A stretch of DNA of 47,331 nt from an uncultured Formosa sp. (GTDB taxonomy: Bacteria; Bacteroidota; Bacteroidia; Flavobacteriales; Flavobacteriaceae): the NCBI GenBank assembly GCA_913052445.1, contig CAJXDP010000010.1, positions 1-47,331 on the forward strand, given 5' to 3'. The position numbers and the translations under genes are program-made. The notes below the pieces were generated by a model that had not been told where the DNA came from, did no database searches, and saw only the letters and a list, made by a program, of their open reading frames with translations. Positions 1 to 47,331 of the stretch are shown here, piece after piece (position 1 is the first letter of the stretch; each line of letters starts with the position of its first letter).

Positions 1-20
1 CAATCTATTGAGAGTTTAAT

Positions 21-380
21 CTACGATTGATTCGCTCTATTTTTTCGGGCCTGAATAAAACTACGGATAAAAGTAACAAGCGCAAATGCCGTAGAGAACA
101 GCATCACGGCTACTCTAACTACTCCTGCAGTGTTCCCTCTTTCTATGGCACTAAACAAAGGCTTTAAGAGGCCAATTAAAATTACTAGAGTAAGCGTGAC
201 TGCTAGATGTGAAATTAATTTATTTTCTTTTTTAATTCCAGAATAAAAAAGAAATAGAATGCCACCAAAAATAACTGGTATTAAGGCTGTAATAGGTCTT
301 GACTCTAGGTTTAAGTAGCTCCATAATCCTAAAAATATTAATAATAGCGCATTTATTGCACTAGCTTTATGTGGTTTCAT
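21..380 (-). CDS. small four-helix membrane protein, unknown function
   Basis: A 119-residue protein with four hydrophobic stretches (about residues 8-24, 31-48, 57-77 and 88-108) separated by short charged loops. It ends in a basic tail (QARKNRANQS), which would place the C-terminus in the cytoplasm by the positive-inside rule. I do not recognise a family and see no catalytic motif. It lies at the left edge of the window, so its downstream operon partners are not visible. Upstream on the same strand is a 43-codon single-helix ORF (471-602), a possible partner. The reading frame, ATG start and hydrophobic pattern support a real gene. Confidence 0.75.
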   Translation of the reverse strand: MKPHKASAINALLLIFLGLWSYLNLESRPITALIPVIFGGILFLFYSGIKKENKLISHLAVTLTLVILIGLLKPLFSAIERGNTAGVVRVAVMLFSTAFALVTFIRSFIQARKNRANQS

Positions 381-470
381 AAGAATCTGTTTTTTTAGTT
401 ACAAAAAGTTAATGATGTAAATATAATAAAGACCTAGCATGAAAAATACTGTTTTCACAAGTTTTGAGCG

Positions 471-602
471 TCAATTTAAAATTATATAAATAGAAATACA
501 CACAATAATAACACACAACGACACAACTAAAAAGCGCAACAATAAACTAAAAACCTGTTTTGATAATTTATTGATTTCTCTGTCGTTTATTTGTTTGCTC
601 AT
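471..602 (-). CDS. possible 43-residue single-pass membrane protein
   Basis: ATG at 602 and TGA at 471-473 enclose a polar, charged N-terminus (MSKQINDREINKLSKQ) followed by one long hydrophobic segment at residues 18-42 and a very short tail. This amphipathic-plus-anchor layout is common in real bacterial small membrane proteins and less common in random AT-rich frames. It lies 90 bp upstream of the four-helix membrane protein on the same strand. No family is recognised and no promoter was found, so this remains a candidate. Confidence 0.4.
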   Translation of the reverse strand: MSKQINDREINKLSKQVFSLLLRFLVVSLCVIIVCISIYIILN

Positions 603-664
603 GTTGTACTAATGATATTGTAAAATCATAAAAAAGTTAGTCTTCAATAAATAAAACTCTCATA

Positions 665-1231
665 CTAAAGTATCCATTCTGTCTTTTCATCTATATTAGT
701 CCGTGTCTTAACCTCTAACAGGCTGTGATCGAATTTCCCTAAATACATAAAGCCCATAGATCTTTGATTAGTTTTTAGTTCAAAGTAATCCCTCATTTTA
801 AAACTGAATTTAGGGGTACTCCAATAACATCCAATATTGTTTGCGACGCAAGAGAGCCATATGTTTTGAACTGCCATTGATACGGCCGCTATTTCTTCCC
901 ATTCGGGGATTGACACTGCCTTCGTTCTAGTCATAAAAACTCCTAAAATGCAGTTAGTTTTTTCACATTTTTCTATTATTTTACGTTCCTTAAAGCTACT
1001 GTTGACGCCTTTTTCACTGCTGCTTTTCATTGCCTTAACCATCTCTTTAGCCAGGACGTCTTTTCCCTTGTTCTTAAAAACCTTAAAAAACCAGGGCTGT
1101 GTCATTTTATGCGTAGGTGCCATATTAGCATTTTGCAACAATAATTTAATGGTGTTCTCGCTAATATCTCCTGGTTCAAACTGATTAGGATACACTGCTC
1201 TTCGGGTGTTAATAATTCTATCTATTTCCAT
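665..1231 (-). CDS. nitroreductase family protein (FMN-dependent)
   Basis: 188 residues, the usual length for this family. The N-terminal 'IINTRRAVYPNQF' matches the FMN-phosphate-binding RRS/RRA element near the start of nitroreductases. 'ANMAPTHKMTQPWFFKV' (about 33-50) matches the AP(S/T)xxxxQPW element. 'AAVSMAVQNIWLSCVANNIGCYWSTP' (about 115-140) is the conserved central helix plus the GxxW loop that covers the flavin. Such enzymes are homodimeric, cytosolic and reduce quinones, nitroaromatics or enals with NAD(P)H; the physiological substrate cannot be told from sequence. It appears monocistronic. Confidence 0.9.
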   Translation of the reverse strand: MEIDRIINTRRAVYPNQFEPGDISENTIKLLLQNANMAPTHKMTQPWFFKVFKNKGKDVLAKEMVKAMKSSSEKGVNSSFKERKIIEKCEKTNCILGVFMTRTKAVSIPEWEEIAAVSMAVQNIWLSCVANNIGCYWSTPKFSFKMRDYFELKTNQRSMGFMYLGKFDHSLLEVKTRTNIDEKTEWIL

Positions 1232-1638
1232 GATTTAAAAAATTATTCAATGTAAAAATATAAAAAATGCTTCAAATTATAGTTACTCATTATGCTCAAA
1301 TTGGATTAATTGTTTTGTAGATTTTCGGAGTTACTATTTGATAGTTTCTTTATATAGGTAATCGCTTGAGAAATATTCTAAACCAACAAAATTCATGTCG
1401 TAAGCTAATTTGATAGGGGTGCTTGGGTGCTTGGCAAACAACGTGAAATACGAACAGAAAAGCCTGTTCACCGAAACTGTAAGTTATATTGATTTTGAGG
1501 TTTTGTGTGTTAAGGAATCTATTACCAATATATTTACTACAGTTTACATTAACTTTTATCAATATGCTTGTGCAGTGTTTTTGTAAGAAAGATTACTTGT
1601 TGTATATTCATTCTTGTTAATCAAATATTTATTTTTAA
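1232..1638. other. 407-bp gene-poor gap, possible decayed sequence
   Basis: No convincing gene. A 70-codon minus-strand frame (1350-1562) and a 60-codon plus-strand frame without ATG (1404-1586) overlap; neither resembles a known protein. The segment around 1410-1470 is less AT-rich than its surroundings and holds a tandem 8-mer (GGGTGCTT twice, 1417-1432). This would fit a decayed gene, but the evidence is weak. Confidence 0.3.
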
Positions 1639-1977
1639 ATGAAAAAGCTAGTATTTCTGTTGTCATTTTCAATTTTATTTCAAAGTTGTTTTAGTTACAA
1701 AAAAGTGGGTTATAATGACATTACAAGTGTTAACAAACAAAAGATTCAAGTTGCAAAGCTTGCAGGTGATTCATACATCAAAGGGCGATTGGTTTCTAAA
1801 AATGATGATGCAATAATTTTAGATGTTAATGGGCAACTCTCAACAGTACTTAAGGAAGAAATAAGCTCCGTTGAAGTTAGAAAATTATCATTCCTAAAAT
1901 CTGCTGGGGTTGTTGTTATTGGATTTGTTGTTTTTATTGGGCTTTTGTTAGCCTCTGCTGACCAAGTGTTAATGTAG
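1639..1977 (+). CDS. small lipoprotein with C-terminal membrane helix
   Basis: 112 residues. The N-terminus is a lipoprotein signal (MKKLVFLLSFSILFQSC) with Cys17 after ILFQS. A soluble segment follows with a beta-rich pattern (about 40-80, 'IKGRLVSKNDDAIILDVNGQ'), similar in feel to small SH3-like lipoprotein domains. Residues 88-107 (SAGVVVIGFVVFIGLLLASA) form a second hydrophobic helix. A lipid anchor and a C-terminal helix together are unusual. No family is recognised. It is the first of three small exported proteins on the plus strand with separate intergenic gaps. Confidence 0.65.
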   Translation: MKKLVFLLSFSILFQSCFSYKKVGYNDITSVNKQKIQVAKLAGDSYIKGRLVSKNDDAIILDVNGQLSTVLKEEISSVEVRKLSFLKSAGVVVIGFVVFIGLLLASADQVLM

Positions 1978-2084
1978 TGCGCAAAGCCTCCTTAATCTGT
2001 TTTCCTTTACGTTTGTATTTTAAAATATCTAATCGTGAGGCATGAAGAGGTCCTGTTGCTTAACTTCAACTATTTAGAAACCCC

Positions 2085-2115
2085 TTCGCTGTTAAACTTA
2101 CGTTTCTTATCTTTG
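2085..2115 (+). promoter_or_regulatory. Bacteroidota-type promoter for the 2136 gene
   Basis: A -33 box TTCG (2085-2088; consensus TTTG) and a perfect -7 box TATCTTTG (2108-2115; consensus TANNTTTG) are separated by 19 bases. The predicted transcript starts about 15 bases before the ATG at 2136. Confidence 0.5.
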
Positions 2116-2135
2116 GATTATTAATCATTTTAATA

Positions 2136-2486
2136 ATGAAAAAACTAATTCTATTATTATTTATCCCATTCATGTCTTTTGGGCAAGAAATAGTTAAATT
2201 AAAATTTAACACTGATTTAGGGATAATTAAAGCAAAAGCATCTTGTGGGATATGTATGTTTAGTATGCAAGGAAAACAATGTGAGTTAGCTATTCAGCTT
2301 GATAATAACAACAAGTACTATGTAAATGGAGCTGAAATTGATGATTATGGGGATGCTCATTCTGATGAAGGGTTTTGTAATGCTATATTAGATGTAACGA
2401 TTCAAGGAGAAATTAATAATGATAAATTTAATCTGAGCTTCTTTCAACTTAGTACAGAAAAAAGTGATGAAATCATAAAGCCATAG
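2136..2486 (+). CDS. small secreted four-cysteine protein (DUF6370-like)
   Basis: 116 residues with a cleavable signal peptide (MKKLILLLFIPFMSFGQ, cut before residue 17-18). The mature part contains C37-x2-C40-x8-C49 ('CGICMFSMQGKQC'), a glycine/aspartate/histidine segment 'GAEIDDYGDAHSDEGFC' ending in Cys81, and a short C-terminal beta stretch. From memory this pattern matches a small Bacteroidota family annotated DUF6370; that assignment was not verified. Four cysteines and a conserved His/Asp cluster suggest disulfides or a bound metal outside the cytoplasm, which is inference. It has its own promoter at 2085-2115. Confidence 0.75.
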   Translation: MKKLILLLFIPFMSFGQEIVKLKFNTDLGIIKAKASCGICMFSMQGKQCELAIQLDNNNKYYVNGAEIDDYGDAHSDEGFCNAILDVTIQGEINNDKFNLSFFQLSTEKSDEIIKP

Positions 2487-2608
2487 GCCGTGTTTTATTG
2501 ATTTAATTTGGGGGCTTTTTAACTCTTTTCGGAGTGCTCCCTAAAAAAGAAGTTATAACAAGGATAGCCTATAATTTGTTCAATTAAAAAAAACTAAAAT
2601 TTAAAAAA

Positions 2609-3088
2609 ATGAAAAAGTTTATATTATTATTATCAATCTCAGTTTTATTTATGGGTAGAAATTCTGCGCAAGAATTAACTAAGATGTCTCAAAATTCCTT
2701 TACAGAACTGAATGTAGGTGTTGCTTTCTTAGATGATGGATGGATTCCTTTTCCGGGGGCTTCATTTCTCTGGGGGCAAACTTTCATAAATAAGAATGAT
2801 GTAATTTTTGAATACGAAGTTGGTTTGGCTTTTCCAACTCTTGTAACAGCAAAATTAGGGATAGGAAAGAAATTTAATGATACTAAAGTTATAGTTGGGG
2901 TTAGACCGTGGCCGTTTAACGTCTATGGACAATCAAGTTTTGGTAAAAGAGAAAGTGGGTATTGGATAACTTCAATTGAATTTAATCCAACTTATTCCGA
3001 CAGTTCCTCGTTATCAACAAAAGCAATTTTGAATTTTGGCTATAGATGGAATTTAAAAAGTGGCGAGGCGCTCTTTAGTTGGTGGTAA
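2609..3088 (+). CDS. small exported beta-rich protein, unknown
   Basis: 159 residues with a signal peptide (MKKFILLLSISVLFMGRNSAQ). The rest alternates short beta-strand-like hydrophobic segments with turns and ends in an aromatic tail (EALFSWW), as in small outer-membrane or periplasmic beta-barrel proteins. There are no cysteines or recognisable motifs. The length gives about six to eight strands, so an eight-stranded barrel is possible. It is convergent with the large T9SS protein gene, with 40 bp between them. Confidence 0.7.
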   Translation: MKKFILLLSISVLFMGRNSAQELTKMSQNSFTELNVGVAFLDDGWIPFPGASFLWGQTFINKNDVIFEYEVGLAFPTLVTAKLGIGKKFNDTKVIVGVRPWPFNVYGQSSFGKRESGYWITSIEFNPTYSDSSSLSTKAILNFGYRWNLKSGEALFSWW

Positions 3089-3106
3089 TTATTAAACACA
3101 AAACAT

Positions 3107-3143
3107 ATTATCAAATTTAAAGTTATAGTTAAAACTTGATAAT
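3107..3143. repeat. inverted repeat at the convergent gene ends
   Basis: ATTATCAA (3107-3114) and TTGATAAT (3136-3143) form an 8-bp inverted repeat around a 21-base spacer. It spans the stop codon of the minus-strand gene and the gap after the plus-strand gene. There is no clear T-run, so it is a weak candidate for a shared terminator. Confidence 0.3.
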
Positions 3144-6100
3144 ACGTTTTATGGTGGTTTGATTTCCAGCACTTATTTTCACCAAGTAAACTCCTTCGTT
3201 AAATAAACTTACATCTATTTTATTGGCATTTGAAACAGTCATCACGTGTTGACCTAGCAGTGAATACACTTCAATTTTATAAGCTTCTAAATTTCCTTTA
3301 ATATAAAGCGTATTTGTAACCGGATTCGGGTATACTGATATCAAAGCTACAGAGATTTCTTGGACAGAAAGTTCGCCGCTATTGACTGCGTTGGGACTTC
3401 CATTTTCATTAATACAATTCCAGCTTTCAGGCAACGAGTTGTCTAAATCTGGCGTAATTAACTCGAGGGTATTTCCAGTTCCATCTGCACATGTTGGCCA
3501 GTCAGAAATTTGTGTATCACAACGAGCAAAAACATTCAATCCAACAAGAGTATCCCCGTATTCTCCTGATGCAAGCAGATCCCCATTTCCATCAATAATT
3601 TCCCATGAAACTTCCGAAGACCAATCCCCATCAGTCCAGACAAACTCAATTATATCCCCCTGGGTTGCATCAAATGTTAAACTTGCAGAGAATCCATCTG
3701 TAAAAGTAGCCTCTGAAATAACAACTTGACCTGCGACAATTACATCAACAGCATTTCCTTGCCATCCATCTCCATATGAGTCAAACATATTTAAAGTATG
3801 TGTACACGATGGAAAAGGGTCTTCAACATTATATTCCACTTGATCGATGAGTTTATCTGTAGAATCGAATAATCTAACGGCATCTGACCCGCCCAAACCA
3901 AAGCCTAATTCCCCTAAATAAGGAATGTTAGGAAATACACTTATAAAATCTGATGCATCTTTAACAAATACTAAATAACCATTTCCTTCAATTTGAGTCC
4001 CATCAGGGATTACAAAAACATGTGTGTCATCATCATCTTTAATTTGCCAATTTGAAATATCAATAGATGTTGATTTTGGATTGTATAACTCAATCCAATC
4101 ATCAGCATTAAATGTCGAGCTTGACCTGTAGTTAATCTCATTGATGATCAAGCCTTCAACCTGAATAAGTGCCCCTACCTCGTAAAGACAAATATCAGAG
4201 GCATCTTTCACTATAATATTATAGTTCCCTACAGGAAGGTTGTTAAAGTTGTTAGAGTTCAAAAAGTTTTGTCCGCCATCAATACTATACTGATAGGGGC
4301 TCAGCCCTGATGTCGGGTTAATTACAATTGAGCCATCAGTTGAAATAACAGATGAAGCAGCTGTTACATCAATATCAACTGTGGTAAATTCACATGAGTC
4401 AATTAAAACAGATTCCTCATAAGAGCAAAGTCCTGCAGCCCCTTCAATAATTACAACATAGGTCCCTGGAGACAAATCATTAAATGAGTTAGAGTCGGTA
4501 AATGTTTGACCGCCGTCAATACTATACTGAAATGGACTCAGTCCAGAGGTTGTATTAATTGTAATTGTCCCATTGTTTTCAAGTGTTGAGCTTGCGTGTA
4601 ATACGCTTATGTCAGCTGTAATTTCACAACCAGACTCATCAAGACAAAATACTTCTTGTGTGAAATTATCAAATTCTCCATCATTTATAAGAATAGTATT
4701 CCCTAATGAATCGATAACCTGAAAATTCCCTTCTCCGAAGCCACAGCAGATTCCATCTCCATAAGAATCGTAAACGTACAAAGTAAAGCATGACGTGTAA
4801 TTAACACAAATTTCTTCACTATAGACCTCAGTGTCGTCGTCTAGTGAGCCTGTCGCTATAATTTCATTTACTTCGTTTAAAAGTTTCCAAGATGTCTCTT
4901 CAGGATAATTATCTGCATTAATAGTCAGCGTGATGATGTCATAGTCTGAGTCTAAACTTGTAGTAGACGAATCCGAATTATTCTCAAAACTATCATCTTC
5001 TTGACCATTTACCTCAACTAAGTTTAAAACAATCGTATTGTTTTCTTGTAGGTTTTCATTTATTGAAAGTGCCACAAACTCTTGATTTTGAGTAAGTATC
5101 TCGACTGAAGTAGTAATTACATCAACTACCTGATCGTTAACTACAACTTCAATGGATACTTCATTTATCGTTGTCTCACCATAATTAGTAACAATAGCCG
5201 TTACTTCAACAATATCATCACAAACCACTTCCAATTCTTCAACTGAAATCGCTCCATCTAGTTCCTGAATCTTACTTAAAACAACATTTAAAGTATCATT
5301 GTTTTCGTATTCATCGTAAGGATGGTTAACTTTTACTGTAATGTTATAATCTCCGTTGACTGAAAAATTTTGAGGCGTTGGAAATTGCAAATTAACTTCA
5401 CCAAATGGTTGTATTGTCTGAGGAGTAGTGAACGATTCAATATATTGATCGTCAACGAAAAGTTCGATTTCAATAATGCTCATGTCGTTTAACCCTTGAT
5501 TCGCAATCGTAGCTGTTACAATTTCGTTATCTCCTAAGCTTGAAGAAGACTGAGGGGCTACTATTGCGGTCACTCCCAAGTCGTTATCGGCATTAACATT
5601 TGCCCAAAATGATACCCAAGGCCTTGCTTGTTTAATTATCAATTGATCTTCAGCTGTAACTTTATATTCAATGTCTACTCCAAATCCCTCAGCGCCTACT
5701 ACATCATATAGTATTGCAAATTCGTCATGAATGGTTGTTAGGAATTCTCTCATTTGATCAAGATACGCCTGATCCATTACCAGCTCACCAGGATTCACTA
5801 AGTTGGATAATCTTAAAACAAGATAGCCCCCACCCTGTAAGGGATCTTCATATAATAAAATCTCTTCAGGGACAGAGTTTGGGTCCGGGTTAGTGATTAA
5901 TGACTCCCCTACTTGAGTATTTAAATAAAATGTGTCCTCTGTTTCATAAATAGGGTCAATACTAATTCCAACTCCATTTGATTGCTCACCCTGAAAATTC
6001 GGATGACACAATAACCCCATTGCTGCCATAAAATGATCTACACGATAAAAATCTCTTTCTTCATATGCTCTAAAATTCCACATACTAGCATAAACCTGCT

Positions 6101-7811
6101 TAATAGATTTTGAGATATGACCTTCGTCTAAGTATTGAGTTTTAGATGTATATAAGCCTGCACCACTAAAACCGGGTAAATCTTCATTATTAGTGCTTGA
6201 TCTGCATCTAACAGCTGTTCCTTCAGGAAAATCATCATGCATAGATTGTAGGTCATCCAACATCCATTGGGGCATTGGGGCGTCCTTAATGTCTCTTCTT
6301 AAATCCTTTAAGCGTTGAATGCGAAAATTTATATCGTTCTGGAAGGTAGGATTATCAATCATGACTTGCGCCTCTTGATAAAAATTATTAAACTGCATAA
6401 ATTCATCGTAATAATAAAATGGAATTCCAAAACCGTCGGGAATTGTTCCACTTGGAAGACCAAATGTCCTCATAGTCGCTACATTAGAACACTTTGCGCC
6501 AAACGATGTAGACATGTCAAAATTAATTGCGTCCAGTGGCATAATTTCTGTGACGCTTAAATCTCGTATAGGAAATTGTGGTTCCGTTGGCCTAAGGTCT
6601 TCGTACCAGTCATTGACCTCGGTTAAAGTGGCCTCTCTGATTTCAAACTGTTCATTTTCTACTTTATAATAAACATATCCCCCAAGCAAATTTGCTATCG
6701 CATCATTATCTAAAGGGTTTGCAATATATGCATTTGGCACATTGTCTTGAATAGCTCTTAAGTTAACATGTGACAAAGGGGTTTGTATAACAGAAGTTAT
6801 AATCCCTCCCACTCTTGGAAGTGAGTTGGGCAATGCGTCATATAAAACAATATCTCTACTTCCCGGGGTTTCATTAAGGTCTTGCATGTGCTTAAAAAAC
6901 CCATAGCCTTCTGCTTCATGAAAAGGTATGTAATTAATTTCTGCAAAAACATCAGACTCTAAAACCACATCAATTCTAGATCCTTCAAATTCTGCAGCAT
7001 AATTATCGGAGTGATCATCTTCATCGTTTTGTCCAATAAAGTGGTTCATGTTGTTCTGCAGAAAAGGCATACTGGCTACCAGGAGTTCATATGTTTTTTG
7101 AGTAGCTTCAAAATTATAAGCATCCCCAAAAGAGAAGTTGAAAGAATAAGTTCCTATCACCCCGCTTGGAAGTATTACGCTGGGGTTGAAAACAATCTCT
7201 CCAGAGCTATCGTCTCCAGTTACAGAAGCATCAATTCCATTCCAAAAACTTGCATGTATAGTATACGTGTTACTATTAATAAAATAGACCTTTGGTTCAG
7301 GTGTGTCCCTGTCAAGAATTCCAAACTTAACGTACAGTTGATCATCAAGGAATGGAGCCCATCCAACATTATTAACCGTGGCCAATGTCATAAAGGTTTC
7401 AGTGTCCGGAATTGATGTAGAGCCATCAATAAGGTCAATGGCGGGGGCAAAATTGAAAGGTGAATCAGTAGGCATGTTATTAAATTCTGTAACATCATCT
7501 ATACCGTCTCCATCGTAATCATCAGGTGCTGCTAAATCGTGTTCTGTTATAGTGTACTGTTCTTGAGGATATGCTGCTGCTGGTTCAGAAATGACCATCG
7601 TTCCATTGACTCCTATTGTCATAGATGTCGCCCAGTTAAACGTAGAATTGTGCTGTGCATGTAACACATAGTATTTGCCTTCCTCTGCTTGAATTGATAG
7701 TTGAACTTGTCCAAGACCATTAATGGAATAATTTTCTATTGTTACTTGAGAATAACAAAAATTAAAAAAAGTAATTAAAAAAAGTAATATTGAAGATATT
7801 TTCTTAATCAT
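3129..7811 (-). CDS. T9SS-exported dikinase-like protein: His domain + ATP-grasp + lamin-tail domain
   Basis: 1560 residues. Order as read: signal peptide 1-22; beta region with a calcium-type element 'DYDGDGIDDVTEF' (98-110); phosphohistidine domain about 315-400 with 'TPLSHVNLRA' (His348); PPDK-type ATP-grasp domain about 435-735 with 'RCRSSTNNEDLPGFSGAGLY' (535-554), 'NGVGISIDP' (612-620), 'GVDIEY' (711-716) and 'IIKQARPW' (725-732); two CARDB-like beta domains about 745-950; a 'DSYGDG' domain about 955-1057; two SprB-type repeats about 1066-1137 and 1146-1216; lamin-tail domain about 1218-1330; a second 'DSYGDG' domain about 1336-1430; T9SS sorting domain 1490-1560 ('VYPNPVTNTLYIKG', ending IKRIIKF). 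Histidine domain before ATP-grasp is the order of glucan water dikinases, the reverse of PEP synthase. ATP-grasp motifs and His348 are retained, so it looks catalytic, yet it is exported. The substrate is unknown. Confidence 0.9.
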   Translation of the reverse strand: MIKKISSILLFLITFFNFCYSQVTIENYSINGLGQVQLSIQAEEGKYYVLHAQHNSTFNWATSMTIGVNGTMVISEPAAAYPQEQYTITEHDLAAPDDYDGDGIDDVTEFNNMPTDSPFNFAPAIDLIDGSTSIPDTETFMTLATVNNVGWAPFLDDQLYVKFGILDRDTPEPKVYFINSNTYTIHASFWNGIDASVTGDDSSGEIVFNPSVILPSGVIGTYSFNFSFGDAYNFEATQKTYELLVASMPFLQNNMNHFIGQNDEDDHSDNYAAEFEGSRIDVVLESDVFAEINYIPFHEAEGYGFFKHMQDLNETPGSRDIVLYDALPNSLPRVGGIITSVIQTPLSHVNLRAIQDNVPNAYIANPLDNDAIANLLGGYVYYKVENEQFEIREATLTEVNDWYEDLRPTEPQFPIRDLSVTEIMPLDAINFDMSTSFGAKCSNVATMRTFGLPSGTIPDGFGIPFYYYDEFMQFNNFYQEAQVMIDNPTFQNDINFRIQRLKDLRRDIKDAPMPQWMLDDLQSMHDDFPEGTAVRCRSSTNNEDLPGFSGAGLYTSKTQYLDEGHISKSIKQVYASMWNFRAYEERDFYRVDHFMAAMGLLCHPNFQGEQSNGVGISIDPIYETEDTFYLNTQVGESLITNPDPNSVPEEILLYEDPLQGGGYLVLRLSNLVNPGELVMDQAYLDQMREFLTTIHDEFAILYDVVGAEGFGVDIEYKVTAEDQLIIKQARPWVSFWANVNADNDLGVTAIVAPQSSSSLGDNEIVTATIANQGLNDMSIIEIELFVDDQYIESFTTPQTIQPFGEVNLQFPTPQNFSVNGDYNITVKVNHPYDEYENNDTLNVVLSKIQELDGAISVEELEVVCDDIVEVTAIVTNYGETTINEVSIEVVVNDQVVDVITTSVEILTQNQEFVALSINENLQENNTIVLNLVEVNGQEDDSFENNSDSSTTSLDSDYDIITLTINADNYPEETSWKLLNEVNEIIATGSLDDDTEVYSEEICVNYTSCFTLYVYDSYGDGICCGFGEGNFQVIDSLGNTILINDGEFDNFTQEVFCLDESGCEITADISVLHASSTLENNGTITINTTSGLSPFQYSIDGGQTFTDSNSFNDLSPGTYVVIIEGAAGLCSYEESVLIDSCEFTTVDIDVTAASSVISTDGSIVINPTSGLSPYQYSIDGGQNFLNSNNFNNLPVGNYNIIVKDASDICLYEVGALIQVEGLIINEINYRSSSTFNADDWIELYNPKSTSIDISNWQIKDDDDTHVFVIPDGTQIEGNGYLVFVKDASDFISVFPNIPYLGELGFGLGGSDAVRLFDSTDKLIDQVEYNVEDPFPSCTHTLNMFDSYGDGWQGNAVDVIVAGQVVISEATFTDGFSASLTFDATQGDIIEFVWTDGDWSSEVSWEIIDGNGDLLASGEYGDTLVGLNVFARCDTQISDWPTCADGTGNTLELITPDLDNSLPESWNCINENGSPNAVNSGELSVQEISVALISVYPNPVTNTLYIKGNLEAYKIEVYSLLGQHVMTVSNANKIDVSLFNEGVYLVKISAGNQTTIKRIIKF

Positions 7812-7842
7812 TTTAAGGGAAATTTAAAGAATTATTAATTGT

Positions 7843-7850
7843 CAAATATA
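7843..7850 (-). promoter_or_regulatory. -7 box candidate for the T9SS protein gene
   Basis: The minus strand reads TATATTTG (TANNTTTG consensus) 32 bases before the ATG at 7811. No TTTG lies 17-21 bases further upstream, so only half of the promoter is supported. Confidence 0.3.
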
Positions 7851-7940
7851 CAATTGTTTAAGCTGAATTATATACTGTTTTGATTTATTGAGCCTTAGAC
7901 CCAAAGTTGTAAAAGATAAAAAGAAATGATAAGCCAACGC

Positions 7941-8462
7941 TTAGTCAGTGCAAACAAAAGTAGAATGCAATAAATTTATCTGGCTTGCGTTTTTAGAAAT
8001 CACTACCTGATAAATTCGATCATAAATATCTAAATCAAATGCCCCTAACTCTTTACCAACCAAAAGACCTGCTAATACCGCTGTGGTATTGCTGTGTCCA
8101 ACGACGAGTACATCCTGTTTATTGTTTATTAGTGATTTTGAAAATTCCTCGAGGTATTGAGAATTATATTTCTTAATAATCAAGCCCTTAGACAGTGCTG
8201 TTGGAAGAGCAGTTTTTCTAGTTCGATTATAGTCAGTGCTATATATGACATCAAGATTTACTTCTCTAAGAAAGACACTTAAACTTTCTGATCTTTGCTC
8301 TCCACATTTAGAAAGTGGAGGATCTGAGTGGTCATTCGATAATAAATCTTTTTCTGAATGTCTGACTAAATATATTGTAACTAATTCGTCGTCGTTCTGG
8401 GCACCAAGGCTAGAGTGAAATCCTAAAATTATTATAATTATTATAAGATACTTGTTCTTCAT
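7941..8462 (-). CDS. secreted histidine phosphatase (phosphoglycerate-mutase superfamily, SixA size)
   Basis: 173 residues: signal peptide 1-21 (cut near LGAQN), then the catalytic 'YLVRHSEKD' (Arg34, His35; the usual RHG is RHS here), an arginine in 'TDYNRTRKTA' (80-82), Glu105-Glu106 in 'YLEEF', and the second histidine in 'VVGHSNTT' (His123). All catalytic positions of the superfamily are present, so it should be an active phosphatase outside the cytoplasm. It is the short, lidless form, like SixA, which removes phosphate from phosphohistidine; its own substrate is unknown. It is transcribed toward the exported dikinase-like gene, 129 bp away, which suggests a functional pairing by inference. 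Confidence 0.88.
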   Translation of the reverse strand: MKNKYLIIIIIILGFHSSLGAQNDDELVTIYLVRHSEKDLLSNDHSDPPLSKCGEQRSESLSVFLREVNLDVIYSTDYNRTRKTALPTALSKGLIIKKYNSQYLEEFSKSLINNKQDVLVVGHSNTTAVLAGLLVGKELGAFDLDIYDRIYQVVISKNASQINLLHSTFVCTD

Positions 8463-8765
8463 GTTGTGTTATATTTATTTTATAAAGTTACTAAAAGCAG
8501 ATTACACTATAGACATATTTTTAAATTAGAATGAAGTTAATAGAGCTTATGGGCTAAAAGATAAACCTTAGTTAAAGCTACTTTAGATCGAAAAAAAAAC
8601 AATTCAAAACAACAGTAATAACAAACTAAGCCATTCTCTTACAGCTTTTTTAAACAACTAAGAGTTCTATCACACGAATGTTATTGCAGTTTAATTTTAC
8701 GATTATATTAACAAAAAAATGTTTTAATAGTTTTAAATTTGAGTGTATTTAAAAATATATAATAA
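8463..8765. other. 303-bp AT-rich divergent intergenic region
   Basis: This separates the minus-strand phosphatase from the plus-strand small membrane ORFs. No RNA gene, repeat or open frame of note. The only recognisable signal is a -7-like box at 8734-8741. Confidence 0.5.
8734..8741 (+). promoter_or_regulatory. -7 box candidate before the small membrane ORF pair
   Basis: TAAATTTG fits TANNTTTG and lies 24 bases before the ATG at 8766. No -33 TTTG is found at the expected distance. Confidence 0.35.
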
Positions 8766-8933
8766 ATGATTAGAGAATTTATATTTAAATGGTATCCAGT
8801 AATTTTGGCATTTATATGCCTATTATACTCTGTTGGCCTAAGTGTTATGGGTAGAACTGACGATGCGCTATACAGTGCGCACTGGCCAGGAACCATTTTG
8901 TTATTTGCTTTAACTATTAGACAAAGAAGGTAG
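8766..8933 (+). CDS. 55-residue membrane protein
   Basis: ATG at 8766 and TAG at 8931-8933 give MIREFIFKWYPVILAFICLL followed by YSVGLSVMGRTDDALYSAHW and PGTILLFALTIRQRR. It has a hydrophobic helix at residues 10-29, a polar loop containing RTDDALYSAHW, a second short hydrophobic stretch at 41-50, and a basic end (IRQRR). The next ORF starts only two bases after the stop, implying translational coupling. I do not recognise the family. The composition and the tight coupling to a second membrane ORF make a chance frame unlikely. Confidence 0.6.
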   Translation: MIREFIFKWYPVILAFICLLYSVGLSVMGRTDDALYSAHWPGTILLFALTIRQRR

Positions 8934-8935
8934 GA

Positions 8936-9112
8936 ATGGGATTAGGAATGTTCATTATCGGGTTTATAATTTTTCTTTTTTATGTTTACTTTTTAATATG
9001 GAACATATTTTATAGTAATAAAAAACAAAGACAAGAAAATAATTATGCCAATAAATCAGATGAAATGGACAACGATGGAATGGGCAACTTTTCTCGATTT
9101 CCAGATAAATAA
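8936..9112 (+). CDS. 58-residue single-pass membrane protein
   Basis: ATG at 8936 and TAA at 9110-9112. The N-terminal hydrophobic helix (MGLGMFIIGFIIFLFYVYFL, residues 1-20) is followed by a basic patch (YSNKKQRQ) and a soluble acidic tail with 'DEMDNDGMGNFSRFPDK'. This layout implies an anchored protein with a short cytoplasmic tail. From memory, similar MGLGMF... small proteins occur in other Flavobacteriaceae; this was not checked. It is coupled to the preceding 55-residue ORF and followed by a good terminator (9157-9182), so the two form a self-contained transcription unit. Confidence 0.65.
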   Translation: MGLGMFIIGFIIFLFYVYFLIWNIFYSNKKQRQENNYANKSDEMDNDGMGNFSRFPDK

Positions 9113-9156
9113 ACTCTCCTTAAACTCAAAACAAATAGTTTCCGCTAAATACTACC

Positions 9157-9182
9157 ACCCTCTTTTTTGGAGGGTTTTTTTT
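9157..9182 (+). terminator. rho-independent terminator after the small membrane ORFs
   Basis: ACCCTC (9157-9162), a seven-base loop (TTTTTTG), then GAGGGT (9170-9175) running into eight T's ending at 9182. Its position 44 bases after the TAA supports the reality of the upstream small genes. Confidence 0.85.
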
Positions 9183-9268
9183 AGGCATACTCTTTCCCTT
9201 TTTCTGTTGATGTACAGTGTCTAAATTAATTATAAGAAAATTAATAATGACTTTTTGTTATAGAAATC

Positions 9269-10462
9269 CTAAATGACCTTTAACTTTTTACCAACTTTAA
9301 TAAATGCATTTACTGCTTTATCTAAGTGTTCCTTTGTATGGGCCGCAGATAATTGAACCCTGATTCGTGCTTTGTCTTTTGGAACCACTGGAAAGAAGAA
9401 TCCAATAACATAAATCCCTTCATCTAGAAGTGCATTGGCCATGTCTTGAGACAGCTTAGCGTCATATAACATCACAGGTACAATGGCTGCATCTGCTCCT
9501 ACGAGGTCAAATCCCGCTTTCTGCATCTCAGTTCTAAAATAATCTGTATTTTTTTCCAGTTGATCTCTTAACGAAGTATCTTTTGAAATCAGCTCAAAAA
9601 CCTTAAGCGAAGCACCAACAATGGTAGGTGCTAAAGAATTAGAAAATAGGTAAGGCCTTGATTTCTGACGCAATATTTCAATGATTTCCTTTTTCCCAGT
9701 CGTAAAACCACCCATTGCACCTCCAAGTGCTTTACCAAGAGTTCCCGTTATAATATCAACCCGTCCTAAAACCCCTTTTAATTCCATGGTACCTCTACCT
9801 GTTTCACCAATAAACCCAGATGCGTGGCATTCGTCAACCATTACTAGCGCATCGTAGTTGTCCGCTAAGTCACAAATCTTATCTAAATGGGCTACAATAC
9901 CATCCATTGAAAAAACACCATCAGTTACGATAATTTTGAAACGGTGATTTTGTTTATTTGCTTCAATCAGCTGAGCTTCCAAAGCTTGCATATCGTTGTT
10001 GGCATAGCGATAGCGAGCAGCCTTACATAAACGAACGCCGTCAATAATTGAGGCGTGATTTAATGAATCTGATATAATCGCATCTTCCTTGCTCAATAAA
10101 GGCTCAAACACTCCGCCATTTGCATCAAAAGCTGCTGCGTATAATATAGTGTCTTCACAATGAAAAAACTCAGCAATTTTATACTCTAGCTTTTTGTGAA
10201 TGTCTTGAGTCCCACAAATAAAACGAACGGAAGACATCCCGAAGCCATGCGAATCCAATGTGTCTTTCGCTGCTTGAACAACTTCTTTGTTGTTGGATAA
10301 CCCTAAGTAGTTATTGGAACAAAAATTAATAACCTCCTCACCTGTTGACACTTTTATGACTGCGTCTTGAGAAGTAGTTATAATGCGTTCTTTTTTGTAT
10401 AAACCTTTGGCTTCAATTTCTTTTAATTCGTTTCGCAAGTTTTCCTTTATAGCTCCGTACAT
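9269..10462 (-). CDS. kbl: glycine C-acetyltransferase (2-amino-3-ketobutyrate CoA ligase)
   Basis: 397 residues, the normal length for this PLP-dependent alpha-oxoamine synthase. '[15 protein letters not shown]' near residue 47-61, '[11 protein letters not shown]' (about 131-141), '[13 protein letters not shown]' (about 208-220) and the PLP-lysine segment '[16 protein letters not shown]' (about 240-255) are all present. It cleaves 2-amino-3-ketobutyrate with CoA to glycine and acetyl-CoA in the cytosol. The start is 3 bp after the stop of the threonine dehydrogenase gene, so both are on one transcript and form the two-step threonine degradation pathway. Family relatives (BioF, serine palmitoyltransferase) are less likely given this context. 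Confidence 0.95.
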
Positions 10463-10465
10463 GGC

Positions 10466-11428
10466 TTATTCTTTTAATTTGGTTGTATTATATTTTTCTT
10501 CTAACTTTTCTAGCATCACGCTTGTCATCGATTTTAAATTGAATTTTGGCTTCCAATCCCAGTCATTCCTGGCTTCGTTATCATCTATACTTTTAGGCCA
10601 CTTATCGGCAATTCCTTGTCTAAAGTCAGGCTGATATTCAATTTCAAAACCAGGGTGTTCTTTTTTAATTGCTTCGTAGAGTTCGCTAGGACTAAAGCTC
10701 ATTGATCCTAAATTATATGAAGTCCTTGTTTTAATTTTTGCTTTAGGGACCTGCATAAGCTCGATAGTCGCCCTTATGGCATCTTCCATAAATATCATTG
10801 GTAACTTAGTGTCAGCGTTTAAAAAACAATTGTAAGTTTGTTTCTTAACGGCACTGTGATAAATATCAACCGCATAATCTGTGGTTCCCCCTCCAGGCAT
10901 CGATTGATAGCCAATAACTCCAGGATACCTGATAGAGCGTATATCTAAATCGTAGTTAGTAAAATAGTATTGTGCCCAGTTCTCACCTGCGGCTTTACTA
11001 ATTCCGTATACAGTGGCAGGGTTCAAAAACGCTGATTGTGGGCTTTTTTGTAGAGGAGCTTTATTCCCATAAACAGCTATAGAGCTAGGGAAAAACACCT
11101 TGTTTACAGTACTGATTCTCGCCACTTCAAAGACATTTAGCGTCATTTTCATGTTCAAATCCCACGTTTTTAATGGCTGCTGTTCTCCTTTGGCAGACAA
11201 GATAGCTGCAAGATGATATATCTGAGTTATGGAGTGTTTTTTAACAATGCTATGAACTGAGTCGATATCAGTTGCATCCAAAAGTTCAAATACTCCCTCA
11301 AAATTAGAGTCTAAATAAACGTCAGATGCTATAACTTTAGAAATTCCATGAATGTTCTGAAGTTCCTTTATTAATACAGAACCTAACTGCCCATTGGCTC
11401 CTATGACTAAAACAATATCATCGCTCAT
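10466..11428 (-). CDS. tdh: L-threonine 3-dehydrogenase, short-chain (epimerase-like) type
   Basis: 320 residues with an N-terminal Rossmann motif 'VIGANGQLGS' (residues 8-17), 'SSIAVYG' about residue 115, and the catalytic Tyr/Lys 'YGISKAAGENWAQYY' at about 140-154. This is the NAD-dependent extended short-chain form known from Flavobacterium and animals, unrelated to the zinc-dependent E. coli enzyme. It oxidises threonine to 2-amino-3-ketobutyrate for the Kbl protein encoded 3 bp downstream. UDP-sugar epimerase is the main alternative, but linkage to kbl decides for Tdh. Confidence 0.93.
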   Translation of the reverse strand: MSDDIVLVIGANGQLGSVLIKELQNIHGISKVIASDVYLDSNFEGVFELLDATDIDSVHSIVKKHSITQIYHLAAILSAKGEQQPLKTWDLNMKMTLNVFEVARISTVNKVFFPSSIAVYGNKAPLQKSPQSAFLNPATVYGISKAAGENWAQYYFTNYDLDIRSIRYPGVIGYQSMPGGGTTDYAVDIYHSAVKKQTYNCFLNADTKLPMIFMEDAIRATIELMQVPKAKIKTRTSYNLGSMSFSPSELYEAIKKEHPGFEIEYQPDFRQGIADKWPKSIDDNEARNDWDWKPKFNLKSMTSVMLEKLEEKYNTTKLKE

Positions 11429-11561
11429 AATAAAAATTATTTCGATTTTAAAATTAGTAATAATTAAACTATTTAGGCTTAAATTAAATGTGAATTATTA
11501 ATTGTTAATGCTATTAAGTTTATTGATTATATTTATAAAAAATCCTAACAATCAAAAATTT

Positions 11562-12206
11562 ATGAAAAACCTAATCTTATTTTCTGCTTTTTTAATCTTC
11601 GCTTGCTCAGACGACAATATTGACCTTACCATATATAATTCTGAACTATCAATTATTGAGAACTTAGATAATGATGTTTCTGTTCTAGATATTATTGATA
11701 ATGTTGGTTTAGAGTCTCTTTACGGAGTTGAATTTGGCGGGGGCTTTATTTTTCATGTCGATGAGTCTAATGGTGAGTTATTGGTTGCAAGAGACTACTC
11801 AGAAATTGGAGGTATAGCCTGGGGAGATCATTTTGATTTAAATACAGGAGCGAATATTGGTGATGGGCTTGAAAATACACAACTAATTGTAGACGGAAAC
11901 GCTAATGATAATAGTCAAGGATTTGAGTTTGGCAGTGATAACTATGCTTTTAAAATCGTACTTGATTTGGAGAACGAAGGTTTTGATGATTGGTTTATTC
12001 CCAGTAGTGGGTCTTTAGAGGCTATATATAACAATGTGCACGTAGCTGGACTGGGTGATTTTGACGAATCCCTTGTTTACTGGAGCTCAACTAAAGACGG
12101 GTACTTTCCTTACGTAATATTCTTTAACTTTGAGTCTTGGGGTGGCCAGGCCTTTGCGGGGTCTTGTGTCGATGCTAACGGACTTGTGATTGCTAGAAAA
12201 TTTTAA
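11562..12206 (+). CDS. lipoprotein with DUF1566-like domain
   Basis: 214 residues from the ATG at 11562. An in-frame TTG at 11502 is rejected because the lipoprotein signal MKNLILFSAFLIFAC begins at the ATG (lipobox Cys15). Residues about 60-214 show the pattern of DUF1566/Lcl-like proteins: 'GGGFIFHVDESNGELLVA', 'GIAWGDHF', 'DDWFIPSSGSLEAIYNN', 'YWSSTKDG', and a C-terminal 'VIARKF'. The 'WFIPS...YWSST' pair is the most recognisable part. These domains occur in surface and adhesin-like proteins, with unclear function. The Kazal lipoprotein follows 7 bp downstream, probably co-transcribed. Confidence 0.8.
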   Translation: MKNLILFSAFLIFACSDDNIDLTIYNSELSIIENLDNDVSVLDIIDNVGLESLYGVEFGGGFIFHVDESNGELLVARDYSEIGGIAWGDHFDLNTGANIGDGLENTQLIVDGNANDNSQGFEFGSDNYAFKIVLDLENEGFDDWFIPSSGSLEAIYNNVHVAGLGDFDESLVYWSSTKDGYFPYVIFFNFESWGGQAFAGSCVDANGLVIARKF

Positions 12207-12213
12207 CAAAAAG

Positions 12214-12447
12214 ATGAGTAAATCATTCTATTTAATTGCCTTCTTGTTTTTAATATGTTGCAGTAATTCTGACAACTCTAGTGATGTCCTGCCTAGTTGC
12301 GTAGACCCTTCTTTGATAGACCTTGAGGCTGTTTGCACTCAAGAATATGACCCAGTTTGCGGGTGTGATGGTAATACATATACAAATGCCTGTGTTGCGC
12401 TTAATTCCGCTGGAATTATAGCATATGGGCAGGGCCCATGCGACTAA
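12214..12447 (+). CDS. Kazal-type protease inhibitor lipoprotein
   Basis: 77 residues from the ATG at 12214; the longer TTG frame from 12190 overlaps the previous gene and is rejected. The signal peptide ends in a lipobox (LFLIC, Cys15 or Cys16). Mature cysteines at 29, 41, 49, 51, 60 and 76, with 'YDPVCGCDGNTYTNAC', give the classical six-cysteine Kazal signature (PVCGxDGxTYxNxC). Kazal domains inhibit serine proteases by inserting a reactive loop; here the loop would be around T42-Q43. Surface anchoring suggests protection against self or environmental proteases, by inference. Confidence 0.9.
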   Translation: MSKSFYLIAFLFLICCSNSDNSSDVLPSCVDPSLIDLEAVCTQEYDPVCGCDGNTYTNACVALNSAGIIAYGQGPCD

Positions 12448-12526
12448 ATTAAAATTCTATTTTATCCTTCATTTAAATAATTAACCTTTAATTTTGTTTA
12501 AAAATTAACAAAACCCTACGATCGTT

Positions 12527-12781
12527 ATGAAAAATTTAATTTATGTTTTTTGCTTTCTAGCCTTCGGCTGTGATTCAGAAAGAGATTGTTGTGAGATTAT
12601 TAATAAAGTTTATGCCGACAATCAATATACCCTAGTGGGGGCTTTTGCAAGCTCGATCAATAACCCTGATAGTGGAGGTAATAATGGTGGACTTGGCGAC
12701 AATTTTGGAGATGTAAATATCGATGTAAGCCTAGAGGAGTATGACTCCTATGACATAGGAGATAGGTATTGTTTTGAATAA
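12527..12781 (+). CDS. small lipoprotein, unknown
   Basis: 84 residues. MKNLIYVFCFLAFGC is a lipoprotein signal with Cys15. The mature part has 'DCCEIIN' near its start, a glycine/asparagine-rich middle ('NNPDSGGNNGGLGDNFGD') and an acidic end closing with 'RYCFE', so three further cysteines. No family recognised. It lies 79 bp after the Kazal gene and is followed by a strong palindromic terminator, making it the probable last gene of this lipoprotein group. Confidence 0.6.
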   Translation: MKNLIYVFCFLAFGCDSERDCCEIINKVYADNQYTLVGAFASSINNPDSGGNNGGLGDNFGDVNIDVSLEEYDSYDIGDRYCFE

Positions 12782-12873
12782 ATAAGTTTGAATTCTTGGC
12801 CTGTTAACTAACCAGCTCACATTGGGAACTTGCTAAAACTCCTAGCTAAACACTTTTTCTATAAAGTTAATAC

Positions 12874-12905
12874 AAAAAAACCCACTCCTAGGAGTGGGTT
12901 TTTTA
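12874..12905. terminator. bidirectional terminator
   Basis: A perfect self-complementary core AACCCACTCC / GGAGTGGGTT (12879-12900), with an A-run on the left and a T-run on the right. It serves the plus-strand lipoprotein gene and the convergent minus-strand 64-residue gene. Confidence 0.9.
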
Positions 12906-12922
12906 ATTGTGAAGACTTAAAA

Positions 12923-13117
12923 TTAGGCCTTTTTTACAAAAGGTAATCCTGTTTTTTCGTTTTCTACAATCTTTTTTCCAGCAGGAAGATCACATGTATT
13001 ACTACGCTCATCTTTTGCGAAATAATAAATTGTTTGTTCTCTACCACCTTTAAGAATTACATCTTTAGTGTGTAAAAAATAAGTTTTTCCTTTGCTATTT
13101 TTGAATGAATATCCCAT
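12923..13117 (-). CDS. conserved 64-residue soluble protein, unknown function
   Basis: The protein begins MGYSFKNSKGKTYFLHTKDV and continues ILKGGREQTIYYFAKDER, with 'CDLPAGKKIVENEKTGLPFVKKA' at the end. I recall near-identical small proteins (MGY.xKNSKG.TYYLH...LRGGR.QTIYFFAK) in Bacteroidota and in candidate-phylum genomes; this was not checked. There is no signal peptide or membrane segment. The predicted all-beta, basic protein is likely cytosolic. Single gene ending in the bidirectional terminator. Confidence 0.85.
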   Translation of the reverse strand: MGYSFKNSKGKTYFLHTKDVILKGGREQTIYYFAKDERSNTCDLPAGKKIVENEKTGLPFVKKA

Positions 13118-13209
13118 AATATATGTTTTGTTTAGTCTAAATTACAAAAATTAGTTTGTTATTTCCAAAGAAAATATCAGATAAATGACATTTTTTTTAA
13201 GAAGTAATG

Positions 13210-14055
13210 CTAATTGTTAATAAAATGAGTGATTTCAGTATGAATTTGGTGAAAATAAGGGGGAAGAATACTTAACGACCAAGGATGACTGCTTCCAAAC
13301 ACATGATTTGCACCTTCAAGAACTATAAGTTGACTCCTTGGACTCCACTTGTGAAGTGATAAAGCTTCATTTATAGATACGCTATTATCTGCGTCTCCGT
13401 GAACAATTAAAAACGGAATCTTCATCTTTTTAACCGCTGTCTTAATTGTTAGTCTAGATTCATTCGTTATAAAATCCTTGTAGAATTGATAATAGTGTGG
13501 CATTTTTTGCTTAGTTCGACCATTTTCTACATAACGAACCCCTGTTTTCTTCCACTTTTGTAATTCTTTTCCTTTTGGAAACCTTGTTTTAAAATTAGAG
13601 ACGCCTGCCAAACTAATAACTTTTCTAACTCTAGAGTCTTCGGAAGCTTTAATCGTTACAATGCTCCCGCCACGACTATGTCCTATCAATATAATATTCG
13701 AAGTGTCAATACCACGGTATTTAAACTGGGCTCTTTGCGCCCAGCTTATAACCCGGTCCAGGTCCTCTAGTTCTTTTGTATAGTTGTTGTTCCCGAAGGC
13801 TTCTAAATCTGGAAAATCAATGGGCTGTTTGCATGTTCCGCCATTATGAGAAAAATTAAACTTTAAAACAGCAAGACCAGAGGTGGCTAAGGCTTCAGAT
13901 AACAATGACCAGGCTCCCCAGTCCTTAAAACCCTTGTAGCCGTGGCAAAAAACAATTAGAGGCATCGACCCATTAGAGCTATTGTACGTTAGATCCATAA
14001 GAATCGACCGTTTGCATGCTCCTTCAATTGTAATATTTAAATCGTGAACAATCAT
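13210..14055 (-). CDS. alpha/beta-hydrolase
   Basis: 281 residues with a full catalytic set: the oxyanion strand 'LIVFCHGYKGFKDWGAW' (about 33-49), nucleophile elbow 'LIGHSRGGS' (about 122-130), acid 'IVHGDADNSV' (about 217-226) and histidine 'GANHVFGSSHPW' (about 245-256). It resembles dienelactone-hydrolase or prolyl-oligopeptidase-like cytosolic esterases. The substrate is unknown. The ATG abuts the stop of the AddB-like gene with no intervening base, implying coupled translation. There is no obvious functional link to recombination. Confidence 0.88.
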   Translation of the reverse strand: MIVHDLNITIEGACKRSILMDLTYNSSNGSMPLIVFCHGYKGFKDWGAWSLLSEALATSGLAVLKFNFSHNGGTCKQPIDFPDLEAFGNNNYTKELEDLDRVISWAQRAQFKYRGIDTSNIILIGHSRGGSIVTIKASEDSRVRKVISLAGVSNFKTRFPKGKELQKWKKTGVRYVENGRTKQKMPHYYQFYKDFITNESRLTIKTAVKKMKIPFLIVHGDADNSVSINEALSLHKWSPRSQLIVLEGANHVFGSSHPWSLSILPPYFHQIHTEITHFINN

Positions 14056-16812
14056 CTATACATCCTTTTCTGTGAAATCAACTTTTGAATCAAATAATTC
14101 TAAAATTAAGTTCTTAAGTTCTTGTTCGTAACTATCAATAATTTCTGATGATATTTGAGTTATTTTATTTGAATAGGATCCTAATTTATCTTTTTTTGTA
14201 AACTTTAGTAATCCTGACTTTAAATTTTTAAAAGATATAACCCCAGCTTCTACAGGTCCTGTAAATGGCACCTTCTTGTTTAACATGTATGCATAGGTCA
14301 AAATCTGAAAACTCTTGCTGAATCCTTTATAGTCTGAAGTTAAGTCTTTCCAATTGATAAGCTCTAATTCCGATTGTGAGACTTGTGAGGTTTTGTAATC
14401 AATAATTCTTTGGATGCCATTACAGCAGTCTACCCTGTCAATTTTTCCGACAATTTGAACAGGCAGCTGAAGTTCAGGGATTGTAAAGTCCGCAATAATC
14501 TTAAATTCAATCGCTATGATCTTAATTTTATCTCCATTGCTAATACTGTTCAGTTCATGCTTCAAAAAATTAAAAACATACCTTTTGGCCACTTCATAGC
14601 TAATAAGGTTAGGGCCTTGAGTAATATCTCCATCTTTGTAAAGTTTTCTAAAATGGTGAGCGACTGTGTGTTCAATTTTCGGAATTAAGTCATTAATATT
14701 TTGAGTATTCAAAACAGAGCCAACTAAGGGTTTATAAAAATCTTCCAGCGTATTGTGGATAATACTTCCAAATGTATTAGCGGCTACTGTTTCTTCTAAA
14801 ATGTTTTCATACTCTAGTCCTAATATTTTTTGATTATAAAAATCAATTGGGTTACGAATATATTGACTCATAGAAGATGGCGAGAACCCCTCTGCTGCCA
14901 CATCTCTAAGTTTAGAAATGATTTCAGGTGATTTTTTTATTTTAAGTAATTGCGGAATCAACTGTGGTGTTTCTGGAATTATAATTTTATGATTAAGATT
15001 GTGAATTCCCTCATGTTCTAGTTGAATCAAAAAACGACTGCGCTCACCTCCACTTAATACGTCTGGCTCTGTATTATAAATAATATGGGCATTCTGTGCG
15101 CGTTGAAGAAGGCGATAAAAATGATATGTATAAACTGCATCTTTTTCTTTGTAGGTTGGCATCCCGTTTTCAATCTTAACATCAAAAGGTATAAAAGAAT
15201 TATATGTTTTGCCTGCTGGTAATATGCCTTCGTTAACTGAAACTATAATTACGGTTTCAAAATCTAAAACACGAGACTCTAGCATTCCCATTATTTGGAG
15301 CCCCTGTAGAGGTTGACCTTTAAAATCTAATGTTTCTTTACTCAATAACTCCTTATAAATACTTTGTAAAACTTTAATCGTGGTGATGTAACCATACGTT
15401 TTATTTAACTCATTTAAATGATTAAATATTTCAGAAAATCTAAATAAGTGTTCCAGGGGTAGTAAGTGTTTGTTTTTGGATTTGCCATAGTGGTCTTTTA
15501 ACTTAAATATTATCACTAATACACTTTCAATTGCTTTGCTTGGTGAATTGTTCCAGTTTGTGAACAAAAGCTTTAAAATCGACCTATTTTCTGGAGAAAT
15601 TGCAATAATTTGATCTGTCGAAAGACTTACTAAGTTAAGCTTATTCAAGCTAGAGATGATCAATTGCCCTCCGTCATGATCTTTTACTTGTAATAAGGGT
15701 CGCACAAATGGATGCGACAATACACCTATTATGTCCTTATGATAATATTGGGGAGAGGATTCTTTTTGAAGCTGGAACCATTGATTAATAAAGGATGAAA
15801 AAGGAGTTTGTTTTAAAGGCAAGCCCATGGTAATATTGATGTCTTCAATAGTGCTTGGAATTGAATTTAATATAGGAGTTAATAAGTCTTCATTTCCTAA
15901 TATTAAGGCTGTATTATGAAGCTTGTTTTCTGCGTGCAAACGTTTTAGAAGAGTGCCAACATACTTAACCTGGCCTATGTTTTTTGGAGTCCCGACAATA
16001 GAAATATTTTTAGGCTTCTTATAATGATTAGAAATCCACTTCAAAGGAAGTGATTTAAAATATGGCCACTGATTTTGATACTGTCTTATGAAATAACCTG
16101 CATCATGGTATGGGGTGTTTACAAAAGTTTGGTCTATATCCCAATAAATAGCTGCTTTTTCTTGCTTTAATAGCTCCTGAATAATTGTCGCCTCTGAAGT
16201 GTTTAAAGCATTAAAGCCCAAAAAGACATGCGACTTGAGTGGATTATTCAAAGTATATAGTTCTAGGTTTTCAACCGCTTCTCGATAAATCAACCCCTGA
16301 TACCCAACCCCTTTGTCTAATAATTGATTCGTGAATCTTGAGTAGTAAGAGTCAACTTTTTTCCAAAACAACAGATATCCTTCTATAAGTGGGGTAGAAT
16401 TAGCTTCAAGCGACCAGTGATTTAGCTCTTGAATCGCTGTGAGGTATTCAAATATCCGTTGTTGAGGAATTAAGTGACGATCTATCTCATTAAAGTCCTG
16501 AAGTACTACTGGGGCCCACTTAGAAAAGCTATCAAATGAATCTCTTTCGTGCAATGGAGTAAGTTCTAAGTAAACGCTGTAAAGCTCAAAAACAAGCTCA
16601 GTATTGCTAAGGAGTCTTAGTTGAGATAGTTCTTCAATAAAACACTCAATTGAGATTATTTTAGGCAAGAAACCCGTTGTTTTAATTATCTTAGACCACT
16701 CTCTTTTTAAAAATATCCCAGAGCGTTTATTTGGCAGAATAAGGGTAAGCTTAGAAAGATCGCTTGAGCGTAATTGAAGGTCTTTTAGAACGTCATAAAT
16801 AAAACTTGTCAT
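14056..16812 (-). CDS. addB: AddB-like PD-(D/E)XK nuclease subunit of the RecBCD-type recombination complex
   Basis: 918 residues. The N-terminal part has a degenerate helicase core ('TLILPNKRSGIFLKREW', about 23-39, in place of a Walker A motif). The C-terminal nuclease reads 'VGKIDRVDCCNGIQRIIDYKTS' (about 787-808) and 'FQILTYAYM' (about 832-840), the RecB-family signature. It would partner the AddA-like helicase-nuclease in double-strand end resection. The cysteine before the nuclease that binds an iron-sulfur cluster in Bacillus AddB is not seen: the region reads 'SMSQYIRNPIDFYNQKILGL'. The ompA gene separates it from addA. Confidence 0.9.
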   Translation of the reverse strand: MTSFIYDVLKDLQLRSSDLSKLTLILPNKRSGIFLKREWSKIIKTTGFLPKIISIECFIEELSQLRLLSNTELVFELYSVYLELTPLHERDSFDSFSKWAPVVLQDFNEIDRHLIPQQRIFEYLTAIQELNHWSLEANSTPLIEGYLLFWKKVDSYYSRFTNQLLDKGVGYQGLIYREAVENLELYTLNNPLKSHVFLGFNALNTSEATIIQELLKQEKAAIYWDIDQTFVNTPYHDAGYFIRQYQNQWPYFKSLPLKWISNHYKKPKNISIVGTPKNIGQVKYVGTLLKRLHAENKLHNTALILGNEDLLTPILNSIPSTIEDINITMGLPLKQTPFSSFINQWFQLQKESSPQYYHKDIIGVLSHPFVRPLLQVKDHDGGQLIISSLNKLNLVSLSTDQIIAISPENRSILKLLFTNWNNSPSKAIESVLVIIFKLKDHYGKSKNKHLLPLEHLFRFSEIFNHLNELNKTYGYITTIKVLQSIYKELLSKETLDFKGQPLQGLQIMGMLESRVLDFETVIIVSVNEGILPAGKTYNSFIPFDVKIENGMPTYKEKDAVYTYHFYRLLQRAQNAHIIYNTEPDVLSGGERSRFLIQLEHEGIHNLNHKIIIPETPQLIPQLLKIKKSPEIISKLRDVAAEGFSPSSMSQYIRNPIDFYNQKILGLEYENILEETVAANTFGSIIHNTLEDFYKPLVGSVLNTQNINDLIPKIEHTVAHHFRKLYKDGDITQGPNLISYEVAKRYVFNFLKHELNSISNGDKIKIIAIEFKIIADFTIPELQLPVQIVGKIDRVDCCNGIQRIIDYKTSQVSQSELELINWKDLTSDYKGFSKSFQILTYAYMLNKKVPFTGPVEAGVISFKNLKSGLLKFTKKDKLGSYSNKITQISSEIIDSYEQELKNLILELFDSKVDFTEKDV

Positions 16813-16823
16813 GTTATAAAAAT

Positions 16824-16855
16824 AAAAAAACGCTTCGCGATAGCGAAGCGTTTTT
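16824..16855 (-). terminator. ompA terminator
   Basis: CGCTTCGC (16831-16838), loop GATA, GCGAAGCG (16843-16850), with A and T runs on both sides. On the minus strand it follows ompA by about 30 bases and ends only about 12 bases before the addB ATG. Confidence 0.9.
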
Positions 16856-16882
16856 AGCTTTTTATTGTAAAGGGCTAATAAG

Positions 16883-18328
16883 TTATTTTGCCAACTTCAC
16901 TTCTACACGTCTATTGGCAGCTCTTCCTGCAGCATTCATGTTAGATTCTATTGGAGCTGTTTCGCCAAAACCAACTGATTGTAATCTTTCATTAGAAACA
17001 CCATTAGTTGTAAGATATGATACAACTTGTGCAGCTCTATCTTCAGATAGCTTTTGGTTAAACCCTTCGCTAGAAATACTATCTGTATGCCCTTCAACTA
17101 CAAAGTTTGCTTTTGGATAGGCTGTTAATATTGCTGTAATCGCTTCTAATGTAGACATTGCATCCTTCTCAAAGCTTGACTTTCCAAGTGCAAAGTTAAT
17201 TGTTCTTGAATAAGAGATTAATTGAGCTTGTTCTTCTTCTGTTGGGAAAAGGACTTCAGGACAACCATTATTAGCTAAAGTACCGGCTTCGTTTGGACAG
17301 TTATCGTCTTTATCTAAAACACCGTCACTATCTCCATCTTTCCAAGGACATCCATTATTTGCAGCAGGACCTGCTTCGTTTGGACACGCATCTTGTGCGT
17401 TAGCTAATCCATCTGCATCTGCATCTGGGCAACCTGATAAAGCCTTAGTTCCAGCTTCGTTTGGACAAGTATCATTGTTGTCAGAAACACCATCTCCGTC
17501 AGAATCTGGGCAACCATTATATTCTACAGAACCAGCTTGGTTTGGACAAGTGTCTTCAGAATCTTGAATTCCATCAGAATCAGAATCTGGACAACCATTA
17601 AATTCAGTTAAACCAGCTACGTCTGGACATATATCAAACTTGTCATATACACCATCTCCATCTGAGTCTTTACCTCCAAACTTAATAGTAACTCCTACAG
17701 AGTGCTGGAAGTGATCTACTAATACTATTTCATCAAAAGAGTTTTTTAAACCAGATTGAGCTGTAATTCCAACCAAATCGTTGATCCAATAAGAAACTCC
17801 AACTGTAAGATTCATTGTAGCAAGGCCAGCTAGGTCAGCTCCAGGCTGTTCCATCCAAGTGTAACCACCTCCAAAACCAACGAAAGGCTCAAAAACAGCA
17901 GAACCAACTTGTAATAGTTTTGGGAAACTGTATTTAACCATACCGTCTAAACCATAGTACATTAGCTCTTCAACTGTCATCGCATCTTCACTAGGGCTCA
18001 CCTCATAATTGATTCCGGGATAGTCTAGGTTGGGATTCCACTTGGTAAGTTTGTTGGAAGATCCTGTAACAATGAATGAAAAGTTGCTCTCTAGATATTT
18101 ACCAACAGATATCGTAGAAGGTGTTGGTCCTACAGACCATTCTCCCGCCACGTTATATAGCTTAGAAAAGCTAACGTCTTCATTTCCAACTTGTTGATCT
18201 ATTCCAAGAGGGTCAACTGCATTTGTTCCGATTGTTACTTGCCAAGGGTTATTTTCGTCTTGTGCATTTGCACTTCCGATTACAAATAATAGTAATCCAG
18301 TTAAGGCTAATCTGCTAAGATTTTTCAT
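16883..18328 (-). CDS. OmpA-family outer-membrane protein with thrombospondin type 3 repeats
   Basis: 481 residues: signal peptide 1-22 (SANAQ), an eight-strand-type beta-barrel region about 25-220, five calcium-binding type 3 repeats (about 223-355, 'DSDGDGVYDKFDICPD' and variants, each ending 'NGCP'), and a C-terminal OmpA domain about 365-481 with 'VVEGHTDS' and 'GRAANRRVEVKLAK', whose Asp and Arg bind peptidoglycan. It is a typical major flavobacterial outer-membrane protein tying the envelope to the wall. A consensus promoter and strong terminator make it an independent, probably abundant transcript inside the addA-addB gene pair. Confidence 0.95.
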   Translation of the reverse strand: MKNLSRLALTGLLLFVIGSANAQDENNPWQVTIGTNAVDPLGIDQQVGNEDVSFSKLYNVAGEWSVGPTPSTISVGKYLESNFSFIVTGSSNKLTKWNPNLDYPGINYEVSPSEDAMTVEELMYYGLDGMVKYSFPKLLQVGSAVFEPFVGFGGGYTWMEQPGADLAGLATMNLTVGVSYWINDLVGITAQSGLKNSFDEIVLVDHFQHSVGVTIKFGGKDSDGDGVYDKFDICPDVAGLTEFNGCPDSDSDGIQDSEDTCPNQAGSVEYNGCPDSDGDGVSDNNDTCPNEAGTKALSGCPDADADGLANAQDACPNEAGPAANNGCPWKDGDSDGVLDKDDNCPNEAGTLANNGCPEVLFPTEEEQAQLISYSRTINFALGKSSFEKDAMSTLEAITAILTAYPKANFVVEGHTDSISSEGFNQKLSEDRAAQVVSYLTTNGVSNERLQSVGFGETAPIESNMNAAGRAANRRVEVKLAK

Positions 18329-18362
18329 ATAAAATAATGTTTAATTGTTTGAGTATTTGTTA

Positions 18363-18393
18363 CAAAAGTATGGTGTTATATCTAGAAAACAAA
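18363..18393 (-). promoter_or_regulatory. consensus Bacteroidota promoter of ompA
   Basis: The minus strand reads TTTG (18393-18390), 19 bases, then TACTTTTG (18370-18363), an exact TTTG-N19-TANNTTTG. The 5' leader would be about 30 bases. Confidence 0.8.
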
Positions 18394-18496
18394 CTTAAAC
18401 GTTAAAAAAATAGCCTTCTGAGATTACAGAAGCTGTCATCTTAAGAAAAAATGAAATGAAAATTAGAGCCATTATCAAGTTTGTTTGAATTATAAA

Positions 18497-21400
18497 TCAG
18501 CACTCTTTAACCTGTAAATTGGCGCCAGTGTAAACAAGTATCTTCTTGATGACATTGTAGCCCATTTCCTCAATAGTTTGAGCATAATTTTTTATCTGTA
18601 ACTCATGTTTATCGTAAAAATCTCCAGTTTTATAATCAATAATGATCGCTGTTAGGTCATCATAAACAATCAATCGGTCAGGAATAATAATTTTTCCGCT
18701 ACAATTCATGATTTCTCTCTCGTTAAAGACGGTCACTTCTGAACTGTAATAAGAGCTTAGCATTGGGTGATTTAATATTGCTTCAACTGTTTCTCGCAGA
18801 TCTTCCTCTTGAGGTTTTGAAATAGCTCCGGATTTTATAAAGTGATTAAACGTAGTTTTTATATCAGATTTGGTGTATATCTTAGACATTAACAAGTGTA
18901 CTAAATTACCTTTTTCAATGGCTTCATTCTGAGTGGTATCCCACAAATAGCCAGAGCTTGTTGCCATTGAAACGTTGAGTTGCTCCTTTGATGTAGATAT
19001 AAACCCAGTTTGAGTTTCTGTTGGGTACTTTGAAGACTCTACAGCTTCAATTTTTTCAAATATCCCAAATTCGTACTCAAACTTGTCAGCCTCCCAGCGT
19101 CCAATTGATTTTAAATAGTTAATTAACAGTCCTGAGTATGTTTTTATATTTTCATCTCCTTTTTGAGAAATAGACGCATTTCCCACTATAAAAAGTTGCT
19201 CAACTGCACGAGTTAAAGCCACATACAGCAAGTTAATGTTATCTAATTCCAATTTTGATTGGTGGTCAGTATGAATAGACGCTGCATCAGTTCCGAAATT
19301 TTCAAAATCTTTATTATAGTTTAATAAAAATTGTGAAAAAGGCAAAAAAGTATCCTCTAAAGGCACCCATTCCATGGGATCTAATTCCCTGTAGATGTCT
19401 AGCTCTGCAAAAGGGAAAATAACGACCGGAAACTCCAGCCCTTTAGACTTGTGTACTGTCATGATTTGAACTGCATTTATCCCTTTTGGCGTCACAATAC
19501 TCAAGCTTTCCTTTTTAAGATAATAGTGGTCCAAAAATTGTCTGATACTCGAAGTTGGTTTTTGTGTAAACTCCAGAACAAAATCCAGAAAAAATTGAAT
19601 GTAAGCATTCGAGTTTTTGGCTAATTGAAAACTACTAATAATATACTCCATACATTCATAAAGAGAAAGCTGAAGGGCGGTTTGTGATGAAAAGTGAATC
19701 CCGATATTTTGAAGTCTAATAAAAAAACTTTTTAAGCCTAGTGAAATACACTTTGATCGAAACAAATGAGGGTCTCCAACATCCTTTTTAGAAACTATAT
19801 AATTTATAACCTCAAGTTTCGATTTTGTATCCGCAGGCTCATAAAGATACTCTAGTAAGCTAACTATAAATTTTACTTCTAAAGATCGGGAAACTAATAA
19901 GGTTTCACTTGAAACAATATCAATTTCGTGTTGACTTAATAGGTTGGCTACAGCAACCCCTTCTTTGCGCTTTCGCACAAGCACACAAATATCGTTAAGT
20001 TTTGTTTCTAGGTCGGAAGCTAGGTAACTCGTGATTATTTTTAAGACTTTTTCGGCATATAAAAGTGACTTGTCGTCTCCTTTGTCAAATTTTAAAAAAG
20101 AAATATTGACATAACCTGTTTTCTTATTAAACTCCAATTGTGCTGGGGCCTGATATAACTCTCTGTATTTGTCGTTAGAGAAAGTTACGGAAGATAAGTG
20201 TTGAAAAAAACAATTGTTGAAATCTACAATCTCTTTGCAACTTCGGTAATTAGTTGGAAGGTTAAATATGTTAGCGTCAACAGGAAGTGAAGAGTCATTG
20301 TTGTAAAGGCGAATAAACTGCTCGGCCTGACCTCCTCTCCAGCGATAAATCGCTTGCTTTGCGTCACCAACTAACATGACGCTACCGTTTTCTGATGCTA
20401 ATGAATTTGTGATTAAAGGCTGCAGGTTGCTCCATTGAAGTTCTGACGTATCTTGAAATTCGTCGATAAAAAAATGATTAAACTTTTCACCTATACGCTC
20501 AAATATAAAAGGGCTTGGCTGGTTTTTTATTTCTTGGCTTATAATCGTATTAAACTCGGAAATTAGCAAGAGATTATCTTCCTCTTTAATGGTTGTTAAT
20601 TCCTTATTTATTAGATTTATGACAGAAAGTGGCGTAATGTTCTTGCGTATATTTTTCAAATATCGAAAGCGATAAGTCGTAGCCTTTGTGGCTTGAAATG
20701 CTTCGACTATTTGTGGACGCAATCCATCAATAATAGCAGCAACGTCTGGAGACGTTTTCTGAGGGTAAAGAGACGAAGTGTCAATTGATTTCTGCCATTT
20801 TGCGCTAAAACTAAGATCAAAATTTTTAGAAGCAAGTGAGGCAAAATGTCTTGGCAAAGATCCGCGGCTAAAGTCAGTAAGTTCGATACCGCTAGACTTG
20901 ATCAGCTCTAAAACTTGTGTTGATACAGCTATAATTTGTGTTTCCGCTACGGCAATTTCTTTTTTAATAGATTCTCTCAGAACTTGAAAGTCTGACAGGG
21001 AGTGTTGTGCAAGGTCTTTTAAATAACCTGCTTCTGTTTCGTTTGTTAAAAGCCTGGCTGTCTTGGATAAATCTAAAGCTATATTCCAGCTCTTATCGTC
21101 ATCTGCTTTATTTATAGCAAAATTTACTAAAGCTTTTGTCAGCGCTTTGTCTTTACCTACTTTGGAAATAAGACGACTAACTGCTTTTTGTAATAAATGA
21201 TCCGTATCTAGTTCTACTTCAAAGTTCATTGGTAACTTTAGATCAAAAGCAAATGTCCGAATGATCTTCTGTGTAAACTTATCGATAGTAGAAATATCAA
21301 ATGCAGCATAGTTATGTAAAACCTTACTTAATAGCTGTTTAGATTTTAGATGAATTGTTTCTGGGGTGGAGTGTAATTCACTCACAACCTGGGAAAATAA

Positions 21401-21628
21401 AGGGTCTGATTGCTGTAGAATCTTAGTAGAGCCAAAGCTCATAAGCGCTTCTATAATTCGATTTTTCATTTCATCGACAGCTTTATTTGTAAACGTAATA
21501 GCTAAAACATGACGATGCGGTAAAAACTCTTTAGAGCTCAACACAATTTTTAAATAATCTTTGACTAGGGTAAAGGTCTTGCCACTACCTGCAGATGCAT
21601 TATATATATTAAAGGTTGTCGTAGACAC
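18497..21628 (-). CDS. addA: AddA-like UvrD-family helicase/exonuclease
   Basis: 1043 residues. Superfamily 1 helicase motifs: Walker A 'ASAGSGKT' (11-18), 'FFIDEFQDTSELQW' (about 388-401), 'LVGDAKQAIYRWRGG' (about 420-434), 'VHKSKGLEFPVVIF' (about 726-739), 'LLYVALTRAVEQLF' (about 799-812). The C-terminal RecB nuclease has 'IIIDYKTGDFYDKHELQIKNY' split over about 995-1015. It unwinds and degrades DNA ends for RecA loading together with the AddB-like protein. The first codon is GTG (21626-21628); no in-frame ATG was found just upstream, and the Walker A spacing fits this start. Divergent from sod. Confidence 0.93.
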   Translation of the reverse strand: MSTTTFNIYNASAGSGKTFTLVKDYLKIVLSSKEFLPHRHVLAITFTNKAVDEMKNRIIEALMSFGSTKILQQSDPLFSQVVSELHSTPETIHLKSKQLLSKVLHNYAAFDISTIDKFTQKIIRTFAFDLKLPMNFEVELDTDHLLQKAVSRLISKVGKDKALTKALVNFAINKADDDKSWNIALDLSKTARLLTNETEAGYLKDLAQHSLSDFQVLRESIKKEIAVAETQIIAVSTQVLELIKSSGIELTDFSRGSLPRHFASLASKNFDLSFSAKWQKSIDTSSLYPQKTSPDVAAIIDGLRPQIVEAFQATKATTYRFRYLKNIRKNITPLSVINLINKELTTIKEEDNLLLISEFNTIISQEIKNQPSPFIFERIGEKFNHFFIDEFQDTSELQWSNLQPLITNSLASENGSVMLVGDAKQAIYRWRGGQAEQFIRLYNNDSSLPVDANIFNLPTNYRSCKEIVDFNNCFFQHLSSVTFSNDKYRELYQAPAQLEFNKKTGYVNISFLKFDKGDDKSLLYAEKVLKIITSYLASDLETKLNDICVLVRKRKEGVAVANLLSQHEIDIVSSETLLVSRSLEVKFIVSLLEYLYEPADTKSKLEVINYIVSKKDVGDPHLFRSKCISLGLKSFFIRLQNIGIHFSSQTALQLSLYECMEYIISSFQLAKNSNAYIQFFLDFVLEFTQKPTSSIRQFLDHYYLKKESLSIVTPKGINAVQIMTVHKSKGLEFPVVIFPFAELDIYRELDPMEWVPLEDTFLPFSQFLLNYNKDFENFGTDAASIHTDHQSKLELDNINLLYVALTRAVEQLFIVGNASISQKGDENIKTYSGLLINYLKSIGRWEADKFEYEFGIFEKIEAVESSKYPTETQTGFISTSKEQLNVSMATSSGYLWDTTQNEAIEKGNLVHLLMSKIYTKSDIKTTFNHFIKSGAISKPQEEDLRETVEAILNHPMLSSYYSSEVTVFNEREIMNCSGKIIIPDRLIVYDDLTAIIIDYKTGDFYDKHELQIKNYAQTIEEMGYNVIKKILVYTGANLQVKEC

Positions 21629-21695
21629 TAAATAAAATTTATAGCAAAATAAACAAACTTAATTATATATCAAGGTAAATTTTATTTGATTGTCG

Positions 21696-21703
21696 TAAAT
21701 TTG
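21696..21703 (+). promoter_or_regulatory. -7 box candidate for sod
   Basis: TAAATTTG fits TANNTTTG, 34 bases before the sod ATG. No TTTG is seen at the expected -33 position. Confidence 0.35.
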
Positions 21704-21737
21704 ATAAAACATATTAAACACTTAAAAATAAATTCTT

Positions 21738-22346
21738 ATGGCTTTTGAATTACCACAACTAAATTACGCTTATGACGCACTAGAGCCTCATATCGACGCT
21801 CGAACGATGGAAATACACCACTCCAAGCACCACAACGGTTATACAAACAATTTAAATGCAGCGATTGCTGGAACTGATTTAGAGTCTAAGTCTATTGAGG
21901 TAATTCTTGCAGGGTTAGACATGTCTAATAAGGCTGTAAGAAATAACGGTGGTGGGTTTTACAACCATTCACTTTTCTGGAACGTTATGAGCCCTGAAGA
22001 GAAGGGAGCTCTATCTGGCGAACTTAAAAGTGCAATCATTTCAGCATACGGTTCATTTGATGATTTTAAAACTGCTTTTAGTAAAGCTGCTGCAACCCAG
22101 TTTGGATCTGGCTGGGCCTGGTTATGTGTTCACAAAGGAGGTAAAGTTGAAGTGTGCTCAACACCAAACCAAGATAATCCATTAATGCCGGGTGTGTCTT
22201 GTGGCGGAACTCCAATTCTAGGACTAGACGTCTGGGAGCATGCATACTACTTAAACTATCAAAATCGTCGTCCTGATTATATTGAAGCTTTCTTTAGTGT
22301 GATTAACTGGGCGGAAGTTGAGAAACGTTTCTCTGCTGCAAAATAG
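21738..22346 (+). CDS. sodA: superoxide dismutase (Fe/Mn family)
   Basis: 202 residues. Metal ligands are in '[12 protein letters not shown]' (about 27-38), '[12 protein letters not shown]' (about 71-82) and '[19 protein letters not shown]' (about 163-181, Asp and His). 'GSGWAWL' (about 120-126) is also conserved. The glutamine in 'NQDNPLMP' (about 144-151) is the position typical of manganese enzymes (Gln in MnSOD, shifted in FeSOD); cambialistic use is possible in Bacteroidota, so the sodA symbol is tentative. No signal peptide, so it is cytosolic. It converts superoxide to peroxide and oxygen. Single gene between addA and a terminator. Confidence 0.95.
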
Positions 22347-22368
22347 AGCTTAGAAAACAATTAAAAAT

Positions 22369-22398
22369 AAAAAAGGTGAACTTACGTTCACCTTTTTT
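22369..22398. terminator. terminator after sod
   Basis: GGTGAAC (22375-22381), loop TTAC, GTTCACC (22386-22392), flanked by an A-run and a six-T run. It could serve sod and, in reverse, transcripts of the convergent purF-like gene. Confidence 0.88.
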
Positions 22399-22448
22399 GC
22401 CCCAAATCTACCATGAACTTAACCTACTTATGTTATGGTAAAACCAAA

Positions 22449-22467
22449 TATAGATGTTTCATCTATA
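22449..22467 (-). terminator. hairpin downstream of the purF-like gene
   Basis: TATAGATG (22449-22456), loop TTT, CATCTATA (22460-22467): an 8-bp stem 52 bases after the purF-like stop. On the minus strand it is followed only by ATTTGGTTTT, so termination there would be weak. Confidence 0.4.
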
Positions 22468-22519
22468 AAAAAAGGAACTATTAGATAAAATGCGTTTTTA
22501 TTAGGTAAAGTGTCTTTTA

Positions 22520-24418
22520 TTAGTAAGCTCTTTCACTGTTCCCTTCGAAAAAATTAATAAAAGCTCTATTGACGACCCTGTTGCCTCCTGGGGTTGGATA
22601 ATCTCCTGTGAAATACCAGTCTCCCAAGTTTTTTGGACAGGCTTTGTGTAGGTTTTCAATCGGTTGGAAAATAATTTTAACCTCTGCTTTTATACTTTCA
22701 TCGCTCAAAATCTCTGCTATTTTATCAGAAATTTGTTGTGGATTAAAAGGAGCATAGATTTCTTTTACAAAGTTTTTAACCTCAATGTCTGGCAAATTAA
22801 CTTGAGCTTTACATCTTGAATAAATATCCTCAACAATTTGATAATTATTAGTGTCATTTAACAAAGATAGTGCTGCCTTGAAAGCAACTAAGCTCTCTAA
22901 GTTGGCCATATCAATTCCGTAACAATCCGGGTAGCGTATTTGTGGTGCAGACGATACGACTACAATCCGTTTTGGAGAAAGTCGATCCATCATTTTTAAA
23001 ATACTTTTCTTTAAAGTTGTTCCTCGGACAATACTGTCGTCAATAATTACGAGATTGTCTTCCGGCTGTATAACCCCGTAAGTGACATCGTATACATGTG
23101 CAACTAAATCATCCCGACTGCTATCTTCAGCTATGAATGTTCTAAGCTTCACGTCTTTGATTGCTATTTTTTCAATCCGAGTGTGCTCTGAAAGAATCTG
23201 TATGACTTTTTCAGCAGACAATGTTCTGGTCCCTTTTAAAATTTGTTTAGTTTTCTTTTTGTTCAGATACTCTTCTACACTTTCAATCATTCCAAAAAAT
23301 GAAGTTTCAGCGGTGTTAGGAATATAAGAAAATACTGTGTGCTTTATATCGTGATCTATGTACTTTAAAACCTCTGGAACAATTAGCTTTCCTAGTAATT
23401 TACGCTCTTGATAAATTTCAGCGTCACTTCCCCTTGAAAAGTAGATCCGTTCAAACGAACAAGCCATGCGCTCTAAGGGCTTAAGGATTTGATCAATGGA
23501 AGTTTCGCCTGATTTTTTTGTAATAATCGCACAGCCTGGGGGCAGCTCATGAACGTCATCAAAGTCTACATCAAAAGCCGTTTGAATAACGGGGCGCTCC
23601 GAAGCCACGACCACAACTTCGTCATCCATATAGTAGTATGCTGGACGAATTCCTGAAGGATCTCTCAAAACAAAAGAATCTCCATGACCTAAAAGGCCAG
23701 CCATAGCGTAACCACCGTCCCAGTTTTTTGCAGCTTTAGTTAGTATTTTCTTTAAATTAAGTCGTTCTGCTATTAATGGAGAGCATTCCATTTTTGTGTA
23801 GCCTTCCTTCTTCAATTTTTTATATAATTTTGAAACAGTATCATCTAAGAAATGACCTATTTTTTCCATGATAGTAATCGTATCCGTGTATTCCTTAGGG
23901 TGTTGTCCTATCTCAACAAGGTTTTTAAAAAGAGATTTGACGTTGGTCATGTTAAAATTTCCTGCTAAAATCAGGTTCCGATGCATCCAGTTGTTTTGCC
24001 TTAAAAAGGGGTGAACACTCTCAACGCTGTTTTTGCCAAATGTTCCGTAGCGCACGTGGCCTAGTAACACCTCTCCTAGGTAAGGGACCATTTTCTTTTG
24101 AGCTGCTACGTCATCAGCAACATTTGGATTTTGTGCCAATACATCATTAATCCGCGTATTAATTTGAGCAAAAATATCCTGAATAGGTTGCTGCTCAATC
24201 GAACGAACACGACTAATATAGCGTTCGCCGGGCTGCATGTCTAATTTGATACTTGCAAAACCCGCGCCATCTTGTCCGCGATTGTGCTGTTTTTCCATTA
24301 AGAGATACATCTTATTAATCCCATAAAAAGCAGTACCATATTTCTTTTTATAAAAATCTAGCGGTTTTAATAATCTAACTTGGGCAATTCCGCATTCATG
24401 TTGTATTGCGTCGCTCAT
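22520..24418 (-). CDS. amidophosphoribosyltransferase-like enzyme, long form
   Basis: 632 residues, about 130 longer than ordinary PurF. The N-terminus MSDAIQHEC puts the glutaminase nucleophile at Cys9 with a short propeptide to be removed. 'MEKQHNRGQDGAGFAS' (about 42-57) is the class II glutamine amidotransferase signature. 'VVIIDDSIVRGTTL' (about 457-470) is the PRPP-binding loop of type I phosphoribosyltransferases. The reaction would be PRPP plus glutamine to phosphoribosylamine, the first purine step. Long inserts in the glutaminase half (about 70-100 and 180-215) are unlike E. coli PurF, so a paralogue role is possible and no symbol is given. purN lies nearby but the PfkB gene and a terminator intervene. 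Confidence 0.85.
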   Translation of the reverse strand: MSDAIQHECGIAQVRLLKPLDFYKKKYGTAFYGINKMYLLMEKQHNRGQDGAGFASIKLDMQPGERYISRVRSIEQQPIQDIFAQINTRINDVLAQNPNVADDVAAQKKMVPYLGEVLLGHVRYGTFGKNSVESVHPFLRQNNWMHRNLILAGNFNMTNVKSLFKNLVEIGQHPKEYTDTITIMEKIGHFLDDTVSKLYKKLKKEGYTKMECSPLIAERLNLKKILTKAAKNWDGGYAMAGLLGHGDSFVLRDPSGIRPAYYYMDDEVVVVASERPVIQTAFDVDFDDVHELPPGCAIITKKSGETSIDQILKPLERMACSFERIYFSRGSDAEIYQERKLLGKLIVPEVLKYIDHDIKHTVFSYIPNTAETSFFGMIESVEEYLNKKKTKQILKGTRTLSAEKVIQILSEHTRIEKIAIKDVKLRTFIAEDSSRDDLVAHVYDVTYGVIQPEDNLVIIDDSIVRGTTLKKSILKMMDRLSPKRIVVVSSAPQIRYPDCYGIDMANLESLVAFKAALSLLNDTNNYQIVEDIYSRCKAQVNLPDIEVKNFVKEIYAPFNPQQISDKIAEILSDESIKAEVKIIFQPIENLHKACPKNLGDWYFTGDYPTPGGNRVVNRAFINFFEGNSERAY

Positions 24419-24450
24419 AAAAGTAATTTTTAGTAAGACTTATATTTATA

Positions 24451-24481
24451 AAAAATGCGACCAATAGTAGTCGCATTTTTT
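24451..24481 (-). terminator. terminator between the PfkB and purF-like genes
   Basis: AAAATGCGAC (24453-24462), loop of eight, GTCGCATTTT (24471-24480). It lies 11 bases after the PfkB-kinase stop on the minus strand, indicating that the purF-like gene uses its own promoter or read-through. Confidence 0.85.
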
Positions 24482-24491
24482 ATGATATTAA

Positions 24492-25409
24492 TTATATTTC
24501 AAATTGTGTCAGCTCTTTGAAAGCAATCAAGCGGCGGCTTATTTCCTCTGATTTGAGGAGTTCAAGGCGCTCAGTACCGAACCTCTCAACACAGAATGAC
24601 GCTAGCGTTGAGCCATAAATAACTGCCTTTTTCATACTTTCAAAGTTAATGTGTTCTGTCTCTGATAAAAAGCCAGCAAATCCACCAGCAAAGGTGTCTC
24701 CAGCGCCAGTTGGATCAAAAACAGACTCTAATGGCAGCGCAGGCGCTGAAAACATGTTTCCGTTGTTGAATAATAGTGCTCCATGCTCCCCTTTTTTAAT
24801 AACGACATATTCAGGTCCCATTGTATGGATTTTCTTAGCGGCTACAACCAATGAGTGTTCACCCGTTAGTTGGCGGGCTTCCTCATCGTTAATTGTAATA
24901 ACATCAACACGCTTAATTACCTCTAAAAGTTCTTTGAGAGTGTTATTCATCCAAAAATTCATAGTATCCAGAACAACAAGCGTTGATAAATCCGACATTT
25001 GATCCAAAACACTCGACTGAACAGCTGGATGTAAGTTTCCAAGAACTAACACCTTTGCGTCTTTATATATATCAGGGACTGTTGGTTGGAAATTTTCCAG
25101 CACATTAAGTTCTGTTACTAAGGTCTCGCGACTATTCATGTCGTTGTGGTAGCGTCCGCTCCAAAAAAACGTCTTGCCTTGCTTGATCACTTCAATACTT
25201 GAAATATCAATACTTTTATTCAAAAAAAGATCTAGATACTCTTGAGGGAAATCTCCACCGACAACAGAGACTATAGCGCAATCTACCTTAAATTGCGAGG
25301 CCGATAAGCCGATGTACGATGCTGACCCTCCTAGTATTTTGTCTGTCTTTCCAAAAGGTGTCTCAACAGCATCAAATGCAACTGTTCCAACGATCACCAA
25401 CTTACTCAT
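24492..25409 (-). CDS. PfkB-family sugar/nucleoside kinase
   Basis: 305 residues. 'LGGSASYIGLSASQF' (about 27-41) is the N-terminal PfkB glycine signature, 'VVIKKGEHGALLF' (about 203-215) lies before the nucleotide site, and 'VFDPTGAGDTFAGGFAGFL' (about 235-253) is signature 2 with the catalytic aspartate of GAGD. It phosphorylates a sugar or nucleoside with ATP; the specificity cannot be read. From memory, this position beside the purF-like gene recurs in Flavobacteriaceae, so a nucleoside or ribose-type substrate is an inference only. Confidence 0.9.
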   Translation of the reverse strand: MSKLVIVGTVAFDAVETPFGKTDKILGGSASYIGLSASQFKVDCAIVSVVGGDFPQEYLDLFLNKSIDISSIEVIKQGKTFFWSGRYHNDMNSRETLVTELNVLENFQPTVPDIYKDAKVLVLGNLHPAVQSSVLDQMSDLSTLVVLDTMNFWMNNTLKELLEVIKRVDVITINDEEARQLTGEHSLVVAAKKIHTMGPEYVVIKKGEHGALLFNNGNMFSAPALPLESVFDPTGAGDTFAGGFAGFLSETEHINFESMKKAVIYGSTLASFCVERFGTERLELLKSEEISRRLIAFKELTQFEI

Positions 25410-25490
25410 AAAAGTGTTTATAAATTAAAAACCAAAGTTACGTATTTTTTCTTCTTAATAAAACTAATAACTCGACTGTAATTACATAAT

Positions 25491-26132
25491 TTATTTACGT
25501 CCAAAATCTGCAGGAATTTCTCCCCAAGCCTTTGTTTCCCATTTAACTATTACGGTTGTATACGTGTGTGTTTTTAACCACAAAACAGCACGATCAACTA
25601 GTTGAAACATAGCTGCATTATCTGCGTTTCGTGCTAACTTAGTGTTGCAATGTTTCTTCTTTACCCAACTAATTGCAGTTCTAGAGTCTGTGTAAATAAG
25701 TAAGTTGCTGCTTTTTTGCCTTAAGAGTGCAAGTCCATGAACAAGTGCTAAGAATTCCCCAATATTATTAGTACCCCGTTGAAAAGGACCTTTGTGAAAT
25801 AATTGTTTTTTAGACCGAGTGTCAACCCCTCGATACTCCATAATACCTGGGTTACCACTAGAGGCAGCATCTACTGAAATAGAATTATAATTAGGTTGGC
25901 CAATTAATTTTAATCGGGCTTCAGAAAGACCGCTAGAGAGTTTCTTTTTTTTACCGATATAATCAGTATAATTCCCCTTGAGAGCTGTTTTAGCTAGCTG
26001 AAATGTTAAAAATGATTTATATCTCGCGCCTTCAAAATTGGTTATTTGAGCCTTACAGTCTTCCCATGTTTCAAAGACGCCGGTATGATGTCCTCTCCAA
26101 ACAGTATAATATTTTTTGTTTGATTTAGCCAT
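25491..26132 (-). CDS. rnhA: ribonuclease H with N-terminal viroplasmin domain
   Basis: 213 residues. Residues 4-50 ('KKYYTVWRGHHTGVFETWED' then 'KSFLTFQLAKTAL') are the RNA/DNA-hybrid binding (viroplasmin/HBD) domain of eukaryotic-type RNase H1. The RNase H fold follows with acidic catalytic residues in 'ISVDAASSGNPG' (Asp about 87), 'NIGEFLALVHG' (Glu) and 'IYTDSRTAISWV' (Asp); the last Asp is likely in 'ADFGRK'. It removes RNA primers and R-loops. Its ATG overlaps the purN stop by 8 bp, so it is translated from the purN transcript. Confidence 0.9.
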   Translation of the reverse strand: MAKSNKKYYTVWRGHHTGVFETWEDCKAQITNFEGARYKSFLTFQLAKTALKGNYTDYIGKKKKLSSGLSEARLKLIGQPNYNSISVDAASSGNPGIMEYRGVDTRSKKQLFHKGPFQRGTNNIGEFLALVHGLALLRQKSSNLLIYTDSRTAISWVKKKHCNTKLARNADNAAMFQLVDRAVLWLKTHTYTTVIVKWETKAWGEIPADFGRK

Positions 26133-26697
26133 TTTCGGAAAGAATGTTTTGAATAACTTCTGGAAAGTGGCGTGACTCTAGTTGACGTATTTTGGTGGCA
26201 ACATCGTTAAAAGTGTCTGATTGAAGAATCGAACATTTAGCTTGAAAAATAATAGCGCCTTCATCATAATGCTCGTTCACATAATGAATTGTAATACCCG
26301 ACTCGGTTTCTTTATTGGCAACGACAGCCTTGTGTACGTGTATCCCATACATGCCTTTACCTCCGTACTTTGGCAATAATGCGGGATGAATGTTTAAGAC
26401 TTTATTTTGAAAAACATTTAATAAGTGTAATGGAAATCTCCATAAAAATCCGGCAAGTACAATAAGGTCTACCTTGTAACTCAAAAGATTATCAAGCGCC
26501 CAAACAGGGTCGTTAAGTTGATCTTTATCAAAAATAATTGTTTTAACGTTCAGTTCAAGAGCCCGATTTAAAACAAATGCCACAGGGTTGTTTGAGAGGA
26601 CAAGAACCACTTCAGCAAACTTATTTCCTTGAAAATACTTGATAATATTCTCAGCATTGGAGCCAGATCCGGAAGCAAAAATCGCAATTCGTTTCAT
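26125..26697 (-). CDS. purN: phosphoribosylglycinamide formyltransferase
   Basis: 190 residues from the ATG at 26697; a longer frame starting with TTG at 26730 is rejected because 'MKRIAIFASGSGSN' is the canonical N-terminus. Motifs: 'GSGSNAENI' (phosphate binding), 'LAGFLWRFP' (folate pocket), 'NIHPALLPKYGGKGMYGIHVH' over about 102-122 with the catalytic Asn/His, and 'HYVNEHYDEGAIIFQ' with the catalytic Asp (about 142). It transfers a formyl group from 10-formyl-THF to GAR in purine synthesis. Divergent from acpP. Confidence 0.95.
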   Translation of the reverse strand: MKRIAIFASGSGSNAENIIKYFQGNKFAEVVLVLSNNPVAFVLNRALELNVKTIIFDKDQLNDPVWALDNLLSYKVDLIVLAGFLWRFPLHLLNVFQNKVLNIHPALLPKYGGKGMYGIHVHKAVVANKETESGITIHYVNEHYDEGAIIFQAKCSILQSDTFNDVATKIRQLESRHFPEVIQNILSENG

Positions 26698-26819
26698 TAA
26701 TAGATTTTTTGGATTGAAATTCTTGAACAAAAAAAGGAATAATTATTCACATTGAGAAGTAAAAAGGCCAGACATGATAAATTTAAACAATTATAAACAC
26801 ACATTTTTGAAGTATTGAC

Positions 26820-26848
26820 TTGTTTTAAAGTAAAGTTTTTTATTTTTG
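26820..26848 (+). promoter_or_regulatory. acpP-fabF-rnc promoter
   Basis: TTG (26820-26822), 18 bases, then TATTTTTG (26841-26848), matching TANNTTTG. A second TTG (26815-26817) gives a 23-base spacer. The predicted leader is about 25 bases. Confidence 0.65.
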
Positions 26849-26879
26849 CATCCTAATTAATATTTAAAATAGAAAAATT

Positions 26880-27113
26880 ATGTCAGACATTGCATCAAGA
26901 GTAAAAGCGATTATCGTAGACAAATTAGGCGTTGATGAAAACGAAGTGGTAACCGAAGCTAGCTTCACTAACGACCTTGGAGCAGATTCGCTAGACACTG
27001 TAGAGCTAATAATGGAATTTGAAAAGGAATTTGATATTCAAATCCCAGACGACCAAGCAGAAAATATTGCAACCGTAGGTCAAGCTGTTTCTTATATAGA
27101 GGCTGCAAAATAA
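26880..27113 (+). CDS. acpP: acyl carrier protein
   Basis: 77 residues, acidic, with the phosphopantetheine serine in '[16 protein letters not shown]' (Ser38-39 region). It carries fatty-acid intermediates in the cytosol. It is directly followed by fabF (17 bp gap), the usual acpP-fabF-rnc order of many bacteria. A promoter with a consensus -7 box lies immediately upstream. Confidence 0.97.
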
Positions 27114-27130
27114 TAGCATTTTAATTTTTT

Positions 27131-28381
27131 ATGGAACTAAAGCGAGTTGTAGTAACAGGCCTTGGGGCACTGACTCCTATTGGCAATAACGTAGACACGT
27201 ATTGGGAGGGCCTAATTAGTGGTAAGAGTGGTTGTGCTCCTATAACCTATTTTGATACTGAGCATTTTAAAACAAAATTTGCTTGTGAATTAAAAAATTT
27301 CAATATTTCAGACTTCTTCGATCGTAAAGAAGCACGTAAAATGGATCGCTTTACTCAATATGCTATGGTAGCTTCTGACGAAGCCATCATAGATTCCAAG
27401 CTTAATTTAGAGTCCATAGATAAACTTCGCGTTGGAGTTATTTGGGGTGCTGGAATTGGTGGCATTGAAACCTTCCAAAATGAAGTAATGAACTTTGCCA
27501 ACGGAAACGGAACGCCAAGATTTAATCCGTTTTTTATCCCTAAGCTAATAGCCGATATTGCGCCTGGAAATATTTCTATTAAACATGGTTTCATGGGGCC
27601 AAACTATACAACTGTTTCTGCTTGTGCTTCTTCAGCAAATGCGATATTTGACGCATTAAATTTAATACGTCTTGGGCACTGTGATGTTATCGTTAGTGGG
27701 GGTAGTGAAGCGTGCGTTACTCAATCAGGAATGGGTGGTTTTAATGCCATGCATGCACTGTCTACCCGAAATGAAAGCCCTGAAACAGCATCAAGACCGT
27801 TTGACGTAACTAGAGATGGTTTTGTGTTAGGAGAGGGTGCCGGCGCTCTAATATTAGAGGAGTACAGCCACGCTAAGGCTAGAGGAGCTAAAATATATGC
27901 AGAGCTTATAGGTGGCGGACTATCTTCCGATGCTTACCACATGACCGCTCCTCATCCAGAAGGAATTGGTGTAATTGCAGTAATGAAAAACTGTCTTGAG
28001 AATGCAGGACTGAAACCGGAAGACGTTGACGCGATCAACACCCATGGAACCTCAACGCCACTTGGAGACGTGGCAGAGCTGAAGGCAATCAAACAGGTTT
28101 TTGGTGCACACGCAAAAAAAATAAACATTAATTCAACAAAGTCTATGACCGGCCATCTACTTGGGGCCGCTGGAGCTATTGAAGCTATTTCCTCTGTATT
28201 ATCATTAGAACATGGCATGATTCCTCCAACAATTAATCATACGACTCATGATGAGAATATTGACCCAGAGTTAAATTTAACTCTTAATAAACCTCAAAAA
28301 CGAAACGTAAAGGTGGTGATGAGTAATACATTTGGTTTCGGTGGCCACAATGCTTGTGTTGTTTTCAAAAAAATAGATTAA
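27131..28381 (+). CDS. fabF: beta-ketoacyl-ACP synthase II
   Basis: 416 residues. Catalytic cysteine in 'TVSACASSANAIFDAL' (about residue 165), histidines in 'NTHGTSTPLGD' (about 305) and 'KSMTGHLLGAAGAIEA' (about 340), and the glycine-rich end 'MSNTFGFGGHNACVVFK'. It condenses malonyl-ACP with acyl-ACP in fatty-acid elongation. Second gene of the acpP operon, with rnc starting 6 bp downstream. Confidence 0.97.
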   Translation: MELKRVVVTGLGALTPIGNNVDTYWEGLISGKSGCAPITYFDTEHFKTKFACELKNFNISDFFDRKEARKMDRFTQYAMVASDEAIIDSKLNLESIDKLRVGVIWGAGIGGIETFQNEVMNFANGNGTPRFNPFFIPKLIADIAPGNISIKHGFMGPNYTTVSACASSANAIFDALNLIRLGHCDVIVSGGSEACVTQSGMGGFNAMHALSTRNESPETASRPFDVTRDGFVLGEGAGALILEEYSHAKARGAKIYAELIGGGLSSDAYHMTAPHPEGIGVIAVMKNCLENAGLKPEDVDAINTHGTSTPLGDVAELKAIKQVFGAHAKKININSTKSMTGHLLGAAGAIEAISSVLSLEHGMIPPTINHTTHDENIDPELNLTLNKPQKRNVKVVMSNTFGFGGHNACVVFKKID

Positions 28382-28387
28382 CTTCTT

Positions 28388-29128
28388 TTGAACTCTATTA
28401 AAAATATCTTTAAGCGACGTTTTGGAAAAGACAGAGGCCTTGTTGGGTCTTTAGAAAATATAATCGGATTTAGACCGTCAAAACTCGTCTACTACGAAAA
28501 AGCATTCACGCATAGATCAACAAACCGAAAAGACGAATTAGGAAATCCCGTTAGCTACGAAAGACTAGAGTTTTTAGGGGATGCCATACTGAGCGCAGTG
28601 GTGGCCCACTATTTATTTGATAAAGTCCCGAGCGGAGATGAAGGATATTTGACTAAAATGCGTTCAAAAGTAGTTAGTAGGAAGCATTTGAATGATATTG
28701 GAAAAGAGTTAGTGCTTTCAAGTTTGATGCAAAGTAAAATTCCTTTGTCACAATTTGGAGAAAACATTCATGGGAACTTGTTTGAAGCTCTAGTTGGTGC
28801 TGTCTTTTTAGACAAAGGCTACACGGCCTGTGAGCGGTTTATTTACAAAACAGTCGTTATACCCCATGTAAACATTGAATCCTTAGAAGGAAAGATCATC
28901 AGTTACAAAAGTTATATGATTGAGTGGTGTCAAAAAGAAAAAAAAGCCTTTTACTTCGAAAGTCTTGAGGATACTGGAAGAGATCAATTAAAACATTTTT
29001 CAGTTAAACTTCGTATAGGCGGAAAAGCAGTTGCGAAAGCGAGAGCTACTTCAAAAAAGAAAGCAGAAGAAAAAGTGTCTAAGCGAGCTTATTTTGTTCT
29101 TCAAGAGAAGATAAACGAAACCGCCTAA
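28388..29128 (+). CDS. rnc: ribonuclease III
   Basis: 246 residues. 'YERLEFLGDAILSAVVAHYL' (about 57-76) is the RNase III signature with catalytic Glu and Asp; 'HGNLFEALVGAVFLDKGY' (about 128-145) carries the second Asp-type/Glu site. A double-stranded-RNA-binding domain occupies about 170-240 ('SKKKAEEKVSKRAYFVL'). It processes rRNA precursors and structured mRNAs. The start codon is TTG (28388-28390), 6 bases after the fabF stop; the next ATG is far inside the catalytic domain, so this non-ATG start is required. Low initiation may keep the nuclease at a low level, by inference. Confidence 0.95.
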   Translation: MNSIKNIFKRRFGKDRGLVGSLENIIGFRPSKLVYYEKAFTHRSTNRKDELGNPVSYERLEFLGDAILSAVVAHYLFDKVPSGDEGYLTKMRSKVVSRKHLNDIGKELVLSSLMQSKIPLSQFGENIHGNLFEALVGAVFLDKGYTACERFIYKTVVIPHVNIESLEGKIISYKSYMIEWCQKEKKAFYFESLEDTGRDQLKHFSVKLRIGGKAVAKARATSKKKAEEKVSKRAYFVLQEKINETA

Positions 29129-29244
29129 CTAAGTAGTTCTTGATAAGCTATAACGTTTTCGCTATAATTTAGGGATAAGAAGCCCTAGATCAGCTTCGAT
29201 TTATTGGTTAATATCATATATTTACATAATGTTATCTGAGAATT

Positions 29245-29724
29245 ATGGCCATACATAAACTACTTGTTGATGATTTTGAAGATTTAAATTACTCACTTTT
29301 AGCGGTACACTGCGAAATGGAAGATTACCGGCTAGCGTACTTTTTAAATCGAAATTTAGAAACACGGCTCGCCAGGTCAAACAATGATCTTGACTTTATT
29401 ACTTCCCTAGCTTCATTTTCAGTTTTTGAATGGTCGAACACACGTCTTCACACTAATTGGCATCTAATTAAAAACAACTGCCTAGTAGAAGAAGTCGCTG
29501 TTTCTCAGGGATTGTTTTCAGAAACAAATGACAAAAGCTGGATCAGGTATTCATTGCTGCTGGAGCATCAATCTGTTGATTATTTTCTGAAAATAAATAA
29601 TGGTGGCGGATTTATAAACGAAAAACAAATCTTGGGCAAGATTCAAAAAATAGCGAAAGTATCTACAGCTTATAGCGTAGATGTTTCGAAGCTAAAATCA
29701 AAAGATCATTTAATATTTAATTAA
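29245..29724 (+). CDS. IPExxxVDY family protein with altered motif
   Basis: 159 residues, cytosolic. The position between rnc and pyk and the sequence '(S)LLLEHQSVDYFLKI' (about 103-117) identify the Bacteroidota IPExxxVDY family. Here the name-giving motif I-P-E-x3-V-D-Y reads L105-L106-E107-HQS-V111-D112-Y113, so Ile and Pro are both replaced by Leu. Function is unknown. Its TAA overlaps the pyk ATG (TAATG), so translation of pyruvate kinase is coupled to it. Confidence 0.85.
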   Translation: MAIHKLLVDDFEDLNYSLLAVHCEMEDYRLAYFLNRNLETRLARSNNDLDFITSLASFSVFEWSNTRLHTNWHLIKNNCLVEEVAVSQGLFSETNDKSWIRYSLLLEHQSVDYFLKINNGGGFINEKQILGKIQKIAKVSTAYSVDVSKLKSKDHLIFN

Positions 29725-31172
29725 TGTCATACAAAAGAAAAAAAACCAAAATTATAGCAACTCTAGGGCCTGCTATTAGTTCAAAAGAAATGCTTCGCAA
29801 AATGGTTGAGGCTGGTGTGAACGTGTTTAGAATCAACTTCTCTCATGCAGACTATGAAGATGTCAAGACTCGCATAAAATTTATCCGTGAAATAAACGAG
29901 GAATATGGCTTTAACGCATGTGTTTTAGCGGATTTACAAGGGCCTAAGTTAAGAGTCGGAGTAATGAAGGATGACGTAGTTGTAAGCCCAGGAGATGAAA
30001 TTATCTTTGCAACAGGCGATCGTTTTGAAGGAACTAAAGACCGTGTCTATATGACCTACGATCGCTTCCCTTTAGATGCAAAAAAAGGAGAAAGTATTCT
30101 CTTGGATGACGGAAAATTGCTCTTTGAAGTTCTTTCTACAAATTTAAAAGATGAAGTTAGGGCTAAAGTTATCCAAGGTGGGCCTTTGAAATCTAAAAAA
30201 GGGGTTAATCTTCCAAACACCGATATCTCACAGCCTGCTTTGACAGAAAAAGATAAAGAGGATGCTATCTTTGCTGTAGAGCAAGAAGTCGATTGGATGG
30301 CGCTATCCTTTGTAAGAAATCCTGAAGATTTAATGGAGCTACAAAAGCTAATTTCTGAACACAGTTCTTGTAAAATTCCTGTTATTGCTAAAATTGAAAA
30401 GCCTGAAGCAGTTGAAAATATTGATAAAATCATTGCATACTGCGATGGCTTGATGGTTGCTAGAGGGGATCTTGGAGTTGAAGTTCCTGCGCATCAAGTT
30501 CCTTTAATTCAAAAAGAATTAGTGTTAAAAGCTAAAAAAGCTAGGATTCCTGTAATTATTGCAACCCAAATGATGGAGTCCATGATTACAAGCTTGACGC
30601 CAACTCGTGCGGAAGTTAATGATGTTGCAAACTCCGTGATGGATGGTGCAGACGCAGTCATGCTTTCGGGTGAAACTTCTGTGGGACAATTTCCGGTTCA
30701 GGTAATTGAAAAAATGTCAAACATTATCAAAACTGTTGAAAATTCAGACTTGATTAATGTACCACAAAACCCTCCTCACATTCGTACAAAACGTTACATT
30801 ACAAAATCTATTTGCTACCATGCTGCGAATATGGCAAACGAAATTAATGCTCGAGCTATTTCTACACTCACAAATAGTGGATATACGGCATTTCAAATTT
30901 CAGCATGGCGCCCTGACGCTCACATTCTTGTGTTTTCATCAAACAAACGTATAATTTCGCAGTTAAATTTACTCTGGGGCGTTCGCGCTTTTCATTATGA
31001 TAAGTTTGCTTCAACAGACGAAACAATTAACGATGTTAATAAAATAGCCTACGAGAAAGGGTATTTAAAGGCAGAGGACATGGTTATCAGTTTGGCAGCA
31101 ATGCCAATGAAAAATAAAGGAATGGTAAATACCTTGAGGGTTGGTGAAGTTAAAAACTACTCTAAATTATAA
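29724..31172 (+). CDS. pyk: pyruvate kinase
   Basis: 482 residues. 'KIIATLGPAISS' N-terminus, the active-site signature 'IPVIAKIEKPEAVENIDKII' (about 211-230), 'MVARGDLGVEVPAHQVP' (about 239-255) and 'IATQMMESMITSLTPTRAEV' (about 275-294) are all present, with a C-terminal allosteric domain about 345-480. It converts PEP and ADP to pyruvate and ATP. Translation is coupled to the IPExxxVDY gene by a one-base overlap. Convergent with ilvA. Confidence 0.97.
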   Translation: MSYKRKKTKIIATLGPAISSKEMLRKMVEAGVNVFRINFSHADYEDVKTRIKFIREINEEYGFNACVLADLQGPKLRVGVMKDDVVVSPGDEIIFATGDRFEGTKDRVYMTYDRFPLDAKKGESILLDDGKLLFEVLSTNLKDEVRAKVIQGGPLKSKKGVNLPNTDISQPALTEKDKEDAIFAVEQEVDWMALSFVRNPEDLMELQKLISEHSSCKIPVIAKIEKPEAVENIDKIIAYCDGLMVARGDLGVEVPAHQVPLIQKELVLKAKKARIPVIIATQMMESMITSLTPTRAEVNDVANSVMDGADAVMLSGETSVGQFPVQVIEKMSNIIKTVENSDLINVPQNPPHIRTKRYITKSICYHAANMANEINARAISTLTNSGYTAFQISAWRPDAHILVFSSNKRIISQLNLLWGVRAFHYDKFASTDETINDVNKIAYEKGYLKAEDMVISLAAMPMKNKGMVNTLRVGEVKNYSKL

Positions 31173-31183
31173 AAAATCGATTT

Positions 31184-31209
31184 AAAAAGGAGTTTCTAAA
31201 TTAGAAACT
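31184..31209 (-). terminator. ilv operon terminator
   Basis: AGTTTCTA (31191-31198), loop AAT, TAGAAACT (31202-31209) forms a hairpin that contains the ilvA stop codon. On the minus strand it is followed by CCTTTTTAAATC, a short T-run. On the plus strand no T-run follows, so it acts mainly for ilvA. Confidence 0.6.
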
Positions 31210-32458
31210 GGAACAAATCAGGCTTATCGTTTAGGTAGTCGCCGTAAAAATTATATAATTTCATTTTAGATACTAGAGGCTTAAGATCGTAATGCGATTT
31301 AAGCTCAATTCCAACAACAGCTACGCCTGTTTCTCTGTTGACCTTTTTAGTATACTCAAAGTGTGTGATATCATCATTAGGGCCTAAAATATCGACTACA
31401 AACTCGCGTAAAGCGCCAGCTCGCTGAGGAAATGTAATTATGAAATAGTGTTTTAGTTTTGAATGGAGCAGGGCGCGCTCTTTTATTTCTGCGGTCCGTG
31501 TGATATCATTATTGCCTCCGCTTATGATGCAAACTACATTTTTCCCTTTAATATCAGCTTTAAAGCTGTCTAAAGCAGCTACACTTAAAGCGCCAGCCGG
31601 CTCGGCGATAATAGCGTCTTTGTTGTATAAATCTAATATTGTCTGACACGCACTGCCTTCAGATACCGTAATCATATCGTGTAAGTTCTCCTTACATATT
31701 TGGAAATTCTTGTCGCCAACTCGCTTCACAGCAGCGCCATCTACAAAATTATCTATAGTCTCCAGCTGTATTACTTCTCCCTTTTTAAAAGCTTCTTTCA
31801 TTGAAGGGGCTCCTTGAGGTTCAACCCCAATAATTTTTGTGGTAGGAGATAAAGCTTTAAATACTGTAGACATGCCTGAAGCTAAGCCTCCACCGCCAAC
31901 AGCTACAAAAATAAAATCAATTGGGTTAGGTGCTTGATTGATGAGTTCTAATCCTAATGTCGCCTGACCCTCAATTATCTTTTCATCATTAAAAGGATGT
32001 ATAAACGTTTTTTTTCGTTTGTTACAATCCTCAACGGCTGCGCTATATGCATCATCAAAGCTATCGCCTAATAACACTATTTTGACATAATGCTCCCCAA
32101 ACATCTTGACTCGCTCTATTTTCTGATTAGGTGTAGGAATTGGCATGAAAATAGTCCCCTTGATCTTTAACAGCTTACATGACAAAGCAACACCTTGAGC
32201 ATGGTTGCCTGCGCTTGCGCAAACAATGCCGTCCGCCTTTTCTGCTGTTGTTAAAGACTTCATTTTATTGTAAGCCCCTCTAATTTTATATGACCTTACC
32301 ACCTGTAAGTCTTCTCTTTTAAAGCTTAAATTACAATCAAACTTGGAAGAGTATTGCAGGTTGTGAATTAAAGGGGTCACGTTTGATACGCCTTCAAGAT
32401 TCCTTGCCGCTACTTTTACCGCTTCAATCGTTGGAAAATAGGGGGTTGTTTTTGACAT
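31196..32458 (-). CDS. ilvA: threonine ammonia-lyase (threonine deaminase)
   Basis: 420 residues, the shorter form with one C-terminal regulatory ACT-like domain (about 330-420, 'KHYFIITFPQRAGALREFV'). The PLP lysine is in 'FKREDLQVVRSYKIRGAYNKM', split over about 49-70. 'ASAGNHAQGVA' (about 89-99) and 'VGGGGLASGM' (about 192-201) bind the cofactor phosphate. It makes 2-oxobutyrate from threonine for isoleucine synthesis. Last gene of ilvDBNCA, starting 5 bp after ilvC. Confidence 0.96.
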   Translation of the reverse strand: MSKTTPYFPTIEAVKVAARNLEGVSNVTPLIHNLQYSSKFDCNLSFKREDLQVVRSYKIRGAYNKMKSLTTAEKADGIVCASAGNHAQGVALSCKLLKIKGTIFMPIPTPNQKIERVKMFGEHYVKIVLLGDSFDDAYSAAVEDCNKRKKTFIHPFNDEKIIEGQATLGLELINQAPNPIDFIFVAVGGGGLASGMSTVFKALSPTTKIIGVEPQGAPSMKEAFKKGEVIQLETIDNFVDGAAVKRVGDKNFQICKENLHDMITVSEGSACQTILDLYNKDAIIAEPAGALSVAALDSFKADIKGKNVVCIISGGNNDITRTAEIKERALLHSKLKHYFIITFPQRAGALREFVVDILGPNDDITHFEYTKKVNRETGVAVVGIELKSHYDLKPLVSKMKLYNFYGDYLNDKPDLFQFLI

Positions 32459-32463
32459 TCGTT

Positions 32464-33942
32464 TTAGGAGTCAGATTTAATTACTTTCATTGCTGTCATT
32501 GCTGTTCTTAGGACTTTTCCAGTGGCTTCAATAGGGTGATTTCTGATCGCATCGTTGACACGTATCAATTCTAGGTTGTCCACTTCGCTTGTTGATGTAA
32601 ATGAACTTCCAATGACGTCCGTGTCTACTGTTTTCATAAAATCAACTAGTAAAGGTTTACAAGCATGATCAAATAAATAACAGCCATATTCTGCTGTATC
32701 CGAAATTATTCTATTCATTTCGAATAATTTTTTTCTTGCTACTGTATTCGCGATTAGCGGAAGCTCGTGAAGCGATTCGTAATAAGCAGATTCTTCAACA
32801 ATTCCTGAACTTACCATTGTTTCAAATGCTAGTTCTACCCCAGCTCGTACAAATGCTACCATTAGTAGTCCGTGATCAAAATAGTCTTGCTCTAAGATTT
32901 GTTTTTTTGTTGGAGATGTTTTTTCAAAAGCTGTTTCACCTGTTTCTGCTCGCCACTTTAATAAATTAACGTCGTCATTTGCCCAATCTTTCATCATCGT
33001 TTTCGAAAAATGTCCAGACATAATATCGTCCATGTGTTTTACAAAAAGAGGCTTCATAATTACCTTTAAATTTTCTGATATTTCAAATGCTTTTATTTTT
33101 GCTGGATTCGATAAACGATCCATCATCGTTGTAATTCCTCCGTGCTTTAAGGCTTCGGTAATCGTTTCCCATCCATTCTGAATAAGTTTAGAGGCATAGT
33201 TTGCATCAATTCCCTTTTCAGTCATTTTATCAAAAGATAAAATCGAGGCTGTTTGAAGCACTCCACATAAAATAGTTTGCTCGCCCATTAAATCACTTTT
33301 GACCTCAGCTACAAAAGATGACTCTAAAACACCTGCTCGGTGACCACCTGTCGCCGCGGCATACGCTTTTGCCTGTGACCAACCCTTCCCTTCTGGGTCA
33401 TTTTCTGGGTGAACAGCCGTTAATGTAGGCACACCAAATCCTCTTAAATACTCTTCCCTAACTTCACTGCCTGGGCATTTTGGAGCCACCATAATAACCG
33501 TTAAATCTTCACGAATCTGCTTTCCCTCCTCTACAATATTAAACCCATGTGAGTACGCGAGTGTAGCGCCTTGTTTCATTAGTGGCATAACGGTATCAAC
33601 CACATTTGAGTGTTGTTTATCTGGAGTTAAATTAAGAACCAAGTCAGCACTTGGGATCATCTGCTCGTAGTTGCCAATAGTAAAGCCATTAGAAGAGGCG
33701 TTTCTAAAGGACTGACGCTCATCTGTTATTGCTTGTTCACGCAATGCATATGAGATATTAAGGCCTGAATCTCTCATATTGAGGCCTTGATTAAGCCCTT
33801 GAGCGCCACAACCTATAATTACAACTTTTTTTCCCAATAAAGCATTTACACCATCTTCAAACTCAGAAGATTCCATGAATCTACATTTTGAAAGTTGATT
33901 TAATTTTTGACTTAAGGATAGAGTATTGAAATAATTTGCCAT
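32464..33942 (-). CDS. ilvC: ketol-acid reductoisomerase, long (class II) form
   Basis: 492 residues, the E. coli-like class II length rather than the roughly 330 residues of class I. The NADPH-binding loop '[23 protein letters not shown]' lies at about 34-56; '[21 protein letters not shown]' at about 149-169 is characteristic, and two knotted C-terminal domains follow from about 210. It isomerises and reduces acetolactate and acetohydroxybutyrate with Mg2+ and NADPH. Fourth gene of the operon. Confidence 0.97.
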
Positions 33943-33963
33943 TATCGTTTTTGTTAGGTTTTG

Positions 33964-34494
33964 TTAGTTTTTAAATGCATTGAGCATTTCTGTTATCTTT
34001 AATTCATCTTTAGTGACTGCAATTCGAGCAGAGCGTACAAATTGCATAATTCCAAAAACACTCAGAGCTTCATGTAAGCTTTCTAATTCCGCTCTTCGAC
34101 CTGATTTTTCAAGAACAAAAAACTCTTTGTTAACCGTAACGATATGTGCGTTGCTTTCCTTGATTATATTTTGAATTTGACGTTCCTCAAACAGCAAGTC
34201 TGATTTAATTTTAAACAAGCAAGACTCTTGGTATATAGTGTCATCATCAGTGTGGTAATAAGCCTTGATTACTTCCACTTGCTTTTCAATTTGACCTAAG
34301 ATTTTTTTAATTTGATCTTCCGAGATATGAATCAATATCGTGAAACGAGAAACGCCTTCAATTTCAGAAACAGAAATATTAAGACTTTCAATATTGATAT
34401 GTCTTCGTTGAAAGATTGCGGAAATCCTATTGAGTAAACCAATGTTATTTTCGGTATACACAGAGACTGTATAAAGCTGTTTTTCTGTTGCCAT
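33964..34494 (-). CDS. ilvN: acetolactate synthase small (regulatory) subunit
   Basis: 176 residues. The N-terminal ACT domain reads 'YTVSVYTENNIGLLNRISAI' then 'FQRRHINIESLNIS' (about 8-40). It binds valine and confers feedback inhibition on the large subunit encoded immediately upstream (1-9 bp). The C-terminal half is a second ACT-like region. Family symbols ilvN and ilvH are interchangeable here. Confidence 0.95.
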   Translation of the reverse strand: MATEKQLYTVSVYTENNIGLLNRISAIFQRRHINIESLNISVSEIEGVSRFTILIHISEDQIKKILGQIEKQVEVIKAYYHTDDDTIYQESCLFKIKSDLLFEERQIQNIIKESNAHIVTVNKEFFVLEKSGRRAELESLHEALSVFGIMQFVRSARIAVTKDELKITEMLNAFKN

Positions 34495-34495
34495 C

Positions 34496-36229
34496 TTATT
34501 CTAATCTTATATCTGATACCGATGCTCCTGATTGAACCATTGGAAATACATTACCTTCTTTTTCTACACAAACCTCTAAAAAATAGGGGGCATCGCTATC
34601 AATCATTTCCTTTACAGCAGCTGCTAAATCTTCTCGTTTTGTAACTTTTTTTGCTTCTATATAATAGCCTTGAGCAATGGCTACAAAATTAGGGTTTACC
34701 ATTTCTGTAGATGCGTAACGCTTTTCAAAAAAAAGTTGTTGCCATTGGCGAACCATCCCTAAAAATTCATTGTTTAGAACGACTATTTTTACGGGTAATT
34801 TATTTTGAAATATTGTTCCTAATTCTTGTATCGTCATTTGATATCCCCCGTCCCCTATAACGGCAACAACTTCTCTTTCTGGAGCTGCCATTTTTGCACC
34901 TATTGCTGCAGGTAATGCAAAGCCCATGGTGCCTAAGCCTCCGGATGTAATGTTACTCTTAGTAATATTAAAATTAGCATATCGACATGCTATCATTTGA
35001 TGTTGACCAACGTCTGAAACAATCGCAGCCTCTCCTTTGGTTTGGATATTTATCTCTTTAAGTACTTCTCCCATAGTCAGCCCCTCTTTTGTTGGGTGCA
35101 AATCATTTTTGATGACTTTCTCATATTCGATTTCGTATAAATCCTTAAATTTCTGAAGCCATTCTGGGTGTGAATTAGTGTTAACCTGATTCAACAGCTG
35201 TAATAAACTATATTTAGCATCGCCTAAAACAGCAACATCTGATTTGATGTTTTTATCAACTTCCGCTGGATCAATTTCGAGATGAATGATTTTGGCTTGT
35301 GTGGCGTATTCATCTAATTTGCCTGTAACACGATCATCGAAACGCATTCCGATTGCGATTAATACATCACAATCATTCGTAAGAACGTTTGGCGCATAGT
35401 TTCCGTGCATTCCAACCATTCCTATATTTAATGGGTGTGATGTGGGAAGTGCTGAGGCGCCCATTATGGTCCATGCTGCGGGAATTCCTGCTTTTTCAAC
35501 AAGCGCCTTAAGCTCTGCTTCTGCTTTACTGATTATAATTCCTTGGCCCCAAATTATTAGTGGTTTTTTAGCGCTATTTATTAGAGCTGCGGCGGCAGAA
35601 ACAGAAGACGGATCTGTTTTTGGAACTGGAACATAACTTCGAACTCCTGTGCATTTTTTGTATTGAAATTCAAATTCTTCAAGCTGAGCATCTTTTGTAA
35701 TATCAATCAAAACCGGACCAGGTCGACCACTTTTTGCAATGTAAAATGCTCTTGCTATAATTTCCGGGATTTGAGATGCCTTTGTGATCTGGTGATTCCA
35801 TTTTGTTACTGGCGTTGAAATTCCAACAATGTCTGTTTCTTGAAAGGCATCACTACCTAGTAGATTTGATGGCACTTGACCTGTAATGCAAACAATAGGA
35901 GTTGAGTCTATTTGCGCATCCGCAATGCCTGTGACTAAGTTTGTTGCGCCAGGTCCGGAAGTTGCCATAGCGACCCCTACTTTACCAGAAATACGCGCAT
36001 AACCTTGGGCAGCATGGGCAGCACATTGCTCATGTCTTGTTAAGACATGGTTTATCTTATCCTCATATTTATATAGTTCATCATAAACTGGCATAATTGC
36101 CCCACCAGGATAGCCATATAAAACCTCTACTCCTTCAGCCAGTAAACATCTTACGATGGCTTCACTTCCTGAAATATGTTGTTTGGGTTGATCCAAGTAT
36201 TGCTTCTGAGTGCCGGTTAGTGTTTCCAT
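34496..36229 (-). CDS. ilvB: acetolactate synthase large (catalytic) subunit
   Basis: 577 residues from the ATG at 36229. A TTG two codons earlier (36235) is also in frame but is less likely. ThDP enzyme: catalytic glutamate in 'HVLTRHEQCAAHAAQGYAR' (about 60-78), FAD region about 220-340, and the ThDP/Mg motif 'GDGGYQMTIQELGTIFQ' to 'VVLNNEFLGMVRQWQ' (about 455-495, GDG...NN). It condenses pyruvate with pyruvate or 2-oxobutyrate. The stop is one base from the ilvN start. Confidence 0.96.
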   Translation of the reverse strand: METLTGTQKQYLDQPKQHISGSEAIVRCLLAEGVEVLYGYPGGAIMPVYDELYKYEDKINHVLTRHEQCAAHAAQGYARISGKVGVAMATSGPGATNLVTGIADAQIDSTPIVCITGQVPSNLLGSDAFQETDIVGISTPVTKWNHQITKASQIPEIIARAFYIAKSGRPGPVLIDITKDAQLEEFEFQYKKCTGVRSYVPVPKTDPSSVSAAAALINSAKKPLIIWGQGIIISKAEAELKALVEKAGIPAAWTIMGASALPTSHPLNIGMVGMHGNYAPNVLTNDCDVLIAIGMRFDDRVTGKLDEYATQAKIIHLEIDPAEVDKNIKSDVAVLGDAKYSLLQLLNQVNTNSHPEWLQKFKDLYEIEYEKVIKNDLHPTKEGLTMGEVLKEINIQTKGEAAIVSDVGQHQMIACRYANFNITKSNITSGGLGTMGFALPAAIGAKMAAPEREVVAVIGDGGYQMTIQELGTIFQNKLPVKIVVLNNEFLGMVRQWQQLFFEKRYASTEMVNPNFVAIAQGYYIEAKKVTKREDLAAAVKEMIDSDAPYFLEVCVEKEGNVFPMVQSGASVSDIRLE

Positions 36230-36238
36230 AATCAACGT

Positions 36239-37918
36239 TTAAAATTCGTCTGTTACACACCCTAAGGATGCAGATGATACTGTTTTTGCATATTTATAAA
36301 GAACCCCGCTTGAAACCTTCAAAAGAGGTGCTATCCATTTTTCTTTTCGTAACCCGAGTTCATCCTCTGAGACCTCTAGTATAATTGAATTTGACTCGGC
36401 ATCAATAGTGATAATATCCCCATCCTTTACCAAGGAAATTGTACCTCCTTCTTGAGCTTCTGGTGTAATATGACCTACTACAAACCCATGTGTTCCTCCT
36501 GAAAATCGACCGTCAGTAATAAGCGCAACATCTTTCCCGAGTCCGGCGCCCATGATGGCTGCCGTTGGCTTTAACATTTCAGGCATTCCCGGACCTCCTT
36601 TAGGTCCTTCATATCGAATCACGACTACGTCGCCTTTTTTTACTTTTCCCTTACGAATTCCATCGTTAGCAGCATATTCACCTTCAAAGACTTTCGCTGT
36701 TCCTCTATATTTTAACCCTTCTTTTCCAGTGATTTTGGCAACACTTCCGTCTGGAGCTAAGTTTCCATATAGCATTCGTAAGTGACCAGAAGATTTAATA
36801 GGAGATTCAATTGGCATAATTACGTCTTGACCTTCTTGTAAGTCTTCTACCTCGGCAAGGTTTTCTGCAATTGTTGTACCTGTAACGGTTAAACAATCTC
36901 CATGTAACAAGCCTTTACTTAATAGATATTTCATCACAGCTGGAATCCCTCCAACTCGGTGTACATCTTCCATCAAGTATTTTCCGCTTGGTTTTAAGTC
37001 TGCTAAAAAGGGTGTATTATCGCTAATTCTTTGAAAGTCTTCTAAGGTAAATGATATTTGAGCTGCCCTTGCTATGGCTAGAAAATGAAGTACTGCATTT
37101 GTTGATCCACCCAATATTGTCACAAGTCGTATTGCGTTTTCGAGGGATTTTTTAGTAATTATATCAGATGGTTTTATATCTTTTTCTAGCAATACGCGTA
37201 TTGCTTCACCTGCCTTTAGCGCGTCTTTCTTTTTTTCATCTCCAGTCGCTGGATTCGAAGAGTTAAATGGCAGTGTCATTCCTAAAGCTTCAATTGCTGA
37301 AGCCATAGTGTTGGCCGTATACATCCCGCCACAAGCCCCTGCTCCCGGGCATGCTTTTTCGACAATAGTTTCAAATTCAGATTCTGACATGGTGCCAGCA
37401 ACCTTACTTCCCCAAGCTTCAAAAGCAGATACAATATCTAATTTTTCGCCGTTGTGACATCCTGAATCTATCGTCCCACCGTAGACTAATATGGAAGGCT
37501 TGTTAACACGAATCATTGCCATTAATGCTCCGGGCATGTTTTTATCACATCCCACAACAGTGATCATGCCGTCGTAACTCATTGCTTGAACAACGGTCTC
37601 CATGGAGTCTGCAATAATATCCCTCGAAGGAAGCGAAAAACGCATTCCAGGAGTTCCCATCGAAATACCATCACTTACCCCAATAGTATTAAAAATTAAA
37701 CCAATAACATCTTTATTAATAGTCCCTTTTTTTACCAGTTTAGCAAGGTCATTTAAGTGCATATTACACGGGTTACCTTCGTAGCCTGTGCTAGCTATTC
37801 CAATTAGAGGCTTTTTAAAGTCTTCTTTTGTTAGCCCTATGGCGTGTAACATGGCTTGCGCTGCTGGCTGGGTAGGGTCCTGGGTAACGGCTTTACTATA
37901 TTTGTTTAATTCTTTCAT
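36239..37918 (-). CDS. ilvD: dihydroxy-acid dehydratase
   Basis: 559 residues. Iron-sulfur cysteines in '[15 protein letters not shown]' (about 121-135) and '[18 protein letters not shown]' (about 189-206); 'GGSTNAVLH' (about 274-282) and '[19 protein letters not shown]' (about 468-486) are family signatures. It dehydrates dihydroxy acids to the 2-oxo acids of valine and isoleucine. First gene of ilvDBNCA. Its ATG overlaps the stop of an 18-codon leader ORF (ATGA at 37918-37915), which suggests coupled translation. Confidence 0.97.
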
Positions 37919-37971
37919 TTTAGATTCTGCAACTTATGGATCTCAAAATTATCTTTTTGCACTATTAACAT
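37915..37971 (-). CDS. putative branched-chain amino acid leader peptide of the ilv operon
   Basis: ATG at 37971-37969 and TGA at 37917-37915 encode [18 protein letters not shown] (18 residues). Codons 2-4 are Leu-Ile-Val, and 6 of 18 residues are branched-chain. The stop overlaps the ilvD ATG as ATGA, the classical arrangement for re-initiation. The reading is direct from sequence; its role as a sensor of Leu/Ile/Val-tRNA is inference from leader-peptide attenuation known in other phyla. A further micro-ORF (MRKII, stop) lies upstream near 38045-38062. No classical attenuator terminator was seen between leader and ilvD, so control by translational coupling is more likely than transcription attenuation. 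Confidence 0.5.
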
Positions 37972-38083
37972 CGGTATTATGTATTTAAATGGTCTAAACT
38001 CAGTAGTGTAAATACTAGCCTAACCCACTGTTTTAAAGTTGTTTAAATGATTTTTCGCATGACGTTCAACAGTCAAAATAATA

Positions 38084-39550
38084 TTAAACCCTTGGTAAAT
38101 CACTGTCGTCTTTTAGCGGTAGTAATGAGCTGCCCATTAAGTACGAATCAACGTGGTGTGCTGCTTGTCGCCCTTCTGATATCGCCCAAACAATTAATGA
38201 TTGACCACGACGCATATCCCCCGCTGCAAATATTCCAGGAACATTCGTGAGGTAATCTTTAGTTGTTGCTTTGATGTTTGTTCTGAAGTCCATATCTAAA
38301 CCAAACTGGTCTGCTAATGTTTTTTCTGCTCCTGTAAACCCTAAGGCTAACAATACTAAATCGCAGTCCCATATTTTTTCAGAATTTAAGACCTCTTTTA
38401 GTTCTGGCCGCTCTCCTTGTTTGAAAACCCACTCCACTTCAACTGTTTTTAAAGCTTTTAACTGTCCTTTGTCATCACCTATAAATTCTTTTGTGGACAG
38501 GCTGAAAAATCGCTCGACGCCCTCTTGGTGCGAGGAGGTCGTCTTGAGCTTCATTGGCCAATATGGCCAAGGTTGATTTGCAGGCCTCCCTTCTGATGGT
38601 TTAGACAAAATCTCGAAGTTTACTACGGATTTCGCCTCGTGTCGGTTCGAGGTTCCAATACAGTCGGACCCCGTATCACCACCCCCAATAACAATGACCT
38701 TCTTATCATTGGCAGAAAGAATGTCTTCAAAATTTGCTAAACCATCAACATACTGGTTATTCGATTTTAAGAAATCCATCGCCTGATGAACCCCTTTGAG
38801 ATCTGCACCAGGAATTGGAATATTTCTTTTAACAGTCGCGCCTCCACATAGCACAATCGCATCAAATTCTAATTTCAACTGACTAGCGGCTATAGTCTTC
38901 CCAACGTGGACATTTGTTTTAAATGTTATTCCTTCTTCTGTCAAAACCTTTACACGACGATCAATTACGTTTTTTTCCATTTTAAAATCTGGAATACCAT
39001 AGCGTAAAAGTCCTCCAACTTTTTGATCACGCTCAAAGACGGTTACATTGTGTCCCGCCCTATTTAATTGTTGTGCGGCCGCTAAGCCCGCGGGACCCGA
39101 CCCAATAATAGCTACTTTTTTATCAGTTCTAATTTTTGGAGGCTTTGCTGTAATCCAGCCTTCAGTAAAGGCGGTCTCTACAATGTTTTTCTCAATATTC
39201 TCTATGCTTACAGGGTCTTCATTAATCCCTAAAACACAGGCTTCCTCGCAGGGTGCTGGACACAATCTTCCTGTAAACTCAGGAAAGTTATTGGTAGAGT
39301 GTAATATTTCTGCTGCTTCCTTCCATTTGCCTTTATAAACCTTATCATTGAAATCTGGAATTAAATTACCCAGGGGACATCCACTGTGACAAAACGGGAT
39401 TCCACAATCCATACAGCGAGCTCCTTGGTCTTTTAGCTTAGACTCTTTTAAGGGTATTGTGAACTCTTTATAGTTCTTGATTCTACTTCTTGGCGCTTGA
39501 TAGGTTTCGTCCTGACGCTTAAATTCTAAAAAACCTGTGGTCTTTCCCAT
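38084..39550 (-). CDS. gltD: glutamate synthase small subunit
   Basis: 488 residues. N-terminal iron-sulfur cysteines in 'CMDCGIPFCHSGCPLGNLIP' (about 42-61) and 'CPAPCEEACVLG' (about 97-108). Two nucleotide-binding motifs: 'IGSGPAGLAAAQQL' (FAD, about 150-163) and 'VIGGGDTGSDCIG' (NADPH, about 288-300). It passes electrons from NAD(P)H to the large subunit. It starts 2 bp after gltB. Confidence 0.96.
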   Translation of the reverse strand: MGKTTGFLEFKRQDETYQAPRSRIKNYKEFTIPLKESKLKDQGARCMDCGIPFCHSGCPLGNLIPDFNDKVYKGKWKEAAEILHSTNNFPEFTGRLCPAPCEEACVLGINEDPVSIENIEKNIVETAFTEGWITAKPPKIRTDKKVAIIGSGPAGLAAAQQLNRAGHNVTVFERDQKVGGLLRYGIPDFKMEKNVIDRRVKVLTEEGITFKTNVHVGKTIAASQLKLEFDAIVLCGGATVKRNIPIPGADLKGVHQAMDFLKSNNQYVDGLANFEDILSANDKKVIVIGGGDTGSDCIGTSNRHEAKSVVNFEILSKPSEGRPANQPWPYWPMKLKTTSSHQEGVERFFSLSTKEFIGDDKGQLKALKTVEVEWVFKQGERPELKEVLNSEKIWDCDLVLLALGFTGAEKTLADQFGLDMDFRTNIKATTKDYLTNVPGIFAAGDMRRGQSLIVWAISEGRQAAHHVDSYLMGSSLLPLKDDSDLPRV

Positions 39551-39552
39551 CT

Positions 39553-42500
39553 TTAAACTGTTTCTAGTTGTTCTTTTTCTAATCTTAATAAAGCCTGTCT
39601 GTATTCTTCTGGCAGTACTTTTTTGAATTTAGGGAGTATTGCACTCCAAGTTTCTAAAATTCGTTTTGCGAGCGGACTTGAAGTCGCAACAAAATGATTT
39701 TCAATTAATAGTCGTAGTTGAGTCTTGTCTTCCTCGAGCTTAATTGGATCAATATTCAGATCATCTGCGTTACAGTTTTTTGTAAAGGTTTGGTCTTCGT
39801 CTAAAACATACGCTACGCCTCCACTCATTCCTGCTCCAAAGTTTCTGCCTACTTTTCCAAGTATCACAGCAACTCCCCCTGTCATATACTCACACCCATG
39901 ATCGCCAATTCCTTCAACAACAGCTTTCGCTCCTGAGTTACGAACACAAAAACGTTCTCCTGCTTTTCCGTTAATATAAACCTCTCCAGAAGTGGCTCCG
40001 TATAACGTTACATTTCCTGTGATTATATTGTCTTCTGGAATAATTGTAGAGGATTCGGGAACTTTTATTATAAGTTTAGCCCCTGAGAGTCCTTTACCTA
40101 GATAATCATTTGTGTTTCCGTGAACAGTCATTGAAACTCCTTTTGTAGTAAAGGCTCCAAAACTTTGTCCTGCAGAGCCATTAAAATCAATATTTATCGT
40201 GTCTTCAGGAAGGCCGTCAGCGCCATAAATTTTAGATATTTCATTACTTAATACCGCACCAACCGCTCTGTCAATATTAGTAATAGGAAGCTTTAAATGA
40301 GTTCTTTGTCTTCTAAATATCCCTTGGTGAGCCTGCTTAATTATCTTAAAATCTAAATGAACCTCTAGGTTGTGGTCTTGTGATTCTGTATTAAATAGCT
40401 TTACGTCTTCAGGCGCTTCAACTTTATGTAGAATTGGGGTCAAATCAATTCCAGAAGATTTATAGTGTTCTATTGCCTTGTTTCTGTTTAATTTCTGAAC
40501 CTGTCCGACCATTTCATTGACGGTTTTAAACCCTAACTTTGCCATGATTTCACGTAATTCTTGAGCTACGAAATACATATAGTTAACAACGTGCTCAGGC
40601 TTGCCTTTGAACTTTTTACGTAATTCTGGGTTTTGTGTTGCAATTCCTACGGGGCAAGTATTTAAGTGACATACCCGCATCATAATACACCCAGAAGCTA
40701 CTAGGGGTGCGGTTGCAAATCCAAATTCTTCTGCGCCTAATAGACAAGCAATCGCTACATCACGACCAGTCTTTAACTGACCGTCACATTCCAAAACAAT
40801 TCGGTTTCTTAGGTTATTCATAACGAGCGTCTGTTGCGCCTCCGCAATTCCCAGCTCCCATGGAAGTCCGCAGTGTTTTAATGATGTTAATGGCGAGGCT
40901 CCTGTTCCACCGTCAAAACCAGAAATTAAGACAACATCTGCTTTAGCTTTGGCAACTCCAGCGGCTACGGTGCCTACCCCAATTTCAGATACGAGCTTCA
41001 CATTAATCCGTGCCTCTCTGTTTGCTGATTTGACATCATAAATTAATTGTGAGAGATCTTCAATTGAATAAATGTCGTGGTGTGGTGGTGGTGAAATTAA
41101 ACCCACATAAGGAGTTGAATTTCTTGTTTTTGCAATTTCTGCATTCACTTTTGGTCCTGGTAGTTGGCCCCCCTCGCCTGGCTTTGCCCCTTGAGCGATT
41201 TTAATCTGAATCTCGTTAGCGCTTGTAAGGTAGTTAGAGGTAACCCCAAATCGGCCAGAAGCGACTTGTTTTATCGCTGAATTTCTCCAATCTCCATGTG
41301 AGTTTTTATAAAACCGATCTTCATCCTCTCCGCCTTCGCCAGAATTGCTTTTTCCTCCAATTCTATTCATGGCTACCGCTAAATTTTCATGCGCTTCTTT
41401 ACTAATAGAGCCATAAGACATAGCGCCAGTCTTAAATCGCTTCACTATTTCTGTCCAAGGTTCAACCTCGTCAATTGGAATTGGATCAAATTGATCAAAT
41501 TCAAAAAGCCCTCTAATTGTCATTAAACGTGTTGATTGGTCATTTACAAGATCAGAATACTCTTTAAAAGTAGTTGCTTTATTAGTGCGTACAGACTCTT
41601 GTAGTTTAGCCACCGTTAGCGGATTAAACATATGTTTTTCTTGTCCACGACGCCACCTGTATTCCCCTCCGATTTCAATTTCAGATTCTATATTAGGATT
41701 AAATGCTCTAATGTGGCGTTTTGAAATTTCTTTTTCAATTTCTCTTAGTCCAATTCCTTGAATTCGTGTTGGTGTATTGGGAAAGTACTTTTCAACCGTA
41801 CTGGAATTAATTCCTACACACTCAAATAGTTGAGAGCCCCGGTAAGAATTAAGAGTAGAAATCCCTATTTTATTCATCACCTTCAAAATCCCTTTTCCTA
41901 TTGCCTTGTTGTAGTTTTTTATGGCAGACAGATAGTCTAGATTAGTTATTTCAGAGTCTTTAATTTGGTTTTCTACAATTTCATTGACGATATACGGGTT
42001 TACTGCACTTGCTCCAAATCCAAATAAAAGTGCGAAATGATGAACCTCTCTTGGTTCTGCAGATTCAATTATCAAGCTCGTTCGAGAGCGCTTATTTAGT
42101 TTGTGAAGTCCATGATTAACATACGAACAGGCTAATAATGCGGGAATAGGCGCGTGATCTTCGTCTACAAAGCGGTCTGATAAAATTATTATATTTGTTC
42201 CTGTGTCTATTGCTTTTGAGGCTTTTAATACTAAAGCTTCAAGTGCTGTTTCAAGCTCATTAAGCCCTCTATTTACCTTATATAATATTGAGATAGACTC
42301 TACTTTGAAATTCGGGTTTGTGTCGTAGTTTCTGATTTTATCTAAATCATGTTTTGAAATAACTGGATTTTGAATCTTTAGTTTTTTACAGGCCTCTGAA
42401 TTGCAATCAAAAATATTAGTGTCGCTTCCAAGAGTAAGGCTAATGTCTGTGATTAACTCCTCTCTAATTCCATCTAATGGGGGGTTGGTTACTTGAGCGA

Positions 42501-44049
42501 ATATTTGTTTGAAGTAGTTGTAAATTAGTTGGGGTCTTTCAGACAAAACAGCGATTGGGGTGTCACTGCCCATGGAGCCTATAGGTTCTTTACCCAGCTG
42601 CGCCATGGGTCGAATGATTGTATTCAGGTCTTCTTTAGTGTATCCGAAAGCAACTTCTCTTTTCTTTAAATCAACTTCTTTATGAGTAATTGGGCCTTTT
42701 TTAGCGGAAATATCTTTAAGCTCAACAAGATTTTTATCAAGCCATTGCCTGTAAGGATGTTTCGTGGCAATCTTTTCCTTTACCTCTTCATCGTTTATGA
42801 TGCGGCCTTCGTTCATATCAACTAAAAACATTTTTCCAGGCTCTAAGCGCCCGTGAAACTCTACCTCTTCTGGTTCAATGTCTACAACCCCTGTTTCAGA
42901 AGACATAATAACATTTCCCTCTTTTGTTACTGTGTAACGCGAGGGCCTCAAACCATTACGGTCAAGTACAGCGCCTATGAAGTTTCCGTCTGTAAAAGGA
43001 ATTGAAGCAGGTCCATCCCATGGCTCCATTTGACACGAATTATACTCATAGAAAGCCTTTTTAGAGTCTGACATGTCTGGGTTTTTTTCCCATGCTTCAG
43101 GGACCAACATCATCATTACTTCAGGTAGTGTACGGCCTGTCATTAATAATAGCTCAACAACCATGTCTAAAGTTGATGAATCAGACTTCCCTTTAAGGAT
43201 GGTGGGGATTATCCTTTTGATGTCTTCTCCAAATGCCTCGCTTTCTATGATTTCTTCACGTGAAAACATACGAGACACGTTTCCTCGCAAGGTGTTAATT
43301 TCGCCATTATGACAAATATATCTAAATGGCTGGGCGAGATCCCAGGTTGGAAAGGTGTTGGTTGAAAATCGTTGATGCACTAAGGCAAGTCGGGTGTCAA
43401 GGGCTGAATTGAAAAGATCTAAATAATACTCATTAATATGCTCTGGCTTTAAGAGACCTTTAAATATAATTATCTTGGTTGATAGACTTGGAAGGTAAAA
43501 GAATTTTGACTCTGATAGTTTTGAACCAAAGATTGTATGTTCTGTGATTTTTCTAGCTGCAAATAGCTTTAAGTTAAAATCAAATTCCGATTGTTTGACA
43601 TCAGACTTACTGACAAAGACTTGTTTAACTAAAGGCTCTGTCTTTTTTGCTATTTCTCCTAAAACATCACTATTTACAGGCACATTTCTCCAGCCAAGGA
43701 TTTGCAATCCTTGTTTTTTTATTTCTGATTCAAATACCTCAACACAATAAACTCTCTGATTTTCTTTTCTTGGCAAAAACACATTGCTAACCGCATACTC
43801 TCCGGCTTCTGGAAGTTCAAATTCACAAAACTCTTTGAAAAACTTATGTGGGACATCTATCAAAATTCCTGCTCCATCTCCTGTTACCCCATCAGAACTT
43901 ACAGCGCCTCTGTGCTCAAGTTTGACTAAGATCTCTAATGCTTTGTGAATGATATCATTTGAACGTTTTCCCGTTAAACTACATATAAACCCCGCTCCAC
44001 AATTGTCGTGTTCAAATTCAGGTAAATAAAGACCTTGCTTTTTTAACAT
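39553..44049 (-). CDS. gltB: glutamate synthase large subunit
   Basis: 1498 residues. The propeptide MLKKQGLYLPEFEHDN precedes the glutaminase nucleophile Cys17. Order: class II glutaminase about 17-430, central domain, FMN/2-oxoglutarate domain about 800-1230 ('GAKPGEGGQLPG', 'GFDGGTGASPL'), the 3Fe-4S cysteines in 'CIMMRVCHLNTCPVGIATQ' (about 1118-1136), and a C-terminal beta-helix with 'GNVTLYGATSGEVYINGKAG'. It makes two glutamates from glutamine and 2-oxoglutarate. It is divergent from the porin-P-II-Amt genes across a 412-bp region with candidate operators. Confidence 0.97.
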   Translation of the reverse strand: MLKKQGLYLPEFEHDNCGAGFICSLTGKRSNDIIHKALEILVKLEHRGAVSSDGVTGDGAGILIDVPHKFFKEFCEFELPEAGEYAVSNVFLPRKENQRVYCVEVFESEIKKQGLQILGWRNVPVNSDVLGEIAKKTEPLVKQVFVSKSDVKQSEFDFNLKLFAARKITEHTIFGSKLSESKFFYLPSLSTKIIIFKGLLKPEHINEYYLDLFNSALDTRLALVHQRFSTNTFPTWDLAQPFRYICHNGEINTLRGNVSRMFSREEIIESEAFGEDIKRIIPTILKGKSDSSTLDMVVELLLMTGRTLPEVMMMLVPEAWEKNPDMSDSKKAFYEYNSCQMEPWDGPASIPFTDGNFIGAVLDRNGLRPSRYTVTKEGNVIMSSETGVVDIEPEEVEFHGRLEPGKMFLVDMNEGRIINDEEVKEKIATKHPYRQWLDKNLVELKDISAKKGPITHKEVDLKKREVAFGYTKEDLNTIIRPMAQLGKEPIGSMGSDTPIAVLSERPQLIYNYFKQIFAQVTNPPLDGIREELITDISLTLGSDTNIFDCNSEACKKLKIQNPVISKHDLDKIRNYDTNPNFKVESISILYKVNRGLNELETALEALVLKASKAIDTGTNIIILSDRFVDEDHAPIPALLACSYVNHGLHKLNKRSRTSLIIESAEPREVHHFALLFGFGASAVNPYIVNEIVENQIKDSEITNLDYLSAIKNYNKAIGKGILKVMNKIGISTLNSYRGSQLFECVGINSSTVEKYFPNTPTRIQGIGLREIEKEISKRHIRAFNPNIESEIEIGGEYRWRRGQEKHMFNPLTVAKLQESVRTNKATTFKEYSDLVNDQSTRLMTIRGLFEFDQFDPIPIDEVEPWTEIVKRFKTGAMSYGSISKEAHENLAVAMNRIGGKSNSGEGGEDEDRFYKNSHGDWRNSAIKQVASGRFGVTSNYLTSANEIQIKIAQGAKPGEGGQLPGPKVNAEIAKTRNSTPYVGLISPPPHHDIYSIEDLSQLIYDVKSANREARINVKLVSEIGVGTVAAGVAKAKADVVLISGFDGGTGASPLTSLKHCGLPWELGIAEAQQTLVMNNLRNRIVLECDGQLKTGRDVAIACLLGAEEFGFATAPLVASGCIMMRVCHLNTCPVGIATQNPELRKKFKGKPEHVVNYMYFVAQELREIMAKLGFKTVNEMVGQVQKLNRNKAIEHYKSSGIDLTPILHKVEAPEDVKLFNTESQDHNLEVHLDFKIIKQAHQGIFRRQRTHLKLPITNIDRAVGAVLSNEISKIYGADGLPEDTINIDFNGSAGQSFGAFTTKGVSMTVHGNTNDYLGKGLSGAKLIIKVPESSTIIPEDNIITGNVTLYGATSGEVYINGKAGERFCVRNSGAKAVVEGIGDHGCEYMTGGVAVILGKVGRNFGAGMSGGVAYVLDEDQTFTKNCNADDLNIDPIKLEEDKTQLRLLIENHFVATSSPLAKRILETWSAILPKFKKVLPEEYRQALLRLEKEQLETV

Positions 44050-44326
44050 ACTTATCGTTATTATTGTTTACAAGCCATAATTGGAAATGTAATATAACGG
44101 CAATAAGTCTATTTATGAAAAAGGCTTCATAGTTTTCCGAATTTCCAGTTTTATGCTGTTAGTAATGCGTTTTGAATAATTAAAAGGAAGGTCGGTTGTC
44201 AAATAATCAATCCCAAGTTATAGAATTTCTCTTTTAGACTAATAACATCCCCAAAATCAACAAGACAAACGCAATTGCTAAAGGTTAATTGTTAAAATGT
44301 CAAAAATATTCACTTAAAAAACATAT

Positions 44327-44345
44327 ACCCTAAATTTTTAGGGGT
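44327..44345. promoter_or_regulatory. candidate operator site 1 (ACCCT-N9-GGGGT)
   Basis: ACCCTAAATTTTTAGGGGT, a near-perfect palindrome of 19 bp. The same ACCCT-N9-GGGGT layout recurs 53 bp downstream, about five helical turns, placing both on one face of the DNA. Confidence 0.5.
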
Positions 44346-44379
44346 CAATAATATAAAAAATATAAAAAATATAATTTAC

Positions 44380-44398
44380 ACCCTCTTTTTTTTGGGGT
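44380..44398. promoter_or_regulatory. candidate operator site 2, overlapping the porin -33 box
   Basis: ACCCTCTTTTTTTTGGGGT has the same ends and length as site 1. It covers the TTTG -33 box at 44391-44394, so a bound protein would block or replace sigma contacts. Terminator-like sequence is an alternative, but no T-run follows and no plus-strand gene precedes it. Confidence 0.45.
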
Positions 44399-44421
44399 AT
44401 TTTACAATAAACATATGTTTG
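44391..44421 (+). promoter_or_regulatory. consensus promoter of the porin gene
   Basis: TTTG (44391-44394), exactly 19 bases, TATGTTTG (44414-44421). The leader would be about 34 bases. Confidence 0.8.
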
Positions 44422-44461
44422 TCGTCAATAAATAAAATTATTAATTATTAAACCAGATGCT

Positions 44462-45454
44462 ATGAAAAAAATTGTATTTGCTGCCGTTGCTTTGATTGGT
44501 GCGCTAACGGTAAACGCACAAGACGGCGGGACTAAATTATCTATATCTGGAACTGTTGATGTATACGGCACAATAAACTCCGTAGACGGCTCAGGGGCGC
44601 CAGGGCTTTTAATCGCAAATCCTGAAAAAGCTAATGGCTTTGGGCTTGGGATGGCAAACACAGTGCTCTCCTACGATCAAGCAAAATCTGGAGTGGTTGC
44701 TGATATTGCTTTTGGCCCAAGGGCTGACGACGCAAACATGGCCGGAGCAATCAACCAGCTTTATGCTTATTACAACTTAAGCGAAAAAACAACTATTACC
44801 GCTGGTCAGTTCAACACTTTTTTTGGATATGAAGTTATTTCGCCTTCGGCTAATTTCAACTATTCTGTATCTTACTTATTTAATGCGGGTCCTTTTTCTC
44901 ACACAGGAATAAAATTAGACTATGCCGCGTCAGAAGATTTGTCTTTTTTATTAGCCGTGACTAACGCACATGCCATACCAAGCTCAAGTGCTAACGATAG
45001 TGGGGCTACTCAATATGGTGCTCAGTTGGGCTATAAAGGTCAATATTTAAACTTTATATATGGTTCTGTTGCTGAAACATCCGCAAGTGACGCTTTGTTT
45101 TTAGATTACACAGGTGGTTTTAACTTGTTTGACTCATTCTTCATGGGAATTAATGCTGCATACGCATATTCTGAAGACGACGAAGCAGGGTATCAAGGCG
45201 TTGCATTGTTCCTAGAAAACTCATTTTCTGACACATTTGCCTTAGGCCTGCGTCCAGAACTTTTTTCTTTGACTTCTGCCGATGAAAGCGAAGATGTTTT
45301 AGCGTTAACGCTTACTGCAAGCTCTCGGTTAGACGAGAACTTAAGGCTTGTAATGGAGTTGCGCTATGACAGTTCTGACGACTATATCATTGAAGGAATC
45401 GCTGCTGAAAAAACAGCAACAGTACTTACGATTGCTGCTGTATATTCGTTCTAG
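44462..45454 (+). CDS. outer-membrane porin (OmpL-like beta-barrel, bbp2 type)
   Basis: 330 residues with a signal peptide (MKKIVFAAVALIGALTVNAQ). The mature protein alternates amphipathic strands through to a C-terminal 'ATVLTIAAVYSF' ending in Phe, the outer-membrane insertion signal. 'TITAGQFNTFFGYEVISPSA' and 'NYSVSYLFNAGPFSHTGIKL' (about 116-153) resemble the Bacteroidota porin family annotated as OmpL-like/bbp2. It probably admits small solutes, and its position before a P-II protein and an ammonium transporter points to nitrogen compounds, by inference. A weak hairpin separates it from the P-II gene. Confidence 0.88.
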   Translation: MKKIVFAAVALIGALTVNAQDGGTKLSISGTVDVYGTINSVDGSGAPGLLIANPEKANGFGLGMANTVLSYDQAKSGVVADIAFGPRADDANMAGAINQLYAYYNLSEKTTITAGQFNTFFGYEVISPSANFNYSVSYLFNAGPFSHTGIKLDYAASEDLSFLLAVTNAHAIPSSSANDSGATQYGAQLGYKGQYLNFIYGSVAETSASDALFLDYTGGFNLFDSFFMGINAAYAYSEDDEAGYQGVALFLENSFSDTFALGLRPELFSLTSADESEDVLALTLTASSRLDENLRLVMELRYDSSDDYIIEGIAAEKTATVLTIAAVYSF

Positions 45455-45492
45455 CAAAAACGTCAGTCCGGCAAAACAGATAAAGTGTTGTT

Positions 45493-45521
45493 GTTAGATT
45501 AATAAAAAGGTTTAATCTGAC
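45493..45521 (+). other. stem-loop between the porin and P-II genes
   Basis: GTTAGATTAA (45493-45502) and TTAATCTGAC (45512-45521) pair over 10 positions (one G-T wobble) around a nine-base loop. No T-run follows directly; a weaker AAGC/GCTT hairpin before TTTTT (near 45533-45550) comes next. It may lower transcription into, or protect the end of, the porin mRNA. Confidence 0.45.
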
Positions 45522-45592
45522 AGAAATGTTTAGAAGCGTAGTGCTTTTTAATTATTTTTAACGATAACTTAAAATAACTAAAATTAAAATAA

Positions 45593-45931
45593 ATGAAAAA
45601 AGTAGAGGCAATTATTAGAAAATCTAAGTTTTCTAATGTAAAAAAAGCGTTGCATGAAGTTGGGGTTACCTTCTTCTCTTATTGGGATGTTACGGGCCAG
45701 GGCAACGAAAAAGAAGGGCACGTATACAGGGGGGTCTCCTATAGCACCAGCGATATACAGAGGCGTTTTTTATCCATTGTTGTAAATGATGATTTTGAAG
45801 GTGCAACCATTAAGGCAATACTTGATTCTTCATTTACAGGCGAGATTGGAGATGGAAAAATATTTGTATCACAGGTCGACGAAGTATATAGAATTAGAAC
45901 CGGCGAAAAAGGCCACAATACATTAAAGTAA
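45593..45931 (+). CDS. glnK: P-II nitrogen regulatory protein
   Basis: 112 residues. The T-loop 'GQGNEKEGHVYRGVSYSTSD' (about 35-54) keeps a tyrosine (Tyr50) at the usual modification position, although flanking residues differ from the proteobacterial form. 'FTGEIGDGKIFVSQVDEVYR' (about 82-101) and 'RIRTGEKG' are the P-II signature binding ATP/ADP and 2-oxoglutarate. The short gap to amt (5 bp) supports the GlnK-type role of gating the ammonium channel. Confidence 0.93.
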   Translation: MKKVEAIIRKSKFSNVKKALHEVGVTFFSYWDVTGQGNEKEGHVYRGVSYSTSDIQRRFLSIVVNDDFEGATIKAILDSSFTGEIGDGKIFVSQVDEVYRIRTGEKGHNTLK

Positions 45932-45936
45932 TAAGT

Positions 45937-47175
45937 ATGGAATTATTAACAATCAACAACGTATGGATGATGGTCTGTACAGCACTCGTTTTCTTTATGC
46001 ATACCGGGTTTGCATTTTTAGAAATAGGTCTTACAAGAGAGAAAAACACAATTAACATCTTATTTAAAAATATTTTTATAATAACAGTAGGGCTTTTACT
46101 GTATTATATTATAGGATTTAACTTAATGTATCCTGGAGATTTTAATGGGTATATAGGCTCAATCATAACTGGCATTACGCCGCCAGAAAACGGAATGACT
46201 GCAGACTATGCCAGTGGGGGATATACTTGGTGGACCGACTTTTTGTTCCAAGGCATGTTTGCTGCCACCGCAGCAACAATCGTATCAGGTGCAGTTGCTG
46301 AGCGCATGAAAATTGGGGCTTTTATGATCTTCACAATTATTTATGTTGGATTTGTGTATCCAATTGCTGGATCTTGGCAGTGGGGTGGCGGGTTTTTATC
46401 CACCTTCGAATTTGGAGACGCAACAGGTTTTTATGATTTTGCTGGGTCAACTCTAGTACACTCCGTTGGAGGATGGGCCGCTCTGGTAACTGTTTGGCTA
46501 CTAGGCGCGCGTATAGGGAAATTTAAAGACGGAAAACCACAGGCAATTCCTGGACACAGTATTCCACTAGCCACAGCAGGGGTTCTTATCTTGTGGCTGG
46601 GTTGGTTTGGATTTAATGGAGGCTCTGTCCTTTCGGCGGATCCAGAAGTAACTTCGCTAACGCTGGTAACTACTTGCCTTGCAGCGGCGGCTGGAGGGGT
46701 CGTCGCAATGATTACGTCTACTCTTTTATATAAAAACCTAGATCTGACAATGTTCCTTAATGGAATTTTAGGAGGGCTGGTAGGGATTACTGCTGGTGCA
46801 GACCAAATGAGCCCAGAAGACGCTATTTTAATTGGCGCTATCGCTGGTGCACTTATTGTATTTGCAGTAAGCTTAGTAGATAAAATAAAGCTAGATGATC
46901 CTGTTGGAGCTATTGCCGTACACCTTATTTGTGGTATCTGGGGAACACTTTCTGTGGGTCTCTTTGGGTCAAAGGCTGGGTTTGATCAATTTGTTATTCA
47001 ATTAGCAGGGGTGAGTTGCTATGCTGTATTTTGTATAATCTCTTCATTTGTAATTATATATTCTTTAAAAAAGACTATTGGAATTCGAGTGTCAGAAAGA
47101 GAAGAGCTTGAAGGTCTTGATGCTCGTGAACACAAAATGGACGCATATCCTGACTTTAGACTAAATGAGCATTAA
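45937..47175 (+). CDS. amt: ammonium transporter
   Basis: 412 residues, about eleven membrane helices. 'VFFMHTGFAFLEIGLTREKN' (17-36), 'GAVAERMKIGAFM' (about 117-129), first pore histidine in 'STLVHSVGGWAALV' (about 170-183), second in 'IAVHLICGIWGTLSVGLFG' (about 321-339). It conducts ammonium across the inner membrane. No cleavable signal. It is directly downstream of glnK, as in most bacteria, and ends at a terminator. Confidence 0.96.
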   Translation: MELLTINNVWMMVCTALVFFMHTGFAFLEIGLTREKNTINILFKNIFIITVGLLLYYIIGFNLMYPGDFNGYIGSIITGITPPENGMTADYASGGYTWWTDFLFQGMFAATAATIVSGAVAERMKIGAFMIFTIIYVGFVYPIAGSWQWGGGFLSTFEFGDATGFYDFAGSTLVHSVGGWAALVTVWLLGARIGKFKDGKPQAIPGHSIPLATAGVLILWLGWFGFNGGSVLSADPEVTSLTLVTTCLAAAAGGVVAMITSTLLYKNLDLTMFLNGILGGLVGITAGADQMSPEDAILIGAIAGALIVFAVSLVDKIKLDDPVGAIAVHLICGIWGTLSVGLFGSKAGFDQFVIQLAGVSCYAVFCIISSFVIIYSLKKTIGIRVSEREELEGLDAREHKMDAYPDFRLNEH

Positions 47176-47194
47176 CCACTTTTAATTAGTCAAT

Positions 47195-47230
47195 AAAAAA
47201 AGCCTTAAAGGATCTGTTTAAGGCTTTTTT
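47195..47230. terminator. bidirectional terminator after amt
   Basis: GCCTTAAA (47202-47209), seven-base loop, TTTAAGGC (47217-47224), with A-run upstream and T-run downstream. It serves amt and the convergent gene at the window edge. Confidence 0.9.
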
Positions 47231-47248
47231 CTTTAAAAGAGTTTTGAA

Positions 47249-47331
47249 CTATGCAGAGTTCCTGCTTGCGTTTATGTTTCCAAACAACGAGCGCATGACA
47301 ATCTTCTCATATATCTTGATTTGAGCCTCGT
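47249..47331 (-). CDS. C-terminal end of a gene running off the window
   Basis: An open minus-strand frame gives EAQIKIYEKIVMRSLFGNIN followed by ASRNSA and TAG (47251-47249). It ends next to a convergent terminator, the right place for a gene end, and has coding-like composition. Too short to identify. Confidence 0.5.
   Translation of the reverse strand, partial: EAQIKIYEKIVMRSLFGNINASRNSA

Follow-up and report, generated by a model that had tools for sequence, protein, structure and literature searches.

An apparently exported, intact-looking dikinase-like protein with a histidine phosphatase gene alongside in an uncultured Formosa sp.

To our knowledge, the dikinase superfamily has so far been described from the interior of cells. 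In GWD, the phosphohistidine domain comes before the ATP-grasp domain, which is C-terminal. CotH-type kinases represent a secreted bacterial kinase fold, sometimes found beside lamin-tail domains, and this fold is protein-kinase-like and not that of a phosphohistidine dikinase. Rifampin phosphotransferase (RPH), according to PMC4844700, has an N-terminal ATP-grasp domain, a rifampin domain and a His near the C-terminus. As to phosphatases, two reports on E. coli describe SixA as acting on the phosphohistidine of the phosphocarrier NPr (PMC7948535) and on that of an enzyme intermediate, in Ndk (PMC12934123). A literature search, which missed most subscription journals, returned no description of an exported dikinase-phosphatase system such as the one considered here.

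The DNA that we analysed (hereafter the window) is a stretch of 47,331 nucleotides from an uncultured Formosa sp. Its ORF at 3129-7811 (minus strand, 1560 aa, ATG start, stop codon included) encodes a dikinase-like protein of the phosphohistidine type, predicted to be exported. The sequence comparisons reported below suggest that an intact-looking dikinase under strong constraint and a surface-type protein appear to be combined here, with a matching phosphatase gene alongside. If true, this would mean that bacterial surfaces host a phosphate chemistry so far unrecognised. The question would then be which targets at the cell surface or outside it are phosphorylated, and from which energy source, and it is testable with two genes.

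Domains, constraint and export signals of the dikinase-like protein

A first-pass annotation had read this ORF as a phosphohistidine-like domain placed before an ATP-grasp domain, and this order is borne out by Pfam and by alignment across classes of relatives. The ATP-grasp (PPDK_N) domain covers aa 431-740 (5592-6521, minus strand, as for all features of the ORF). Pfam matches PPDK_N at aa 436-647 (E 4.4e-19, 69 bits, cut-off 27), and a joint profile matches seven PDB sequences labelled PEP synthase, with E-values of 4e-23 to 3e-29. The phosphohistidine-like swivel domain (aa 290-430, 6522-6944) contains His348, the presumed phosphate carrier (codon at 6768-6770). Around this residue no Pfam model matched the window protein at E up to 10, in a search where HMMER filters discard most matches above E 0.1, and no profile exceeded its cut-off on the swivel domain in any of the three classes of relatives. 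With a joint profile, the best PDB match of the swivel region was a non-significant one to PEP synthase (E 0.58), in which both SH motifs are aligned, that of PEP synthase presumably being its phosphohistidine loop. The domain is assigned because of its alignment with two remote classes, together with this non-significant match.

Upstream of the swivel domain lies an N-domain (aa 121-289, 6945-7451), a candidate acceptor-binding domain whose median identity is 80% over 32 relatives; a beta-rich start precedes it. Pfam gave no match for aa 20-290. One hhalign comparison with the class B N-domain (E 3.8e-4, probability 36) and collinearity suggest that this domain is possibly common to classes A and B.

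The search for relatives (tblastn of named genomes) yielded at least 363 candidates, of which the best 80 were kept. Core identity in these 80 is 77-98%, and their titles refer to Flavobacteriales, Flavobacteriaceae, Crocinitomicaceae, Saprospiraceae and Chitinophagales, nearly all of them MAG or uncultured records. According to the first-pass annotation the domain does not look dead, and both the conservation of the catalytic residues and a dN/dS of about 0.025 agree with this. His348 is present in 79 of the best 80 of at least 363 relatives (one gap); Lys440, Arg535, Arg537, Glu543, Asp544, Ser556 and Arg586 are found in 80/80 of the same loci, and Ser347, Glu715, Gln728 and Arg730 in 79/80, the remaining row being a gap. 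Moreover, Ser-His, Lys, RS..N.ED and Q.R are invariant across 12 aligned sequences that include the sister classes, and Ser-His is invariant in 25 aligned sequences spanning three classes. The check on homologues proposed with the annotation thus turned up none without the His or the ATP-side residues, gaps excepted, and the motifs that it listed with His348 (RSS..EDL, DIEY and QARP) were located: LSH around His348, RSSTNNED at 537-544, DIEY at 713-716 and QARP at 728-731.

The features of the dikinase superfamily (phosphate-binding Lys, Arg and Ser/Thr, plus a swivel His) are therefore all present. Of the PDB sequences matched by the joint profile, the 5fbs/5hv entries are rifampin phosphotransferase. 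By a hand count on the printed alignment with 5hv2 (offset 12 to 5fbs), Lys440, Arg537 and Ser556 align with RPH Lys22, Arg117 and Thr136, Ser556 keeping the hydroxyl. The RPH source reports that substitutions of these three residues abolish rifampin resistance, that the ATP half-reaction is about 10-fold weaker in Arg117 and Thr136 variants and absent in Lys22Ala, and that Glu297 is dispensable (PMC4844700).

Pairwise dN/dS of the core was 0.023-0.028 in the three computable pairs out of five, a rough estimate with dS at 1.4-1.9, near saturation. Among the best 80 of at least 363 relatives, median identity to the window falls from 84-86% in the two catalytic regions to 53-59% over aa 741-1210 and to 30% in the tail. 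In one of these 80 class A loci, L085, a stop codon interrupts the frame ahead of His348. On the basis of residue conservation and dN/dS, the dikinase-like enzyme looks catalytically intact and under strong purifying selection.

Structure models were poor, because the aligned sequences are too alike. For aa 20-745, AlphaFold with 71 sequences gave a mean pLDDT of 56 (residues 1-260 of the model mostly 66-93, the catalytic part mostly below 50), and for the core, with 43 sequences, a mean of 48. Foldseek with the core model (pLDDT 48) placed 2ols, a PEP synthase (E 5e-4, TM 0.20), and HpeI (9goj, E 7e-3) at the top; with the longer model (pLDDT 56), 9goj ranked first and nothing reached E <= 0.001. 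This ranking is consistent with a dikinase fold, and is not proof of it.

As for export, the N-terminus is hydrophobic and of the signal-peptide type (aa 1-21, 7749-7811; top 10-residue mean hydropathy 2.7), as it is in 72/72 relatives where the position could be judged among the best 80 of at least 363, all these calls coming from a crude hydropathy test and not from a signal-peptide predictor. At the other extremity, the T9SS C-terminal sorting domain (aa 1493-1558, 3138-3335) is matched by PF18962 (Pfam, E 2.7e-13) and by TIGR04183 (NCBIfam, 53 bits, cut-off 23), so that the sorting tail defining T9SS type A cargo is present. Both export signals had been predicted in the first-pass annotation; the sorting tail is borne out, and at the start the hydropathy test shows a signal-peptide-like stretch. 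The translocon gene sprA is found in the window's own genome (2737 bits, cut-off 200; control genomes 0/14), so the sorting signal has its machine. That genome (1.73 Mb, 81% complete) contains a single PPDK_N match at E <= 0.001.

The lamin-tail domain (LTD) announced earlier was confirmed by Pfam at aa 1220-1328 (3828-4154, E 1.6e-18). Of the adhesive beta domains, Pfam recovers SprB repeats (the better-scoring of two stretches at aa 1158-1182, 4266-4340), whereas the CARDB-like domain at aa 743-842 (5286-5585) stays below threshold in this protein (18 bits, cut-off 22.7). Scans of 33 full-length proteins, i.e. the window protein plus 32 relatives out of 63 with a complete sequence, found PPDK_N combined with the T9SS tail in 33/33, CARDB in 29 (E <= 0.001), SprB in 28 and LTD in 16, so that the lamin-tail domain is optional. 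With such an arrangement of domains and signals, the protein seems built for the cell surface.

A histidine phosphatase gene next to the dikinase

On the same strand, 129 bp upstream of the dikinase ORF, lies a gene (7941-8462, minus strand) for a His_Phos_1 histidine phosphatase of 173 aa (E 8e-13) with a signal-peptide-like start. The first-pass annotation had missed it, as well as two sister classes of the dikinase and a TLC-type gene beside one of them, class C. In the best 80 of at least 363 loci, a phosphatase is linked to the dikinase in 62: it is upstream on the same strand in 57 (within 353 bp in 56 of these), downstream on the opposite strand at 84-87 bp in four, and downstream at 1031 bp in one. 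The larger gap in L085 results from the shortening of the dikinase ORF there. Among the 18 loci of these 80 that lack a linked phosphatase, the upstream sequence available is shorter than 600 bp in seven, and the other 11 are truly devoid of a local phosphatase despite at least 1.9 kb upstream. A whole-genome search covered 15 of the 18 unlinked genomes (the 11 local absences and four loci cut short): five had no homologue, seven had only homologues at 35-44%, and three had a homologue at 55-63% elsewhere. In one of these three, L061, the locus is truncated where the gene begins. Nine window genes were tested as conserved neighbours and, besides the phosphatase, none was present in more than 3/80 loci, many of the 80 named loci (best 80 of at least 363) having short flanks.

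Co-occurrence was estimated in 100 related genomes, a close dikinase being defined by a core identity of at least 83%. A close phosphatase orthologue (at least 54% identity) is present in 13 of the 14 genomes with a close dikinase vs 0 of the 86 others (Fisher p 2e-15, uncorrected for kinship). The exception, G009, apparently corresponds to locus L040, whose contig stops 31 bp before the dikinase ORF. Among the 86, G083 has a class A-like dikinase (61% core identity) and no close phosphatase orthologue, and two class A-like loci read with their flanks contain no phosphatase. Homologues at a greater distance (up to 44%) are frequent, the phosphatase search having matched 42/100 genomes overall.

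R34 and H35 are conserved in 62/63 aligned phosphatases, and R80 and H123 in 63/63; we take these four to be the catalytic residues of a histidine phosphatase. The N-terminus is hydrophobic in 62/62 partners judged, and 23 have a lipobox-like motif. The window phosphatase scores 22.8 bits with the SixA equivalog TIGR00249, below the cut-off of 74.5, and in NCBIfam its best matches are the models for phosphoserine and alpha-ribazole phosphatases, with SixA behind them and every score far short of its cut-off. This suggests that it may act on phosphoesters and not on phosphohistidine. By analogy with SixA, phosphorylated His348 would be the natural target, yet the scores do not make the partner a SixA.

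Sister classes and the neighbourhood of class C

Besides the close relatives (class A), more distant forms were found: class B (mostly 625-645 aa, about 30% core identity), class C (about 966-1040 aa, 21-23%), and a short class A-like form (830-835 aa, 57-61%). All 20 of the class B, C and A-like proteins read with their flanks pass the crude hydrophobic N-terminus test. One protein each of the A-like form, class B and class C was scanned for the T9SS tail; the A-like one has it and the other two gave no match, so that classes B and C do not necessarily reach the surface. Since most of the genomes are incomplete assemblies, absences are weak. Viral contigs, searched with alignments of all three classes, contained no relatives. 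A DUF4956 gene lies beside class B in 5/7 loci; it was set aside, as four of these loci share other neighbours and L146 alone is independent.

For class C, flanks were read in 11 of 17 loci, with neighbours grouped by BLAST and Pfam names taken from L151. In 11/11 loci, a beta-lactamase-like gene directly adjoins the dikinase and a second one is nearby, and in 10/11 a TLC-type (ATP/ADP-carrier-like) gene with HEAT repeats is a neighbour; nine of the 10 carrier-like proteins match TLC at E <= 0.001. TLC-type proteins include ATP/ADP exchangers. Class C is present at full length in 12 of 395 genomes of the phylum, and the carrier profile matches 40 of the 395 at E <= 1e-10, these 40 comprising every one of the 12 class C genomes plus 28 more. 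Scores above 700 bits occur in 10 genomes, all among the 12, with the 28 others below this line, which was drawn after the scores had been seen (the next is 564). When the six genomes that supplied the queries are removed, the carrier exceeds 700 bits in 4/6 class C genomes vs 0/383. In G274, the carrier and dikinase genes are about 150 kb apart, and their co-occurrence therefore does not come from linkage alone.

The carrier-like gene offers a testable answer to the problem of ATP supply. This evidence concerns class C and not the class of the window. No TLC-type carrier was found by Pfam search in the window's genome (81% complete; control genomes 0/14), a weak negative. Of the 20 class B, C and A-like loci whose flanks were read, L154 alone has a histidine phosphatase, about 5 kb from its class C dikinase. 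A broader reading, which we propose tentatively and at odds well short of even, is that three diverged, apparently exported dikinase classes would give Bacteroidota a phosphohistidine chemistry driven by ATP beyond the inner membrane, one class being reset by an exported phosphohistidine phosphatase and another fed via a dedicated ATP/ADP-type carrier; jointly they would form a class of extracytoplasmic phosphotransfer systems.

Possible mechanism, alternatives and known systems

We favour, with a probability of about 0.55, an exported working dikinase whose phosphohistidine or product is acted on by the phosphatase. To judge from its signal-peptide-like start and sorting tail, the protein would leave the cell by Sec and T9SS. 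Its ATP-grasp domain would then move the beta-phosphate of ATP, or of a related donor, to His348, with release of AMP and Pi; residue conservation is observed, and the transfer is proposed by homology. The swivel domain would hand the phosphate to an acceptor on the N-domain, most likely a surface glycan or a surface protein, while the task of keeping the enzyme at the surface or displaying it there would fall to the CARDB, SprB and lamin-tail domains. Finally, the partner phosphatase would strip the phosphate from His348 or from the product and so reset the reaction or keep it in check, a step suggested by gene linkage, co-occurrence and the SixA precedent. The scarcity of ATP outside cells counts against this mechanism, and the fact that the phosphatase is not universal counts against a dedicated partner.

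One alternative overlaps with this proposal and fixes the acceptor: a GWD-like kinase of an exogenous or self-made polysaccharide, the phosphatase being the counterpart of plant SEX4. The GWD likeness, already drawn in the first-pass annotation, stands as regards domain order, and no Pfam model matches the swivel region better than the GWD1 phosphohistidine model PF22973 (GWD1_pHisD) in one class B (16.0 bits) and one class C protein (19.9 bits), where PEP-utilisers rank behind it. However, these scores are under the cut-off of 27, the model is over cut-off in 0/15 genomes (best 19.6 bits, class C), and in the window protein it has no match at E up to 10; at a loose threshold it matches 10/15 genomes, in some outside the dikinase, and 5/14 control genomes. 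Nor does the likeness extend to starch-binding CBM, for which Pfam gave no match in the window protein, and no polysaccharide-utilisation locus was recognised among the window ORFs scanned. The window has a sugar-epimerase-type gene at 10466-11428, a homologue of which is near the dikinase in 2/80 loci. This version seems to us rather unlikely.

Alternatively, dikinase and phosphatase may scavenge phosphate: from a nucleotide outside the cell they would release AMP and two Pi, water being the last acceptor. Such a scheme would account for the gene pairing with no extra acceptor; phosphate can be scarce in marine settings, and many record titles among the best 80 of at least 363 relatives look marine. 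The conservation of the N-domain among 32 relatives points to a specific ligand, however, no phosphate-uptake gene was seen in the 19 scanned of the 28 other window ORFs of at least 150 aa, and a simple nucleotidase would do the same more cheaply; we consider scavenging unlikely.

An extracellular ATP-dependent ligase joining surface molecules, like the prodigiosin ligase PigC of the same superfamily, is very unlikely: the PigC model is among the NCBIfam matches (E 8.4e-9 with the window protein and 2.9e-20 with one of class C) and class C adjoins beta-lactamase-like genes, but the window protein scores 33.9 bits for a cut-off of 1300, and the linked phosphatase would be left unexplained. Finally, a nucleotide-binding surface protein or adhesin without turnover, its enzyme fold kept for binding, would suit the CARDB, SprB and lamin-tail domains and the scarcity of ATP outside, but is hard to credit given that His348 and the phosphate ligands are kept in three diverged classes, with a low dN/dS.

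How does the exported working dikinase that we favour compare with described systems? With PEP synthase and PPDK, it has in common the PPDK_N ATP-grasp domain and its phosphate ligands, but the domain order is reversed and the protein is apparently exported; no PEP/pyruvate barrel was matched by Pfam in the 1560 aa (E up to 1), and the PEP synthase equivalog scores 53 for a cut-off of 598. With RPH, it shares the equivalents of Lys22, Arg117 and Thr136 in the ATP-grasp domain and a swivel His; here too, however, the order is reversed, and the RPH model reaches 33.7 bits for a cut-off of 999. The partner resembles SixA as a His_Phos_1 family member with conserved RH, R and H, but differs in being apparently exported and in scoring below the curated SixA cut-off. 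In architecture there is a likeness to GWD and PWD: the His348 domain is similarly placed before PPDK_N and, by homology, beta-phosphate chemistry would be expected, whereas further domains follow the ATP-grasp domain, and a signal-peptide-like start and a T9SS tail are added. We therefore regard GWD as an analogue: kinship is weak, but the window protein may work like it.

The window dikinase and its small neighbour

The motif DSYGDG occurs twice in the dikinase (3129-7811, minus strand), at residues 1015-1020 and 1344-1349, both outside the domains named by Pfam. Convergent with this gene lies a small ORF (2609-3088), whose product begins, as judged by eye, with a signal-peptide-like segment; a Pfam search gave no match for this protein, and no counterpart was found in the relatives' dikinase loci that were compared.

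Unusual class A copies

Within the window dikinase's own family, class A, one copy (L085:4426-4650) has its reading frame interrupted by a stop codon ahead of the catalytic histidine, reflecting either an assembly error or decay. The bacteroidete dikinase-phosphatase pair is present at L087, under a record titled Euryarchaeota archaeon; this contig is probably mis-binned.

Neighbourhoods of the remote classes

In class B, a DUF4956 gene and the dikinase gene are convergent at L144, L145, L146, L149 and L150, spanning two bacterial families. At the class C loci L151-L161, the conserved set consists of the dikinase (966-1040 amino acids, hydrophobic N-terminus), a pair of genes for beta-lactamase-like serine hydrolases, present in 11 of 11 loci, and, in 10 of 11, a gene for a HEAT-repeat-containing, TLC-type ATP/ADP-carrier-like protein.
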